Positions 1 to 54,813 of a DNA stretch of 54,813 bases are shown piece after piece. Source of the DNA: Verrucomicrobiia bacterium. GTDB taxonomy: Bacteria; Zixibacteria; MSB-5A5; DSPP01. The stretch covers positions 1-54,813 of the forward strand of contig DATLYY010000074.1 in NCBI GenBank assembly GCA_035574275.1. The letters run 5' to 3'. A program made the translations under genes and the position numbers. The notes beneath the pieces are model-generated. The model made no database searches. It was not told where the DNA came from and saw only the letters and a program-made list of their open reading frames with translations. How positions within the stretch are numbered: the first letter of the stretch is position 1; each line of letters opens with the position of its first letter.

Positions 1-237
1 GACCCGTCGGGAAAGTGCCTTGCCCGCTCGGTGCGGAGACCGATGCGGCCTTCGGGAACGGTCCGCCAAACTCTTCGGATCCTTCCCCGATTGCCGATAC
101 CGCTTCCACCACTTGTAAAACGTCTTGGGCCGAATCGGATAGCGGCGGCAAATCCCGGCTACCGGCCGACCACCCTCATGCTCCCGAATCCATTGCAACC
201 GCCAGCGAATCGGCGTATACTGTCCCTCACCAGGCAC
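1..237 (-). CDS. IS481-like transposase, N-terminal part (cut by window edge)
   Basis: The minus strand reads as 79 codons without a stop, from a GTG at 237 to the window edge, so the 3' part (including any DDE catalytic domain) lies outside. An AAGGAGG ribosome site sits about 7 bases before the GTG. The product has an N-terminal homeodomain-like helix-turn-helix (around ICRRYPIRPKTFYKWWKRYR) followed by LADRSRRPHRSP. That DRSxRPHRSP linker is typical of IS481-family transposases, which cut and paste insertion sequences. It stands alone on the minus strand, divergent from the secreted-protein genes. The HTH and linker identification is good; whether the element is intact cannot be seen. Confidence 0.75.
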   Translation of the reverse strand, partial: MPGEGQYTPIRWRLQWIREHEGGRPVAGICRRYPIRPKTFYKWWKRYRQSGKDPKSLADRSRRPHRSPHRAGKALSRRV

Positions 238-280
238 GGGTACCCTCCTTGTTTTTTCATTCCAAACCCAAAACTAACAA

Positions 281-307
281 GTGTTACCCATGTCTGGGTA
301 CTGTACA
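281..307. repeat. Possible terminal inverted repeat of the IS481-like element
   Basis: On the transposase strand this stretch starts TGTACAGTACCCAGACATGG and continues to AACAC about 45 bases before the transposase start. Insertion sequences of this type usually begin with TGT close to the gene, and the stretch contains a small dyad (ACCCAGACATGGGT). The partner repeat is outside the window, so the boundary near 307 is inferred. Confidence 0.35.
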
Positions 308-326
308 AAAAAAAGAGTTATTCCCC

Positions 327-355
327 TTGACACATAAACGGGCGATTGCCATCTT
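327..355 (+). promoter_or_regulatory. Weak sigma-70-like promoter candidate
   Basis: A perfect -35 (TTGACA, 327-332) is followed 17 bases later by a poor -10 (CATCTT, 350-355), upstream of the secreted protein that starts at 401. The -35 is good and the -10 is weak, so this is tentative. It lies just outside the putative IS end. Confidence 0.3.
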
Positions 356-400
356 TAGGCGAAAGTAAAAGCAGTATAACAGTAAAAAAGGAGGCCGGCT

Positions 401-2478
401 ATGCGCAAAACGGGACTTTTGTTGCTCGCAGTTCTTTGCTGGACGATCGGACAACTTTCCGCTCAACCGGACCCGCGAGATTCGGTCATACTGGAATCAA
501 AAATTGTCGCTCCAATCGCCGGCGCCAGCGGCAGCGGCGTGGTGCGGATGAAGGTTTGGATTACCAATCGGGATTCATTAACCTATCTTACTCTGCCCTT
601 GATAGAGACTTCCACCTCCGGCGGGGCGTATATGATTTTGTCGCGTCCCCGGACGTTCAACGGTATGGTGATTCCCCTGACTGGAACCCTGCGTTTTTTT
701 GCAGCCGCCAATGTGACCAGGTATAACGGCATCAGTCCGGACAGCTTTCTGGTGGCGGCCGGATTCGATCCGTCCGATCCGACCTCCATTGAGCCCCCTA
801 ATGCGGTCCGAAAACCAATATGGGAATTAAAATTTGACACGGTTTCAAGTCAGGCACAGGTGGGGACCGTGGAGTTTGATTCGGGACGGGTGACCCTTTC
901 CGTGCAATTTACAAACACCGAACCGCGGGACTTGGAAGTCCACTTTGTAAAAGGTGTCTTCCAAGTGGGCGTGGCATTTCAACTGGACTTGATTGCTCCG
1001 CCGGACCAAGCCGTGGTTCCGGACCGGAGACCCATCTTTCTCTGGAACACCTTGCGGGATTCGGCCACCGTTCCAGCCACTTACACGGTACTTCTGGCCG
1101 ACAATCCCTTCTTCACACCAACCGACACCTCCCCCCCTCTGTCCGACACCACCTGGCAGGCGCCGTCTGACCTTGCAATCCAAACCACGTATTACTGGAA
1201 AGTGCGCGCCATCACTCCGGATAATGACACCTCCTTCTCGCTTGAAACGAGAAGTTTTCGTGTGGATGCACCACCGGGAATGCCCTTGGATATTTCTCCC
1301 CCCAGCGGTTCCGATATGAGTATGTTTGACTATCTGGTGTGGCTCGAAGGTTCCGATCCGGATCCAGGGGATCAAATCACGTATCAACTGCAAATCGACG
1401 ATAATTCTAATTTTTCGAATCCCGAAGTGGATCAGAATGGAATCGACGAGAACATCTTAGCGAGGGGCACGGCAAAGGCTTTTCCGAATGCCTTGGCCGT
1501 CCAACTAAGCCATTTGACAGACCACGACAATTTAAAGGACGATTCCCTGTATTACTGGCGGGTCCGATCGGTGGACAATCATGGCGGTGTTTCGAACTAT
1601 ACCAGCGGACAGCGAAACTTTTATTTAAACTTGGCGGACAGTTCTCCCCGCCCGGTTCCGGGCGGTTTTATGCCATCCGGTGGGGTCGTGCTCGTAACAC
1701 ACAAGCCGGATTTCTCTTGGTTCCAATCCTCCGACCCCGATCCAGGGGATCCCCCCTCCAGCTTGCTGTATCATCTTCGGATTGATACCGACGGGGAAAT
1801 TGCTGGAAATTACCAGTTTGGATACGCCACCCCGCCCGGTGAAACCACTTTTGTTCCACTGGATAGTTTGGCGGAAAACAGCCATTGGTACTGGGCCGTA
1901 CGGGCGGTGGACTCAAAAGGAGCCCGGTCCTCTTTTTCGGCCATCCAAGACTTTTACATCAATGCCGTCAACGAACCGCCGTCTGCTTTTTCGCTTCTTG
2001 CTCCCAGCGACAGTTCGTTTACTGTAACCAAGTCGCCCACTTTGGATTGGGCCGACGCCCTCGATCCCGACCCGTTTGACGGCGTTACGTACGAAGTGCT
2101 GGTCTCCCCCTTTGCTAATTTCGATTCCGCCTTCACCGCCAGTGATATCCTAACAAGTTCGTACACAGTTCAAGCGGGAGCGTTAGCGGCGCGCGGCCGG
2201 CTTTACTATTGGAAAGTCCGAGCGTCTGATAATGCCAGTCTAAGTATCGAAAGCAGCGAAGTTTTCCGCTTCACCTTGCTGAAACTGGGAGATGCCAACA
2301 GGGACGGTTTGTTAACCGCAGCCGACATCGTGCTGCTTTTGGGTTTCATTTTCCTCCTTGAACCAGTGGACCCCCCGGAAGTAGCAGACTTGAACTGCGA
2401 CGGGCTCTATGGCCCGGTGGACATCGTGCTGGCGCTCAACGCTGTGTTCTTAAACGCCCCCCCCCCTGCGATCCCTGA
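401..2478 (+). CDS. Secreted multi-domain protein with Fn3-like repeats and dockerin-like tail (apparent frameshift)
   Basis: Starts at ATG 401 after AAAAAAGGAGG. A signal peptide (about residues 1-21, ending LSAQ) precedes a beta-rich domain (about 25-190) with a faint cohesin-like look. About four Fn3/Ig-like units follow, each opening near PxxxxxxPxFxW and ending TYYWKVRA or LYYWRVRS. The tail (about 630-690) has two Asp/Asn calcium loops and helices: GDANRDGLLTAADIVLLL and DLNCDGLYGPVDIVLALNAVF. The open frame runs on to 3196, but it crosses a run of ten C (2457-2466), a spacer with its own promoter and ribosome site, and a second signal peptide. One extra C would give an ending APPPPCDP and a stop at 2476-2478, matching the Cys-ending tails of its paralogs. 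I therefore treat it as a separate gene. It probably acts extracellularly; its ligand is unknown. Confidence 0.7.
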
Positions 2479-2501
2479 GCAACTGATGGTGGAAAAACGA
2501 C

Positions 2502-2529
2502 GTGACAAATGGATTCCTTTGATTATATT
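2502..2529 (+). promoter_or_regulatory. Sigma-70-like promoter for the gene at 2603
   Basis: GTGACA (2502-2507) and TATATT (2524-2529) are separated by 16 bases, about 70 bases upstream of ATG 2603. A small hairpin (CTGGCT-GTT-AGCCAG, 2571-2585) sits in the leader. The promoter supports reading 2603-3196 as an independent gene and not as the end of the 401 frame. Confidence 0.45.
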
Positions 2530-2602
2530 TCCTGTGAGGGTAGGGAATCATCCGGAAAGGGCGAAAAAACTGGCTGTTAGCCAGTCATTAAGGGAGGACG
2601 GC

Positions 2603-3196
2603 ATGAAACGCTTATCGATTTTCGTAACATCGGGTTTTGTATTTGTGTGGAGTTTGGCGGTTGTAACTATTGCCGATGTCAAGCCGGTTCAGGAGCCGGA
2701 GGAAATTCAGCAGGTGCGGTCAATTCCGCTCACCAGACAAACGGCAGGGAAACCGGCACCCCCGGTCATGCCTTCGGTTTCTCCCCAAGCCTTTCAACTC
2801 AATTGGCTTTCCATCAATGGCGGGGGGGCCATTAATGCCTCATCGACCAATTATCAATTGGGGCTTTCCGTTGGTCAATCGGTGGCAGGTTACGCAACAT
2901 CTTCCTCCTACCAAATGGGAATCGGTTTCTGGTACGGAGCCGCTGCCGGAGCGCCAGCCTGTGCGGCCATCAAGGGGGATATGAACGGGTCCGGCGGACC
3001 GACCCCGCTGACGCCGGCGGATGTGGTATTGATGCTGAACTGCGTTTTCACCGGCAACGGCGTTGGCACGGTTGGTGGGGATTGCAACGCCTGTTACGCT
3101 GATGTCAACTGCAGTGGAGGGCCTACACCGCTCACTCCTTCAGACGTCGTGTTGGAGCTTTTGGCGGTCTTCAATGGCCAGCCCTTCCCCTGCTGA
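2603..3196 (+). CDS. Small secreted protein with GGG-beta module and dockerin-like tail
   Basis: 197 residues from ATG 2603, preceded by AGGGAGGACGGC. A signal peptide (MKRLSIFVTSGFVFVWSLAV) leads to a Pro-rich linker. A module reading LNWLSINGGGAINASSTNYQLG to about GIGFWYG follows, a form widespread in secreted proteins of FCB bacteria, Planctomycetes and Chloroflexi. The tail is dockerin-like: KGDMNGSGG..LTPADVVLMLNCVF, then DVNCSGG..LTPSDVVLELLAVF, ending FNGQPFPC. It is in the same frame as the upstream gene, with no stop between them. Its own promoter, ribosome site and signal peptide argue for separate translation. The same GGG module occurs in the protein at 5106. Confidence 0.75.
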   Translation: MKRLSIFVTSGFVFVWSLAVVTIADVKPVQEPEEIQQVRSIPLTRQTAGKPAPPVMPSVSPQAFQLNWLSINGGGAINASSTNYQLGLSVGQSVAGYATSSSYQMGIGFWYGAAAGAPACAAIKGDMNGSGGPTPLTPADVVLMLNCVFTGNGVGTVGGDCNACYADVNCSGGPTPLTPSDVVLELLAVFNGQPFPC

Positions 3197-3211
3197 TTCG
3201 GAAAATATTTG

Positions 3212-3247
3212 AAAAGCGGGCAGGGAAACCCCTGCCCGCTTTTTTTG
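3212..3247 (+). terminator. Rho-independent terminator
   Basis: A 14-bp perfect stem (AAAAGCGGGCAGGG / CCCTGCCCGCTTTT) with loop AAAC is followed by a T run. It lies 15 bases after the stop of the gene ending at 3196. Confidence 0.9.
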
Positions 3248-3254
3248 TCCCCGG

Positions 3255-3422
3255 CGCAATCTTGGCAAGTCTGTAATTCCTCAACTGGTTACATGCCGCA
3301 ACAAAATCATCGAGAAACTCGGGCGAGGCGACAACGACAACCAAATCCTCTCGGAGATGGTATTGCAGCTTTCCGTTGTTTTCAACAGCGCCTCTTTCCC
3401 TCCCTGCACTCCTCGGATCTAA
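3255..3422 (+). pseudogene. Decayed dockerin-like tail fragment
   Basis: One frame of this otherwise gene-free stretch reads RGDNDNQILSEMVLQLSVVF, then NSASFPPCTPRI and a stop at 3420-3422. This resembles the last half of the neighbouring dockerin-like tails (for example RGDLNNDGQLSPADVVLELN at 42268-45705), including a near-terminal Cys. There is no start, no signal peptide and no ribosome site, and the stretch follows a terminator directly. I read it as the remnant of another family member lost by deletion. The match is short, so chance resemblance is possible. Confidence 0.4.
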
Positions 3423-3453
3423 AGCTTTCCGGGCTGGCCGCATCAAAAATGAC

Positions 3454-3483
3454 TTGACATTCCGGCTCTAATATGGATATATT
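3454..3483 (+). promoter_or_regulatory. Sigma-70-like promoter for the gene at 3732
   Basis: TTGACA (3454-3459), an 18-base spacer and TATATT (3478-3483). It implies a leader of about 240 bases before ATG 3732. Confidence 0.65.
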
Positions 3484-3731
3484 TTCCTCTGTCTCAAAAC
3501 GAAGTTCCATGGCCTATGCCGAGGGGGATGCGGCAAGGGGTGAAGTATGTCTATTTTTAAAAAAATCGACCGGGCAAAATCGGTCGAGTCAAGAAAACCC
3601 TTTTCTCCAAAGGAGGTGAGACACGAGGGCATCCAAGCATTGATTTAAAGTTAAAGCACACGCCCCTTCGCCAAAGCACCGAAAAAGGGGGAAACCGAAG
3701 TCGCTTTCAACCCCACAAAGGGAGGAACACA
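3484..3731 (+). other. Long 5' leader with hairpin, short ORF and shared motif
   Basis: The leader holds the motif CGGCAAGGGGTGAAGTAT (3531-3548), which recurs almost exactly in the leader of the giant gene at 33333-36527. A possible 33-codon ORF starts inside it (ATG 3547, stop 3646-3648; MSIFKKIDRAK), preceded by AAGGGG. A hairpin TCGACCG/CGGTCGA lies at 3566-3587. The leader ends in a strong site, AAAGGGAGG, for ATG 3732. I could not match it to a named riboswitch class. It could be a structured leader or a translated one. Confidence 0.45.
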
Positions 3732-5078
3732 ATGAAACGCACAGCTTTGCTCTTTACAACCCTGTTAATGGCCATGTTGGTTTTTGCTCTACACGCTATG
3801 GCACAAATATCCTCCTCTGTGCCAAACTTGCTGGATTTTCAGGGAAAATTGACCACCCCAGCCGGAAATCCTGTGGCGAACGGCCCGCACAGCTTCGTTT
3901 TCAGGATTTACGACGCCCCGGTAGGCGGAACCTTGCTCTGGAGCGAAGGGCCCGTAGCCATTTCCACCACCGGCGGCCTTTTCACACACCAACTGGGGTC
4001 AAGCACGGCGCTGCCCCAAACCCTCTTTCAGGATAATACCGGGCTTTGGCTGGAAGTGGAAGCGGATGCGGCCATTATCACACCTCGAACTCAACTTATC
4101 AGCAACCCCCACACCCGAGTAGCGAACAACCTGGAGGTTGAAAGCCCCTATGTGCCGGGCCAAGCCGCCGTGCGGTCCGAGCCCGGAAATCATGGGCTTT
4201 CCACCTACGGAATGGACGGTTTGGAGCAAATCCGCCTCTGGGGACCGTCCTGGGGCGAAATGTATTTGTATGATGCCTCACCCTCCAATTTCCTGAATTT
4301 TGCTGCCATTGGCGACAACTTTCCGGGCGGTGCTCTGTATCTGGGAGACGGTGCAGGTTTGTATCCCTTGATACTTTGGGGTGGCGTTATCGGAGATGCT
4401 GCCGCCACTCTCCCCGCCGATGCCATCAACGCCGGGGAAATGCTGAACGAGCCGGGGATAGCGTCCACCTATAAAAATCTTTCCATTTCAATGCTCACAC
4501 CCGCTACCAACTATGACACGATATCTATAACCGTACCGACAGCGGGTTACATAGTAGTCAATGCATATGGTGTCGTCGAATTGGTTCACGTTAACGGGAC
4601 ATCAACCGTTGTTCGCTTCTATGTTTCGAAAACATCAGGCGTTGTGGATTTTGATAACTTCTCCATTCACAGCCAACCGTCGGGATCTCCCACCGGCTCA
4701 TACCACGAGTCCTTTGCAATAACTAAAGTAGAGGCGGTGGCCGCTGGTACGCATACCTACTATTTGGTTGGAGACGAGTTCTCGGGCAATGGATTTATAA
4801 CAAGGCCGCGTATTACCGCAATGTTTTTCCCCACCAACTATGGAACTGTGGTGAGCACCAAGCCGGTTGTATCCAGAGCCGCTGGAAATGTAGCAACTTC
4901 TCTTGATGCCGCTGGTACTGGCCTGCCAAGCGAAGTGGAAGTTATTACCGTGGAAGATTCTAAAGCCCGGCTGGAAGCTGAACGCGCTCAACAAATGGCC
5001 GAACTGGAAGCTCGGATAAAAAAACTGGAAGAGGCGGCCAAGTCGGGCAAACAGCAAGTAGTGGACGATAACCGTTAA
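3732..5078 (+). CDS. Secreted tail-fibre/C1q-like protein with C-terminal coiled coil
   Basis: 448 residues with a clear signal peptide (cut near HAMAQ). An N-terminal module reads LLDFQGKLTTPAGNPV, FVFRIYDAPVGGTLLWSE and GLFTHQLG. This form is common at the N-terminus of large extracellular proteins in FCB-group and candidate-phylum genomes. The middle (about 250-380) is beta-rich and hydrophobic, with ISITVPTAGYIVVNAYGVV, and could be a C1q/TNF-like or trimeric jelly-roll fold. The last 40 residues (ARLEAERAQQMAELEARIKK) form a heptad-type coiled coil, so oligomerisation is likely. It has no dockerin-like tail, unlike its neighbours. It probably forms part of a surface or extracellular structure; the specific role is unknown. 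Confidence 0.65.
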   Translation: MKRTALLFTTLLMAMLVFALHAMAQISSSVPNLLDFQGKLTTPAGNPVANGPHSFVFRIYDAPVGGTLLWSEGPVAISTTGGLFTHQLGSSTALPQTLFQDNTGLWLEVEADAAIITPRTQLISNPHTRVANNLEVESPYVPGQAAVRSEPGNHGLSTYGMDGLEQIRLWGPSWGEMYLYDASPSNFLNFAAIGDNFPGGALYLGDGAGLYPLILWGGVIGDAAATLPADAINAGEMLNEPGIASTYKNLSISMLTPATNYDTISITVPTAGYIVVNAYGVVELVHVNGTSTVVRFYVSKTSGVVDFDNFSIHSQPSGSPTGSYHESFAITKVEAVAAGTHTYYLVGDEFSGNGFITRPRITAMFFPTNYGTVVSTKPVVSRAAGNVATSLDAAGTGLPSEVEVITVEDSKARLEAERAQQMAELEARIKKLEEAAKSGKQQVVDDNR

Positions 5079-5105
5079 CCCAACCCGGTAAGAAAGGAAC
5101 TTGCG

Positions 5106-6695
5106 ATGAGATACAAAAAGATATGCAAGGCGCCGCCGGGTTGGCCTGCTCGGGCCAAAATAACGACTCGAAAAGGAAAACTTGGCCTGCTTTTACTTGT
5201 TTTATCAGTTTTGCTGGTAATAGCCCCGGCTTGGGCTGGAACACAGCCGGTGGAAAAGGAGCAATATCTGACCACTTCCAACCGCGCTCCGGAAGGAATG
5301 GTGATAAACCGGATTGCCAGACCGCCAAAGCCGGTCTTTCCACTGGATTTGCTTTCAACAAAAAAACCATCCAACTGGGAGCAAATGCTACCTTTGGCTA
5401 AACCGGCTTTAACGCCGTATAACCTAGACTGGCGCTCCATCAATGGCGGGGGCCAGAGCTTTGGCACCTCCGCCACTCGCCATCTGGGCTATTCGGTAGG
5501 GCAATCGGTCACCGGCTCCGGTTCTTCTGCAAGCAATGACCTTTGCATCGGCTTTTGGTGCGGAACGGGCCCGGCCTGTGTGGTCACCTGCCCACCGGGG
5601 GGGATTGCGGAAGGGGAGGCCTGTTACCTGCCAGGGCCGGATGTCACCAACGGCGGGTGCAATTTCGTTCCGGAATTGTACAGTCCGATTAACTGCGGCG
5701 ACACCATCTGCGGCACGGTGGAAGCAGAAAGTGGCACTCGCGATACGGATTGGTATCTGCACCGCTTCACCAGCGACACTATCGTGACTTGGAAGGCTGT
5801 GGCTGAATTTCCCGTTCAGATTAACATTTTAGATCTGTCCTCGGGGTGCGGCTTTCTCACCAGTATAGCATTTGCGACCGGCAACGCTTGCGACACAGTG
5901 CAAGTGACAGCTGATCTTTCGGCCGGCGACTATGTCTTTTTCGTTGCACCGTTCGTATTCGATGGCTTTGCCTGCGTGGATGGGCCGCACGACTACGTGG
6001 CCTGGATGGACTGCGTACCCAACTGCGCTCAGTGCCCGCCAGGCGGCATCGCAGAAGGAGAACCCTGTTCCGAAACGGATGACATTGTCAACGGCGGTTG
6101 CAATTACTTCCCGTACAATTTCAGCCCCATTGACATTGGCGACACCATTTGCGGGTCGGCTTTTATCAACGATACCCTGCGGGATACCGACTGGTATCAA
6201 AAAGTGCTGGCGGAAACCACGATTGTTCGTTGGAGTGCGGTGGCGGAATTTCCGCTACTTTTCGGTACCGTAGACGGAACCAGCGGTTGTCCGGTGGGTG
6301 CCTTCCATAAATTCGTCCAAGTCGATTCCTGCGATACGGCCACGATTATCGATACGCTGCCCCCGGGAACTTGGTGGTTTTTTGCAGCGCCGGATTTTTC
6401 GGCCTTCGGTCAATATTTCTGTATTGATGGGCCACACAAGTACACGGCCTGGCTGGTGAAGGCCTGCGCAGCAGCCAAGGGTGACCTAAATGGATCGAGC
6501 AGTTTCACCCCGGCCGATGTGGTGTTGATGCTTCGCTGTGTCTTCAACGCCGATGGAACCGGAACCATCACCGGCGATTGCGACCTCTGCTTTACGGACG
6601 TCAATTGTAGCGGAGGTCTGACACCGGCGGATGTGGTGCTGGAGCTTAACCGAGTCTTTTCAGGGTTAACCGCTCCCCCTTGGTGCGGTTTGTAG
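5106..6695 (+). CDS. Secreted protein with GGG module, two PPC-like repeats and dockerin-like tail
   Basis: 529 residues from ATG 5106 (AAGAAAGGAAC upstream), 27 bases after the previous gene, so probably cotranscribed with it. A basic N-region of about 26 residues precedes a hydrophobic stretch LLLLVLSVLLVIAPAWAG (signal peptide). Next comes the NLDWRSINGGGQ...LCIGFWCG module, shared with 2603-3196. Two tandem repeats of about 130 residues follow, each opening CPPGGIAEGE.C and containing NGGCN, GDTICG and RDTDWY. They resemble PPC-type beta-sandwich domains of secreted proteins. The tail is KGDLNGSSSFTPADVVLMLRCVF and DVNCSGGLTPADVVLELNRVF, ending PPWCGL. Many Cys suggest disulfides, fitting an extracytoplasmic site. 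No catalytic motif is visible. Confidence 0.7.
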   Translation: MRYKKICKAPPGWPARAKITTRKGKLGLLLLVLSVLLVIAPAWAGTQPVEKEQYLTTSNRAPEGMVINRIARPPKPVFPLDLLSTKKPSNWEQMLPLAKPALTPYNLDWRSINGGGQSFGTSATRHLGYSVGQSVTGSGSSASNDLCIGFWCGTGPACVVTCPPGGIAEGEACYLPGPDVTNGGCNFVPELYSPINCGDTICGTVEAESGTRDTDWYLHRFTSDTIVTWKAVAEFPVQINILDLSSGCGFLTSIAFATGNACDTVQVTADLSAGDYVFFVAPFVFDGFACVDGPHDYVAWMDCVPNCAQCPPGGIAEGEPCSETDDIVNGGCNYFPYNFSPIDIGDTICGSAFINDTLRDTDWYQKVLAETTIVRWSAVAEFPLLFGTVDGTSGCPVGAFHKFVQVDSCDTATIIDTLPPGTWWFFAAPDFSAFGQYFCIDGPHKYTAWLVKACAAAKGDLNGSSSFTPADVVLMLRCVFNADGTGTITGDCDLCFTDVNCSGGLTPADVVLELNRVFSGLTAPPWCGL

Positions 6696-6724
6696 ACACC
6701 TAATTCGAAAAACTGGATGTCGCC

Positions 6725-6756
6725 AAAGGGCGGGTGCAAACCCGCCCTTTGTTTTT
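6725..6756 (+). terminator. Rho-independent terminator
   Basis: An 11-bp stem AAAGGGCGGGT / ACCCGCCCTTT, loop GCAA, then GTTTTTAT. It ends the 3732-6695 unit. Confidence 0.9.
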
Positions 6757-6810
6757 ATACCCCGCTAGGCAGCCGACCCTTCCGGGTCGGAAAGTTCCGG
6801 ATATATTCAA

Positions 6811-6852
6811 AGTGCAAAATTTTTGGCACTAAGTGCAAAATTTTTTGCATTG
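6811..6852. repeat. GCAC-TAA-GTGC dyad element, copy 1
   Basis: Contains two direct copies of AGTGCAAAATTTTT (from 6811 and from 6832) around a GGCAC-TAA-GTGC dyad. Its last 27 bases (6826-6852) are identical to 42124-42150, upstream of another dockerin-tailed gene. It lies about 225 bases upstream of ATG 7076. The rest of 6757-7075 holds no recognised gene. It includes a possible 50-codon ORF from ATG 6930 that overlaps the start at 7076 by 7 bases, and a CTCCC/GGGAG hairpin just before the ribosome site AAGGAGG. Confidence 0.6.
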
Positions 6853-7075
6853 AAAAGCTTTTCTTGAACGGGTTAATTAATGAGCGAATGGGTTTTCCAC
6901 ACCCGCAAAAGAAAGGAGCAAGCAGGCCTATGAGCAGTTCGTTGCCAAACGTTGAAACTAAACGCAAACTTACCAGAATTTCCAGCGTATTTTATTATGG
7001 CAGTCCCCACTTGCCGGTCAAATGCCCGACTCCCTGTGTAGCGGGGAGGGCTATTGAGCTTAAGGAGGTATTACC

Positions 7076-8314
7076 ATGTTAAAAACAACGATCAAGGCGC
7101 AGCAATTACTGCTGTTTCTTTCAGCGGTAGTTCTGGTCAACTTGGGTATGCAACTATCGGCTTCGGCCAAAGAGCCCCCGATAACATCCCACGGGCTAGG
7201 GAAACCTTTGGCCCAGCCGGATAACGATCCTGACTATGAAAAACAAGCGGTGGGCGAAAGTTATGAAACGTTTGTCCAAAAAACCAAACCCCGGCTGTTG
7301 CAAGCCCTAAAACATCAGACCAAAACGACTCCCAAGAACCCTTCCGTAACCCTTGTCTGCCCCCCGTCAGCAATTTTGGAAACCGAACCCTGTGGGATGG
7401 ACTCTGCATCTTTAGGGGCTATGGAGCTGTGCGGCGACACCATCTGCGGCACGGCCTGGGCAGAGGCCGGTTTGAGAGACGAAGACGGATACCGTATGAC
7501 CTTCTCTTACCCGACTCCGCTATTCCCGATCACGTGGGCCGGTGTGGCCGAATTTCCGATTTTGCTGATAATTCTTCAGAGCTCCACGGTCGTCGCTTTC
7601 ACTTTCGCCGGCGCTTTCGATACGGCCGCCATTAACACACTTCTTGAACCGGGAACCTACGATTTCATCGTTGAGCCGTTGGACACGGCCAGCTATTCCT
7701 GTGCATCCGGCCTGAATGATTATGTCGTATGGTTAAAATGCCCGCCCCCGCCCGCCAACGACAGTTGTCAAAATGCCACCCCGATAGGAGAGGTAGCGGA
7801 TTACCTTTTCCGCACCAGCTTTGCCGCCATGGACGGCCCGCCAGATTGTTTGGAAGGAATCAATCCCGATGTCTGGTTCTGTTACACTCCTACCTGCAGC
7901 GGCTTTGCCACGGTAAGCCTTTGCGCGTATTCAACATTTGATACCAAAATCACCGTTTATGAGGGATGCGTTTGCCCACCGTCTGCGCCGCTGGTTTGCA
8001 ATGATGACTTCTGCGGCAACCGCTCGCAGGTCACCTTTCCGGTTGCGGCGGGAAACGAATATCTGATTCGGGCGGGCGGTGGCTGGGGAAGCACCCGGAT
8101 GAGTATCCAATGCTGCCCCTGTGCCAAAGGGGACTTGAATTGCGACAGCATCTGGAGTGGCGCCGACGTGGTGTTGATGTTAAATTGTGTCTTTATGGAA
8201 ACCGACGACTGCAACCTTTGCTTTGCCGATGTCAACTGCGACGGCAGTCTTACTCCTTCGGATGTGGTCCTGGAGTTGAATCGAGTCTTTTTGGCGGCTC
8301 CTTTCCCCTGCTAA
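7076..8314 (+). CDS. Secreted two-domain PPC-like protein with dockerin-like tail
   Basis: 412 residues from ATG 7076 after AAGGAGGTATTACC. The signal peptide spans about 1-31 (LLLFLSAVVLVNLG...ASA). Domain 1 (about 100-220) is a paralog of the repeats at 5106-6695: CPPSAILETEPC, CGDTICGTAWAEAGLRDED, FPITWAGVAEFP. Domain 2 (about 225-345) reads ANDSCQNATPIGE, INPDVWFCYTPTCSG, DTKITVYEG and CNDDFCGNRSQVTF. That is a form of bacterial pre-peptidase C-terminal (PPC) beta-domain common in secreted proteins. The tail has GADVVLMLNCVF and DVNCDGSLTPSDVVLELNRVF, ending AAPFPC. No enzyme domain is present, so binding or structure is the likeliest role. Confidence 0.7.
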   Translation: MLKTTIKAQQLLLFLSAVVLVNLGMQLSASAKEPPITSHGLGKPLAQPDNDPDYEKQAVGESYETFVQKTKPRLLQALKHQTKTTPKNPSVTLVCPPSAILETEPCGMDSASLGAMELCGDTICGTAWAEAGLRDEDGYRMTFSYPTPLFPITWAGVAEFPILLIILQSSTVVAFTFAGAFDTAAINTLLEPGTYDFIVEPLDTASYSCASGLNDYVVWLKCPPPPANDSCQNATPIGEVADYLFRTSFAAMDGPPDCLEGINPDVWFCYTPTCSGFATVSLCAYSTFDTKITVYEGCVCPPSAPLVCNDDFCGNRSQVTFPVAAGNEYLIRAGGGWGSTRMSIQCCPCAKGDLNCDSIWSGADVVLMLNCVFMETDDCNLCFADVNCDGSLTPSDVVLELNRVFLAAPFPC

Positions 8315-8330
8315 GAGCTGAATCAATTAA

Positions 8331-8369
8331 AAACAAGGAGCGGAGGTTATTAACCCGCTCCTTGTTTTT
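8331..8369 (+). terminator. Rho-independent terminator
   Basis: AACAAGGAGCGG pairs with CCGCTCCTTGTT around a loop of about 11 bases and is followed by T5. It closes the 7076-8314 unit and separates it from the tRNA/tig region. Confidence 0.85.
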
Positions 8370-8462
8370 GATGGCGACGGCCAAGTTGCCCCAAACTCCA
8401 AACTTTCGTATTTTAGCTTGCTCCCCGTAATCAACGGCGGGGCGGTATGCCTTCTGAACCGC

Positions 8463-8544
8463 GCGAAAGTGGCGGAACTGGCAGACGCGCAGGACTTAGG
8501 ATCCTGTCCCTTCGGGGGTGGGGGTTCGACTCCCCCCTTTCGCA
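8463..8544 (+). tRNA. tRNA-Leu (anticodon UAG)
   Basis: A class II cloverleaf: acceptor GCGAAAG (8463-8469) pairs with CTTTCGC (8537-8543), discriminator A at 8544. The anticodon stem is CAGGA/TCCTG with loop CTTAGGA, giving TAG at 8497-8499. A long variable arm (CCCTTCGGGG) and a T arm (GGGGG-TTCGACT-CCCCC) are present. CCA is not encoded. It lies about 50 bases upstream of tig. Confidence 0.95.
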
Positions 8545-8596
8545 GCTATTTCCCGTTGATCCGGTCCCGTCGTACACACCTATGAATGGAACGAAA

Positions 8597-9874
8597 ATGA
8601 GCGAGACGAAATTCAATCTGACCGAAGACAAAAACTGGAAGCGCACGCTGAAAGTGGAAGTCCCTCCCGCCCGCGTCCAGCCGCGCATCGACAAGTTTTT
8701 GACCGAATATCAGGCCGAAGCCACCCTTCCGGGCTTCCGTAAAGGGAAAGCCCCCAAGGATATCATCCGGCAAAAATTTTTGGGCGCGGCCACGCAGGAC
8801 GCCATCGCCGAACTGGTGGATGAATCCTATCGGGAGTTTTTGGAAAAAGGACAGAACGTAAATCCAATCACCCAGCCGACCATTCACGAAATGAATTACG
8901 ATCCAGCCGTCGGACTCTCGTTTACCGCCAGCTTTGAAGTCCGCCCGGAAATTGAGCTGAAAAAATACAAAGGGTTGGCCCTTTCCCGCCGGGTTCGCCC
9001 GGTTAAAGACGAAGAGGTGGAGCAGGTGATGGAGCACCTGCGCGAGCAGGCCGGCGAGTGGTCGGCCGTGGGCCGGGAGGCCCGTGAAGGCGACCTTTTG
9101 ATTCTGGACTTGGAAGTAATCGCCGATTCGCAGAACAAAATAAAGGAAAAAAACATTCCAAATTACGAAGTGGTGCTTACACCCACGCTCCTGCCTGAAT
9201 TCAAGTCAACGCTCACCGGTGCGGTTGCCTCCGACGTGAAGGAAATCACGATTACCTATCCAGCCAACTACGGAGAAAAAAACCTGGCCGGCTCCACAGT
9301 TACCTTCAAAGCAGCGGTTAAGGAAATAAAAGAAAAGATTTTACCCCCCAAGGATGATTCGTTGGCCCAGCGGCTGAAGGACTGGAACGCAGGAACCTAT
9401 CTCGAACTGGTGGTGGCCGTGCGCAAACAGCTGGAAAAATCAGCCGGGGAAGAAGCCAACGAGGCCCTGCGCCAGCAGCTTCGCAACCGGCTGGTGGAGG
9501 AAAATCCGTTCGAGTTCCCGGCCTCCTTTATTTCCGCCTCCCGCGACCGGCTGAAAGAGGACATCAAAAAGGAAAGAAAAGACATGGCCGAATCCGAATT
9601 TGAGCAAAAGGTCTGGCCCCCTTTCGAGCGGATGATGAAGTGGGATTTTCTGGTTCATGCCCTGGCGAAGAAGGAGAAAATTGAAGTGACCGAGGCGGAT
9701 GCGTCGGCTTGGATGGCCCGTTTTGCGGCCAATTACGGGATGAAACCGGAGGAGGCCTCCGAGTTTATAAAGAAATCCGGCCGGATCAAAAACGTGCGGG
9801 AGTCGATTTTGGAGGAAAAGGTGATTGACTTTTTGCTCGCCAATGCCGTTATACAAAATGAGGATGGAAAATAG
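8597..9874 (+). CDS. tig: Trigger factor (ribosome-associated chaperone / prolyl isomerase)
   Basis: 425 residues from ATG 8597; ATG 8582, five codons earlier, is an alternative. Upstream in-frame sequence runs into the tRNA and is not coding. The ribosome-binding signature [18 protein letters not shown] lies near residues 44-61. An FKBP-type peptidyl-prolyl isomerase domain follows (about 155-245, beginning [12 protein letters not shown]), then the helical substrate-binding C-domain. Trigger factor binds ribosomal protein L23 and shields nascent chains. The order tig-clpP-clpX-lon is a widely conserved cytoplasmic protein-quality-control operon. The length matches the family. The GGAACG ribosome site is weak. 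Confidence 0.95.
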
Positions 9875-9887
9875 AAAGGATATGCAT

Positions 9888-10496
9888 ATGCAATTGATAC
9901 CGATGGTGGTCGAACAGACCGGCCGCGGCGAACGGGCCTACGACATCTACTCCCGGCTCTTGAAGGACCGGATTATTTTCATCGGCACCCCGATCGATGA
10001 CAACATCGCCAATCTGGTCATCGCCCAGTTGATTTTTCTGGAGGCGGAGGACCCGGAAAAGGACATCAACGTCTACATCAATTCGCCGGGAGGGGTGGTT
10101 ACCTCCGGACTGGCGATTTACGACACCATGCAGTTCATCAAGCCGGATGTCGCCACCACCTGCGTCGGAATGGCCGCCTCGATGGGGGCCTTGCTTCTGG
10201 CCGCCGGTGCGCCGAAAAAACGTTTCGCCCTCCCCCATTCCCGGATTATGATTCACCAACCTTGGGGCGGTGTGCAGGGGCAGGTTACGGACATCGAAAT
10301 ACATGCCAAGGAACTGTTGACAATCAAGGCGCGCTTAAACGACATCCTGGCCAAGCATACCAGCCAGCCCTTGGACAAAATCGAAAAGGACACGGACCGG
10401 AACTTCTTTATGTCCGCCGAAGAGGCCAAAGCGTACGGGCTGGTGGACGAAATCTATGAATCGAAACGGAAAGGTCACGGCACCAATTCCAAATGA
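9888..10496 (+). CDS. clpP: ATP-dependent Clp protease proteolytic subunit, with Asn at the triad acid position
   Basis: 202 residues from ATG 9888, chosen because AGAAAGG is 8 bases upstream; ATG 9882 would be too close to it. ClpP forms the tetradecameric serine-protease barrel fed by ClpX. The nucleophile Ser98 (GMAASMGA) and His123 (IMIHQPWGG) are present. Where the family normally has the third residue of DTDRDxF, this protein reads DTDRNFFM, so codon 172 (AAC, 10401-10403) is Asn. The same replacement is known from Listeria ClpP1. There is no propeptide of note. The gene follows tig after 13 bases and is followed by a terminator-like hairpin before clpX. Confidence 0.95.
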
Positions 10497-10538
10497 CGGG
10501 GGCTTGATTTTTCCCTCCGTTTCCGTACCTTAATCCGA

Positions 10539-10560
10539 GGCGCAAGGGCGCCTTTTTTTT
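10539..10560 (+). terminator. Terminator-like hairpin abutting the clpX start
   Basis: AGGCGC-AAGG-GCGCCT followed by eight T (the run starts in the stem). It ends three bases before the clpX ATG at 10564. There is no Shine-Dalgarno between the hairpin and the ATG. It could be a terminator for tig-clpP, an attenuator for clpX-lon, or both. A weak promoter (TTGATT 10505-10510, TACCTT 16 bases on) precedes it. Confidence 0.65.
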
Positions 10561-10563
10561 GCT

Positions 10564-11814
10564 ATGCCGAAGAAAACCACGGGCCCAAAGGAACGCTGCT
10601 TCTTCTGTCGTCGGCCGGCCGCCGAAGTGGTGACTCTGATCACCGGCTACGACGCCTCCATTTGCGACGCTTGTGTGGTGACTTGTTCACAGTTTCTGGC
10701 CGGCAAAAAACCGGTCGCAACGGCCCCTTTGCCGACTTTGGAAACCCTCCCCAAACCGGCGGAAATAAAAAAATATCTGGACGGTTACATCATCGGCCAG
10801 GAAAAGGCCAAAAAATCGGTCTCCGTGGCGGTGTACAACCATTACAAACGGGTTTTCCACCCCAAAGCGGCCGCCGATGTCGAACTGGATAAATCAAACA
10901 TCCTTTTGATAGGCCCCACCGGTACGGGCAAGACGTTGATGGCGGAAACCTTGGCCAAAATGCTCTCTGTCCCCTTTGCCATAGCCGATGCTACCGTGCT
11001 AACCGAGGCCGGTTATGTAGGAGAGGATGTTGAAAACATTTTGGTGAGGCTTTTACAGGCCGCGGACTACGATTTGGCCCGGGCCGAGCGCGGCATTGTG
11101 TACATCGACGAAATCGACAAAATCGCCCGCAAAGGGGACAACCCTTCGATTACCCGGGACGTCTCCGGGGAAGGGGTTCAACAGGGACTTTTGAAAATCC
11201 TGGAAGGTACCGTCTCAAACATTCCCCCCAAAGGGGGCCGCAAGCACCCGGAACAGAATTTTGTGCAATTGAACACCAAAAACATCCTGTTCATCTGCGG
11301 CGGGGCCTTTGACGGGCTGGAAAAAATTATCGCCCGCCGGGTGGGGCAGAAAACGGTCGGCTTCGGCGCCAAGCATTCCGTCTTAACCAAAGAAAAACAG
11401 GGGGCCATTTTCTCTTTTGTCGAGCCGGAGGATTTGCTCGCGTATGGCCTGATTCCGGAACTCGTGGGCCGCCTGCCGGTGGTCTGCGCCCTCGAGGAGC
11501 TAAATCGGGAAGTGCTTTTAAAAATTTTGACCGAACCGAAAAACGCCATCACCAAGCAGTATCGAAAATTATTTGAGATGGAAGGAATCGAGCTGGTTTT
11601 CGAACCGGAGGCCCTGCGGGCGGTGGTGGAACTGGCCCAAAAGCGGAAAACCGGCGCCCGCGCCCTGCGTTCGATTCTGGAAGAGGCGATGCTGGAGGTG
11701 ATGTTCGAACTCCCTTCCCTCGAAGGCGTGACCCGTTGCACAGTCACGAAGGAATCCATTCTCGATAAAGAGAAGCCGCAGCTGTACTATGGAACAAAAA
11801 GGAAAACGGCCTAA
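10564..11814 (+). CDS. clpX: ClpX ATPase, unfoldase partner of ClpP
   Basis: 416 residues. The N-terminal zinc finger has Cys12-x2-Cys15 and Cys34-x2-Cys37. Walker A is GPTGTGKT (117-124), Walker B is IVYIDEIDK, and the C-terminal AAA+ lid contains [14 protein letters not shown]. The ATG at 10564 is the only possible start: in-frame codons upstream run to a TAA at 10531 without another start. It has no visible ribosome site and follows a terminator-like hairpin directly, which is unusual for a housekeeping gene. ClpX recognises tagged substrates and threads them into ClpP. Its stop overlaps the lon start by one base (TAATG), so the two are coupled. Confidence 0.95.
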
Positions 11815-14180
11815 TGTTGGGTGTAATCGAGCACAACCACGAAAAAATAACCCTGTCCGATCTTCTGCCGGTTTTGCCCCTGCGGGACGTGGTGGTCTTT
11901 CCGGGAATGTCCTACCCCCTTTTAATCGGACGCGCCAGTTCCCTCGATGCCGTGCATGAGGCCCAAAAATCCAACCGGCAGATTTTCCTCTGCGCCCAAA
12001 AAAAATCGGAGATCGATTCCCCGCAGCCGCAGGACCTGTATTCCATCGGCACCATCGCCCGCATCCAGGATGTGACCCCTTTGCCCAACGGCACGCAAAA
12101 GGTTTTGGTGGAGGGGTTGGCCCGTGCGGTGGCGACCTTCGACCTGCCGGCCACCGCCGCCGCACAGACTCGCTTGAAAAAGCATTTCTCTGCCCGGCTT
12201 TCCCTGCTCATGCCGGAGAAGGTCTCCAACCCGAACGAACTGGAAGCCCTGACCCGTTCGGCTTCTTCCGCCTTTCAGGAATACGTGCGGCTGAACCGCC
12301 GGATGCCGGAGGAGATTCTGCTCTATTTGAACAACATCACCGATCCCCAGCGTCTGGCGGATACCTTTTCCGCCCATATTCTGCAGAAAGTGGAAATCCG
12401 CCAGAAACTTTTGGAGTCTCCCTCGGCGGCTGCCCAGCTGCGCAGCCTGCTGGAAATTCTGAACGCCGAAATCGAGATTTTGAAAATCGAGGAGGAGATC
12501 GACACCTCCGTGCGGGAAAACGTCACCCGCACCCAGCGGGAATTTTACTTGCGCCAGCAGCTGGCGGCCATTAAAGAAGAACTGGGGCAGATAGAGGAAG
12601 GGGGGGACGAAACCGCCGATTTCGCCAAAAAATTGGCTGCTCCGGGCCTGCCCAAGGAAGTCAAGGAAAAGGGCACGGCCGAGTTGGGCAAGCTGAAAAA
12701 AATGTATCCCTATTCCTCCGAAGCGGCCGTGGTGCGCGGCTACCTCGAATGGCTCTTGGGGGTTCCCTGGGGGAAGGAAACCAAGGACGTCACCGACTTC
12801 AAGGAAGTCAAAACCGTGCTGGATGCCGACCACTACGGCTTGAAAAAGCCGAAGGAAAGAATCCTGGAACATCTGGCGGTGATGCGATTATCCAAGGAGA
12901 AAAAGGGCTCCATTCTTTGCTTGGTCGGCCCGCCGGGGGTGGGAAAAACCTCCCTCGGCCGTTCCATTGCCAGGGCGCTCGGACGGAATTTTGCCCGGAT
13001 GTCATTGGGGGGAGTAAGGGACGAGGCCGAACTCCGCGGCCACCGCCGCACCTACATCGGTTCGCTGCCCGGCCGCATCGTGCAGGGGTTGAAAAAAGCG
13101 GATTCGATTAATCCGGTGTTTCTCTTAGATGAAGTGGACAAACTGGGCGCCGATTACCGGGGCGATCCCGCCGCCGCTCTTTTGGAAATTTTGGACCCGG
13201 AACAGAACCGCACCTTTGTCGACCATTATCTCGAAGTGGAGTGCGACCTCTCCAAAATCTTTTTCATCACCACCGCCAACCATCAGGACGGCATTCCCCT
13301 GCCCCTGTTGGACCGGATGGAAATCATCCGTCTGCCCGGCTACCTGGAACACGAAAAGCTTGCGATTGCCAAAAACTATCTGTTTTCTAAACTAACAAAG
13401 GAATTGGGAACCGAAAAGTTGAAACTTGCTTTTACCGAACCGGCTCTCTTGGAAATCATCCGGCACTATACCAAGGAATCCGGCGTGCGGGAACTGGAGC
13501 GGCAAATGGCGGCGGTAATGCGCAAGCTGGCCACCCGCAAACTGACCGAAAATGGCAAGACGCCGAAGGAAGTAACCCCCGCCTTGGTGGCTGAACTGTT
13601 GGGTGCGCCCCCTTATTTGGATACCGAAACGGAGAAAAAACTGGCAGTCGGCCGGGCGATGGGCCTGGCCTGGACGGAGCGCGGCGGCGAGCTTTTGCCG
13701 GTGGAAGTGGCCCTGATGCCCGGGGGCGGGACCTTCACGCTGACCGGCAAACTCGGGGAAGTAATGCAGGAATCGGCCAAGGCCGCTCTCTCTTTCCTGC
13801 GTGCTAATCATAAAACTTACGGCTTGAAGAAGGATTTCTTTCGGAATTTGGAAGTGCATATTCACATCCCTGAAGGCGCTGTGCCGAAAGACGGCCCTTC
13901 GGCCGGCATCACGATGGTCACCGCCCTCCTTTCGGCCCTGACTAAAAAGCCGGTCAAGCCCGGTTATGCAATGACCGGCGAGATTACTTTATCCGGAAAG
14001 CTGCTCCCGATTGGCGGGTTGAACGAAAAAGTGCTGGCCGCCAAGCAGGCTGGCATCCGGAATATTCTTTTGCCCAAGAAAAACGAAAAAGACCTCTCCG
14101 AGTTGCCGGTGGAATTGAAAGAAGGGTTGACGTTTCACAAGCTGGACACGCTGGCCGAAGCATTTAAATTGGTTTTATGA
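11814..14180 (+). CDS. lon: ATP-dependent protease Lon
   Basis: 788 residues. The N-terminal LON substrate domain opens LPVLPLRDVVVFPGM. The central AAA+ domain has Walker A GPPGVGKTS and an ENRTFVDHYLEV-type sensor region (here EQNRTFVDHYLEVECDLS). The C-terminal protease domain carries the dyad Ser696 (PKDGPSAGI) and Lys739 (GGLNEKVLAA), spaced 43 residues apart as in other LonA enzymes. It is a cytoplasmic homohexamer that degrades misfolded and regulatory proteins. Translation is coupled to clpX, and engB starts 3 bases after the stop. Confidence 0.96.
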   Translation: MLGVIEHNHEKITLSDLLPVLPLRDVVVFPGMSYPLLIGRASSLDAVHEAQKSNRQIFLCAQKKSEIDSPQPQDLYSIGTIARIQDVTPLPNGTQKVLVEGLARAVATFDLPATAAAQTRLKKHFSARLSLLMPEKVSNPNELEALTRSASSAFQEYVRLNRRMPEEILLYLNNITDPQRLADTFSAHILQKVEIRQKLLESPSAAAQLRSLLEILNAEIEILKIEEEIDTSVRENVTRTQREFYLRQQLAAIKEELGQIEEGGDETADFAKKLAAPGLPKEVKEKGTAELGKLKKMYPYSSEAAVVRGYLEWLLGVPWGKETKDVTDFKEVKTVLDADHYGLKKPKERILEHLAVMRLSKEKKGSILCLVGPPGVGKTSLGRSIARALGRNFARMSLGGVRDEAELRGHRRTYIGSLPGRIVQGLKKADSINPVFLLDEVDKLGADYRGDPAAALLEILDPEQNRTFVDHYLEVECDLSKIFFITTANHQDGIPLPLLDRMEIIRLPGYLEHEKLAIAKNYLFSKLTKELGTEKLKLAFTEPALLEIIRHYTKESGVRELERQMAAVMRKLATRKLTENGKTPKEVTPALVAELLGAPPYLDTETEKKLAVGRAMGLAWTERGGELLPVEVALMPGGGTFTLTGKLGEVMQESAKAALSFLRANHKTYGLKKDFFRNLEVHIHIPEGAVPKDGPSAGITMVTALLSALTKKPVKPGYAMTGEITLSGKLLPIGGLNEKVLAAKQAGIRNILLPKKNEKDLSELPVELKEGLTFHKLDTLAEAFKLVL

Positions 14181-14183
14181 GCC

Positions 14184-14801
14184 ATGTTACAAATCAAAAA
14201 GGCCCGTTTCTTCAAAACAGTGGCCCAACTCGACACCTGTCCGAACACCGTCCCGGAAATCGCCTTTGCCGGCCGCTCCAACGTCGGCAAGTCCACGTTG
14301 ATTAACGTCTTGACCAACCAGAAAAAGTTGGCCCAAATTTCCAAAACCCCTGGCAAAACCAAGAATTTGAACTATTATCTCATTAACAATAACCTTTTCT
14401 TCGTTGATTTGCCCGGATACGGCTACGCCAAACTTTCTGCTGGCGAAAAAGCGCGCATAGGCAAGCTGGTTGACGGCTATTTGAACACCTCTTCGAAATT
14501 GACCGGAATTATTTCCCTTTTGGACATCCGCCACGAACCGAATGAACTCGATTTGCAGATGGCCGAATGGGTGCAAACCACCGGCAAGCCGGCCCTTTTC
14601 GTTCTGACCAAAGCCGACAAACTTTCCCGTTCCCAACGAGCGGCACGGCGCGAAAAAATTATCGCATCACTGCCCGCTTCGGACGAGTTTGAATTTGTAA
14701 ATTTCTCCGCCGTGACCAAGGAAGGCAAAGGCGAAATCTTGAAATGGATTGCCCAAACCGCTTTTCCAAAAACCGCAACAGTAGAAAAGAGTGGTAATTG
14801 A
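14184..14801 (+). CDS. engB: Ribosome-biogenesis GTPase EngB/YsxC
   Basis: 205 residues with a small TRAFAC GTPase fold: G1 GRSNVGKS, G3 DLPGYGYAKLS, G4 TKADK, and G5 region NFSAVTKEG. The family helps assemble the large ribosomal subunit. Its place directly after lon is conserved in many bacteria. The stop overlaps the purA start by one base (TGATG). There is no clear strong ribosome site, so coupling to lon is likely. Confidence 0.93.
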   Translation: MLQIKKARFFKTVAQLDTCPNTVPEIAFAGRSNVGKSTLINVLTNQKKLAQISKTPGKTKNLNYYLINNNLFFVDLPGYGYAKLSAGEKARIGKLVDGYLNTSSKLTGIISLLDIRHEPNELDLQMAEWVQTTGKPALFVLTKADKLSRSQRAARREKIIASLPASDEFEFVNFSAVTKEGKGEILKWIAQTAFPKTATVEKSGN

Positions 14802-16063
14802 TGTTCAATCGCATCGTTGTCGGCCTGCAGTGGGGGGACGAAGGGAAGGGAAAAATCGTCGATTTTCTCTCCCAAAAAGCGGACATTGTTGCCCGTTATC
14901 AGGGGGGCGCCAACGCCGGCCACACGGTGTATGTAAAGGGCAAAAAGTTTGTTCTGCACCTGATTCCCTCCGGCATTCTGCATCCCAAAAAGCTCTGCCT
15001 CATCGGTTCCGGCGTGGTCTTGGAACCGGAAGAGCTGAAAAAGGAAATCGAAATGCTCGCGGCCCAAGGGGTGAAAGTTGAGGGTCGGCTCAAAATCTCC
15101 GCCGGCGCGCACATCGTTTTGCCCTTTCACCGGGAGCTGGATTTGTGGGAAGAGGCCCACCGCGGCGAGAAAATCGGCACCACCGGCCGTGGCATCGGCC
15201 CGGCTTATTCCGAAAAATACGCCCGTCGCGGCATCCGCGCCGTCGATTTGCTCTCGCCGGAAAAGTTGTCAAAAAAAGTGGCCGACATCCTTTCCTGCCG
15301 CAACCACGGCGGCGAACTTTCCAAGTTCGACCCGATTATCCTCGTCCAGCAGCTGCGCAGTTACGAAAAATTCATCTCACCTTACTTGGTGGATGGATCG
15401 CGCTTTCTGAACGAGGCCATCAAAAAGAAAAAATCGGTGCTTTTTGAGGGAGCGCAGGGGTCGCTCTTGGATGTGGACTTCGGCACCTATCCCTACGCCA
15501 CCCCTTCCCACACCATCGCCGGCGGTGCCTTGACCGGCACCGGTGTCGGGCCGCGTTCGATTGACGAAGTGATTGGCGTGATGAAGGCCTACACTACGAG
15601 GGTAGGAAACGGGCCCTTTCCCACTGAATTAACCGGTATCGAAGGGGAGCTTCTGCGCAAAACCGGCAGTGAATTTGGCGCTACCACCGGCCGTCCGCGC
15701 CGCACCGGCTGGCTCGATTTGGTGATTCTAAAGCATGCCTGCCGCATCAACGGCACCGACAAACTGGCGATAATGAAGCTGGACGTCCTGGACAGCTTTC
15801 CGGAAATCAAAATCTGCACCGCCTACGAATACAAAGGGAAGAAAACCGAGGAACTCCCGCTCGATTTATGTGAGCTTGCCGAATGCAAGCCGGTGTACAA
15901 AACCTACCCCGGCTGGAAATCTTCCACCCGCGGTATCACCCGCTTTGCCAAACTACCAGCCAATGCCCGGAAGTATCTTGCCGCCATCGAAAAAGCTTTG
16001 GGCGTCCCCATCTCCCTCATCTCCACCGGCCCGGAACGGGAAGCAACAATCGTAAAGTGGTAA
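14801..16063 (+). CDS. purA: Adenylosuccinate synthetase
   Basis: 420 residues from ATG 14801 (an in-frame TTG lies one codon earlier). It catalyses GTP-dependent conversion of IMP and aspartate to adenylosuccinate, the first committed AMP step. Visible signatures are the P-loop VGLQWGDEGKGKIVD near the N-terminus, GGANAGHTVY, TTGRGIGPAYSEKYARRGIR and GATTGRPRRTGWLD. The length is normal. It is the last gene of the + strand run. No terminator follows, and the next gene converges with a single base between the stop codons. Confidence 0.96.
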   Translation: MFNRIVVGLQWGDEGKGKIVDFLSQKADIVARYQGGANAGHTVYVKGKKFVLHLIPSGILHPKKLCLIGSGVVLEPEELKKEIEMLAAQGVKVEGRLKISAGAHIVLPFHRELDLWEEAHRGEKIGTTGRGIGPAYSEKYARRGIRAVDLLSPEKLSKKVADILSCRNHGGELSKFDPIILVQQLRSYEKFISPYLVDGSRFLNEAIKKKKSVLFEGAQGSLLDVDFGTYPYATPSHTIAGGALTGTGVGPRSIDEVIGVMKAYTTRVGNGPFPTELTGIEGELLRKTGSEFGATTGRPRRTGWLDLVILKHACRINGTDKLAIMKLDVLDSFPEIKICTAYEYKGKKTEELPLDLCELAECKPVYKTYPGWKSSTRGITRFAKLPANARKYLAAIEKALGVPISLISTGPEREATIVKW

Positions 16064-16064
16064 T

Positions 16065-17510
16065 TCAGAGATCCATCCGTTTCTTTAATTTTCCATTCTC
16101 AAAAGCATAAACTTTTTTTCCTTCTAACATCTTGAGTTCATCCAAAGTCTTATCCCCTAAAAAGCGAACCTTTCCGGCTATTTCCGGAGTAGTGAAGAAA
16201 ATCGCTTCGGGGTAACCATTGTGAAAAACATAAGCCCCATTGAGGCGGCGGGGAAGATTTACGACATACATTGTATCTCCCGGCTCCAAACTGTCGGCTA
16301 TCACCTTGGTTTGTTGGAGTATTGTTGTGGCCATTTTGGCTGATTTTAGCCACCACTGGCTCCGCTCTTGAACAACAACGAAGTTTATTACAACTACAAT
16401 AATTCCAACGAATAGAGTGACCAAATGGCATAAAACGTTTGAAAACTGCCTCGATAGCCAGAATATAAATGAAGTAATCACTATAGCCCCTCCGACCAGG
16501 GTGAAATAAATAAATCTTGGTGCGTTGCCGAGCAGAGCAAAATAAGGCAGAAAACCAATTACCCCGAGAATACAACCTATTCGTACAAGTCCGGATACTT
16601 TATTCCCAAGCCGAAGTAATAGAAAACCGATAGCTACAAGCAAAAGAAGACCTACTGGAATTAACAAATGAACGTGTTTAACCGTCATAATTCTTAGCCG
16701 AAGCAGTTCGTGCGCCTCGTAGCCAACTTGATCGAAGAAAAAACGAATAGGAACGCAAAGATTAAGAACAAAATACAACCCATTCTGAACCCAGACCGCT
16801 GGGTTCAGCGTAAACTCGTATCCCATGCTTTCCTGCAGTGCGCCTAAAATACGCCAGCCCAAGAAGGCACAAGAAGGAAGAAGAAAAATAAAATCAGTCC
16901 TCAATAAATTTGAAAGGTTAAAGCTCTTCTCCTGTTTATCGATGTAGTTCAATAGCACCAAGGTTATTGGAATGCTAACGGCGTCCTCGCGTATGGATAA
17001 AGCCACTAACATGCTGACAATAATGGCAAACTTTAACAGCAAGGAGCCTTTCTTCATGTAATGCAGATATAGAAATACACTACAGAAATAAAAAAACAAG
17101 CAAAAAATAGAACTAAGGGAGGACACCCAAAAAAGCGTTTCTTCATTGGAAAAGTGAATCGAAAAAATTAAGGCTGTCAGAACACTAAATGCAAAAGATA
17201 GCTGAAAACGGCGCAAAATGGCAAAAAACAAGGAGGCATTCAGAATGTGGAAAACAAGTATAATCAGGTGAAACCGATCGGCTTTCGTCGAAAAAAACTT
17301 ACTCAATACAAAAAACAGAGCCATCGTTCCAGGCCGCCCTTTAGTGGAACCAAAGCTCTGGCTGTTGAACAAATTGAATTGCTGCGGATTTTGGCTCTCC
17401 TTTAACCAAACGAAATCGTCGGATACAAATCCAACGGAAAGGGTCGGATGGAAAATCAAGAACCCCGCAATAAAAAATATCAGAACTGCAAAAACAGCCT
17501 GTTTATTCAT
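16065..17510 (-). CDS. GT-C-like membrane glycosyltransferase, AT-rich
   Basis: 481 residues from the ATG at 17510; the frame could extend to a TTG at 17549, which has no better support. After the first membrane segment comes FVSDDFVWLKES, an Asp-Asp pair in the first extracytoplasmic loop. This is typical of GT-C enzymes (GT39/GT83-like) that use polyprenyl-phosphate sugars. About ten hydrophobic segments follow, then a soluble C-terminal domain of about 90 residues beginning near VIADSLEPGDTMYVVNLPRR. The DNA is clearly richer in A/T than its neighbours and the gene opposes both flanking operons, suggesting acquisition. It may modify a surface glycan; the substrate is unknown. Confidence 0.6.
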   Translation of the reverse strand: MNKQAVFAVLIFFIAGFLIFHPTLSVGFVSDDFVWLKESQNPQQFNLFNSQSFGSTKGRPGTMALFFVLSKFFSTKADRFHLIILVFHILNASLFFAILRRFQLSFAFSVLTALIFSIHFSNEETLFWVSSLSSIFCLFFYFCSVFLYLHYMKKGSLLLKFAIIVSMLVALSIREDAVSIPITLVLLNYIDKQEKSFNLSNLLRTDFIFLLPSCAFLGWRILGALQESMGYEFTLNPAVWVQNGLYFVLNLCVPIRFFFDQVGYEAHELLRLRIMTVKHVHLLIPVGLLLLVAIGFLLLRLGNKVSGLVRIGCILGVIGFLPYFALLGNAPRFIYFTLVGGAIVITSFIFWLSRQFSNVLCHLVTLFVGIIVVVINFVVVQERSQWWLKSAKMATTILQQTKVIADSLEPGDTMYVVNLPRRLNGAYVFHNGYPEAIFFTTPEIAGKVRFLGDKTLDELKMLEGKKVYAFENGKLKKRMDL

Positions 17511-17537
17511 TTTTGAATGCGGCCCCTCAAGTAAGGA

Positions 17538-17554
17538 TTGACTTGACAAGTCAA
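17538..17554. repeat. Perfect 17-base inverted repeat in divergent promoter region
   Basis: TTGACTTG-A-CAAGTCAA lies between the starts of the minus-strand glycosyltransferase (17510) and gatC (17577). Its size and symmetry suit a dimeric regulator. It also contains overlapping TTGACT/TTGACA -35-like sequences on both strands. No binding protein can be named. Confidence 0.45.
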
Positions 17555-17576
17555 GCCGTTAATTTATCATACGTTT

Positions 17577-17857
17577 GTGAATTTTCAACCCTCCGATGTT
17601 GATCGCTACGCCAAGCTGGCGCGGCTGGCTTTGACCGAAGAGGAAAAAGCCCGCTTTGCCAAGGAGCTTTCCTCCATTCTCGAATACGTGAGCCAGATTC
17701 AAAAGGTGGACACCTCCGGCATAACGGAATACGAGACGGTGGTGCCCCTGCCCCCCGCCTGGCGGGAGGATGTGGTTGAACCCTCGTTGCCGGTGGAAGA
17801 GGCCCTGGCCAACGCCCCCGACCGCAAGGATAATTTCTTCAAGGTTCCCCGGGTAAT

Positions 17858-17861
<4 letters not shown>
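17577..17861 (+). CDS. gatC: Asp/Glu-tRNA amidotransferase subunit C
   Basis: 94 residues from GTG 17577. Typical GatC features are visible: DVDRYAKLARLALTEEEK, the amphipathic helix FAKELSSILEYVSQIQKVDT, and a C-terminal R.D....P....ALANAPDRKDNFFKVPRVI. GatC stabilises GatAB, which converts Glu-tRNA(Gln) or Asp-tRNA(Asn) to the amidated forms. gatA and gatB are not in the window. There is no clear ribosome site. The stop overlaps kdsB by ATGA. Confidence 0.92.
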
Positions 17862-20666
<2,805 letters not shown>

Positions 20667-20667
20667 A

Positions 20668-21510
20668 ATGCCCCCCTCCAAAGCAGCAACCGGGTGGACT
20701 CTTCCCGTCCAAATCGGAAAATTAACTATTGGCGGCGGCACGCCGCTCGTCTTGATTGCCGGCCCCTGCGTCATCGAATCGGAAAAATTGGTTTTATCGA
20801 CGGCCGAAAAAACTCTATCGGTCTGCAAGAAATACGGCATCCCGCTTATCTTTAAATCCTCCTACAAAAAGGCCAACCGTACTTCAGTTCGTTCCTTTAC
20901 CGGTCCGGGGATGAAAAAAGGGCTTTCGATTTTAAAGAAAGTCAAAATGGAATTTAACCTGCCGGTTTTGACCGATGTGCATGGCGCCGAGGAGGCCAAA
21001 CCGGCTGCCGAGGTAGCCGACATTCTGCAAATTCCCGCTTTCCTATCGCGGCAAACCGACCTGATTGTCGCTGCGGCCAAGACCGGTCGGGCCGTCAATT
21101 TGAAAAAAGGGCAGTTTTTGGCGCCGGAGGATATGCGTGCCGCCGTGGAAAAAGCCGCCTCCACCGGGAACAGAAAAATTCTTGTTACCGAGCGGGGAAC
21201 CAGTTTCGGTTATCACAACCTGGTGGTGGACTTCCGCTCTCTTTTGATAATGCGCAACTTCGGCTATCCGGTAATTTTCGACGCCACCCACTCCGTCCAG
21301 CTTCCGGGCGGCAATTCTCATTCGTCCGGCGGGCAACCGGAGTTCATCATCCCCCTGGCCAAAGCCGCCGTGGCGGTGGGCATCGATGCCCTGTTCGTCG
21401 AAACCCATCCCAATCCCTCCAAAGCCCTTTCGGATGCCGATTGCCAGTTGCCGCTGTCCCAACTGAATTCACTTCTACAGCAAGTAGCCGAAATTCCGAA
21501 GCCAAGATAG
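20668..21510 (+). CDS. kdsA: Kdo-8-phosphate synthase
   Basis: 280 residues from ATG 20668, one base after the lipoprotein stop; the longer upstream reading lies in another gene. It condenses phosphoenolpyruvate with arabinose 5-phosphate to Kdo-8-P. Seen: LIAGPCVIES, FKSSYKKANRTS, GLSILKKVK, VLTDVHG, QIPAFLSRQTDL, GTSFGYHNLVVDFRSL, DATHSVQLPGG and FVETHPNPSKALSDADCQLP. The last three are metal and substrate motifs. It works with KdsD, encoded about 1 kb downstream. Confidence 0.95.
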   Translation: MPPSKAATGWTLPVQIGKLTIGGGTPLVLIAGPCVIESEKLVLSTAEKTLSVCKKYGIPLIFKSSYKKANRTSVRSFTGPGMKKGLSILKKVKMEFNLPVLTDVHGAEEAKPAAEVADILQIPAFLSRQTDLIVAAAKTGRAVNLKKGQFLAPEDMRAAVEKAASTGNRKILVTERGTSFGYHNLVVDFRSLLIMRNFGYPVIFDATHSVQLPGGNSHSSGGQPEFIIPLAKAAVAVGIDALFVETHPNPSKALSDADCQLPLSQLNSLLQQVAEIPKPR

Positions 21511-21551
21511 GCAAAAGGGTTCCCCTACACAGCTGCAGGAATGGCTCGGTC

Positions 21552-22373
21552 TCACTTTTTAACGAATATCTCCCGCACAAACTGCCACATCACAAAAACC
21601 TCCAGTCCAAAGGCCATAAACCCGAAATATCCGACTACCGGCATTTCGAAGAGTTTAATGTGCCCCAAAACCGGAACGTTGTAAATCCACTTGGCCGCCG
21701 CCCAATAGTTCCAGAATTCCCACAAAAGTCCGCAAATCAAACCGGCAAGCATAAGCGTTAAAAAAAGCTGTAATTTCCCCTCCCGGAACTCGCCGATTAA
21801 GGACGGCAACCCCCGCCGAAAGTTGAGCGGTTCCAAAAGAAAAACAAAACCGGTCCAGACCAGAACGCCCCACCACGGGGATGGAAATAGAATGGGAATC
21901 GCCAGCTCAATGGCTCCGAGAAGGACAAAGCCGTTCAAAACGCTGGAAGAGAAATTCAGCGGTCGAATCTTGGCGTTCTTGAAAACGCCATAAGCCAAAA
22001 GCAGTTCCTGCGTTTCCAAAATCGCAGGCCAGATGGTGGCGAAAGACCAGACGTAGCCGAAAGTCCGTATCCATAAACTTTCCGGCAGGCCCGCATAGTG
22101 CCAGTTTTTCATAAGAAGATTGCAACTCTCGAATACGAGCCAGAGAACGACTGATACCGGTAGCATCGCCAAAAACTCCTTTCGCCGCACGGCAAGGTAT
22201 GACTCGCCTGTTTTTTTGAAGACGACCCCGTCAACACACAAAATGTAACCGCTCCAAACAAGGGGCGTAAAAAAGACGGCGATAATTTCAACCCCGGCAA
22301 AAAGTAACGCTTCCGCTAAAAGAATAATCGCCAATCCCGCCCAACCGTAAGCCGGAAAACGACTTGCTTTCAT
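21552..22373 (-). CDS. Polytopic membrane protein of unknown function
   Basis: 273 residues with about seven hydrophobic segments starting at the N-terminus (GLAIILLAEALLFAGVEII). Aromatic-rich conserved-looking stretches are LICGLLWEFWNYWAAAKWIYNVPVLGH and MPVVGYFGFMAFGLEVFVMWQFVR. Acidic residues in predicted membrane segments (WEFWNYW, ELAIP, WPAILETQELL) recall membrane-embedded enzymes such as carotenoid cyclases, but no motif settles this. It is divergent from kdsD and convergent with kdsA, so it forms a separate unit inside the Kdo region. Confidence 0.6.
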   Translation of the reverse strand: MKASRFPAYGWAGLAIILLAEALLFAGVEIIAVFFTPLVWSGYILCVDGVVFKKTGESYLAVRRKEFLAMLPVSVVLWLVFESCNLLMKNWHYAGLPESLWIRTFGYVWSFATIWPAILETQELLLAYGVFKNAKIRPLNFSSSVLNGFVLLGAIELAIPILFPSPWWGVLVWTGFVFLLEPLNFRRGLPSLIGEFREGKLQLFLTLMLAGLICGLLWEFWNYWAAAKWIYNVPVLGHIKLFEMPVVGYFGFMAFGLEVFVMWQFVREIFVKK

Positions 22374-22426
22374 GCTAATTGGAATATAGCCCGCTCCGAA
22401 ACTCTCGCAAAGCTATTCGTAATTCA

Positions 22427-22455
22427 TTGTAATTGCTTCGGGCGTTGCTTATATT
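22427..22455 (+). promoter_or_regulatory. Sigma-70-like promoter of the kdsD-lptC-lptB-rpoN operon
   Basis: TTGTAA (22427-22432), a 17-base spacer and TATATT (22450-22455). Transcription would begin near 22462, leaving a leader of only about 10 bases before the likely ATG at 22472. Confidence 0.6.
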
Positions 22456-22471
22456 ATTACCAGCGCGTAGG

Positions 22472-23521
22472 ATGGGAAAAGCCATAACAACACCAGCCCC
22501 GAAATCCTCGGGAAATAAAGTTGCTGTTTCAGGCGGTGGAAAGCCGGCGAACGGCCCCGTTACTTCGATATTAAAATTTGCCCGCCGGGTGATTGAGCTG
22601 GAAGCGGACGCGGTCGCCCAACTGGCCGGCCGCTTGAACGGACAGTTCGAGAAGGCGGTCGAGTTGCTGCTGAAATGTAAGGGCCGCGTTATCGTCACCG
22701 GCCTCGGCAAATCCGGCATCGTCGGGCGCAAAATTGCGGCCACCTTGTCATCAACGGGAACGCCCGCCTTCTTTCTGCACGCAGCGGAAGGGATTCACGG
22801 CGATTTAGGATTGGTCAAAAAAGGGGACGTGGTGATTGCCGTATCGAAGTCCGGTTTCACGGAAGAGGTGTTCCAGCTTTTTCCCATTCTGCGGCGCATT
22901 GGCGTGCCGATAATATCCTTGACGGGAACCCCCCATTCTCCGATGGCCGAAAAAAGCGACGTGGTTCTGGATGTTTCCGTGGAAGAAGAGGCCTGCCCCA
23001 ACAACCTGGCGCCGACCTCCTCCTCCACGGCCGCTTTGGTGATGGGGGATGCTTTGGCCTTGGCCATTCTCGAGGAGCGCAACTTCTCGCCGGAGGACTT
23101 TGCCCTGCTCCATCCCGGCGGCAGTTTGGGGAAAAAGTTGTGGCTGAAAGTGGAAGATTTGATGCATACGGGCACAGACGTTCCCAAAGTGAGCCCGCAA
23201 ACGCCGGTGAAGGAAGCGATTTTGGAAATGACCTCCAAGCGGCTGGGAGCCACCACCGTGGTAAATGAAAAGGAGGAACTTTTGGGGATTTTTACGGACG
23301 GCGATTTGCGCCGCCTGGTGGAGAAGAAAAAAGAGTTTATGGAGCTGCCCGCCTCGGATGTAATGTCGGCCAGTCCAAAAACCACCCGTCCGGAGGCCCT
23401 GGCGGCGGCCGCCTTGAACCAGATGGAGGAACATAAAATCACCGTTTTGGCGGTGACCTCCAGCCGCCGGCTGGTGGGGATTTTACACTTGCACGACCTC
23501 CTGCAGGCGGGGGTCATTTGA
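22472..23521 (+). CDS. kdsD: Arabinose-5-phosphate isomerase (KdsD/KpsF/GutQ type)
   Basis: 349 residues from ATG 22472 (a TTG at 22433 overlaps the promoter). It isomerises ribulose 5-phosphate to arabinose 5-phosphate, the substrate of KdsA. A SIS domain has GKGRVIVTGLGKSGIVGRK-type sequence, FFLHAAEGIHGDLGL and VIAVSKSGFTEEV. The TSSSTAALVMGDALALA stretch is also present. Two CBS domains follow (LMHTGTDVPKV and DVMSASPKTT). A Lys/Pro/Gly-rich N-terminal stretch of about 30 residues looks non-conserved. The stop is 6 bases before lptC. Confidence 0.93.
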   Translation: MGKAITTPAPKSSGNKVAVSGGGKPANGPVTSILKFARRVIELEADAVAQLAGRLNGQFEKAVELLLKCKGRVIVTGLGKSGIVGRKIAATLSSTGTPAFFLHAAEGIHGDLGLVKKGDVVIAVSKSGFTEEVFQLFPILRRIGVPIISLTGTPHSPMAEKSDVVLDVSVEEEACPNNLAPTSSSTAALVMGDALALAILEERNFSPEDFALLHPGGSLGKKLWLKVEDLMHTGTDVPKVSPQTPVKEAILEMTSKRLGATTVVNEKEELLGIFTDGDLRRLVEKKKEFMELPASDVMSASPKTTRPEALAAAALNQMEEHKITVLAVTSSRRLVGILHLHDLLQAGVI

Positions 23522-23527
23522 GGCCCC

Positions 23528-24070
23528 ATGCAAAAAACGAGTTTTTTTCTCCTTCTTTTTGCATTGTCCCTCGCCTCCTGCCAAAAAAAAACGCCTGATT
23601 CGCTGCCCCATCCGGCAGCCACCGAGCCGGAGGAGGTGCTTTTCAATTCCACGATAACCCTGACCAGCCGCGGAACGCTCACCTCGCAGATAAAGGCGGA
23701 CAAAATCCTGTGCTACGCCGGCCAGGAACCGATGTTTTTGTACCAAATCAACGCGTTGTTTTACGATTCGGCGGGAAGCGTTCAAGCCCGGGTGACCGCG
23801 GACTCCGGCTCGGCGATCGAGCGCACCCGTTACGTGGAACTGCGCGGCAACGTGCAGGTGTACTACAGCAATGGAACTGAAATCGTGGCCGATTCCCTGA
23901 AATGGGACCAGCCCAATGACAGGGTAAACACCGACGGTTTTGTGAAAATAACAAAAAAGGACGGCTCCGTTCTTACCGGCACAGGCCTCACCACCGACCC
24001 TCGCTTCACCAGCTACCGACTGAAAAATCCGGTGGGGGAGGTGCAGGTACCAAAAGAGGAGCCTCAGTAA
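23528..24070 (+). CDS. lptC: LptC-like LPS export lipoprotein
   Basis: 180 residues. The N-terminus MQKTSFFLLLFALSLASCQKK has a lipobox (LASC), whereas classical LptC is membrane-anchored by a helix; lipoprotein forms occur in FCB lineages. The body is a beta-jellyroll of the OstA/LptC type: LTSRGTLTSQIKADKILCY, ARVTADSGSAIERTRYVELRGNVQVYYSNGTEIVADSLKWD, and a terminal VLTGTGLTTD. It would bridge LptB2FG and LptA in carrying LPS across the periplasm. It sits between kdsD and lptB as in many diderms, but no separate lptA follows. Confidence 0.85.
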   Translation: MQKTSFFLLLFALSLASCQKKTPDSLPHPAATEPEEVLFNSTITLTSRGTLTSQIKADKILCYAGQEPMFLYQINALFYDSAGSVQARVTADSGSAIERTRYVELRGNVQVYYSNGTEIVADSLKWDQPNDRVNTDGFVKITKKDGSVLTGTGLTTDPRFTSYRLKNPVGEVQVPKEEPQ

Positions 24071-24075
24071 ACGAC

Positions 24076-24831
24076 ATGAAGACGATCACCGCCGAACAAA
24101 ACGGCGGCCCCCTTTTGAAAAGCACCAACCTGGCTAAAACCTACCATCAAAGACGGGTCGTGGACGGTGTTTCCATTGAAGTCCATCCGGGGGAGGTGGT
24201 GGGGCTTTTGGGCCCCAATGGTGCCGGCAAAACCACAACCTTTCATATGATTATCGGCTTCATCCGCCCGGAGGAGGGAAAAGTGCTTTTGGGGGAGTTG
24301 AACATAACCCCCTTTTCGATGGCCCGACGTGCCTTGGCTGGCATCGGGTATTTGGCCCAAGAGCCCTCCGTTTTCCGCAAGCTCACCGTGGCGGAAAATA
24401 TTCTGGCGGTTTTAGAGGTTCGCATCAAAGATCGTTCCGCACGCAAAAAAAGAATGGAGCAGATTTTGGAGGAACTTGCTATCACTCGGCTGGCCAAAAA
24501 TAAGGGGTATTCTCTCTCCGGGGGAGAACGTCGCCGAGTGGAGATTGGTCGGGCCTTGGCAGCCGATCCTCGTTTTCTGCTTTTGGACGAGCCCTTTGCT
24601 GGTATTGACCCGATAACGGTGGAGGAAATCCAGAAAATTATCTCCCAATTGAAGGCCAAGGGGCTGGGGCTTTTGATTACGGACCACAATGTGGGAGCCA
24701 CCTTATCCATCACGGATCGTGCGTATATTATATGTGACGGGAAGATATTGACTTCCGGCACTTCAGAGCACTTGGCCTCCGACCCTGAAGCGCGCAAAAT
24801 CTATCTCGGAGAGAAGTTTAGGTTAAACTAA
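24076..24831 (+). CDS. lptB: LPS export ABC transporter ATPase LptB
   Basis: 251 residues. Walker A GPNGAGKTTTF, Q-loop GIGYLAQEPSVFRKLTV, signature YSLSGGERRRVEIGRAL, Walker B FLLLDEPFAGIDP and the switch His in LLITDHNVGATL are all present. The LTV(A)EN and DPITVEEIQ context is specific to LptB. It powers LPS extraction from the inner membrane. The order lptC-lptB-rpoN is a known arrangement. The ribosome site is weak, so coupling to lptC (5-base gap) is likely. Confidence 0.95.
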   Translation: MKTITAEQNGGPLLKSTNLAKTYHQRRVVDGVSIEVHPGEVVGLLGPNGAGKTTTFHMIIGFIRPEEGKVLLGELNITPFSMARRALAGIGYLAQEPSVFRKLTVAENILAVLEVRIKDRSARKKRMEQILEELAITRLAKNKGYSLSGGERRRVEIGRALAADPRFLLLDEPFAGIDPITVEEIQKIISQLKAKGLGLLITDHNVGATLSITDRAYIICDGKILTSGTSEHLASDPEARKIYLGEKFRLN

Positions 24832-24872
24832 AAAACCCAACTGCCGAAACTATAGGCAGGGGGAAGAAGAAT

Positions 24873-26417
24873 ATGGCGGATTTCGGAAGACCAACACTCG
24901 GACTAAAAGTAGGGCTCAAGCAAACCATTGCCCCCCAACTAATTCAGTCCCTTAATATGTTGACTGTTCCGATTCTGAAGTTGGAGCAGATGCTGCGCCA
25001 TGAGCTCCAAACTAACCCTATGCTGGAAGAAGACTTAGAAGCCACCGCCGAGCCCGAAATGGATTTGGAAGCCCCTGCCGAAGAGAAAGAACCGGAACTC
25101 GCCGCCGAAGATGACAAAATTGACTGGGATGCCTATTTGCAAGACAACGACGAGCTTTTTTTGGCGCGTCACGAAAAGGAAAATTCTGAAGAAACGCTTG
25201 AACGTTCCCAGACCACCGAAAAGACCTTGTTTGAGCATCTTCTTGAGCAGTTGAACCTTTCCAAGCTCTCCCCCGCCGAACATCAGGTGGGACAGTTCAT
25301 CATCGGAAACATCGATGAAAACGGCTTTTTGACCATTTCAGTCGAGGAAATCGCCGATGCTCTTCAGGTGGATAAAGAACTGGTCGCCAAGGTACTGGCG
25401 CATATTCAGAATTTCGACCCCCCGGGCGCGGCGGCGCGGGATTTGAAAGAATGCCTCCTTATTCAACTGCGTCAAAAAGGAGAGGAAGACTCGCTGGCTT
25501 ACGAAATCGTGGACAAACACCTGCAGGATCTGGACAAAAAAAGCTCTTTTCAACTCGCGAAATTGCTCGGCACCTCGCCGGAAAAAATCGAAGAGGAAAT
25601 GGGTATTATCCGCTCCCTTTCTCCCCGGCCGGCGATGGGGCGTTTTTCCCGGGCGGCCCAGCCGGTGGTGCCGGATTTGATCGTCGAGCGGGTGGGGGAC
25701 GAACTGGTCATCTTCCACAATGACAAATACATCCCCCGCCTTCGAATCTCCTCCGCCTACAAAGACTTGTTGAAAAAGGGCTCCGCCAGCTCCAAAGAGG
25801 AAAAAAACTTCATCAAGGAAAAGTTTATGCAGGCCCGCTGGCTCCTGAACGCTATCAACCAGCGCCGTTCCACAATGGTGCGTGTGATGCAGGCTGTGGT
25901 GGAAGAGCAGAAGGAATTTTTCGAAAACGGCCCGGAGTTTTTAAAACCGTTGACGATGGAGCAGGTGGCCCAAAAGCTCGGGCTGCATGTTGCGACGATC
26001 TCCCGCGTGTCGAACGACAAGTACGTCCAGACCCCGCAAGGGGTGTACGAAATCCGCTACTTCTTCAATGCCGGCCTGCCGACCGACACCGGCGAGGATT
26101 TGTCCAAGAAGAAAGTCAAACAGCGCTTGGCGGAGATAATCAAAACGGAGGACGCCTCCCATCCATTGTCCGATCAAGAGATTTTCGCCAAGCTAAAAGC
26201 GGAGGGAATTCCTTTGGCCCGCCGGACGGTGACCAAATATCGGGAGGAGATGGGCATCCGCGCTGCCCGCTTCCGCAAAAAAGTCGGCGGCAACGGTTCC
26301 CAGCCAACTCTGGAGGAAGACTCGGACATCCTTTTGGATACCAAACCCCGTCCATCGGCTAACGCGGAAGAAAAGCCTGCTCCCCCCTTTACTCCCCTAA
26401 AACCTGACTGGGAATAA
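24873..26417 (+). CDS. rpoN: RNA polymerase sigma-54 factor
   Basis: 514 residues after AGGGGGAAGAAG. Region I is Gln/Leu-rich (LGLKVGLKQTIAPQLIQSLNMLTVPILKLEQML) and binds activators. It is followed by an acidic linker, the core-binding region and the HTH. The RpoN box ARRTVTKYREEMGI near residue 450 reads the -24 element. A Pro-rich tail of about 50 residues extends past the usual end. Sigma-54 needs AAA+ activators, and one with the required GAFTGA loop is encoded at 37017-39842. Confidence 0.96.
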   Translation: MADFGRPTLGLKVGLKQTIAPQLIQSLNMLTVPILKLEQMLRHELQTNPMLEEDLEATAEPEMDLEAPAEEKEPELAAEDDKIDWDAYLQDNDELFLARHEKENSEETLERSQTTEKTLFEHLLEQLNLSKLSPAEHQVGQFIIGNIDENGFLTISVEEIADALQVDKELVAKVLAHIQNFDPPGAAARDLKECLLIQLRQKGEEDSLAYEIVDKHLQDLDKKSSFQLAKLLGTSPEKIEEEMGIIRSLSPRPAMGRFSRAAQPVVPDLIVERVGDELVIFHNDKYIPRLRISSAYKDLLKKGSASSKEEKNFIKEKFMQARWLLNAINQRRSTMVRVMQAVVEEQKEFFENGPEFLKPLTMEQVAQKLGLHVATISRVSNDKYVQTPQGVYEIRYFFNAGLPTDTGEDLSKKKVKQRLAEIIKTEDASHPLSDQEIFAKLKAEGIPLARRTVTKYREEMGIRAARFRKKVGGNGSQPTLEEDSDILLDTKPRPSANAEEKPAPPFTPLKPDWE

Positions 26418-26436
26418 TTTCGTTGTGGAATTCGTT

Positions 26437-26459
26437 GTGTCAGGAGTAACTCCTGACAC
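26437..26459. terminator. Hairpin between convergent genes
   Basis: GTGTCAGGAG-TAA-CTCCTGACAC, 10-bp arms with a 3-base loop, lies between rpoN and the minus-strand acyl-CoA synthetase. There is no T run on either side, so its action as a terminator is uncertain; it may serve as a 3' end stabiliser. Confidence 0.5.
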
Positions 26460-26470
26460 ATATGCATGCT

Positions 26471-28585
26471 TCAAACGCCTACAACCACCCGGCAATCTAC
26501 CGCCGCGCAGAATTCCGGTTCGGGCGTGGCGAAAAAGGGATTGACGTCCAGCTCCAAAATCTTCGGAAAATCGCCCACCAGTTGTGAAAGCCGCAGAAGC
26601 ACCTCCTCTAATTTGTCTATCCGCACCGGTTTAGAGCCGCGGAAGCCGGAAAGAAGCGGGAAGGCCTTAATCGAACGCACCATCTCCTCGGCATCAGTTT
26701 TGGAAAGCGGATGCAATCGAAAGCTGACATCTTTAATCACTTCGACAAAAACGCCTCCCAACCCAAACATCATCAATGGTCCGTAAGCACGGTCAAGCGT
26801 GATGCCGAAAACCGTCTCTACCCCGCCCTTGACCATTTTCTGCACCAAAACGCCGGCGAAATTGCCGCCCGGAAAGGCGTTTTTATACCGTTTTTGCAAT
26901 CTGGCATAGGCCTCCAGCACCTCCTCCCGGGTGCGCAAATCGGCCGCCACGCCGCCGATTTCCGTTTTGTGCACCAGTTTCGGGTCGTTGATTTTCAGAA
27001 CAAGAGGAAAACCGATCTCCCCCGCCGATTCTAAAAGCTCATCCGTATTGCCTGCGACTTTGGAGGGGACGGCCGGAATCCCATACGCGTGAAGTAATTC
27101 GAGCGCTTCCAGCCCTAAAATCTTTCCGCCGCAGGTCCTGGCTTTTTCGACAATTTTAGAAGCGGCTGCCCGATTGACTTCGAACTTTGGAAACACCGGC
27201 GCGGGCCTTGCCGACCATTGCCGGTAGCGCTCCAACCCCGACAATGATTTGACGATGGATTCCGGAAAAGCGTACGCCGGAATCGAATTATCCCGCAAAA
27301 GCGCCACCGGCGGCGAATTTTCGGAAACTCCCATCAGCGAGGTATAAATCGGTTTTTTGAACCGGCTGTGAATTTCCAGAATCGACCGGGCCACCGCCAT
27401 TTGATCGATGTTGATGGGGGGAACGAACAAAACGATAACGGAATCGACACCGGAATCGGACAGTATGGCGGAGAGGGCCGCTCTGTACGCCTTTTCGGTG
27501 GCCGTGGCGATTAAATCGACCGGGTTTTCCACGTTGGCGGCATCCGGAACGGCACTTCGGATGGCCGCTTTGGTTGCATTTGAAAACTTCGCCAAAGTAA
27601 GCCCCATCTGAATAACCGCATCGGTGGTGATAATCCCCGGCCCGCCGGCGTTGGTGACTATTGCCACATTTGGCCCGGGCGGCACCGGCGCAAGCGAAAA
27701 GGCGGTGGCCAAATCGAACATTTCCTCGACCGATGAAACCCGCAGAACCCCCGCCTGCTCCAAAAGAGCGTCCACCCCGATATCCAGTCCGGCCAGGGAG
27801 CCGGTGTGGGAAACGGCGGCGCGTGAACCGGCCAGGGTGCGGCCCGATTTGACCACAATCATCGGTTTTTTGCGCGAAAGCTCCCGTGCTATGCGCGTGA
27901 ATTTCTGCGGGTTACCGAAATTTTCCAGATACATCAAAATGACTTCGGTTTGGGAATCCCCCTGCCAGTATTCCAATAAATCGTTGCCGGAAACATCCGC
28001 CTTGTTGCCGATGGAGGCGAACTGTGAAATTCCCAGCCCTATTTGTTGCGCGTGATAGAGCATCGATTCCCCCATTGCCCCCGATTGGGAGATGAAACCG
28101 ATTTTCCCCGGAAGGGGCTGCGTTTTGCCGAAGGTGGCATAGAGGCGGATATCCGGATTGGTGTTGACGACTCCAAAGCAATTTGGGCCGATCATTCGCA
28201 TCCCGTAGCCGACCACTTTCTCCTTCAACTGCTTTTCCAGTTCCACCCCTTTCGGCCCGGCCTCCTTGAAACCGGCGGTGATAACTACCAGACCCCGCAC
28301 TCCCTTTTTGCCGCAGTCATCGACAACCCCCATCACAAAGTCCCGCGGCACGATTATGATGGCCAGATCTACGGGGTCAGGAATTTCGCTCACCCTCGGG
28401 TAGCATTTGATGGAATGAATGACCGGATAATTCGGGTTGACCGGAAAAACGCTGCCGTTGAAGCCCCCTTCAATGATGTTGTGCAGAAGCTCCCGGCCGA
28501 TGGTCCCCTTCTTCGGGGAAGCTCCCACCACCGCCGCTGAGCGGGGCCGGAAGATGTAATCAAGCGGAGCCCGGGTTTCGCTCAC
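26471..28585 (-). CDS. ADP-forming acyl-/acetyl-CoA synthetase, fused alpha-beta
   Basis: 704 residues from GTG 28585, which overlaps the upstream stop by GTGA; the longer frame upstream lies within the deacetylase gene. Domains in order: CoA-binding Rossmann (IFRPRSAAVVGASPKKGTIGRELL, about 8-140), the ligase alpha domain with the phosphohistidine loop AVSHTGSLAGLD, a second flavodoxin-like ligase domain (about 300-450), and an ATP-grasp domain at the C-terminus (GFPLVLKINDPKLVHKTEIGGV). It interconverts acyl-CoA + ADP + Pi with acid + CoA + ATP. The neighbouring thiolase and lipoamide dehydrogenase fit acyl-CoA metabolism. Confidence 0.9.
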   Translation of the reverse strand: MSETRAPLDYIFRPRSAAVVGASPKKGTIGRELLHNIIEGGFNGSVFPVNPNYPVIHSIKCYPRVSEIPDPVDLAIIIVPRDFVMGVVDDCGKKGVRGLVVITAGFKEAGPKGVELEKQLKEKVVGYGMRMIGPNCFGVVNTNPDIRLYATFGKTQPLPGKIGFISQSGAMGESMLYHAQQIGLGISQFASIGNKADVSGNDLLEYWQGDSQTEVILMYLENFGNPQKFTRIARELSRKKPMIVVKSGRTLAGSRAAVSHTGSLAGLDIGVDALLEQAGVLRVSSVEEMFDLATAFSLAPVPPGPNVAIVTNAGGPGIITTDAVIQMGLTLAKFSNATKAAIRSAVPDAANVENPVDLIATATEKAYRAALSAILSDSGVDSVIVLFVPPINIDQMAVARSILEIHSRFKKPIYTSLMGVSENSPPVALLRDNSIPAYAFPESIVKSLSGLERYRQWSARPAPVFPKFEVNRAAASKIVEKARTCGGKILGLEALELLHAYGIPAVPSKVAGNTDELLESAGEIGFPLVLKINDPKLVHKTEIGGVAADLRTREEVLEAYARLQKRYKNAFPGGNFAGVLVQKMVKGGVETVFGITLDRAYGPLMMFGLGGVFVEVIKDVSFRLHPLSKTDAEEMVRSIKAFPLLSGFRGSKPVRIDKLEEVLLRLSQLVGDFPKILELDVNPFFATPEPEFCAAVDCRVVVGV

Positions 28586-29439
28586 AGCTCCAGCGCCTGT
28601 TTGAAGGAGGTAAAACGAAAAGAGGAAAGCAGAACCTCTAATTTTTCCGTCATCTGCCTCCGTCCCATATTCTCTTTCCAATATACCCATAACGAAACAT
28701 TTTTCAATTCGCTCCGCGGCGGCAGTTCTTCCAGCTCGTGAGGATGGAAGTAGAAAACGGCCGGCAACTTCCGGCTTTGAAAATCGGAAAGTTTGTCAAT
28801 AAACGGCTTTCTTGAAAATATTTTGAAATAGCCGCCCCCCAAAGGCACTTTGAAGCCGAAAACACGGGCTGTCGCCGGCGGCGCTTCAATAAGTGTTGCT
28901 CCATCGGACAAACTCAAGCGGTAGAATCCTTCTTTTCCATCCGCCAAACCGTAATTCGGCACGCGCACGGGAACCAGCGACGAATCGTAGGCAAACCCCG
29001 CTTCAATTAGAATGGGCAAAGCCCAGAGGGATTTTTGGGTGATGGAAAAATATGGGGCGCGAAACCCAAAAACTTTCTGTCCAGAAATCGACTCCATCAC
29101 CTTCTTGGCTCGTATGAGATCTGTCCTGAATTCCTCTGGCGTTTGACGGTAAATCGGTTTGTGAAAATAGGAATGGCAGGCCACTTCTTGGCCCGCAGAC
29201 ACAATCCCTTTCACGGAGCTCGGAAACGTCTCCGCCACTTTGCCTAAAACAAAAAAAGTGGCTTTTGTATTGTGTTTAGATAATAACTCCAGAACCTTGT
29301 CCACCTGTCGGACAAGCGAAGGGTTGCTCGGAAATTGACAGTCGATGTTGGCTTCCTCCCAGCTTTCGACATCTATGGAAAGAACGAAGGATGGTTTCTG
29401 GAGTATGAGCGGTTGGGTATCAAAAGAAAGTTTGGCCAC
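28582..29439 (-). CDS. Polysaccharide deacetylase family protein
   Basis: 285 residues from GTG 29439. A NodB-type deacetylase: VLSIDVESWEEAN (metal Asp), EVACHSYFHKPIYR (metal His pair), GFRAPYFSIT and a C-terminal PAVFYFHPHELE. This version (DVESW, HSYFH, FRAPYFS, FHPxE) resembles the deacetylases found with exosortase/exopolysaccharide loci. No exosortase is in the window. It has no signal peptide, so it may act on a lipid-linked sugar at the inner membrane. It is translationally coupled to the acyl-CoA synthetase downstream. Confidence 0.85.
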   Translation of the reverse strand: MAKLSFDTQPLILQKPSFVLSIDVESWEEANIDCQFPSNPSLVRQVDKVLELLSKHNTKATFFVLGKVAETFPSSVKGIVSAGQEVACHSYFHKPIYRQTPEEFRTDLIRAKKVMESISGQKVFGFRAPYFSITQKSLWALPILIEAGFAYDSSLVPVRVPNYGLADGKEGFYRLSLSDGATLIEAPPATARVFGFKVPLGGGYFKIFSRKPFIDKLSDFQSRKLPAVFYFHPHELEELPPRSELKNVSLWVYWKENMGRRQMTEKLEVLLSSFRFTSFKQALEL

Positions 29440-29499
29440 GGCAAGGAATTTATAACAAACCTACCGGCCCGGCTTGACCGTTTTTTTCCTTTTAACTTA

Positions 29500-29916
29500 C
29501 TAAGCTGCTGGCATGATTGCGGTCGGTTTGTGGAAAAGCTTCCCCGCCAGCCAAGCCAGAAATCCCACCACCAGACCGTACAGCAAGCCGACGAAGGGCC
29601 CGGCGATTAAAACAAAAAAGCGCGGGTCCAGCCCGCCCGGAACCGGGCCGAATCCTTGGGCGACTTTTGGATTATTGGTCAAATAGGTGGCAAAGAAAGC
29701 GGACTGGACGATGGAGTTGAATACACCGTCGAAAAGTCCAACCAAAAGCCCGGTTAAAAATAATTTTCCGGGAACAACCTTGGCGATTATTACGGCACAG
29801 ATAACCGCTATCACCAGCCAAAGCAGCCTTTCAATCCTCCCGGTGTAGCCAAAAAGCGAAAGAACACCCATCAAAACCCCAAACCCTGCCAGACCAAATA
29901 TGAGCTTCCAATTCAT
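29500..29916 (-). CDS. Small four-helix membrane protein
   Basis: 138 residues after a strong site (AGGAGGGAGATGAT). Four hydrophobic segments: LIFGLAGFGVLMGVLSLFGY, LLWLVIAVICAVIIAKV, KLFLTGLLVGLFDGVFNSIV and FFVLIAGPFVGLLYGLVVGFLAW. A soluble loop (TNNPKVAQGFGPVPGG) separates the third and fourth. I do not recognise the family. It lies in the minus-strand run between a beta-barrel lipid-binding-like protein and the deacetylase. Confidence 0.7.
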   Translation of the reverse strand: MNWKLIFGLAGFGVLMGVLSLFGYTGRIERLLWLVIAVICAVIIAKVVPGKLFLTGLLVGLFDGVFNSIVQSAFFATYLTNNPKVAQGFGPVPGGLDPRFFVLIAGPFVGLLYGLVVGFLAWLAGKLFHKPTAIMPAA

Positions 29917-29937
29917 ATCATCTCCCTCCTCTGTGAA

Positions 29938-30468
29938 CTACTTCTTCCGTTTAAGCCGGTTCTCCGTATAGGTTTCAAATTCCTTTCCCGGCGCCGCCAA
30001 GGAAAAGGTTTCCACAAATTCGCTGTCGCTCAAAATCCGATAGCTCTCCCTGGCCCGCCAGCCAGATGGAATGTTCTCAATACTTTCGGTAACGAAGGTG
30101 ATAGTCCTGCTGTCCGGCGCGATGCTGTCCAGCAGGTATTGGTTGACAAACCCCTCCTTGTGAAACTGCCGCAAAACGAACTTCTTGCGACCGGAATCGT
30201 AGCTGAACAGCCCCAAATCCTCGTGCACTTCCCCTTTTGCGTTTTTCTCCTGCGGCTCGTACGTGGATTTGCTCTCCGCTTTCAGGAATTTTCCGCCTAA
30301 AACGAAGCGATACTCCCGCGCCACCTTGGAATCCCCCGGCTCGCCGCTGCCGGCACCCTCCCAGCGGCCAACAAAGAATTTGAACGGCGCCCAAACGTCC
30401 TCCTTCTTTTCGGCCTGGGCAAAAATCAAGACCGGAAGAAAAACAAAAAGTGCGATTAACTTGCGCAA
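29938..30468 (-). CDS. Exported nitrobindin/DUF1579-like beta-barrel protein
   Basis: 176 residues from TTG 30468, chosen because AGGGAGGG lies just upstream and the signal peptide LRKLIALFVFLPVLIFAQA follows. The longer reading to 30543 adds an Arg-rich stretch and overlaps the thiolase end. The mature protein opens FKFFVGRWEGAGSGEPGDSKV and continues GKFLKAESKSTYEP, GLFSYDSGRKKFVLRQFHKEG and ESYRILSDSEFVETFSL. This is the pattern of the THAP4/nitrobindin and DUF1579 ten-stranded barrels, which bind heme or small ligands. The heme-ligating His cannot be assigned with confidence. Confidence 0.65.
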   Translation of the reverse strand: MRKLIALFVFLPVLIFAQAEKKEDVWAPFKFFVGRWEGAGSGEPGDSKVAREYRFVLGGKFLKAESKSTYEPQEKNAKGEVHEDLGLFSYDSGRKKFVLRQFHKEGFVNQYLLDSIAPDSRTITFVTESIENIPSGWRARESYRILSDSEFVETFSLAAPGKEFETYTENRLKRKK

Positions 30469-30508
30469 AAAGCCCTCCCTTCCAAAAGAACCGAACCTTC
30501 GGTCCCGG

Positions 30509-31702
30509 TTAACTTTCCTTTTCCCGCTCAAACAGACAGGCAATCCCCTGTCCGCCGCCGATGCAGAGCGAGGCGATGCCGTAGCGGGACTTGCGCCGTT
30601 TCATTTCCATAAGCAGGGCAAGCGAAAGCCGCGCCCCGGAAGCCGCCAAAGGATGGCCGAGGGCCACCGCCCCGCCGTTGACGTTCGTCCGTTCGCGCGG
30701 AAGCTCCAGTTCCTTTTCCACCGCCAGATACTGCGCCGCAAACGCCTCGTTGATTTCGAACAAATCGATTTCATCCATCCCGACGCGCGCTTTCTTCAAA
30801 AGGGAGCGGATGGCATCCGCCGGCCCGATCCCCATAATGTCCGGGTCCACGCCCACGGCGCTCCAAGCGATAACCTTCCCCAAATATGGCAGATCAAGTT
30901 CTTTGGCTTTTGCTTTGGAAGTCAAAACCAAAGCCCCCGCCCCGTCGTTGATGCCGGAGGCGTTACCAGCGGTAACAACTCCATCTTTTTTGAACACCGC
31001 CCGCAACTTAGCGAGCCCTTCCATAGTTGTATCGGGCCGGATATGCTCGTCATTTTCAATCAACAGAGTCTCCCCCTTGCGCCCTTTTACCTCCACCGGC
31101 ACGATTTCCTCGGAAAGCAAACATTTCTTCTGCGCCGCTGCCGCTCGCGTTTGCGAGATAAAAGCGAACTCGTCACACGCTTCGCGCGAAATTTTGTAGC
31201 GTTCGGCCAGATTTTCCGCCGTGTTCGCCATCCCCAAGTTGTTGTAGGAATCGACCAATGCCACCCAGAGCGAATCCTCCATCTGCGCCTTGCCCAATTC
31301 GAGTCCCCAGCGGGCGCCCCGGATGACGTGCGGCGCCTGGCTCATGCTTTCGCCGCCGCCGACCAGAACGAACTCCGCCTCACCCGTTCGGATGAGCCGC
31401 GTGCCGCAAACGAGCGCCTCCAAGCCGGAGCCGCACAGCCGGTTGACGGTCAAAGCCGGTACCGCCTGCGGCAGGCCGCATTTCAGCCCGATGTGCCGGG
31501 CAAAATAGATGGCGTCGCCGGAGGTCTGCATCACGTTGCCGAAAACCACCTGGTCAATCCATTCCGGCTTGACGCCGGAGCGTTTGATTGCCTCGGATGC
31601 CGCCTTCACCGAAAGCTCCGTGGCGGAAAGATTCTTCAAGCTCCCGCAAAATTCTCCGAACGGCGTTCTTGCTCCGTTTAAAACCACTACCTCATCGGCC
31701 AT
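30509..31702 (-). CDS. Acetyl-CoA C-acetyltransferase (thiolase)
   Basis: 397 residues after GCGGAGGTAAAT. Catalytic residues are visible: the acylated Cys in VNRLCGSGLEAL, the His in NVNGGAVALGHPLAASGAR, and the second Cys in ASLCIGGGQGIA. It condenses two acetyl-CoA or cleaves 3-ketoacyl-CoA. The size and motifs fit the degradative/biosynthetic thiolase group. Substrate length cannot be told from sequence alone. It lies 85 bases downstream of lpdA with a hairpin between. Confidence 0.94.
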   Translation of the reverse strand: MADEVVVLNGARTPFGEFCGSLKNLSATELSVKAASEAIKRSGVKPEWIDQVVFGNVMQTSGDAIYFARHIGLKCGLPQAVPALTVNRLCGSGLEALVCGTRLIRTGEAEFVLVGGGESMSQAPHVIRGARWGLELGKAQMEDSLWVALVDSYNNLGMANTAENLAERYKISREACDEFAFISQTRAAAAQKKCLLSEEIVPVEVKGRKGETLLIENDEHIRPDTTMEGLAKLRAVFKKDGVVTAGNASGINDGAGALVLTSKAKAKELDLPYLGKVIAWSAVGVDPDIMGIGPADAIRSLLKKARVGMDEIDLFEINEAFAAQYLAVEKELELPRERTNVNGGAVALGHPLAASGARLSLALLMEMKRRKSRYGIASLCIGGGQGIACLFEREKES

Positions 31703-31752
31703 ATTTACCTCCGCTTTCCCCTAACCGAATGCATGGTTCAAAGCCGTCTTTC

Positions 31753-31770
31753 CCGGAGCAGAAGCTCCGG
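31753..31770. other. Hairpin between lpdA and thiolase
   Basis: CCGGAGC-AGAA-GCTCCGG, 7-bp arms, no T run. It could stabilise an mRNA end or reduce read-through; nothing more can be said. Confidence 0.4.
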
Positions 31771-31787
31771 AGCAACCTGAAACAAAC

Positions 31788-33209
31788 CTATGCGTATTTT
31801 TTCACAATATGAATCACCCGCCGTTCGGCATCCAAGGCCGCCTCCAGCACCGCCTCCGGCATCGTCGGGTGAACATGGATGGTGGCGGCGATATCCTCCG
31901 CCGTGGCGTTCATTTCCATCGCCAAAGCCAGCTCGGCAATCCAGTCCCCGGCGTGCGAACCAATGATGTGCGCGCCGACGACCTCACCCGAGTCGGAATC
32001 GGCTAAAATTTTGACAAACCCATCCGTTTTGGAAACCCCAATTGCCTTTCCCAAAGCGCGGAAGGGAAACTTCCCAATGCGAAGTTGAATTCCATCCGCC
32101 GTCGCTTCCTCTTCTGTCAGTCCAACACCCGCCACTTCCGGGTCGGTGAAAACGGCATAGGGAACCACGCGATAATGCATTACCGATTTTTTGCCGGCAA
32201 TCGCTTCCGCCGCCACGATTCCCTCGTGCGAGGCCTTGTGGGCCAAAAGTTTCCCCCCTGCTACATCGCCAATGGCGTAAATATTGGCGACGGATGTGCG
32301 CATCTGCCGGTCTGCCTTGATGAAACCTTTCTGGTCAACAACCAGTCCCGCCTTCTGCAGATTCAACCCCTCCGTGTATCCTTTCAATCCAATCGCCACC
32401 AAAACGGCATCCACGGTCAAACTGGAAATCTGATTGGGGTTGGCCAGCGGCGCGAAGTTCAACGTGACCGACTCTTTACCCTTGATGGCGGCATCCGTAA
32501 CCTTGGTGGCGGTGTAAACCTTGATTCCTTTCTTCTCAAAAAGCTGGCGCAAAAGTTTTCCCGCTTCCTTGTCCAGAGAAGGCAGAATTTCATCCATCAT
32601 TTCAAAAAGGTGAACTTCCGAGCCAAAGGCGCGGTAAATGTCGGCGAACTCGGCGCCGATGGCCCCGGCTCCCAAAATGGCGATTTTTTTCGGAGTCCGC
32701 CGGAGTTCGAGCGCCTCTTTGGAGGTGAAAACCAAATCCCCGTCCACCGGCAAGAAGAGAAGCCGGGAGGGTTCCGTGCCGGTGGCCACAATGGCGTTTT
32801 TGAATCGCACCAAATCGGTGCCGGCCGAAGTTTTAACTTCCGCCTGATTGGCGCTCAAAAACGAAACCGTTCCCTTCAGGGTAGTGGCTTTGTTCCCTTT
32901 CAAAAGCGTCTCCACGCCCCGGGTCATTTGGGTTACTATCGATTCTTTTTTGGTTCGAAGGGCCGCAAGATCAAACGAGATGCCGGAAACTTTGATGCCG
33001 TAGTCGCCGGCCGCTTTGATTTCATGCAAAAGCGTGCTGGCGTAAAGGAGGGCCTTGGTCGGAATGCAGCCCCAGTTTAGGCATACGCCTCCCCAAGACT
33101 CTTTTTCCACGCAAACGACCTGCTGTCCCAACTGCGCGGCGCGGATGGCCGCCACGTACCCCCCCGGCCCGGAGCCGATTACCAGTGTATCGCACGAATG
33201 TTCCGCCAT
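31788..33209 (-). CDS. lpdA: Dihydrolipoyl dehydrogenase
   Basis: 473 residues after AGAGGAAAGGATGGT. FAD site LVIGSGPGGYVAAIRAAQLG, redox pair in GGVCLNWGCIPTKAL, NAD site KIAILGAGAIGAEFADIYRAFG, second FAD site ANIYAIGDVAGG, and the C-terminal base region AATIHVHPTMPEAVLEA. It reoxidises lipoamide in 2-oxoacid dehydrogenase or glycine cleavage complexes. None of the E1/E2 partners is in this window, so the complex served is unknown. It heads the minus-strand run toward 26471. Confidence 0.95.
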   Translation of the reverse strand: MAEHSCDTLVIGSGPGGYVAAIRAAQLGQQVVCVEKESWGGVCLNWGCIPTKALLYASTLLHEIKAAGDYGIKVSGISFDLAALRTKKESIVTQMTRGVETLLKGNKATTLKGTVSFLSANQAEVKTSAGTDLVRFKNAIVATGTEPSRLLFLPVDGDLVFTSKEALELRRTPKKIAILGAGAIGAEFADIYRAFGSEVHLFEMMDEILPSLDKEAGKLLRQLFEKKGIKVYTATKVTDAAIKGKESVTLNFAPLANPNQISSLTVDAVLVAIGLKGYTEGLNLQKAGLVVDQKGFIKADRQMRTSVANIYAIGDVAGGKLLAHKASHEGIVAAEAIAGKKSVMHYRVVPYAVFTDPEVAGVGLTEEEATADGIQLRIGKFPFRALGKAIGVSKTDGFVKILADSDSGEVVGAHIIGSHAGDWIAELALAMEMNATAEDIAATIHVHPTMPEAVLEAALDAERRVIHIVKKYA

Positions 33210-33285
33210 ACCATCCTTTCCTCTAAACCGTCAAAAGTAAATAAAAGTGCGCGTAAGTCAAAAGCTTTTTCCGAAGACATAAAAA

Positions 33286-33307
33286 AGCCCCGCCCGAAGG
33301 CGGGGCT
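33286..33307 (-). terminator. Rho-independent terminator of the giant secreted protein gene
   Basis: AGCCCCGCC-CGAA-GGCGGGGCT; on the minus strand it is followed by six T. It is 25 bases after the stop at 33333. It also lies upstream of lpdA and insulates it. Confidence 0.9.
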
Positions 33308-33332
33308 CTTTATTCGACCGACTAACGGTTCT

Positions 33333-36300
33333 CTAACACGGGAAATCCATGTCTAAGAACACGGCGTTCAGTTCCAACACCACGTCGGCTGGGCTTAAAG
33401 TTCCGGTGCAGTCCAAGTCGCTGAAGGACAGGTCGCAGTCCCCGGTTCCCAAAAATACGCACTGGAGCATCAACACCACGTCGGCCGGAGTTAAATCCAG
33501 CGTGGCGTTCAGATCCCCTTTCAGTTTGCGGGCGACGAAAAGCTTATTGGTTGGCACCAAAAGCATTTCGCTTGAATCCACCTGTACGATGTGGATGCCG
33601 AACTGGTCCTGCAAATCCCGTATATGGGGTATCCGCCGCGACGGATAGATTTGGTACGCCACGTAGTGAGTCACCGTGTCGTACACGGGCTCCGGCACCT
33701 GCCCGGGGATCTGCTTCCGGGTCGGGGTCATAAAGTAGCGCGCCGCCAGCGAATCGATCCGTTCGAACGGATTGGCCGGGTCCATCAGGTCAAACTGGTC
33801 TTGCAGGAGCACCGGCCGCTTGATCGTCCGCGCCTTTTTAATCCGGTAGGACTTGTAGTGATCCAGCCGGTCCGGCGGATTGTGCGGGAATTTCCGCGTG
33901 GGAACGAGAAAATGCCGCAGGAGATCGACCCGGACGGTATCGGTCTGGAATTGATTCTGGAACACCACATGCAAACCCTTTAAGAGGTTGTTCCCGAAAG
34001 CCCGGTACCAGGAAAGATGGTCGGTCGTATCCACCACGTTGAAGGTGTCTGCCCCGGTGGCGTCGAAGACAATCTTCTGGGTCGGGTTGGACAGGTATAG
34101 GATGCTGTCGAATCGCACCGTGCTATCCTTCAAGAACTTCGCGAACTGATCCCGCACATATACCGACCGGAACTGCACCGGATTATCCTGATGCAAAACC
34201 CGCCAAGTCTTGTAGTGATTGCGCCCCGTGTCGGGTTGCGGCGGTTCGCAGGCATCGTCATTTCCGTTGCCGTTGCCGTCCCCCAAACAGGCCGGAACCG
34301 TGCTGCCTCCGTAAACGGACTGGCACGTCCCCACCGGAACCGAATCGCAGACCTGTACTCCTGTTGGGTCAATATAACAGCAGGCCTCCTCCGGCGGCGG
34401 CGGGAAGATTACTTTCAGCTTCCTCGTCGGCACGAGCAAGAGCTCGGCACTGTCGACTTGGACGACATGGATGCCAAACTGGTCCTCGAGATCCCGTATA
34501 TGGGGTATACGCCGCGTGGGAAAAATCTGATACGCCACGTAATGGGTTATCGTATCGTAAACTGGATCCGGCTGCTGCCCTGGAATCTGCTTCTGCGCCG
34601 GGGTCAAAAAGAAGCGCTCCTTCAAGGAATCGATGCGCTCCGGCAGGATTGGCGGCGGACCCATGCGGTCAAACTGGTCCTCCAACTCAATCGGCTGCCG
34701 CAAGGTCTTTGCTCCCCGTATCCGGTAGGCCTTGTAGTGATCCAGCCGGATCGGCGGATCGTGCGGGAACTTGCGGGTGGGAACGAGCAAGTATCTCAAT
34801 CGATCGATGTTGACCGTATCATGACCAAACTGGTTCTGGTATTCTATCCCCAAAAGCGTATCCCTACCGATTGCCCGATACCAAGAAAGATGGTCATTCG
34901 TGTCCAAAACGGGATAAGTAACAGGCCCGTTCGGGGTAAAGACCGTCTTTCGAGTTGGATTGGACAGGTATTTAATGGTGTCCAGAACCAAATTGTCCTG
35001 CATAAGCTGGTCTTGGACAATCACGGTTTGCGGAAGAATCTGATCTTGCTGGATTACTGTCCAGGTTTTGAAGTGGTTCGGCCCGGTGGTCGGCGGCCCG
35101 TCGCAGGCGTCGTCCACGCCGTTGGCGTTGCCGTCACCCAGACAGGCCGGAACAACCGTGCCGCCATAAACGGACTGGCAGGTTCCCGCCGGCACCAGTG
35201 CGCACATCAAGCTCCCTGCTGCGCCGGTGAAACAGCAGGCCTCATCCTGCGGCGGTGGCTGGAATCTTATTTTGCAAGTGGGCACCAAAAGAAACTCGCT
35301 TTGACGAACCTGAACAATATGAACGCCAAATTGATCCGCGATATCCCTGATCTGCGTATTCGGACGCTTGGGAAATATTTCGTAAGCAACGAAATGAGTC
35401 AGCGTGTCAAACGCCGGTTCCGTGTTTTTCTGGGTAGGCGTCAAAAAGTAGCGCGGTATAAGGGTATTAATAAACTCCGGAGTCTGGTCGAATTGATCCA
35501 GCAACTGCACAGCCCGCGGAAGCGGTTGCGGATTTCTAATCCGATACGCCTTGTAGTGGTCCAAAAGTTTGGGAGGATGGTGCGGAAACTTCTGGGTGGG
35601 AAGCAGGAAATATTCCACCGAGTCGATGAGAATCGTGTCCCGTTGGAATTGATTCTCGAATTCGACCTCCAAATTTGCAGGATTTCCCCTCGCCCGGTAC
35701 CAGGAAAAATGCTCGGCGGTATCGGCGACGTTGAAACAGCGAATAACTCCGGGTTGCACCTCCACGCACTTTTGAACCGGGTTGGAAAGATACAGGATGC
35801 TGTCTAAAACAAGATTATCCTGCATAAACTGGTCCCGCGCGACTACCGTTCGGGTTACGATGGGATCTTGCTGGAAAACGCTCCAGGTCTTGAAGTGACC
35901 GGGATCAATAACGGTATGTACCACCGCGGTGAGTTGGCCGATGACCGTATTGAGCCGGCGGCTGGTCAAGGGAATGTTGGTGCCGGGCGGTGTGGTCCAG
36001 CTGGCGCCCGGCTGCGGCGGAATGCACAGCAAATTGCCGTTGATAACCCGCACGGGTATGTATTGGTTGCCGGGAAAACCGGTGTACACATCATCCGGCT
36101 GTCCGGGAGGAATCGTCCACGGTGCTTGTTCGAACGAGATCTCGGTGAAAACATCAAAGAACGAATTGACACCCGAGGTTTGCCCTGTCGAAGTGGTTCC
36201 GGGAGTAAGATGCACTCCCACTCCGCCCCCCATCGGGTTCATTCCGGTCAACTCCAAGGCCAGCATTTCGGTCTGGATGGGATTCGGCGGAGTGTTAAGG

Positions 36301-36527
36301 GTTCGAACCATCGTGGGACCCATGAGCCGCAGCGACACCGGCTGCGGTCCAATTTGGGCCTGCAAAACGGCATCGGTGGGAAACCGGAATTGGCCGGGCG
36401 CCGTATAGCAGCATTGTCCCGTCCCCGGCTGTCCCCAAACCGTTGCCCCGACGGCCAAGGTCATCACGAGGGTTAACCCGAGAATAACGGCCATTCGACT
36501 GGACTTTAGAAACATACGACTACTCAT
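33333..36527 (-). CDS. Giant secreted protein with three long repeats and dockerin-like tail
   Basis: 1064 residues from ATG 36527 (GGAGGTATGAG upstream); the frame extends to 36623 through a less likely leader. A signal peptide (MAVILGLTLVMTLAVGATVWG) follows about 10 residues. An N-domain of about 190 residues precedes three tandem units of about 275. Each unit has four short beta motifs of the type (R/L)DQF...(Y/F)FL(V/L)PTxK, a pattern I associate with DUF7450-like repeats. Units 1 and 2 end with a Cys-rich link CQSVYGGTVVPACLGDGN. The tail is KGDLNATLDLTPADVVLMLQCVF and DLDCTGTLSPADVVLELNAVF, ending MDFPC. It is probably an adhesive or structural surface protein. Confidence 0.75.
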   Translation of the reverse strand: MSSRMFLKSSRMAVILGLTLVMTLAVGATVWGQPGTGQCCYTAPGQFRFPTDAVLQAQIGPQPVSLRLMGPTMVRTLNTPPNPIQTEMLALELTGMNPMGGGVGVHLTPGTTSTGQTSGVNSFFDVFTEISFEQAPWTIPPGQPDDVYTGFPGNQYIPVRVINGNLLCIPPQPGASWTTPPGTNIPLTSRRLNTVIGQLTAVVHTVIDPGHFKTWSVFQQDPIVTRTVVARDQFMQDNLVLDSILYLSNPVQKCVEVQPGVIRCFNVADTAEHFSWYRARGNPANLEVEFENQFQRDTILIDSVEYFLLPTQKFPHHPPKLLDHYKAYRIRNPQPLPRAVQLLDQFDQTPEFINTLIPRYFLTPTQKNTEPAFDTLTHFVAYEIFPKRPNTQIRDIADQFGVHIVQVRQSEFLLVPTCKIRFQPPPQDEACCFTGAAGSLMCALVPAGTCQSVYGGTVVPACLGDGNANGVDDACDGPPTTGPNHFKTWTVIQQDQILPQTVIVQDQLMQDNLVLDTIKYLSNPTRKTVFTPNGPVTYPVLDTNDHLSWYRAIGRDTLLGIEYQNQFGHDTVNIDRLRYLLVPTRKFPHDPPIRLDHYKAYRIRGAKTLRQPIELEDQFDRMGPPPILPERIDSLKERFFLTPAQKQIPGQQPDPVYDTITHYVAYQIFPTRRIPHIRDLEDQFGIHVVQVDSAELLLVPTRKLKVIFPPPPEEACCYIDPTGVQVCDSVPVGTCQSVYGGSTVPACLGDGNGNGNDDACEPPQPDTGRNHYKTWRVLHQDNPVQFRSVYVRDQFAKFLKDSTVRFDSILYLSNPTQKIVFDATGADTFNVVDTTDHLSWYRAFGNNLLKGLHVVFQNQFQTDTVRVDLLRHFLVPTRKFPHNPPDRLDHYKSYRIKKARTIKRPVLLQDQFDLMDPANPFERIDSLAARYFMTPTRKQIPGQVPEPVYDTVTHYVAYQIYPSRRIPHIRDLQDQFGIHIVQVDSSEMLLVPTNKLFVARKLKGDLNATLDLTPADVVLMLQCVFLGTGDCDLSFSDLDCTGTLSPADVVLELNAVFLDMDFPC
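33540..35905 (-). repeat. Three tandem long intragenic repeats
   Basis: Within the giant gene the unit beginning (N/G)HFKTW or NHYKTW recurs at about 35,900, 35,075 and 34,215, spacings of roughly 825 and 860 bases. The third unit ends at the dockerin-like tail. The units differ at many codons but keep long stretches such as LSNP.QK, HLSWYRA and RKFPH.PP, so this is an old duplication still held under selection. Confidence 0.75.
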
Positions 36528-37016
36528 CTCATACCTCCTGCATTTTTCGGTTGGCGCCCCGGACTCCGGGGCGCCGTGCTGTTTGAATGGAACACCCCTG
36601 TAAAACTTTTTGACAATACTCACCCCTTGCCGAGTTTCCTCTGAGCCAAGAAAACTCGCGCCTCCTTTTGCACCTCCTTCACGAAGGATGGTTGTTCACT
36701 CTTGGAACCAAGGACGCTCCCTTTTTCAAACTTGGGACAAAGCTCCCTCGTTCTTTGCCCAATAATTAAGGTACCGTCCCCACCCTATGGACACACCAAC
36801 AGACCTTTTACAAGCAATTAAAATCTAACTTCCGTCAATGCCTTTTGTCAAGAATTTTTTTGCCTTAACAAGACTAAAGTTGTAATTCTATGGAATTCAA
36901 CGGGTTTTGGATGTTGCTTATAATTGAACCGTGGTGGAGAAACCCTATATATGGAGTCCAAACAACCTAATGTTGGCTAAGAAACTAACTCTGAGGATAA
37001 TTCAGCGGTTATAAAG
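36528..37016 (-). promoter_or_regulatory. Promoter and long leader of the giant secreted protein
   Basis: On the minus strand TTGACA (36851-36846) and TAGATT (36827-36822) are 18 bases apart, a plausible sigma-70 promoter that leaves a leader of about 290 bases. The leader contains CGGCAAGGGGTGAGTAT (36632-36616), nearly identical to the leader motif at 3531-3548. It also has a GAGTTTTC/GGAAACTC hairpin just before that motif, and a strong hairpin GGCGCCCCGG/CCGGGGCGCC (36553-36575) right before the ribosome site. The part from 36852 to 37016, beyond the promoter, is AT-rich with no gene and no clear terminator for the regulator gene ending at 37017. Confidence 0.5.
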
Positions 37017-39842
37017 CTACTCCGCGTCGACGATGCCGTATTTCTCCATTTTATAGCGGAGCGTAGACACGGGAACGCCGAGAATACGGGCGGCTTGGGC
37101 TTTTACCCCGCGGGCTGATTCCAGAGCCCGGGCGATTTCCTCTTTTTCAAAAAGACAGACCCGTTCTTCGAGCGACCCTCCCCAGTTGAAGGAAAGCCCC
37201 GATTGCCGAGGGAAAAACTTTTCGGAGAGCATCTCCTTCGTGGAAGTGCCTCCCGGAGGAGTCAAAGCCACCAGCCGGGACAGTTCATTGGCCAGCTCCC
37301 GCACGTTACCGGGATAATCATAGGCAAAAAGGAAACGCAAGACTTCCGGAGAAAGTGTCGGTACCGGCCGGTGGGCCTGTTCCGAAGCACGCCTTAGCAG
37401 GTAATCGACCAAAATGGCTATATCTTCCCGCCGCTCGCGGAGGGGGGGGAGGGTTACATTGATGGTGTTCAACCGGTAATATAAATCCTTGCGGAAAAGC
37501 CCGGCATCGACTTGGGCCTTAACGTCCCGGTTGGTGGCGGAAATGATGCGAATATCCACTTTGCGCGGCCGGGTCTCTCCCAGACGGAAAAACTCCTTTT
37601 CCTCTAAAATTCGCAGAAGCTTCACCTGCATGGAAAGAGGAATTTCCGCCACTTCGTCCAAGTATAGAGTTCCCCCATCCGCTTCTTCCAAAAGCCCTAT
37701 TTTATCCGCCAAAGCCCCGGTGAAAGCCCCCTTTTTGTGACCGAAAAGTTCCGATTCCAAAATCGACTCCGGCAACGCCGCGCAATTGACCGCCACAAAA
37801 TGCCCCTTCTTGCGGGAGGAGGAGTAATGAATCGCCTTGGCCAAAAGGTCCTTCCCCGTACCGGTCTCTCCTTCAAGAAGAATGGGCAGGTCGGAATCCT
37901 TGACCTGCTCGAGACGGGAAAGCATCCGCTGCATGACCTCGGAACGCGTAATGATGTTTGGAAACACGGCCGTTTCTTCCAGCTGAGTAAGCAGCTTTTG
38001 CGTGGTAGCGGCCAGTTCGTCGTGATCCTTTTCAAGAAGCTTGAAAGCCGCCAGATCGGCAAAAGCCACCGCAAAACAGAACTCCTTTTCCAGAAACACG
38101 AGCCGATCCGCCGCCCCTTCACGCTCCAAAAACAAAACGGCATACCGGTAGCCCGAGGGAAGAAAAGGAACGGTTATGAACGAGGCCGGCTTTCCCCCGC
38201 CCCCGATGGATAGGGCCGGCTTATCGGATTTCAACTCGCCGGTCTCTACCTGCAAAACCTTTTCAGTAACTTCTTTTTCCTCGACCCCCAGACCCCAAAA
38301 GTTGGTCTTTTCATCCCGGCTTTTCTGAACCAGCAAAGCCACCTTGCTGGCACCTGTTTTCTTTTCCAGAAAACGAAGCAGGCCTTCTATGTCCCCTTTT
38401 TTGAACGCCTCCGCACCGGTAGGGTCGGCAGTGACCAAACGAAACAGTCGGTATTCGTTTTCGTTGGAAACGGCCCGGGCGGCCAGTTTCTCCTCCAGTT
38501 CCAGAATCTTTGCTTCGGACTCCGGGTCAGTCCTCATTCCGACCCATACTCCGAGCGCCAGATCCAACGCACCGCGGGCCTCAAAACCGCGAGCCGCGGT
38601 TTTCTGTGCCTCACGGACCATGGCCGCAGATTTCAAACTTTCCCCCAGCCGCACGGCACGGGCCAGGAATCCGGCCGCTTCCTCCAAGGAGAAGCAGCCG
38701 CTTTGCAACGCTTCGATATAAGCCCGGAAAAGTTCCCGCCGTACCTTCAAATCCTTGAGGAGGGCAATGCTTTCCGTGAAATATCGGCGGCTTTCCACCA
38801 GATCGCCGGTAGCCGCCGTAGTACGGCCGAACACCCGGAGCAACGCGCCGATTTCAATCCGCTCTCCCAAACGAGTCGCAACGGCGTAAGCGGTTTGAGC
38901 AAAACGCCGGGCGCGTTCAAAATCGTTCCGCAAAACCATCAACTCTGCATACAGTCGGTAGGTCTGAGATACAAGCGCGGATTCCGGTGCAATCCGCTCA
39001 CCCAACTCAACCCCTTTCTTATAAAGCTCTTCCGCCCCCTCATAATCCCCCTGTGCCGTTTTCAACTCCCCGCTAAACTCGTACCAAATTCCCATCTCGC
39101 GCGTGGCGTTTGTGGCCACGATTTTGGCATAGGCATCGGAGAGAAATTTTTCAGCTGTGGACAAATCCCTTTTGCAAAGATAGGCGTGGCCAAGGGAAAG
39201 CAAGTCCCGGGCAACCCCCAAATCATCCCCGTGCTGCGCGTTTACGGCACAGGAAGCCGCAAACCGCTCTATGGCAACATCCCACTCCCCAAAAAGCACC
39301 AGAATCCGACCTTGGTTGGCAGATAGAATGGCCACGCGCTTAGCATCCCCCAATCGGTGGGCCAACTCGATTCCCTCGGAGAGAGTTTCCTGAGCTTTCT
39401 GAAAATCAAAAGTGATGAAATAAACAGCGGCAAGACGGTTCAAGGCATCCACAGCTCCGGCCAAATCCGATGCCCGGCGGAAACCGAAAACGGCCTCCTT
39501 CAACTGTTGTTCGGCCTCTTTCAGGTTTCCCTGCGAGGTTTCCACCAAGCCGAAAATGTATTGGGTTTGCGCTGTTTGGCGGTGTTCCCCCGTGTTTTTG
39601 AAGAACTCGTAGGCCTCGGTGGCTTTCTGGCGGGCCCAAGCATAATCACCAATGGAATGGCTTACCAACGCCTCCAGATAGCAAAAACGGGCCCATTCAG
39701 CCGTATGGGGAACTGGACGGAAAGTATTGACCAGTTCCCCCAGCTCCGCCTTGGCTTTTAGATACTCCCTTTTCTCAACTAAAACCTCCACCGCCTCCAG
39801 TTGGCGAACCAAGGCGGTGGCAGGCTGCCTTTCGTTATCCAT
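37017..39842 (-). CDS. TPR - GAF-like - sigma-54 AAA+ - Fis transcriptional activator
   Basis: 941 residues from ATG 39842; ATG 39905 would overlap the upstream gene. Residues about 15-430 are tetratricopeptide-like helical pairs (GLVETSQGNLKEAEQQLKEA, AELMVLRNDFERARRFAQTA). A GAF-like domain spans about 450-600. The AAA+ domain has Walker A GETGTGKD, the sigma-54 contact loop GAFTGA, Walker B GGTLYLDEVAE, and the arginine-finger region RKDLYYRLN. The C-terminal Fis-type HTH reads AARILGVPVSTLRYKMEKYG. It should activate sigma-54 promoters in response to a signal sensed by TPR/GAF. It lacks a receiver domain, so it is not a response regulator. It follows the small exported protein after 16 bases. 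Confidence 0.9.
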   Translation of the reverse strand: MDNERQPATALVRQLEAVEVLVEKREYLKAKAELGELVNTFRPVPHTAEWARFCYLEALVSHSIGDYAWARQKATEAYEFFKNTGEHRQTAQTQYIFGLVETSQGNLKEAEQQLKEAVFGFRRASDLAGAVDALNRLAAVYFITFDFQKAQETLSEGIELAHRLGDAKRVAILSANQGRILVLFGEWDVAIERFAASCAVNAQHGDDLGVARDLLSLGHAYLCKRDLSTAEKFLSDAYAKIVATNATREMGIWYEFSGELKTAQGDYEGAEELYKKGVELGERIAPESALVSQTYRLYAELMVLRNDFERARRFAQTAYAVATRLGERIEIGALLRVFGRTTAATGDLVESRRYFTESIALLKDLKVRRELFRAYIEALQSGCFSLEEAAGFLARAVRLGESLKSAAMVREAQKTAARGFEARGALDLALGVWVGMRTDPESEAKILELEEKLAARAVSNENEYRLFRLVTADPTGAEAFKKGDIEGLLRFLEKKTGASKVALLVQKSRDEKTNFWGLGVEEKEVTEKVLQVETGELKSDKPALSIGGGGKPASFITVPFLPSGYRYAVLFLEREGAADRLVFLEKEFCFAVAFADLAAFKLLEKDHDELAATTQKLLTQLEETAVFPNIITRSEVMQRMLSRLEQVKDSDLPILLEGETGTGKDLLAKAIHYSSSRKKGHFVAVNCAALPESILESELFGHKKGAFTGALADKIGLLEEADGGTLYLDEVAEIPLSMQVKLLRILEEKEFFRLGETRPRKVDIRIISATNRDVKAQVDAGLFRKDLYYRLNTINVTLPPLRERREDIAILVDYLLRRASEQAHRPVPTLSPEVLRFLFAYDYPGNVRELANELSRLVALTPPGGTSTKEMLSEKFFPRQSGLSFNWGGSLEERVCLFEKEEIARALESARGVKAQAARILGVPVSTLRYKMEKYGIVDAE

Positions 39843-39858
39843 TCGGTCGATCTGGTTT

Positions 39859-40161
39859 TCAGTTCTCGACTTTTTTCCTGCCGGTAACCGGTTTTGCGGA
39901 CCCATCGGAAGGCAGGTTCACCCGAACGATGTAATATCCGCCCATCGGTGCCGGCCGAACGATGAAAATGCTCTTCGCCGGAGAAACGGTCGAAGAACTG
40001 CTTGCCGAACTCCTGCTGTTGCCCGTGCCTCCCGTTTCGCCCTCTCCCATATTGCTGTTACCCCACGGATATTCCTCTCCTCCACCTCCACCCCAAAGCA
40101 ATTGGAAGGTGCAAACAAGCAAAACCACCGTCCCCAAAACCGCCAGCCATCTTTTAAACAT
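39859..40161 (-). CDS. Small exported Gly/Ser-rich protein
   Basis: 100 residues after CAAGGAGCAAGGTTT. The N-terminus MFKRWLAVLGTVVLLVCTFQLLWG is a signal peptide or anchor. The middle is low-complexity (GGGGGEE, SRSSASSSSTVS), and the last 40 residues (KSIFIVRPAPMGGYYIVRVNLP) look like a short beta-hairpin. I do not recognise a family. It is first in the operand unit with the sigma-54 activator, so it may be a sensor partner or a product tied to its signal. The leader (40162-40320) contains a GGCTTTT/AAAAGCC hairpin and no strong promoter. Confidence 0.65.
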   Translation of the reverse strand: MFKRWLAVLGTVVLLVCTFQLLWGGGGGEEYPWGNSNMGEGETGGTGNSRSSASSSSTVSPAKSIFIVRPAPMGGYYIVRVNLPSDGSAKPVTGRKKVEN

Positions 40162-40400
40162 AAACCTTGCTCCTTGGAGATTGATTAAAGCTCAACAACT
40201 TTCTGGCTTTTAACACAAAAGCCATCCCCTGCCTTGGTGTTGCGGGGCAACTTTAGTATCCGTCCTACCCATCGTCAAAAGTATATACGCAGACATCTCA
40301 AAATCTTATAATTATAATATTAACCTTCCGGTTTCAAAAAGCAAGGAGAATCTTTAACACCCTTCCATTGGCAACCTCCCATGGCTGGCCTAAAAAGTGA

Positions 40401-40428
40401 TTGACAGCGATTCGTGCTTGGTTATCAT
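40401..40428 (+). promoter_or_regulatory. Sigma-70-like promoter of the TPR-Fis gene
   Basis: TTGACA (40401-40406), 16 bases, TATCAT (40423-40428). A perfect GGGGTACCCC palindrome (40438-40447) covers the expected start of transcription and could be an operator. The intergenic stretch 40162-40475 otherwise holds only the divergent leader. Confidence 0.6.
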
Positions 40429-40475
40429 AATGGTGCAGGGGTACCCCACACCCGGCAGGAACAAAGAGGGACGGT

Positions 40476-42104
40476 GTGCGCAAAAATAGCAGGAACTCCG
40501 AACACCAAAATAAAGTGGACAATCTCGTTCATCTTTTAAGCCGGGCGGAAAGCTGCCTGCAGGCCAAGGAGTACCACGAGGCCTTGGAGTACTTGGACCG
40601 GGCCAGCCGCAGCGGTCCAATCCAATCCGCTTCACCCGAAACGTATCGCTTCCATTACCTGCGAGGGTTGGCGTTTTTCTGGCAAGGGAACCAAAGGGCG
40701 GCCTGGGAGGAGGTCGAATCGGCGTTCGGGGCTTTCAAACGCGTACATCCCTCGTTTACACTGCCGAAGCCGGAGGAGCTTCCGGCCTTCGCCGCAAAAA
40801 ATCTCAAGGCCCTGCGGGCTATAGAAGTGGCCCTTTTTGAAGGGCTGGAGGGCCGAAGCTCGGAGGAAACCGCCAAAAATCGGGAGCGTCTCGAGCGTCG
40901 GATTTTTGAGATTTCCGCCTCCCTCGAAAACCTGACCCCCCTATCCAAACTCCACCAGTTGGCCGGCAGCATCCTGCGGCATTTGGGAAAACTTCCGGAA
41001 GCCATCGAGCACTTGGAATGGGCCGCCACCGGTTTCCGCCTTTCACGGGACTGGGCCTCGCTGGCCGAAACGCTGAATAGAATTTCGCTCGTGCATATGG
41101 CCGGAGGGGAATTGCAAACCGCCATTCAGATCCTGGAGCAGGCCCGGCATTACAGCTTGAAAGCGAAAAATCACTATTTCGAGCTAATTCTACGCTCCAA
41201 CGTAGCCCTTTGCCAGTTGCTGGCCGGCGTGTGGCGAATCCCCCTCTCCTCCCTGCCGGATGTGCTTGCGGAAAGCAAAAAAGCCGGTGATTTCCCCCGC
41301 TACACAACCACGCTGCTTTTATGGGGGCAGGCAAACCTGCTGGCGGGGCGGGTGAAGGAATGCCGAAAGGCTCTGACGGAGGCGAAAAATATATGTTTGG
41401 AAAAGAAACTCCTGGGTGTTTTAAAGTTCAGTTATGGATTTCTGGCCGACCTGGCCATGGCGGAAAACCAACTGGAGGAGGCCGAAGCCCATCTTAAAAA
41501 GGTTTTGGAAGTCTCCGAAACGTCGGCGCCAAGCAGCGGGCCGATGGGGGAGGCCTGGCAAAAATTGGGGGAGGTTTATGCCGCCCGCCGGGAATACGAC
41601 CGGGCCATGAAGGCTTTTGCCACAAGCCAGGAGCATCTTTCCAAACACCCGGAAAAGCTGGTGGAAGGGGCGGTCTGGCGCGGAATCGGAGTTTGCCATC
41701 TCAAAACCGAACAGTTCCGGCTGGGCCAGAAGGATTTTAAAAAGGCCTTTGAAGTTTTTGAATCCTGCGGCAACGAATGGGAACAGGCCAAAACGGCGGT
41801 TCTGGCGGCGGAGTGCGGAGCTTTTGCGGCCGCAGAAATTTATCCCAAACTGGTTTGGGCCAAGGAAATCTTCAAAAAACTGGAGCATCCCGCTTGGCGC
41901 AAAAGGGCCCAGGCCTTTTTGGAACAGCGGGAGGAACGGCCCGCGAATGTCCCCCTCCGAGTGGCCCACCGGCTGGCCGAAAAAGAAGAGATTGTCAAGG
42001 CCCTGGCGGAAACGAACGGCAACATTTCCCAAGCCGCAAAAAAACTGGGCGTTCTCCGCCAGACCCTGCAATACAAGATTAAGCAGTACAAAATAGACGC
42101 CTGA
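40476..42104 (+). CDS. TPR protein ending in a Fis-type DNA-binding helix-turn-helix, no AAA+ domain
   Basis: 542 residues from GTG 40476 (AGAGGGA upstream). Nearly all of it is TPR-like helix pairs: AESCLQAKEYHEALEYLDRA, GSILRHLGKLPEAIEHLEWA, ADLAMAENQLEEAEAHLKKV, GEVYAARREYDRAMKAFATS. Residues about 500-542 are a Fis-type HTH, EEIVKALAETNGNISQAAKK then LGVLRQTLQYKIKQYKIDA. This closely parallels the end of the divergently encoded sigma-54 activator (EEIARALESARGVKAQAARI then LGVPVSTLRYKMEKYGI). With no AAA+ domain it cannot drive sigma-54 open complexes. It may repress, compete for, or assist at the activator's sites. Confidence 0.85.
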   Translation: MRKNSRNSEHQNKVDNLVHLLSRAESCLQAKEYHEALEYLDRASRSGPIQSASPETYRFHYLRGLAFFWQGNQRAAWEEVESAFGAFKRVHPSFTLPKPEELPAFAAKNLKALRAIEVALFEGLEGRSSEETAKNRERLERRIFEISASLENLTPLSKLHQLAGSILRHLGKLPEAIEHLEWAATGFRLSRDWASLAETLNRISLVHMAGGELQTAIQILEQARHYSLKAKNHYFELILRSNVALCQLLAGVWRIPLSSLPDVLAESKKAGDFPRYTTTLLLWGQANLLAGRVKECRKALTEAKNICLEKKLLGVLKFSYGFLADLAMAENQLEEAEAHLKKVLEVSETSAPSSGPMGEAWQKLGEVYAARREYDRAMKAFATSQEHLSKHPEKLVEGAVWRGIGVCHLKTEQFRLGQKDFKKAFEVFESCGNEWEQAKTAVLAAECGAFAAAEIYPKLVWAKEIFKKLEHPAWRKRAQAFLEQREERPANVPLRVAHRLAEKEEIVKALAETNGNISQAAKKLGVLRQTLQYKIKQYKIDA

Positions 42105-42110
42105 ACCCCC

Positions 42111-42147
42111 TGCAAAAAATTTTGCACTAAGTGCAAAATTTTTTGCA
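42111..42147. repeat. Perfect 17-bp dyad element, copy 2 (TGCA...GCAC-TAA-GTGC...TGCA)
   Basis: The left arm (42111-42127) is the exact reverse complement of the right arm (42131-42147), with TAA between. The sequence from GCACTAA on is identical for 27 bases (42124-42150) to 6826-6852. It starts 7 bases after the TPR-Fis stop, so as RNA it would fold into a hairpin and could also act as a terminator. It is about 120 bases upstream of ATG 42268. A TTGCAC-TAA-GTGCAA core is of the size bound by Fis-type HTH dimers. Confidence 0.65.
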
Positions 42148-42267
42148 TTGCCATTCTCCCAAAGCCGGCCTTCCTTACGGGTACATATGGATAGCTCACA
42201 TACGGAGAAAATGAGCGTATTATTAATTAGAAAGAGGTCTCCCCACGCCCCAAATCGCGGAGGATCT

Positions 42268-45200
42268 ATGCGAGCAATCATCCTGTTCATTTTCGCCGTT
42301 TCGTTCGGCCTGTTTTCGGAATCTTTCGCCCTGCCCAAAAGCAAGGTTCCTGAACCCGCATCCGTAAATCGACAGCCCGCCAAAATCCAGCCTGCCCGTC
42401 CCATACCAATCGTCGTTGATGACGACGTGGTAAGAGAAAACAGTTTGCCGCTTGATCCAGCCCAAAGTTACCGCTATCTCGGTCCCAGGCAAATAGAACA
42501 GTCCGCCTCGCCGTACGTGGACGTGCGGGTCGGCATTCCGGAGACCCCCGGCGGCAACAACCACATGCGAAGGCAGGTGGCTTTGAGCCCCACCGGCACC
42601 GTCCATATGGTCTACGGCATATATGATGTTGATTCCACCGGCACTCCGGACTCCGCCCGCAACTTTTTCTACTTCTACAACGCCTATGACTGCGGCAACT
42701 CCAACGCGCTGCGCAACGGCAGCTTGGACGTGCCGATCCGCGATTCGTTTCCACCGACCGACCTGCGCCCCCGTTTTGTCAATCAGGGCGGCCTTTTTAT
42801 TCCACCCGGAACAAACACTCCTGTCGTATATGGCAATCAATACATTTTGCTTACTGATACCCCTCCATTGGGCGACGTCTCCTTTCGCGGTTGCGCCACC
42901 ATGAGAGACAGTGCCGAATGTCTCGGAATGTTTTCAATGGATACGACAATGAACATTTCCACCACTCGGCGGCATCCGGTAAACTATCCTTTAAACGAAT
43001 CCGTCTGGGTGGCCACCTATCGGGCCGGGAATACTCCTAATGCGATTTCCTTCACTTATACCACCGACCGCGGGTTGACTTGGTCTGCGGACGCTATTCT
43101 GCCCACCTACAGCCCCTGGTTTAACTCGGTTGAGATAACCGGGCGGGGCAATACCGTTTATGTGGTGTCGATGGCCGACCCCAACGACCCGAACGCCTTC
43201 ACCACCACCGAACGCCCCTGCTATTTAAAAGGCACCTATAATCCGGCCACGGGGGCCTTGACTTGGGGCACCATCACCGACATTACCGGCGATTTTGAAC
43301 TCCCCGGTTTTTTGGGAAATATGATTGATATCTCGGCCATAATGGTGGGTGATGTCTTGCACGTTTTATGGACCGATTGGAATAACTTTCTGGGTGCCGG
43401 CGGTCCCGGCCCGGGCGGCCATGTTCACCACGCCGCCGTTTTTCCGGATGGAACCGTGCAGGGGCCGCATAAAATAACGGACATCAATGTGGACGGCCGC
43501 CTGCCCGACCGTTCTGGCACACTCTTTGGATTTGCCGTCTGCAACTGGCCGATGGTTTCGTTGGCCTACGATACAACCCAAGACTATCTCTTCGCTCTCT
43601 GGTCAGCCCCGCCCGACGATGGCAACTACGGCTGGGGAGATTATGAGCAGTATGGCGTTATGGCTTGCTATGACATTTTTACGGCCACCTCCCCGTATGC
43701 TTCCTATTATCACGGCATTATCTGGGATGATGCCCGCAACGTCACCCAAACCAACAACCCCGGCTGCGATGGTTCTCCCGGCGACCCCTGCCATCACGAA
43801 GACCAGTTTGAAGTGGCGGCGATTGCCAACGACACGCTTTGGGTGGTGGCAATGGTGCAGCGCTATCCGGGATTTCAGGAAACCGCCGTTCGCTCCGGAA
43901 TTACCCCCGACCCTGGTCCCTTCACAGAACAGTATGACGTCTTTCGGCTCTACAAAGTCCCGGCCAGATATAATTACTGCCACTTAAGCTGTGGTGATTT
44001 GGGAACACCTCCGGGAGACACAACCAAATTTTACCAAATCCAACTGCAGCCGCGGGGAGGAACAAAGAGCTTTAATTTGAGATTGGTCAACATCAGCCTT
44101 AACGATACGTACCTCGATAGCGTAACCTTGGATACCGGTTTGAACGATGGTTATCTGGTTGTGACTACCAATGCAGTTTTCGGAACCCTTGTTACGGTAG
44201 GCGGTCATTACGATTTCCAAGTATTTATGAATACGGATGGCGTCGGTTCAGCCAATATCGGCGCCCGCAGCGGTCTTCTCAAAGCCTACACCCACTACGG
44301 TTCTCCTCCCAGCTACAGAATACTCCCAATCAACATTACTGTGTATGTCGTACCAACGCTTTGCCTTAACCGGAAAACCGTCATTCACTCTGCCACCAAC
44401 CATACGGAAGTAGGGAATCAGGGTTCCATCAAGGATCAAGGTGGATTGGGTATGTACTATCCGGTCAACGGCCACGATAATTTTTACGACGGCGGCGTTT
44501 GGGTGGCTTGGGATAACAACATTCCGGATGGCCGCACCAACTGCGCCGACGGATTCCCACGTAAGGTGACCCGACAGTTGTTTGGCGACAAGTACCTGCG
44601 CTGTCTTACGGACGCCGTTTTGGATTCTGTTCCAGGAACGGGTTCGTATTACAATCTGTACTTGAAATCCATTGCCGCCGAATTGCAGGATTCAACCATC
44701 GTCTGGCAGAATATCTGGGAGCAGTCCACCCATCCCGATTCCTCCGATTTTCTTATCCAAACAACCCGGATCATCAACATCGGCAACGACCCGATTGACA
44801 GCGTGGCGATGGGCGTAATCTACGATCTGGACGTTCAGGTAGACGGCGTGGTTTCCGCCTCTGAAAACGTGGGAGGAGATACCACCGTTTCCCACCTCGG
44901 ACGCACGTGGTGGCTGGGATGGGTGGCCGGTAATGATGTGGTGGTCGATACCTGTGCACCGGGAGCTTATGCTTATGGCTTTGTGGTCGTTCCGGGCACT
45001 ATCGGCAATCCAGGTGATTTCGTCGGCCCGCGTGGAGCAGTAGTTTATCAGCAGGCCGGTTTCTCCTACAACATCGGATGCGAGAATCCGAACGGTGGGG
45101 ACTCGCTATTCGAGCGCTATGCCTGGAATCTTGTAGGTACTCACAGCACAGAAAATCCAGCCGACGACACGCTGACCGGAGTGTTCCAACGATGTCTATC

Positions 45201-45705
45201 GGGAAACGCCTATCGTCGCGATATGGGGTATATGACCGTCGCCAAAAAAGTTTATAACCTGCCCCCCAACGGCGGCGGCAATGCACTCGTGGCCCGCTAC
45301 GGGCTGGATGCGCTGGCCGCCGCCGTGGATACTTTCTTTTCCGGTCCCGGCGAAACCTATACCATTATTCACGTCGCTTCCTCAGGCGGCGGCTTGGCCG
45401 GTCTGATGAACAACGCGGTCAAAGGCATCGACTGGTATGTCGACCACTCCGATGTCCAGGTCGGTACCAGCCAGACCCGCTTCCGCGGCGATTTGAACAA
45501 CGATGGGCAGCTATCACCGGCGGACGTGGTTTTGGAACTGAACTATGTTTTTTCGAACGTGGATATGTACAACGGAACGGCCATCCCCCTCTGCGTGGCG
45601 GATTTGAACAACACGGGGGATTTATCCCCCGCCGATATTGTGCTGCTGCTCAACGGGACTTTTACCGGCGGCGATTGTCTCGGCTGCCTCAAACCCTGTT
45701 TTTAA
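42268..45705 (+). CDS. Large secreted protein with BNR/sialidase-like N-part and dockerin-like tail
   Basis: 1145 residues from ATG 42268, chosen for GCGGAGGATCT upstream and the signal peptide MRAIILFIFAVSFGLFSESFA; the frame is open to 42148. Residues about 70-560 look like a beta-propeller of the BNR/exo-sialidase kind, with FTYTTDRGLTWSAD and VALSPTGTVHMVYG. No catalytic set is evident. A Fn3/ASPM-like beta region follows (about 580-690), then about 350 residues of uncharacterised beta-rich sequence (ESVWVATYRAGN and WWLGWVAGNDV give the flavour). The tail is RGDLNNDGQLSPADVVLELN and DLNNTGDLSPADIVLLLNGTF, ending GCLKPCF. It lies directly beyond the regulator pair and the dyad element. 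Confidence 0.7.
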   Translation: MRAIILFIFAVSFGLFSESFALPKSKVPEPASVNRQPAKIQPARPIPIVVDDDVVRENSLPLDPAQSYRYLGPRQIEQSASPYVDVRVGIPETPGGNNHMRRQVALSPTGTVHMVYGIYDVDSTGTPDSARNFFYFYNAYDCGNSNALRNGSLDVPIRDSFPPTDLRPRFVNQGGLFIPPGTNTPVVYGNQYILLTDTPPLGDVSFRGCATMRDSAECLGMFSMDTTMNISTTRRHPVNYPLNESVWVATYRAGNTPNAISFTYTTDRGLTWSADAILPTYSPWFNSVEITGRGNTVYVVSMADPNDPNAFTTTERPCYLKGTYNPATGALTWGTITDITGDFELPGFLGNMIDISAIMVGDVLHVLWTDWNNFLGAGGPGPGGHVHHAAVFPDGTVQGPHKITDINVDGRLPDRSGTLFGFAVCNWPMVSLAYDTTQDYLFALWSAPPDDGNYGWGDYEQYGVMACYDIFTATSPYASYYHGIIWDDARNVTQTNNPGCDGSPGDPCHHEDQFEVAAIANDTLWVVAMVQRYPGFQETAVRSGITPDPGPFTEQYDVFRLYKVPARYNYCHLSCGDLGTPPGDTTKFYQIQLQPRGGTKSFNLRLVNISLNDTYLDSVTLDTGLNDGYLVVTTNAVFGTLVTVGGHYDFQVFMNTDGVGSANIGARSGLLKAYTHYGSPPSYRILPINITVYVVPTLCLNRKTVIHSATNHTEVGNQGSIKDQGGLGMYYPVNGHDNFYDGGVWVAWDNNIPDGRTNCADGFPRKVTRQLFGDKYLRCLTDAVLDSVPGTGSYYNLYLKSIAAELQDSTIVWQNIWEQSTHPDSSDFLIQTTRIINIGNDPIDSVAMGVIYDLDVQVDGVVSASENVGGDTTVSHLGRTWWLGWVAGNDVVVDTCAPGAYAYGFVVVPGTIGNPGDFVGPRGAVVYQQAGFSYNIGCENPNGGDSLFERYAWNLVGTHSTENPADDTLTGVFQRCLSGNAYRRDMGYMTVAKKVYNLPPNGGGNALVARYGLDALAAAVDTFFSGPGETYTIIHVASSGGGLAGLMNNAVKGIDWYVDHSDVQVGTSQTRFRGDLNNDGQLSPADVVLELNYVFSNVDMYNGTAIPLCVADLNNTGDLSPADIVLLLNGTFTGGDCLGCLKPCF

Positions 45706-45729
45706 CTCCTGAAAGGGAGCGTTTAACAA

Positions 45730-45761
45730 AAAAGCCCTTCCGCCAAAGCGGAAGGGCTTTT
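45730..45761. terminator. Bidirectional Rho-independent terminator
   Basis: AAAAGCCCTTCCGC-CAAA-GCGGAAGGGCTTTT, a 14-bp stem, sits between the convergent genes ending at 45705 (+) and 45778 (-). It has A/T runs on both sides. Confidence 0.9.
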
Positions 45762-45777
45762 AGTTGTTTGGGTGCTT

Positions 45778-46461
45778 TCAAAAAATCATCCCCAGCCAGT
45801 CCCTCAAAAACTCAATCCGGCCGATGAGGAGCGAAAGCCGCCCCATCACCGTATAGCCAAAGGTGGCCCCGAAGCCGATCATCAAAAACCAGATTCCCAG
45901 CTTCGCCGTCCCGCCAAAAAACCCCTTGTGCTCCTTGGAAAAGAAAAAATAGGCCAGCCCGGAAAGCGAGCCGACGATGATAAGTAAATTGTTGAAAGCG
46001 GCCTGAGATGAAACGGAAACGAATGGAAAAGGAAAGGCGCCGAAAACCAAAACGTTTCCTTTCAACTGCTCGTACATGTAGGTCTGCACGGAAAGGGGAA
46101 TCAAAACCCCCGCCGAGACGCCGAGCACGACCGCCATTGACCAGCGGGACAGAACCGCAAGGTTTCCCCCCACCAACCGGAAGAGCATGAAGATTGAAAG
46201 TATCAAGTTGGAAATGACAAAAATTGTGAGTTCGGTGCTCAATCCCGCGCCGGTTACCAAGGCCACCGTCGGGTCCAGCCAGAGCGGCTTGAAGGTGTCG
46301 CGGAAAAGCAGAATCATCCAGTAACCGTTGGAAACCCCCACCACCACATGCTCGGCAATTTTGTAGAGCGGGTTGTCCTTATATAGAAAGGAAAAGATGC
46401 AGAGGGTGAAAAAAACCGCCAAAGTCGTCCAGATGACTTGCACCAAGGAGGTCTCCGGCAT
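45778..46461 (-). CDS. Membrane protein of duplicated module, component D copy 2
   Basis: 227 residues from ATG 46461, one base after the previous stop (TAG). About six membrane segments. The N-terminal motif LYKDNPLYKIAEHVVVGVSNGYW and the C-terminal block FFFSKEHKGFFGGTAKLGIW then GFGATFGYTVMGRLSLLIGR are shared nearly word for word with copy 1 (49129-49839). The middle differs. It is the last gene of the eight-gene chain. I recognise no family with known function. The conserved FSKEHKG loop after a membrane segment probably faces the cytoplasm. Confidence 0.75.
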   Translation of the reverse strand: MPETSLVQVIWTTLAVFFTLCIFSFLYKDNPLYKIAEHVVVGVSNGYWMILLFRDTFKPLWLDPTVALVTGAGLSTELTIFVISNLILSIFMLFRLVGGNLAVLSRWSMAVVLGVSAGVLIPLSVQTYMYEQLKGNVLVFGAFPFPFVSVSSQAAFNNLLIIVGSLSGLAYFFFSKEHKGFFGGTAKLGIWFLMIGFGATFGYTVMGRLSLLIGRIEFLRDWLGMIF

Positions 46462-46462
46462 C

Positions 46463-47293
46463 CTACTTTTTCTCCCGCGTGGTAAAATAGGCAAAATTCC
46501 CCAAAATCACCAGAATGATGATGGCCAGATGGGCGAACGACTGAATGTCCATCCGGAGCGTGGCTTTAGCCGCCTTTCCCTTGATGCCGACCATCTGTTC
46601 GTATTCCGCCGCCCCCTTTAATCCCCCCATCAGGGCGAAGAGCTGGCCGGACTGGTAGTAGGTGTAGTAATCGGTGGCCATGACGGCGGTCACCCCCAGT
46701 GCCAACGGAATGTTGTAGCGGCCGTGAGCCGAACGGATCCAGTAATCGGCTCCCGAAACGGCGGTCATTGAAACAATCATCTTCGTGTCGGAATAGTTTT
46801 TCAGCCCCCGCATCAACGGCAGCTCATCGAGCTTCGTGCCATAGTAGTCGGTGGGAAACGATTTGCGGAAATCCTCCCCCATGTTCAATATAACCGTTTC
46901 CGGATACGGCTTGTATCCCAAAAAGACGTAATCTTCGCCGTATTTTTTCCCCATTTCGCGGGCAATCAAGGTCAAATCCTGCTCGGCTTGCGCCACACCA
47001 AGCTGAAAGAGCCCCGAAGCGACTACTTTTACGTTTTTCCGAAAAACCTGGCGCAAAAAGGTGTGCGCCATCGGCTGCACCTCCGGGATGGTGGCCGGAT
47101 CGTACTCCGGGGCGTAAAAAACGACGTCCCCCGGTTTCAAGGCCTCCACGGCGTCGTACAAAGCCCGCACCTCGCGGGTGGCTTTGATGGGCAGCCCGAT
47201 GAAAAAGAAAAAGGGGATGACTATGGCCACGCCTGTGATCAAAAAAATCCAGCGTCGGTCGATTTTCAAAAGCTTTTGGAAAAACTCCTTCAC
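46463..47293 (-). CDS. Membrane-anchored protein of duplicated module, component C copy 2
   Basis: 276 residues from GTG 47293, overlapping the previous stop by GTGA. A membrane helix near each end (RRWIFLITGVAIVIPFFFFIGLP and FAHLAIIILVILGNFAYF) frames an extracytoplasmic domain of about 200 residues. It contains ALYDAVEALKPGDVVFYAPEYDP, VQPMAHTFLRQVF, DYVFLGYKPYPE and GLKNYSDTKMIVSMTA. The paired copy at 49839-50675 keeps the same blocks (PMAEATFKQLF, DYANLGFMAGE, GVKNYKNFDFIINFSS). The alternating hydrophobic strands suggest a Rossmann-like fold. The function is unknown. Confidence 0.75.
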   Translation of the reverse strand: MKEFFQKLLKIDRRWIFLITGVAIVIPFFFFIGLPIKATREVRALYDAVEALKPGDVVFYAPEYDPATIPEVQPMAHTFLRQVFRKNVKVVASGLFQLGVAQAEQDLTLIAREMGKKYGEDYVFLGYKPYPETVILNMGEDFRKSFPTDYYGTKLDELPLMRGLKNYSDTKMIVSMTAVSGADYWIRSAHGRYNIPLALGVTAVMATDYYTYYQSGQLFALMGGLKGAAEYEQMVGIKGKAAKATLRMDIQSFAHLAIIILVILGNFAYFTTREKK

Positions 47294-47952
47294 CGTCCTC
47301 CTCCCAGCCAGGCCCGCTCAATCCCCAGAACCATCTTGAGCGAAAGGGAAAGTATGCCCAGTCCCACCCCGACGATGATGGCCCGCTTGGCCGCCGCGTT
47401 CGGCACGGCCATAATCCAATCCGCCAAATCGGAAATCCAGTCCCCCAAAACAAACGGGCCGATTGGCACACGCCCCAGCATCACCACCACGGCGGTCAAA
47501 AGCAACAAAGTTGCGATTACACTGCGCGCCCGGAAGGCCCGAAAGGCGGCCGAGGCGATGAAAAAAGCCAAAAGGGCAAACATGGTCGCCTGCACGGGGG
47601 TCAAAACGTAGTTGTACAGATTGAGGAAAAACGATCCTTCCACCCGGTCACCGGTTCCCAAGAAAGATCCCAAGTTGACTTTGGCCGGCAGAAACCCGGA
47701 CGCGGCCATCATAAAGAAAAACGCGACCAAAATATAACTGTAACCATACCCCGGCTGGCGCCGGCTTATTTTGGCAAAGTGCAAGGATAAAAGCGAAACG
47801 ATGCCCAAAACCAAGGCCACCGCCCCCACCACCTGCACGGTCTTGTTGAGGTTCTGATAAATTAAAGCCGGCAGCTCGTGGGGAACGAAAAACTGCACGG
47901 CCATAAAAACGCCGCATACCAGCATAATCAATAAGGGAATCTCTTTTCTCAT
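47290..47952 (-). CDS. Membrane protein of duplicated module, component B copy 2
   Basis: 220 residues from ATG 47952, 4 bases after the previous stop. About six membrane segments. Shared with copy 1 (50672-51367): the N-terminus MRKEIPLLI.., FFVPHE, and the block ATMFALLAFFIASAAFRAFR then ARSVIATLLLLTAVVVMLG. The C-terminus VGLGILSLSLKMVLGIERAWL is also shared. The AFRAFRAR loop is the most conserved part and is strongly basic, so it is likely cytoplasmic. The family and function are unknown. Confidence 0.75.
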   Translation of the reverse strand: MRKEIPLLIMLVCGVFMAVQFFVPHELPALIYQNLNKTVQVVGAVALVLGIVSLLSLHFAKISRRQPGYGYSYILVAFFFMMAASGFLPAKVNLGSFLGTGDRVEGSFFLNLYNYVLTPVQATMFALLAFFIASAAFRAFRARSVIATLLLLTAVVVMLGRVPIGPFVLGDWISDLADWIMAVPNAAAKRAIIVGVGLGILSLSLKMVLGIERAWLGGGR

Positions 47953-47956
47953 CGGC

Positions 47957-49129
47957 TCACTCGTTAATCATAAGTTTCTTGAAGAATCCGAAGAAATGGA
48001 TTTTATTTTCCAGTAAAACTGAAATGACACCCACAAAGGAAAGCCCGGCGAAAATCACCTTACCCCAGTCCTGCCCTTTGATGGAACCGACCTGCTCCGG
48101 CTCCTTGGACAGATAGGCCGAGGCGGCAAACATCTCTTCGCCGATGAGTGTAAAATCGCATGCCACGATGAAGAAAGACATTTGAATCAACTGATCCGTG
48201 CCGGCAATTTGAATGGAGCCCGCCTCGAAGCCGGTCTCCGCCAGCATCAAGGACTCGGCGTAAAACTGTCCCAAATAGAAGTTGGTGGCCGGTTTTTCCC
48301 GCAACATGATCCCGTTCACCGCCGCAACATAGGGGAACTGGTCTTGGGCGACAAAAAAAACGTCTTTTTCATTGTAGGCCTCCGGCCGCCCGGCATTGAG
48401 ATAGGCCCCCTTGACCACGTCCTGGCAGATGGAAAAAACGATCGGATCATAACAGGGGACGATGAGCTTGGTCTGGTACTGCGCCGTTTTTTGCGCCACC
48501 CGCCCCAAAACGGAAAAAGCCGCCATCGTTGCCGCCTGGGCGGCGTCCCCCAACCCGCAGATGTAAAGAATCGGCCGCCCCATCTCGGTCGCCCGGCCGA
48601 TCCCCTCGTCAATGGCGTCAATTCCGGCAATCGGCCGAATGTATAACTCTTTCTTTCCCGCCAGGAATATATTGTAAAGGATGAAAACGATCACCAAAAC
48701 CATCCAGATGAAAATTCGGATGTACGCCGGTTTGGTGTTCCACCAAGAACCTTGCGGGACAACCGGCCCGGCCGCTTCCGACTCCGCAAAACTGCTGTCT
48801 AAGGCATATGCGCGGATTTTGAAGTAATAGGGCCGGCCGTTTTCCAAGCCGTCCTTGGCCGTGGCGGAGGCGGCTCCAAGGGAAGCCGTTCCGATCGGGA
48901 CAAAGGGGGAATCGGCGGCGGGAGCGGCCAGGATTTGATACCCGATGACCGGGTTGGCTGCCCGTTCTTCATCCGGCGACACTTTCCAAGTCAGGTCAAC
49001 CTGTTTACCGGCATCGTCGGGCGTATCCACGGCTTGAACGTCGGAAACGGGCGCGGGCGGGGTTTGGGCCGAAGCAAACAGGAACAAAAAAAGCAAAACC
49101 GGCGGGAGAAATAAAAGTGGTTTTCGCAT
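47957..49129 (-). CDS. Fn3 + membrane protein of duplicated module, component A copy 2
   Basis: 390 residues from ATG 49129, overlapping the previous stop by one base (TGATG). A signal peptide (LLFLPPVLLFLFLFASAQ) precedes one fibronectin type III domain (about 25-125: DVQAVDTPDDAGKQVDLTWK, YYFKIRAY). A membrane helix (IRIFIWMVLVIVFILYNIF) leads to a soluble domain of about 200 residues with KELYIRPIAGIDAIDEGIGR, ATEMGRPILYICG, VKGAYLNAGRPEAY and ACDFTLIGEEMFAASAYLSK. A second hydrophobic segment ends the protein. The soluble part resembles what I recall as DUF6754; that name is from memory. Copy 1 is at 51367-52545. Confidence 0.75.
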   Translation of the reverse strand: MRKPLLFLPPVLLFLFLFASAQTPPAPVSDVQAVDTPDDAGKQVDLTWKVSPDEERAANPVIGYQILAAPAADSPFVPIGTASLGAASATAKDGLENGRPYYFKIRAYALDSSFAESEAAGPVVPQGSWWNTKPAYIRIFIWMVLVIVFILYNIFLAGKKELYIRPIAGIDAIDEGIGRATEMGRPILYICGLGDAAQAATMAAFSVLGRVAQKTAQYQTKLIVPCYDPIVFSICQDVVKGAYLNAGRPEAYNEKDVFFVAQDQFPYVAAVNGIMLREKPATNFYLGQFYAESLMLAETGFEAGSIQIAGTDQLIQMSFFIVACDFTLIGEEMFAASAYLSKEPEQVGSIKGQDWGKVIFAGLSFVGVISVLLENKIHFFGFFKKLMINE

Positions 49130-49839
49130 CAGCCGAGCAAATGTAACCAATCCCGCAGCAAAAAGTCAATACGCCCGATGAGAAGCGACATGCGCGACAT
49201 TACGGTGAGCCCAAAAGCCGCCCCGAAGGTCACCATCAAAAACCAGATTCCCACTTTGGCCGCCCCGCCAAAAACCCCTTTATGCTCTTTGGAGAAAAAG
49301 AAATAGATGACCCCCGTCAAAATTCCCGCAACCAGAACGATGTTGGTGAGGGATTGCCCGAGCGATGCTCCCCAATTCAGGCTGCCGTCCAGATATTGCG
49401 GAGCCCAGAGGGGGAGAATCGACTCCTTTACTTGTTTCATGATGTTGGTCTGCAGTTCGCCGATTAGCCGCAGCCCGGCGATGGAACCGATGACGAAGGC
49501 CAGCGGCCAGCGGGAAATCCAGCCCGCTTTGGGCAAAAGCCGCATCAACATCATTACTCCCAATGCCGCGGCAATCAAATTGAACCATTGTCCCGAAGCC
49601 AGGCTTCCGGTCTGCCGGTAGTAGGCCAAAGCCGAATCGGTCAATTCACCGGTAAGACCGATTTTATCGGTCAACTGGGGAAGCAAACTCTGATAGAAGA
49701 TGGAAACGAACCAGTATCCGGCTGAAACCCCGATGAAAACCGATTCGCAGAACTTGTAAACCGGGTTGTCCTTGTACACGAAGGACATGATCCCGAGCGT
49801 GAGCACGCCGGCGATTGTTATGGAGATCATCTCCGGCAC
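49129..49839 (-). CDS. Membrane protein of duplicated module, component D copy 1
   Basis: 236 residues from GTG 49839 (GGAGGAAAAGATA upstream; overlaps the previous stop as TAGTG). About six membrane segments. Shares FVYKDNPVYKFCESVFIGVSAGYW and FFFSKEHKGVFGGAAKVGIW then GAAFGLTVMSRMSLLIGRIDF with copy 2. The central part carries a soluble loop (about 55-75). Order and coupling within A-B-C-D are identical in both copies, which argues for a membrane complex with fixed stoichiometry. Confidence 0.75.
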   Translation of the reverse strand: MPEMISITIAGVLTLGIMSFVYKDNPVYKFCESVFIGVSAGYWFVSIFYQSLLPQLTDKIGLTGELTDSALAYYRQTGSLASGQWFNLIAAALGVMMLMRLLPKAGWISRWPLAFVIGSIAGLRLIGELQTNIMKQVKESILPLWAPQYLDGSLNWGASLGQSLTNIVLVAGILTGVIYFFFSKEHKGVFGGAAKVGIWFLMVTFGAAFGLTVMSRMSLLIGRIDFLLRDWLHLLG

Positions 49840-50675
49840 TATCTTTTCCTCCGGGAAACAAAAAAGGCGATGTTGCCCAAAATTACGAAAAGCATGACGA
49901 TTAGATGGGACACGGATTGGGCTCCCATAAAGGAAATCCCCTTCCCCGGCTGGCTGGAAACCGTTTCGTACTCGGCCGCCCCCTTCATCCCGGCCAAAAG
50001 CCCCAAAAGCTGCCCACTGCGGAAATAGGGGTAATTTTCCGGCGCCTGCACGGCGGTGTTGCCGGCGATCATTTTCGACCCGGAACGATCCACGCAGAAC
50101 TGCACCCATTCCCGCGTTCCGGGAAAACCGGAAGAGAAATTGATGATAAAATCAAAGTTCTTGTAATTCTTAACTCCCTTCATGATCGGCAGGGAGGCCG
50201 TTGCATTCCCTTTATAGTCGGACGGAAAGGTGGAAGGAATGTCCGAGTTCATTTTCTGGATGACTACATCCTCCCCCGCCATAAACCCCAGATTGGCATA
50301 ATCCGCGCCGTATTCCAGCTTTTTGTTCGCAAAGCGGGGATCCTTGAGGGCGGACGCGAGCGCCTTTTCCGCCTGTTGCGGCCCCTGGGGCCAAAGGCCG
50401 ATTACCACCAGCTTGCAATTTTTGGTGAAAAGTTGTTTGAAAGTTGCCTCCGCCATCGGCTGCAGTTCCGGCGAAGAAGGGGGATCGAAATCGAAAGAGA
50501 GTAAAACCTTCGACCCCGCTGGCAGGTTCTCAATCGATTCATAATACGCCCGGCCCTCGGGAGAAACGGGTATCGGCTGGTGGATGGTGAAAAAAAGCGG
50601 CAATGCCAAAGCCAGAAAGATGAACGCGAAGATGATCCGCCGGTCCAAAAGGGCAAACTTTTCCCAGAAGTTCAC
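49839..50675 (-). CDS. Membrane-anchored protein of duplicated module, component C copy 1
   Basis: 278 residues from GTG 50675 (GTGA overlap with the gene before). An N-terminal helix RRIIFAFIFLALALPLFFTI, an extracytoplasmic domain (YYESIENLPAGSKVLLSFDFDP, LQPMAEATFKQLFTKNCKLVVIG, GADYANLGFMAGEDVVI, KMIAGNTAVQAPENYPYF), and a C-terminal helix HLIVMLFVILGNIAFFVSRR. The last 35 residues before the helix (LGLLAGMKGAAEYE) match copy 2 (FALMGGLKGAAEYE). No catalytic motif was recognised. Confidence 0.75.
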   Translation of the reverse strand: MNFWEKFALLDRRIIFAFIFLALALPLFFTIHQPIPVSPEGRAYYESIENLPAGSKVLLSFDFDPPSSPELQPMAEATFKQLFTKNCKLVVIGLWPQGPQQAEKALASALKDPRFANKKLEYGADYANLGFMAGEDVVIQKMNSDIPSTFPSDYKGNATASLPIMKGVKNYKNFDFIINFSSGFPGTREWVQFCVDRSGSKMIAGNTAVQAPENYPYFRSGQLLGLLAGMKGAAEYETVSSQPGKGISFMGAQSVSHLIVMLFVILGNIAFFVSRRKR

Positions 50676-51367
50676 GCTTCCCCCCCCAAGTGTGAGCGCT
50701 CAATCCCCAAAATCAGCCGGAGCGAGGTGGAAATGATTCCCAGGGCAATGCCGATCTGAATCGCCCGCTGGCCGGCCACCTGCGGGACATTGCGCACCCA
50801 GTCGGCGACATCGGAAATCTGCCACCCCTGCGGCAGCCAGCCGAAAAGCACGTTGCCGACCGGCACGCTTCCCAGCATTACGACGAAGCCGGCGAGAAGC
50901 AGAAGCGTGGCCTGAAAGCTGCGCGCCCGGAAAGCCCGAAACGAGGCCGAGGCGATAAAGAAGGCCAGCGTGGCGAACATGGTGGAGGAAAGCGGGGCAT
51001 AAACGTAGGTGTAAAACCAGTCGAACGAAGTCCCCGGATACTGAAACTTACGTGCATGCTCGATGTAGCTGTCCCCGGCCGGGCGGTTTTCCCAAAGGGG
51101 AAAGAAAAACCCGGCGATGGAGATGGCCAGAAAGGAAACGATGATGATGCCCGCATACCCCCATCCCTTTTCTTTTTTGTAAATCTTGTCCAGTGAAACT
51201 TTTAAGAGATTCAAAATCCCGAGCCAGATGGCAAACGCCTTGATCACCTGGATCCAAGAGGCGGATACATTCTCCAGCGAGAAGAACGGTTCGTGCGGGA
51301 TGAAAAAGCGGACGATGAAAATGAGCCCGACGACGCTGGTGATGAAAAGAGGTATCTCCCGCCGCAT
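50672..51367 (-). CDS. Membrane protein of duplicated module, component B copy 1
   Basis: 231 residues from ATG 51367, overlapping the A1 stop by one base (TGATG). Six membrane segments. MRREIPLFITSVVGLIFIVRFFIPHE, the block STMFATLAFFIASASFRAFRARSFQ and the end IALGIISTSLRLILGIERSHLGG match copy 2. The loop with LWENRPAGDSYIEHARKFQY is specific to this copy and probably extracytoplasmic. Confidence 0.75.
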   Translation of the reverse strand: MRREIPLFITSVVGLIFIVRFFIPHEPFFSLENVSASWIQVIKAFAIWLGILNLLKVSLDKIYKKEKGWGYAGIIIVSFLAISIAGFFFPLWENRPAGDSYIEHARKFQYPGTSFDWFYTYVYAPLSSTMFATLAFFIASASFRAFRARSFQATLLLLAGFVVMLGSVPVGNVLFGWLPQGWQISDVADWVRNVPQVAGQRAIQIGIALGIISTSLRLILGIERSHLGGEA

Positions 51368-52545
51368 CACCGTACCAGAAAAAAGTTGGTGTAGGCCGTC
51401 ACCCAATCGGCCGGGAAAAACCCGGCGGATTTCAGGGTGGCCAGAATCGCCCCGATGGAAATGGCTGCCATGGTTACGAATTTGCCGACGTCCTGCCCTT
51501 TCAGCGATCCCAGAAGCCGCGGCTCCTTGGACAAATAGGCGGAGGCGGCAAAAAGCTCTTCTCCAATTAGGGTGTAGTCACAGGCCACCACAAAGAAGGG
51601 CAACTGCGCCGGCTGGGCCGTCCCGGCAATTTGGATGGCGCCGATGGAGTTCCCCGTTTCGGCGAAAATGAGCGATTCGGCAAAAAAGGCCCCCTGATAG
51701 AAGACCGCTGCAGGCCGATCCCGCAGCATCATCCCGTCCACCGCGGCGGCAAAACCGAATTGGTCTTCGGTAATGTAATGAATGTCATCCTCCCGGTAGG
51801 CATCCGGACGCCCGGCTTTGAGAAACGCCTCCTTGACGACTTCGCGGCAACTAACCATTACCATCGAGCGGGCGTTGGGGACCTCCAGCCGGGTTTCGTA
51901 CTCCGCCGCCAGTTTGGCCACCCGCCCCAAAAGCAAAACAGCGGCTATGGTCTGGACGTTGTCCATGTCCTGCCGCCCAGGAATGAAAACCACTTTCTTT
52001 CCCATTTCGGTCGCCCGTCCGACCGCGTTGTCCACCTCTTCCAACCCGGCGATTTTGCGGATGTACAGCTCCCTTCCGGATTGGGCCTTGTAAACAAAAT
52101 AAAGGATGGAAGAAACCAGGAGGATTACCGCAATCAGGGCATTGATCCGTTCGGTGTTGAACCACTGGGCTTTGGATTGCGCAGGCCCGCCGATTTCCGA
52201 TTCGGCAAAAGCGCCCCCGGGCCCCAGAACCCGGACTTTGTAGTAGTAATCCGTTCCGTTTTGGGGCACATGGTCGGTGAAGAGCGTGTCTCCTTTGGCG
52301 GCCGAACCGGCCGGTTCAAACGGTCCAACGGGCGAAGCGGCGCGCAGGATTTGATACCCTTCCACTCCTTGGTCCCCCTTTTTGTCGGAAGAAGAAAGTT
52401 TCCAAAAAACCAATAGACTGGTTCCTTTGTCATTTGGGGCATCCTTTGCCCGGACGCCGGTCGGGGGCAAAAGCCCCTGCCCCGCCGTACCGGCGGCAAG
52501 GAAAAGCGCCAAACCAATTCCGCAAATGGCCGTTTTGATTTTCAT
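51367..52545 (-). CDS. Fn3 + membrane protein of duplicated module, component A copy 1
   Basis: 392 residues from ATG 52545; a GTG at 52563 lies inside the terminator hairpin and is less likely. Signal peptide (TAICGIGLALFLAAGTAG), one Fn3 domain (about 28-125; YYYKVRVLGPGG), a membrane helix (INALIAVILLVSSILYFVY), then the soluble domain RELYIRKIAGLEEVDNAVGR, ATEMGKKVVFIPG, KEAFLKAGRPDAYREDD, ACDYTLIGEELFAASAYLSK. By eye about half the residues of this domain match copy 2. It is the first gene of the eight-gene chain, starting 4 bases after a terminator-like hairpin and with no clear ribosome site. Confidence 0.75.
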   Translation of the reverse strand: MKIKTAICGIGLALFLAAGTAGQGLLPPTGVRAKDAPNDKGTSLLVFWKLSSSDKKGDQGVEGYQILRAASPVGPFEPAGSAAKGDTLFTDHVPQNGTDYYYKVRVLGPGGAFAESEIGGPAQSKAQWFNTERINALIAVILLVSSILYFVYKAQSGRELYIRKIAGLEEVDNAVGRATEMGKKVVFIPGRQDMDNVQTIAAVLLLGRVAKLAAEYETRLEVPNARSMVMVSCREVVKEAFLKAGRPDAYREDDIHYITEDQFGFAAAVDGMMLRDRPAAVFYQGAFFAESLIFAETGNSIGAIQIAGTAQPAQLPFFVVACDYTLIGEELFAASAYLSKEPRLLGSLKGQDVGKFVTMAAISIGAILATLKSAGFFPADWVTAYTNFFLVR

Positions 52546-52548
52546 ATC

Positions 52549-52576
52549 AAAAAGAAAAGCCACCCAAAAAGGTGGC
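52549..52576 (-). terminator. Terminator-like hairpin abutting the module start
   Basis: On the minus strand GCCACC-TTTTTG-GGTGGC is followed by TTTTCTTTTT. It separates the thioredoxin-like gene (52725) from the A-B-C-D chain and ends 3 bases before its ATG. The short stem makes it a modest terminator, possibly an attenuator. The stretch 52577-52724 shows no gene. Confidence 0.6.
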
Positions 52577-52724
52577 GACCAATTTTATTCCGACTGCCGC
52601 TTTCGTGGGGCGAGAGCTTCAGTCGTTCTATCCGATTCTTTCTCAAACGCCTCCCCACCGGTACCTCATCTTGGCGGCCAAAAAATACCCGCCGCCCCAA
52701 GGGCTGTCAAGGAAAACTTTGAGC

Positions 52725-53312
52725 CTACGGCGTGAGATAAGCCCGGCAGAGCTTTTCGGCCACTTCGGCGAAGTTGTTCTGTTCCTCCGGTTCGCTGTTC
52801 GGGCCGGAGAGATAAACAATCCGGCGCAAGCTGTCCACCATCACCTTGAAGGGACTTATCGAAGGCACACCCAGATATTCCAGGGTAGCGGAATCCAAGG
52901 AGGCCATCGGGAAGGTAAGTTCGTAATCCGTTGAAAACTCGTCGGCCCAAAGAGAATCTGCTTCCCGAACAATGCCGAGCACGAAAAACCCCCGGGGGGA
53001 GAATTTTTCATACAGCTTCTCCCACACTTCCGCTTCCTCCAGGCAGGCACTGCAGTCCTTCGGGCTTAAAAAAACCAAAAGAGAGAGGGCCGGCTGATAG
53101 CTGGCTGCCCCTTTTTTCTGGAGCGTCAACTGGCAAATCGGTGAATTGGCGGAGGAGAGCCAGAGCAAAGCCCTATCGGAACCTGTCCTCTGCTGCACCT
53201 CCATCCGACTTGTCTCCAATCGAAGGGCTCGGTTTTGCTTCAAGAGCAAAAGATTAAAAACCGCCAAGGCAAGGAGCCCCGCGATTGCCGCCGTCATCCA
53301 CACGCGCCTCAT
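52725..53312 (-). CDS. Membrane-anchored thioredoxin-like protein
   Basis: 195 residues from ATG 53312, overlapping the propeller stop by ATGA. An N-terminal helix (TAAIAGLLALAVFNLLLLKQ), a coiled linker, then a thioredoxin fold: ALSLLVFLSPKDCSACLEEAEVW with a CxxC pair (Cys-Ser-Ala-Cys), GFFVLGIV, YELTFPMASLDSATLEYLGV and a cis-Pro region SISPFKVMVDS. It probably reduces or senses disulfides on the outer side of the inner membrane. Its coupling to the propeller gene suggests a shared task. Confidence 0.75.
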   Translation of the reverse strand: MRRVWMTAAIAGLLALAVFNLLLLKQNRALRLETSRMEVQQRTGSDRALLWLSSANSPICQLTLQKKGAASYQPALSLLVFLSPKDCSACLEEAEVWEKLYEKFSPRGFFVLGIVREADSLWADEFSTDYELTFPMASLDSATLEYLGVPSISPFKVMVDSLRRIVYLSGPNSEPEEQNNFAEVAEKLCRAYLTP

Positions 53313-54475
53313 TTCTTGGTTGGTTTGCTTTGGGCGGCCGCTTTTGGTGTAGTGAACGACTTCAAATTCAACCTATACTTTCCCAAAACTACGGGCCCAT
53401 CTTTTGGATTTTCCAGTGTGCCCGGGGCAAGAGCAAACCATAGATTATCTTTATCGTCCACACACAGAAACCGATGAGGAGTATGCAAACCTGCCGCTAT
53501 CATATTTCCTTCCCGATCGTAGATGTCCACAAAAAAACCGCCGTCATATTTTCCTTCCGGGTCATAGCTTTTGACGAACGGTTTTCCCTTTTCTCCGGCC
53601 AACATAACCAGCAGAACATAGCCGCTCTGGGTGGCGGCGCATCCTACCGTTGGTGTCCAGGTTTTCAGCCATTTGTACCACTTTTTCCCGGAACCAGAAA
53701 ATTTCAATCTGTCCGGAGGTGTAAAAAGTGGAGATTGTCCGATAATTTCTTTTTTTTGGGTCCCGTCGACACCGTAATGAAAGACTTTGTAAAAAACAGG
53801 GAAAGTACACCAAATGTCACCCATTGAGTCAACATCGAGGAAGGTCATGTCAATGTACGGCTCGTTGTACTTTTTATCCAAAAGTAGAAACTCTCTTAGC
53901 AACTTGCCGTTTTTGTCGAAGGTATGCAAAAAATTCGGTTTGGGGTAACCAATTCCCGCTCCAACAATTTCACCAGTAGGGCTTAAGTCTACGCGAACCA
54001 CTCCCGTTGTCCAAGATCTTTCCAGTAATCCGGTTTCCGTGTTCGCTATATTAGCAACGTTTTGCAGGCCCCCCTTTTCATCAAAAAACAGAAGTCGCGC
54101 CATTGAATTAGCGATAATACGTCCTTTATTGCCTTCGGCATGATCGATTAGGATTTCCCTGTCAAACAGCTTCAACTTATCTGCTTCATGGAGAAACCGG
54201 CCGTCCGCGGAGAAAATTTTAAGCCCCACAAAGCCCTCGTAAGGCATATCTATGACCGAAATCCTTCCGGTAGGACCAACCTCTGCCGCCCAAAGAGCAA
54301 GAAAATTAAGCTTAGTATCGTGGATGGTGACCTTTCCTGCGGGGACAAAAAAATCGCCAAATTTACCGGCCGTTTCTGCCAGATCATAAACGGCACAAAT
54401 CAAAATGACCAAAACCAGACCCCGATAAAGAATCGGGGTCTGGTTTTTCCCCAGCAGCAGGCGGTTAATCAACAA
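53309..54475 (-). CDS. Membrane-anchored six-bladed beta-propeller-like protein
   Basis: 388 residues from TTG 54475 (GAGGG upstream, 11-base overlap with the small gene before it). One N-terminal helix (YRGLVLVILICAVYDLAE) anchors a repeated beta-blade region. Visible blade-like elements are GLKIFSADGRFLHEAD, FLHTFDKNGKLLREF, IDMTFLDVDSMGDIWCTFP, FFVDIYDREGNMIAAG and FLCVDDKDNLWFALAPG. This is the NHL/6-bladed propeller pattern found near small exported peptides in Bacteroidetes. The exact start is uncertain because a perfect 12-bp hairpin lies within the first codons. Confidence 0.65.
   Translation of the reverse strand: MLINRLLLGKNQTPILYRGLVLVILICAVYDLAETAGKFGDFFVPAGKVTIHDTKLNFLALWAAEVGPTGRISVIDMPYEGFVGLKIFSADGRFLHEADKLKLFDREILIDHAEGNKGRIIANSMARLLFFDEKGGLQNVANIANTETGLLERSWTTGVVRVDLSPTGEIVGAGIGYPKPNFLHTFDKNGKLLREFLLLDKKYNEPYIDMTFLDVDSMGDIWCTFPVFYKVFHYGVDGTQKKEIIGQSPLFTPPDRLKFSGSGKKWYKWLKTWTPTVGCAATQSGYVLLVMLAGEKGKPFVKSYDPEGKYDGGFFVDIYDREGNMIAAGLHTPHRFLCVDDKDNLWFALAPGTLENPKDGPVVLGKYRLNLKSFTTPKAAAQSKPTKK
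54415..54443. repeat. Perfect 12-bp inverted repeat at the start of the propeller gene
   Basis: CCAGACCCCGAT-AAAGA-ATCGGGGTCTGG. On the minus strand it is followed by TTTTGGTCATTTTGATTTG; on the plus strand by TTTTTCCCC. It lies 32 bases into the propeller reading frame, just after the small exported protein gene. It could attenuate downstream expression or mark the true intergenic region. Confidence 0.7.
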
Positions 54476-54746
54476 ACAGGCCCTCGCGGCTTAGTTCGAT
54501 TGTCGTTTCGGACTTGCCAAACCAGATGGTGATCTCCAAACAATTCGCACCGCCGATTTGGCATCCGACAACGTTTCCAAATTTATATCCAATGCGAGCG
54601 TTAATATGAAACCTTCTCGACTCGGCCTTGTTGATAACTTCTTGGCCTTCCATCAACCCCTTCACGTTCACTCCGCCCAGCACCAAAAAAGCCGCCACCA
54701 AAAGGCCGACAGCAACCTTTCCAAATGTCCATTTCCGTAAAAACAT
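54465..54746 (-). CDS. Small exported cysteine-containing protein
   Basis: 93 residues from ATG 54746 (AAGGAGGAATT upstream). The signal/anchor FGKVAVGLLVAAFLVLGGV is followed by KGLMEGQEVINKAESRRFHI and a short beta-rich part with two Cys (VVGCQIGGANCLEITIWFG). I do not recognise a family. Small exported proteins next to six-bladed propellers are known in Bacteroidetes (NVEALA group); this one shares the context but not an obvious motif. Its two Cys could be substrates of the thioredoxin-like neighbour. The 67 bases upstream to the window edge show no firm promoter. Confidence 0.6.
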   Translation of the reverse strand: MFLRKWTFGKVAVGLLVAAFLVLGGVNVKGLMEGQEVINKAESRRFHINARIGYKFGNVVGCQIGGANCLEITIWFGKSETTIELSREGLFVD

Positions 54747-54813
54747 AATTCCTCCTTTTTCGTTTTGCAACCGGTTAAAAGTTCAAATTTTTTTGCTTCC
54801 ATCTGACCGTTTA

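Follow-up and report, generated by a model that had tools for sequence, protein, structure and literature searches.

A conserved four-gene membrane module, arrayed in tandem in Ca. Zixiibacteriota, and its association with an ASKHA ATPase and a barrel-sandwich protein

The tandem array and its paralogs

The window, i.e., the whole stretch of 54,813 nucleotides that was analyzed, contains eight intact open reading frames (ORFs) on the minus strand between positions 45,778 and 52,545, arranged as (A-B-C-D)x2 (Table 1). Eight overlapping or nearly abutting genes had been described here in the original prediction, and the ORFs and junction lengths bear this out: the junctions (negative values are overlaps) are −1 base at A2/B2, −4 at B2/C2, −1 at C2/D2, −1 at D2/A1, +4 at A1/B1, −4 at B1/C1, and +1 at C1/D1, most of them overlaps, with neither overlap nor gap exceeding 4 bases. 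A strong terminator hairpin lies directly downstream of D1. That the genes are two copies of one ordered set is confirmed by protein identities of 38.6–49.5% between the copies (45.0% for A; the others are in Table 1). The identical order was found again in scores of genomes, thus the arrangement is not due to chance.

Table 1 Genes and terminator of the module array in the window
Feature	Position	Strand	Description	Evidence
A2 (m1)	51367..52545	-	392 aa; signal peptide, Fn3, TM, cytoplasmic Rossmann-like DUF6754 domain, TM	Pfam PF20539 E=1.6e-121; m1 clade in tree
B2 (m1)	50672..51367	-	231 aa; six-helix membrane protein, N-in; AFRAFRAR loop cytoplasmic	Alignment, ABCD model helices, charge topology
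C2 (m1)	49839..50675	-	278 aa; TM, periplasmic Rossmann-like domain, TM	Alignment, model, charge topology
D2 (m1)	49129..49839	-	236 aa; six-helix membrane protein, N-out; FSKEHKG loop	Alignment, model, charge topology
A1 (m3)	47957..49129	-	390 aa; signal peptide, Fn3, TM, DUF6754, TM	Pfam PF20539 E=5.9e-106; m3 clade in tree
B1 (m3)	47290..47952	-	220 aa; six-helix membrane protein	49.5% identity to B2; m3 clade
C1 (m3)	46463..47293	-	276 aa; TM, periplasmic domain, TM	38.6% identity to C2; m3 clade
D1 (m3)	45778..46461	-	227 aa; six-helix membrane protein	48.1% identity to D2; m3 clade
Rho-independent terminator hairpin	45722..45777	-	Closes array	Fold -28.4 kcal/mol, z=-5.7, then T run

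The unity of the module depends on whether B, C, and D accompany A elsewhere, and they do. Among loci in other records with enough sequence, A-B-C-D is kept in 66 of 68, and C and D are naturally fused in one locus (L055:1542-3254). Across 294 Planctomycetota genomes, A and D co-occur with P = 1.4e-62, a value that ignores shared ancestry. The system spans at least a dozen phyla, most of them uncultured, both within and outside the FCB and PVC groups; no relatives were found in viral contigs. In two genomes, mutually unrelated inserts (AAA_13, NYN, Por tail) separate A from B or flank D.

A survey of neighborhoods over many phyla found the module in one, two, or three tandem copies with the order kept. 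In the phylum of the window, Ca. Zixiibacteriota, DUF6754 (the family of A) is present in 132 of 132 genomes, and a triple tandem array is the usual state. For all four genes, the tree splits perfectly into the same three clades, m1, m2, and m3 (minimum of 2 changes, 21 triple arrays), which supports the ancient divergence of the paralogs that had been proposed. The window array retains m1 (A2-D2) and m3 (A1-D1) and has lost m2; another contig of the same genome carries a third ABCD module, which stands alone, is divergent, and has an A protein without Fn3. The module is thus doubled in the window as originally described, but the norm of the phylum is three copies. The whole module would have been triplicated in Ca. 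Zixiibacteriota before the sampled lineages split, leaving the window genome with m1 and m3 in one operon and one divergent module elsewhere.

It was also suggested, as one of two options, that the two modules build one complex of about eight subunits. As an obligatory arrangement this is unlikely to be a general rule, because many phyla carry a single module. A looser version, in which tandem modules form one larger hetero-complex (a pseudo-trimer of ABCD protomers in Zixiibacteriota, an eight-subunit assembly in the window) rather than separate specialized complexes, could account for the conserved m1-m2-m3 order, the congruence of the paralog clades in all four genes, and the overlap of genes across the module border, but it is at odds with the common single-module genomes of other phyla, the loss of m2 in the window genome, and the module standing alone on another contig. 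We regard it as doubtful; it concerns assembly only and does not conflict with the main explanation given below.

Family assignment and predicted topology of the four subunits

The A proteins match Pfam PF20539 (DUF6754) at 404.7 bits (A2) and 353.7 bits (A1), far above the gathering cut-off of 27 bits, and their core is matched over its whole length. PF20539 denotes the same core as a domain of unknown function and is silent on B, C, D, the operon, and its partners. Apart from DUF6754 in A, the four proteins gave nothing above the cut-off in Pfam, NCBIfam, or PADLOC, and for B, C, and D no weak family was common to most members. A fold search of the PDB with the A core and a linked ABCD model gave 0 matches at E<=1e-3; the insignificant matches (GPCR fusion chains, TIM or Rossmann enzymes) were dismissed. 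By sequence, A matches only Fn3 domains in the PDB (titin etc.), and C and D match nothing useful. No known transporter motif or fold was recognized in the module, and a literature search on DUF6754 and the partner proteins returned nothing relevant and no paper naming DUF6754. These results agree with the earlier statement that no described system has this composition, and point to an unstudied membrane machine.

Structures predicted with AF2 reach a pLDDT of 94.9 for the A core and, for A-core+B+C+D as one linked chain, a pLDDT of 85.7 and a pTM of 0.86, although linkage may inflate confidence in the assembly. Topology was estimated from positive-inside charge analysis. The even loops are more positive in 55 of 55 B proteins and the odd loops in 32 of 33 D proteins, while the soluble domain is placed outside in 36 of 37 C proteins and inside in 20 of 20 A proteins; consistently, one B carries an FG-GAP propeller inserted into a predicted external loop. 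The predicted topology is mirrored, with the A domain cytoplasmic, the C domain periplasmic, and B and D opposite. The cytoplasmic domain of A is very conserved and has many invariant polar residues, and in B and D, conserved Arg, His, Asn, and Glu residues lie within the membrane or close to it. The domain descriptions first given for the four proteins are supported, and there is good support for the four proteins forming a single complex in the inner membrane.

An ASKHA ATPase and a barrel-sandwich protein accompany the module

Two further proteins co-occur with the module and are often encoded in its operon: a GlmL/MutL-related ASKHA ATPase (hereafter MutL-like) and an RnfC/NqrA-like barrel-sandwich protein (BSH). 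The order N1-MutL-BSH-A-B-C-D is found in complete planctomycete chromosomes, where a single compact operon makes the system testable, and in many other loci; in other phyla, two small genes lie upstream of the module. The original prediction had recognized a conserved membrane module, which stands, but this wider system of ATPase, BSH, and two small upstream genes was beyond its view. In the window genome the MutL-like ATPase and BSH are encoded away from the array, on contigs C41 and C2. PF13941, the family of the MutL-like protein, occurs in 23 of 23 module-bearing genomes of other phyla and in 123 of 132 within Ca. Zixiibacteriota. In the 294 Planctomycetota genomes, A is associated with BSH (P = 1.5e-53) and with MutL (P = 4.2e-49), again ignoring shared ancestry; A, D, BSH, and MutL are all present in 64, and the co-occurrence holds also where the genes lie apart. 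MutL is missing from six of the genomes with A and BSH from eight; several of these miss other parts as well and may be incomplete. A natural MutL-BSH fusion occurs in locus L122. The partnership is well supported, and the co-occurrence fits a shared pathway equally well as direct binding.

Among 19 BSH members, 10 match RnfC_N (best 1.5e-6), 12 Biotin_lipoyl, and 5 NQRA_N, with no further RnfC domain. The MutL-like protein seemed to resemble BSH, but this was traced to a fused protein inside the BSH profile and rejected as an artifact. The MutL-like partner is a full-length PF13941 member of ~615 aa, like the GlmL/MutL accessory proteins, from which it differs in being longer, in its linkage to a membrane complex, and in falling under both equivalog cut-offs: the protein of the window genome scores 235.9 bits against 475 for GlmL (NF040745) and is below the cut-off for Or-4 too. 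Since relatives in PF13941 are, by their NCBIfam names, accessory proteins of B12-dependent mutases, the system could be a membrane-anchored enzyme or corrinoid-handling system, with the ATPase as reactivase or chaperone of a catalytic site in the cytoplasmic domain of A, whose invariant polar residues would suit this role, and with B and D as anchor rather than channel. We consider this unlikely: the partner falls outside GlmL proper, the recurrent neighbors include no recognized gene for a mutase or B12-binding protein, A has no enzyme fold match, and the elaborate two-sided membrane part would be left unexplained.

Proposed function and comparison with known systems

The explanation we favor, with a probability of about 0.45, is one ABCD inner-membrane complex that works with the ASKHA ATPase and BSH, most likely in transport or energy coupling, and that was triplicated in Zixiibacteriota. 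In the complex, A would place its Rossmann-like domain in the cytoplasm and its Fn3 in the periplasm, C would hold its soluble domain in the periplasm, and B and D would be six-helix subunits inserted in opposite senses. C may act at the periplasmic face by binding or releasing the transported species, B and D may form the path, and A may receive, on the cytoplasmic side, the cytosolic GlmL/MutL-related ATPase and the docking protein, BSH, a cytosolic barrel-sandwich (RnfC/NqrA-like) plus KOW-like protein. Here, we infer rather than observe the substrate, the direction of movement, and the coupling to ATP, as well as the binding of the ATPase and BSH to A; no substrate is indicated by the genes adjoining the module. 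The system would comprise six proteins, i.e., the membrane complex, the ASKHA ATPase, and the docking protein. If the complex is a transporter powered by the ASKHA ATPase or coupled to ions, it would represent a new mechanistic class; even otherwise, it would still be a core envelope part for whole phyla.

The complex might instead serve envelope signaling or scaffolding. In that case, components of the periplasm or outer membrane would be sensed or tethered by C together with the Fn3 domain of A, and the ATPase would act as a switch instead of a motor. In 12 loci, the module is followed on its own strand by TonB-dependent receptor genes, ExbB, ExbD, and TonB are nearby in 12, 8, and 7 loci, respectively, and WOR-3 operons include PATAN and roadblock-like genes (roadblock judged by eye only). 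Such neighbors are nevertheless missing from most loci, Fn3 is dispensable given its absence from the third copy of the window genome, and two six-helix subunits with conserved residues in or near the membrane look conduit-like, making this role improbable.

A further proposal is a new class of ATP-driven transporter or pump. Its halves, A+B and C+D, would have arisen by an ancient duplication with inverted topology; each would pair a Rossmann-like domain with a six-helix subunit, the two would be oriented toward opposite faces of the inner membrane, and the ASKHA ATPase would drive the machine via the barrel-sandwich adaptor. In the model, the A core and C have strands and helices in the same order between two TM helices, and short and long helices alternate in B much as they do in D; the mirrored topology predicted from charge fits as well. 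When A was compared with C and B with D by sequence, hhalign with and without secondary structure performed no better than reversed controls. Because this profile comparison found no sequence homology, we do not claim an inverted-duplication origin, and the proposal as a whole seems rather improbable.

Comparison with known machines gives partial likenesses. RnfA and RnfE are six-helix subunits of opposite topology. The module resembles Rnf and Na+-NQR in having two such subunits, B and D, and a cytosolic partner, BSH, some of whose members match RnfC_N or NQRA_N, but it is without a visible redox subunit and has an ASKHA ATPase instead. None of 41 D and 34 B proteins matches the Rnf-Nqr Pfam family, and no cysteine, the ligand of the Rnf/Na+-NQR membrane Fe-S center, occupies an invariant or nearly invariant column of B or D. 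ABC-type importers are alike by composition only (a periplasmic binding-type domain, two six-helix subunits, a cytosolic ATPase); the ATPase in the module operon is ASKHA rather than ABC, the membrane subunits are unrelated by profile and fold search, and no ABC ATPase or permease family exceeded the cut-off in A, B, C, D, MutL-like, or BSH. The same six proteins matched 0 families of the PADLOC anti-phage defense profiles. With regard to the ExbB/ExbD/TonB or TolQRA motor, B, C, and D have no match to the ExbB/TolQ and ExbD/TolR families; genuine ExbB, ExbD, and TonB are encoded by separate neighboring genes in some loci.

Tandem array, phylogeny and distribution

The array consists of two copies of a four-gene membrane module, A2-B2-C2-D2 upstream and A1-B1-C1-D1 downstream. 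The original prediction described it correctly. All eight minus-strand reading frames are intact, the gene junctions are tight (−1, −4, −1, −1, +4, −4, and +1 bases), and the copies have diverged (identities of 45.0% for A, 49.5% for B, 38.6% for C, and 48.1% for D). The junction spacing suggests translational coupling across the module border. The array is closed by a hairpin and T run (−28.4 kcal/mol, z −5.7). Two overlapping genes lie upstream; the product of one is redoxin/AhpC-like, and that of the other, 388 aa long, reads as beta-propeller-like and has no Pfam match. A secreted-type protein convergent to the array (1185 aa) likewise has no Pfam match; its C-terminus resembles paired dockerin-type repeats (GDLNNDGQLSPADVV...; DLNNTGDLSPADIV).

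Coordinates of the array and related features
Feature	Location	Coordinates	Strand	Size
A2-B2-C2-D2-A1-B1-C1-D1 array	window	52,545 down to 45,778	minus	
Redoxin/AhpC-like and 388-aa genes	window	52725-54475		
Secreted-type protein, convergent to array	window	42148-45705		1185 aa
B with FG-GAP propeller	L090	15148-16929		
C-D fusion	L055	1542-3254		571 aa
MutL-BSH fusion	L122	1140-4172		1011 aa
Secreted-type protein between MutL-like and BSH genes	L139 (also L140, L039, L052, L059, L065)	10110-10930 (L139)		

Separate trees were estimated for A, B, C, and D, using modules from 21 triple arrays of Ca. Zixiibacteriota. The three paralogous modules (m1, m2, m3) are separated in each of the four trees with exactly two changes, the minimum possible. 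This clean split indicates that the module was triplicated before the sampled members of the phylum diversified, and that each module evolved as a unit. In the window, the upstream module is m1 and the downstream module is m3; m2 has been lost from this genome, another contig of which bears a third, divergent ABCD module without Fn3. The one planctomycete module tested, a single module at L132, has m2 as its nearest tree relative. An alternative view of assembly is that tandem paralogues join into hetero-complexes.

The domain DUF6754 of A was found in 132 of 132 sampled genomes of Ca. Zixiibacteriota, the probable phylum of the window, with three to six copies in most, and three tandem modules are present in most of 19 regions from other genomes of the phylum. 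A wider search with the A alignment against 84,980 species genomes returned 571 relatives. The best 80 of these (79 loci) include WOR-3/Stahlbacteria, Latescibacterota, Eisenbacteria, Gemmatimonadota, Fermentibacteria, Coatesbacteria, Edwardsbacteria, Cloacimonadota, Neomarinimicrobiota, Poribacteria, Planctomycetota, and others. Among 68 loci whose sequence extends far enough, 66 retain the A-B-C-D order; at L060, which is one of the two exceptions, a run of N falls within the A frame.

Folds, topology and predicted complex

The sole named part of the membrane module is DUF6754 (PF20539), a domain without assigned function, which is present in both A copies (E = 1.6e-121 and 5.9e-106) within the layout signal peptide, Fn3, TM helix, DUF6754, TM helix. 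A literature search covering few subscription papers and preprints found no mention of it. No Pfam, NCBIfam, or PADLOC profile matched B, C, or D above its cut-off, and a Pfam scan of 34-44 diverse members of each revealed no family common to most members. The cytoplasmic DUF6754 part of A (A-core) was modeled confidently (pLDDT 94.9, pTM 0.87) as a six-strand alpha/beta domain flanked by two TM helices, with no significant fold match in the PDB.

We sought the topology of each protein from loop net charge. Even loops are more positive in 55/55 B sequences (N-in), and odd loops in 32/33 D sequences (N-out); the soluble domain is predicted outside for C (36/37) and inside for A (20/20). One B subunit carries a large FG-GAP propeller between helices 3 and 4, in a loop that is external in this model. 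The loop charges thus predict that A+B and C+D are topological mirrors. The A-core and C models have identical strand/helix order, each between two TM helices, and the B and D models share a similar short-long alternation of helices; profile comparison of A with C and of B with D did not find sequence homology. We hypothesize that A+B and C+D are related by inverted duplication.

A, B, C, and D are predicted to form a physical complex, based on their constant co-occurrence, a natural in-frame C-D fusion in a Zixiibacteriota genome, and a linked-chain model. At L086, one reading frame is common to all four genes. The A-core-B-C-D chain (1,043 aa, stops read as glycine) was modeled from an alignment whose partly paired rows came from other loci with two or three of the genes in frame. 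The resulting model was confident (pLDDT 85.7, pTM 0.86) and had no significant PDB match; an independent multimer run would be stronger evidence than such a linked chain. Membership tests placed the module in none of Rnf/Nqr, ABC, Exb/Tol, or the listed defence systems. With fold searches covering A-core and the linked ABCD chain, we cautiously regard the system as a whole as new.

Partner genes and possible mechanism

Clustering of the genes around the modules gave a single dominant neighbour group (39 loci) of two genes. One encodes a MutL-like protein of about 615 aa (PF13941, MutL/GlmL-related ASKHA); the other encodes BSH (about 380 aa), which combines a barrel-sandwich domain with a KOW-like end (Pfam matches to RnfC_N in 10/19 members, Biotin_lipoyl in 12/19). 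Both proteins show extreme conservation, with mean column identities of 66% and 61%, respectively, and the smaller genes N1 and N4 often lie upstream. N1-MutL-BSH-A-B-C-D forms one operon in complete planctomycete chromosomes (L146, L147, L148), and a natural MutL-BSH fusion immediately precedes A at one Neomarinimicrobiota locus (L122). In the window genome, the MutL-like and BSH genes are on other contigs (C41 and C2). Among 294 Planctomycetota genomes, A and D occur together in 72 (A alone in 4, D alone in 1). A is accompanied by BSH in 68 and by MutL in 70, and 64 genomes have all four; Fisher P values range from 1e-47 to 1e-62, with shared ancestry ignored. Some genomes have the parts widely scattered yet all present, with D about 2 Mb from A in G259 and on another contig in G291.

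PF13941 proteins have an ASKHA ATPase fold, and barrel-sandwich domains are found in RnfC and NqrA, which are peripheral subunits on the cytosolic side of membrane ion pumps. The two partner proteins, MutL-like and BSH, may dock onto the cytoplasmic domain of A, and B and D would form a path with conserved polar residues in or near the membrane (B Arg462, C His758 and Asn769, D Glu841, model numbering). C would handle the periplasmic side, and movement would be powered by ATP hydrolysis or an ion gradient. Alternatively, the module could be a membrane-anchored enzyme with a reactivase; the MutL-like partner is not GlmL proper, its score of 235.9 bits lying below the equivalog cut-off of 475.

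At 12 loci, TonB-dependent receptors lie downstream of the module, and other loci have ExbB/ExbD/TonB nearby; most have neither. These neighbours hint at an envelope role, and an envelope signalling scaffold is another alternative to the proposed path.

In WOR-3/Stahlbacteria (L064, L081, L085, L088, L097), a long series of genes on the same strand comes after the module: PATAN (DUF4388), genes judged roadblock-like by eye, small membrane proteins, ExbB, ExbD, TonB, and a TonB-dependent receptor. Some genomes carry another PF13941 form with longer open frames, about 930-980 aa (G082:C26, G113:C159, G121:C50, and others). At several Zixiibacteriota loci, the MutL-like and BSH genes are separated by one that encodes a secreted-type protein (about 270-290 aa).
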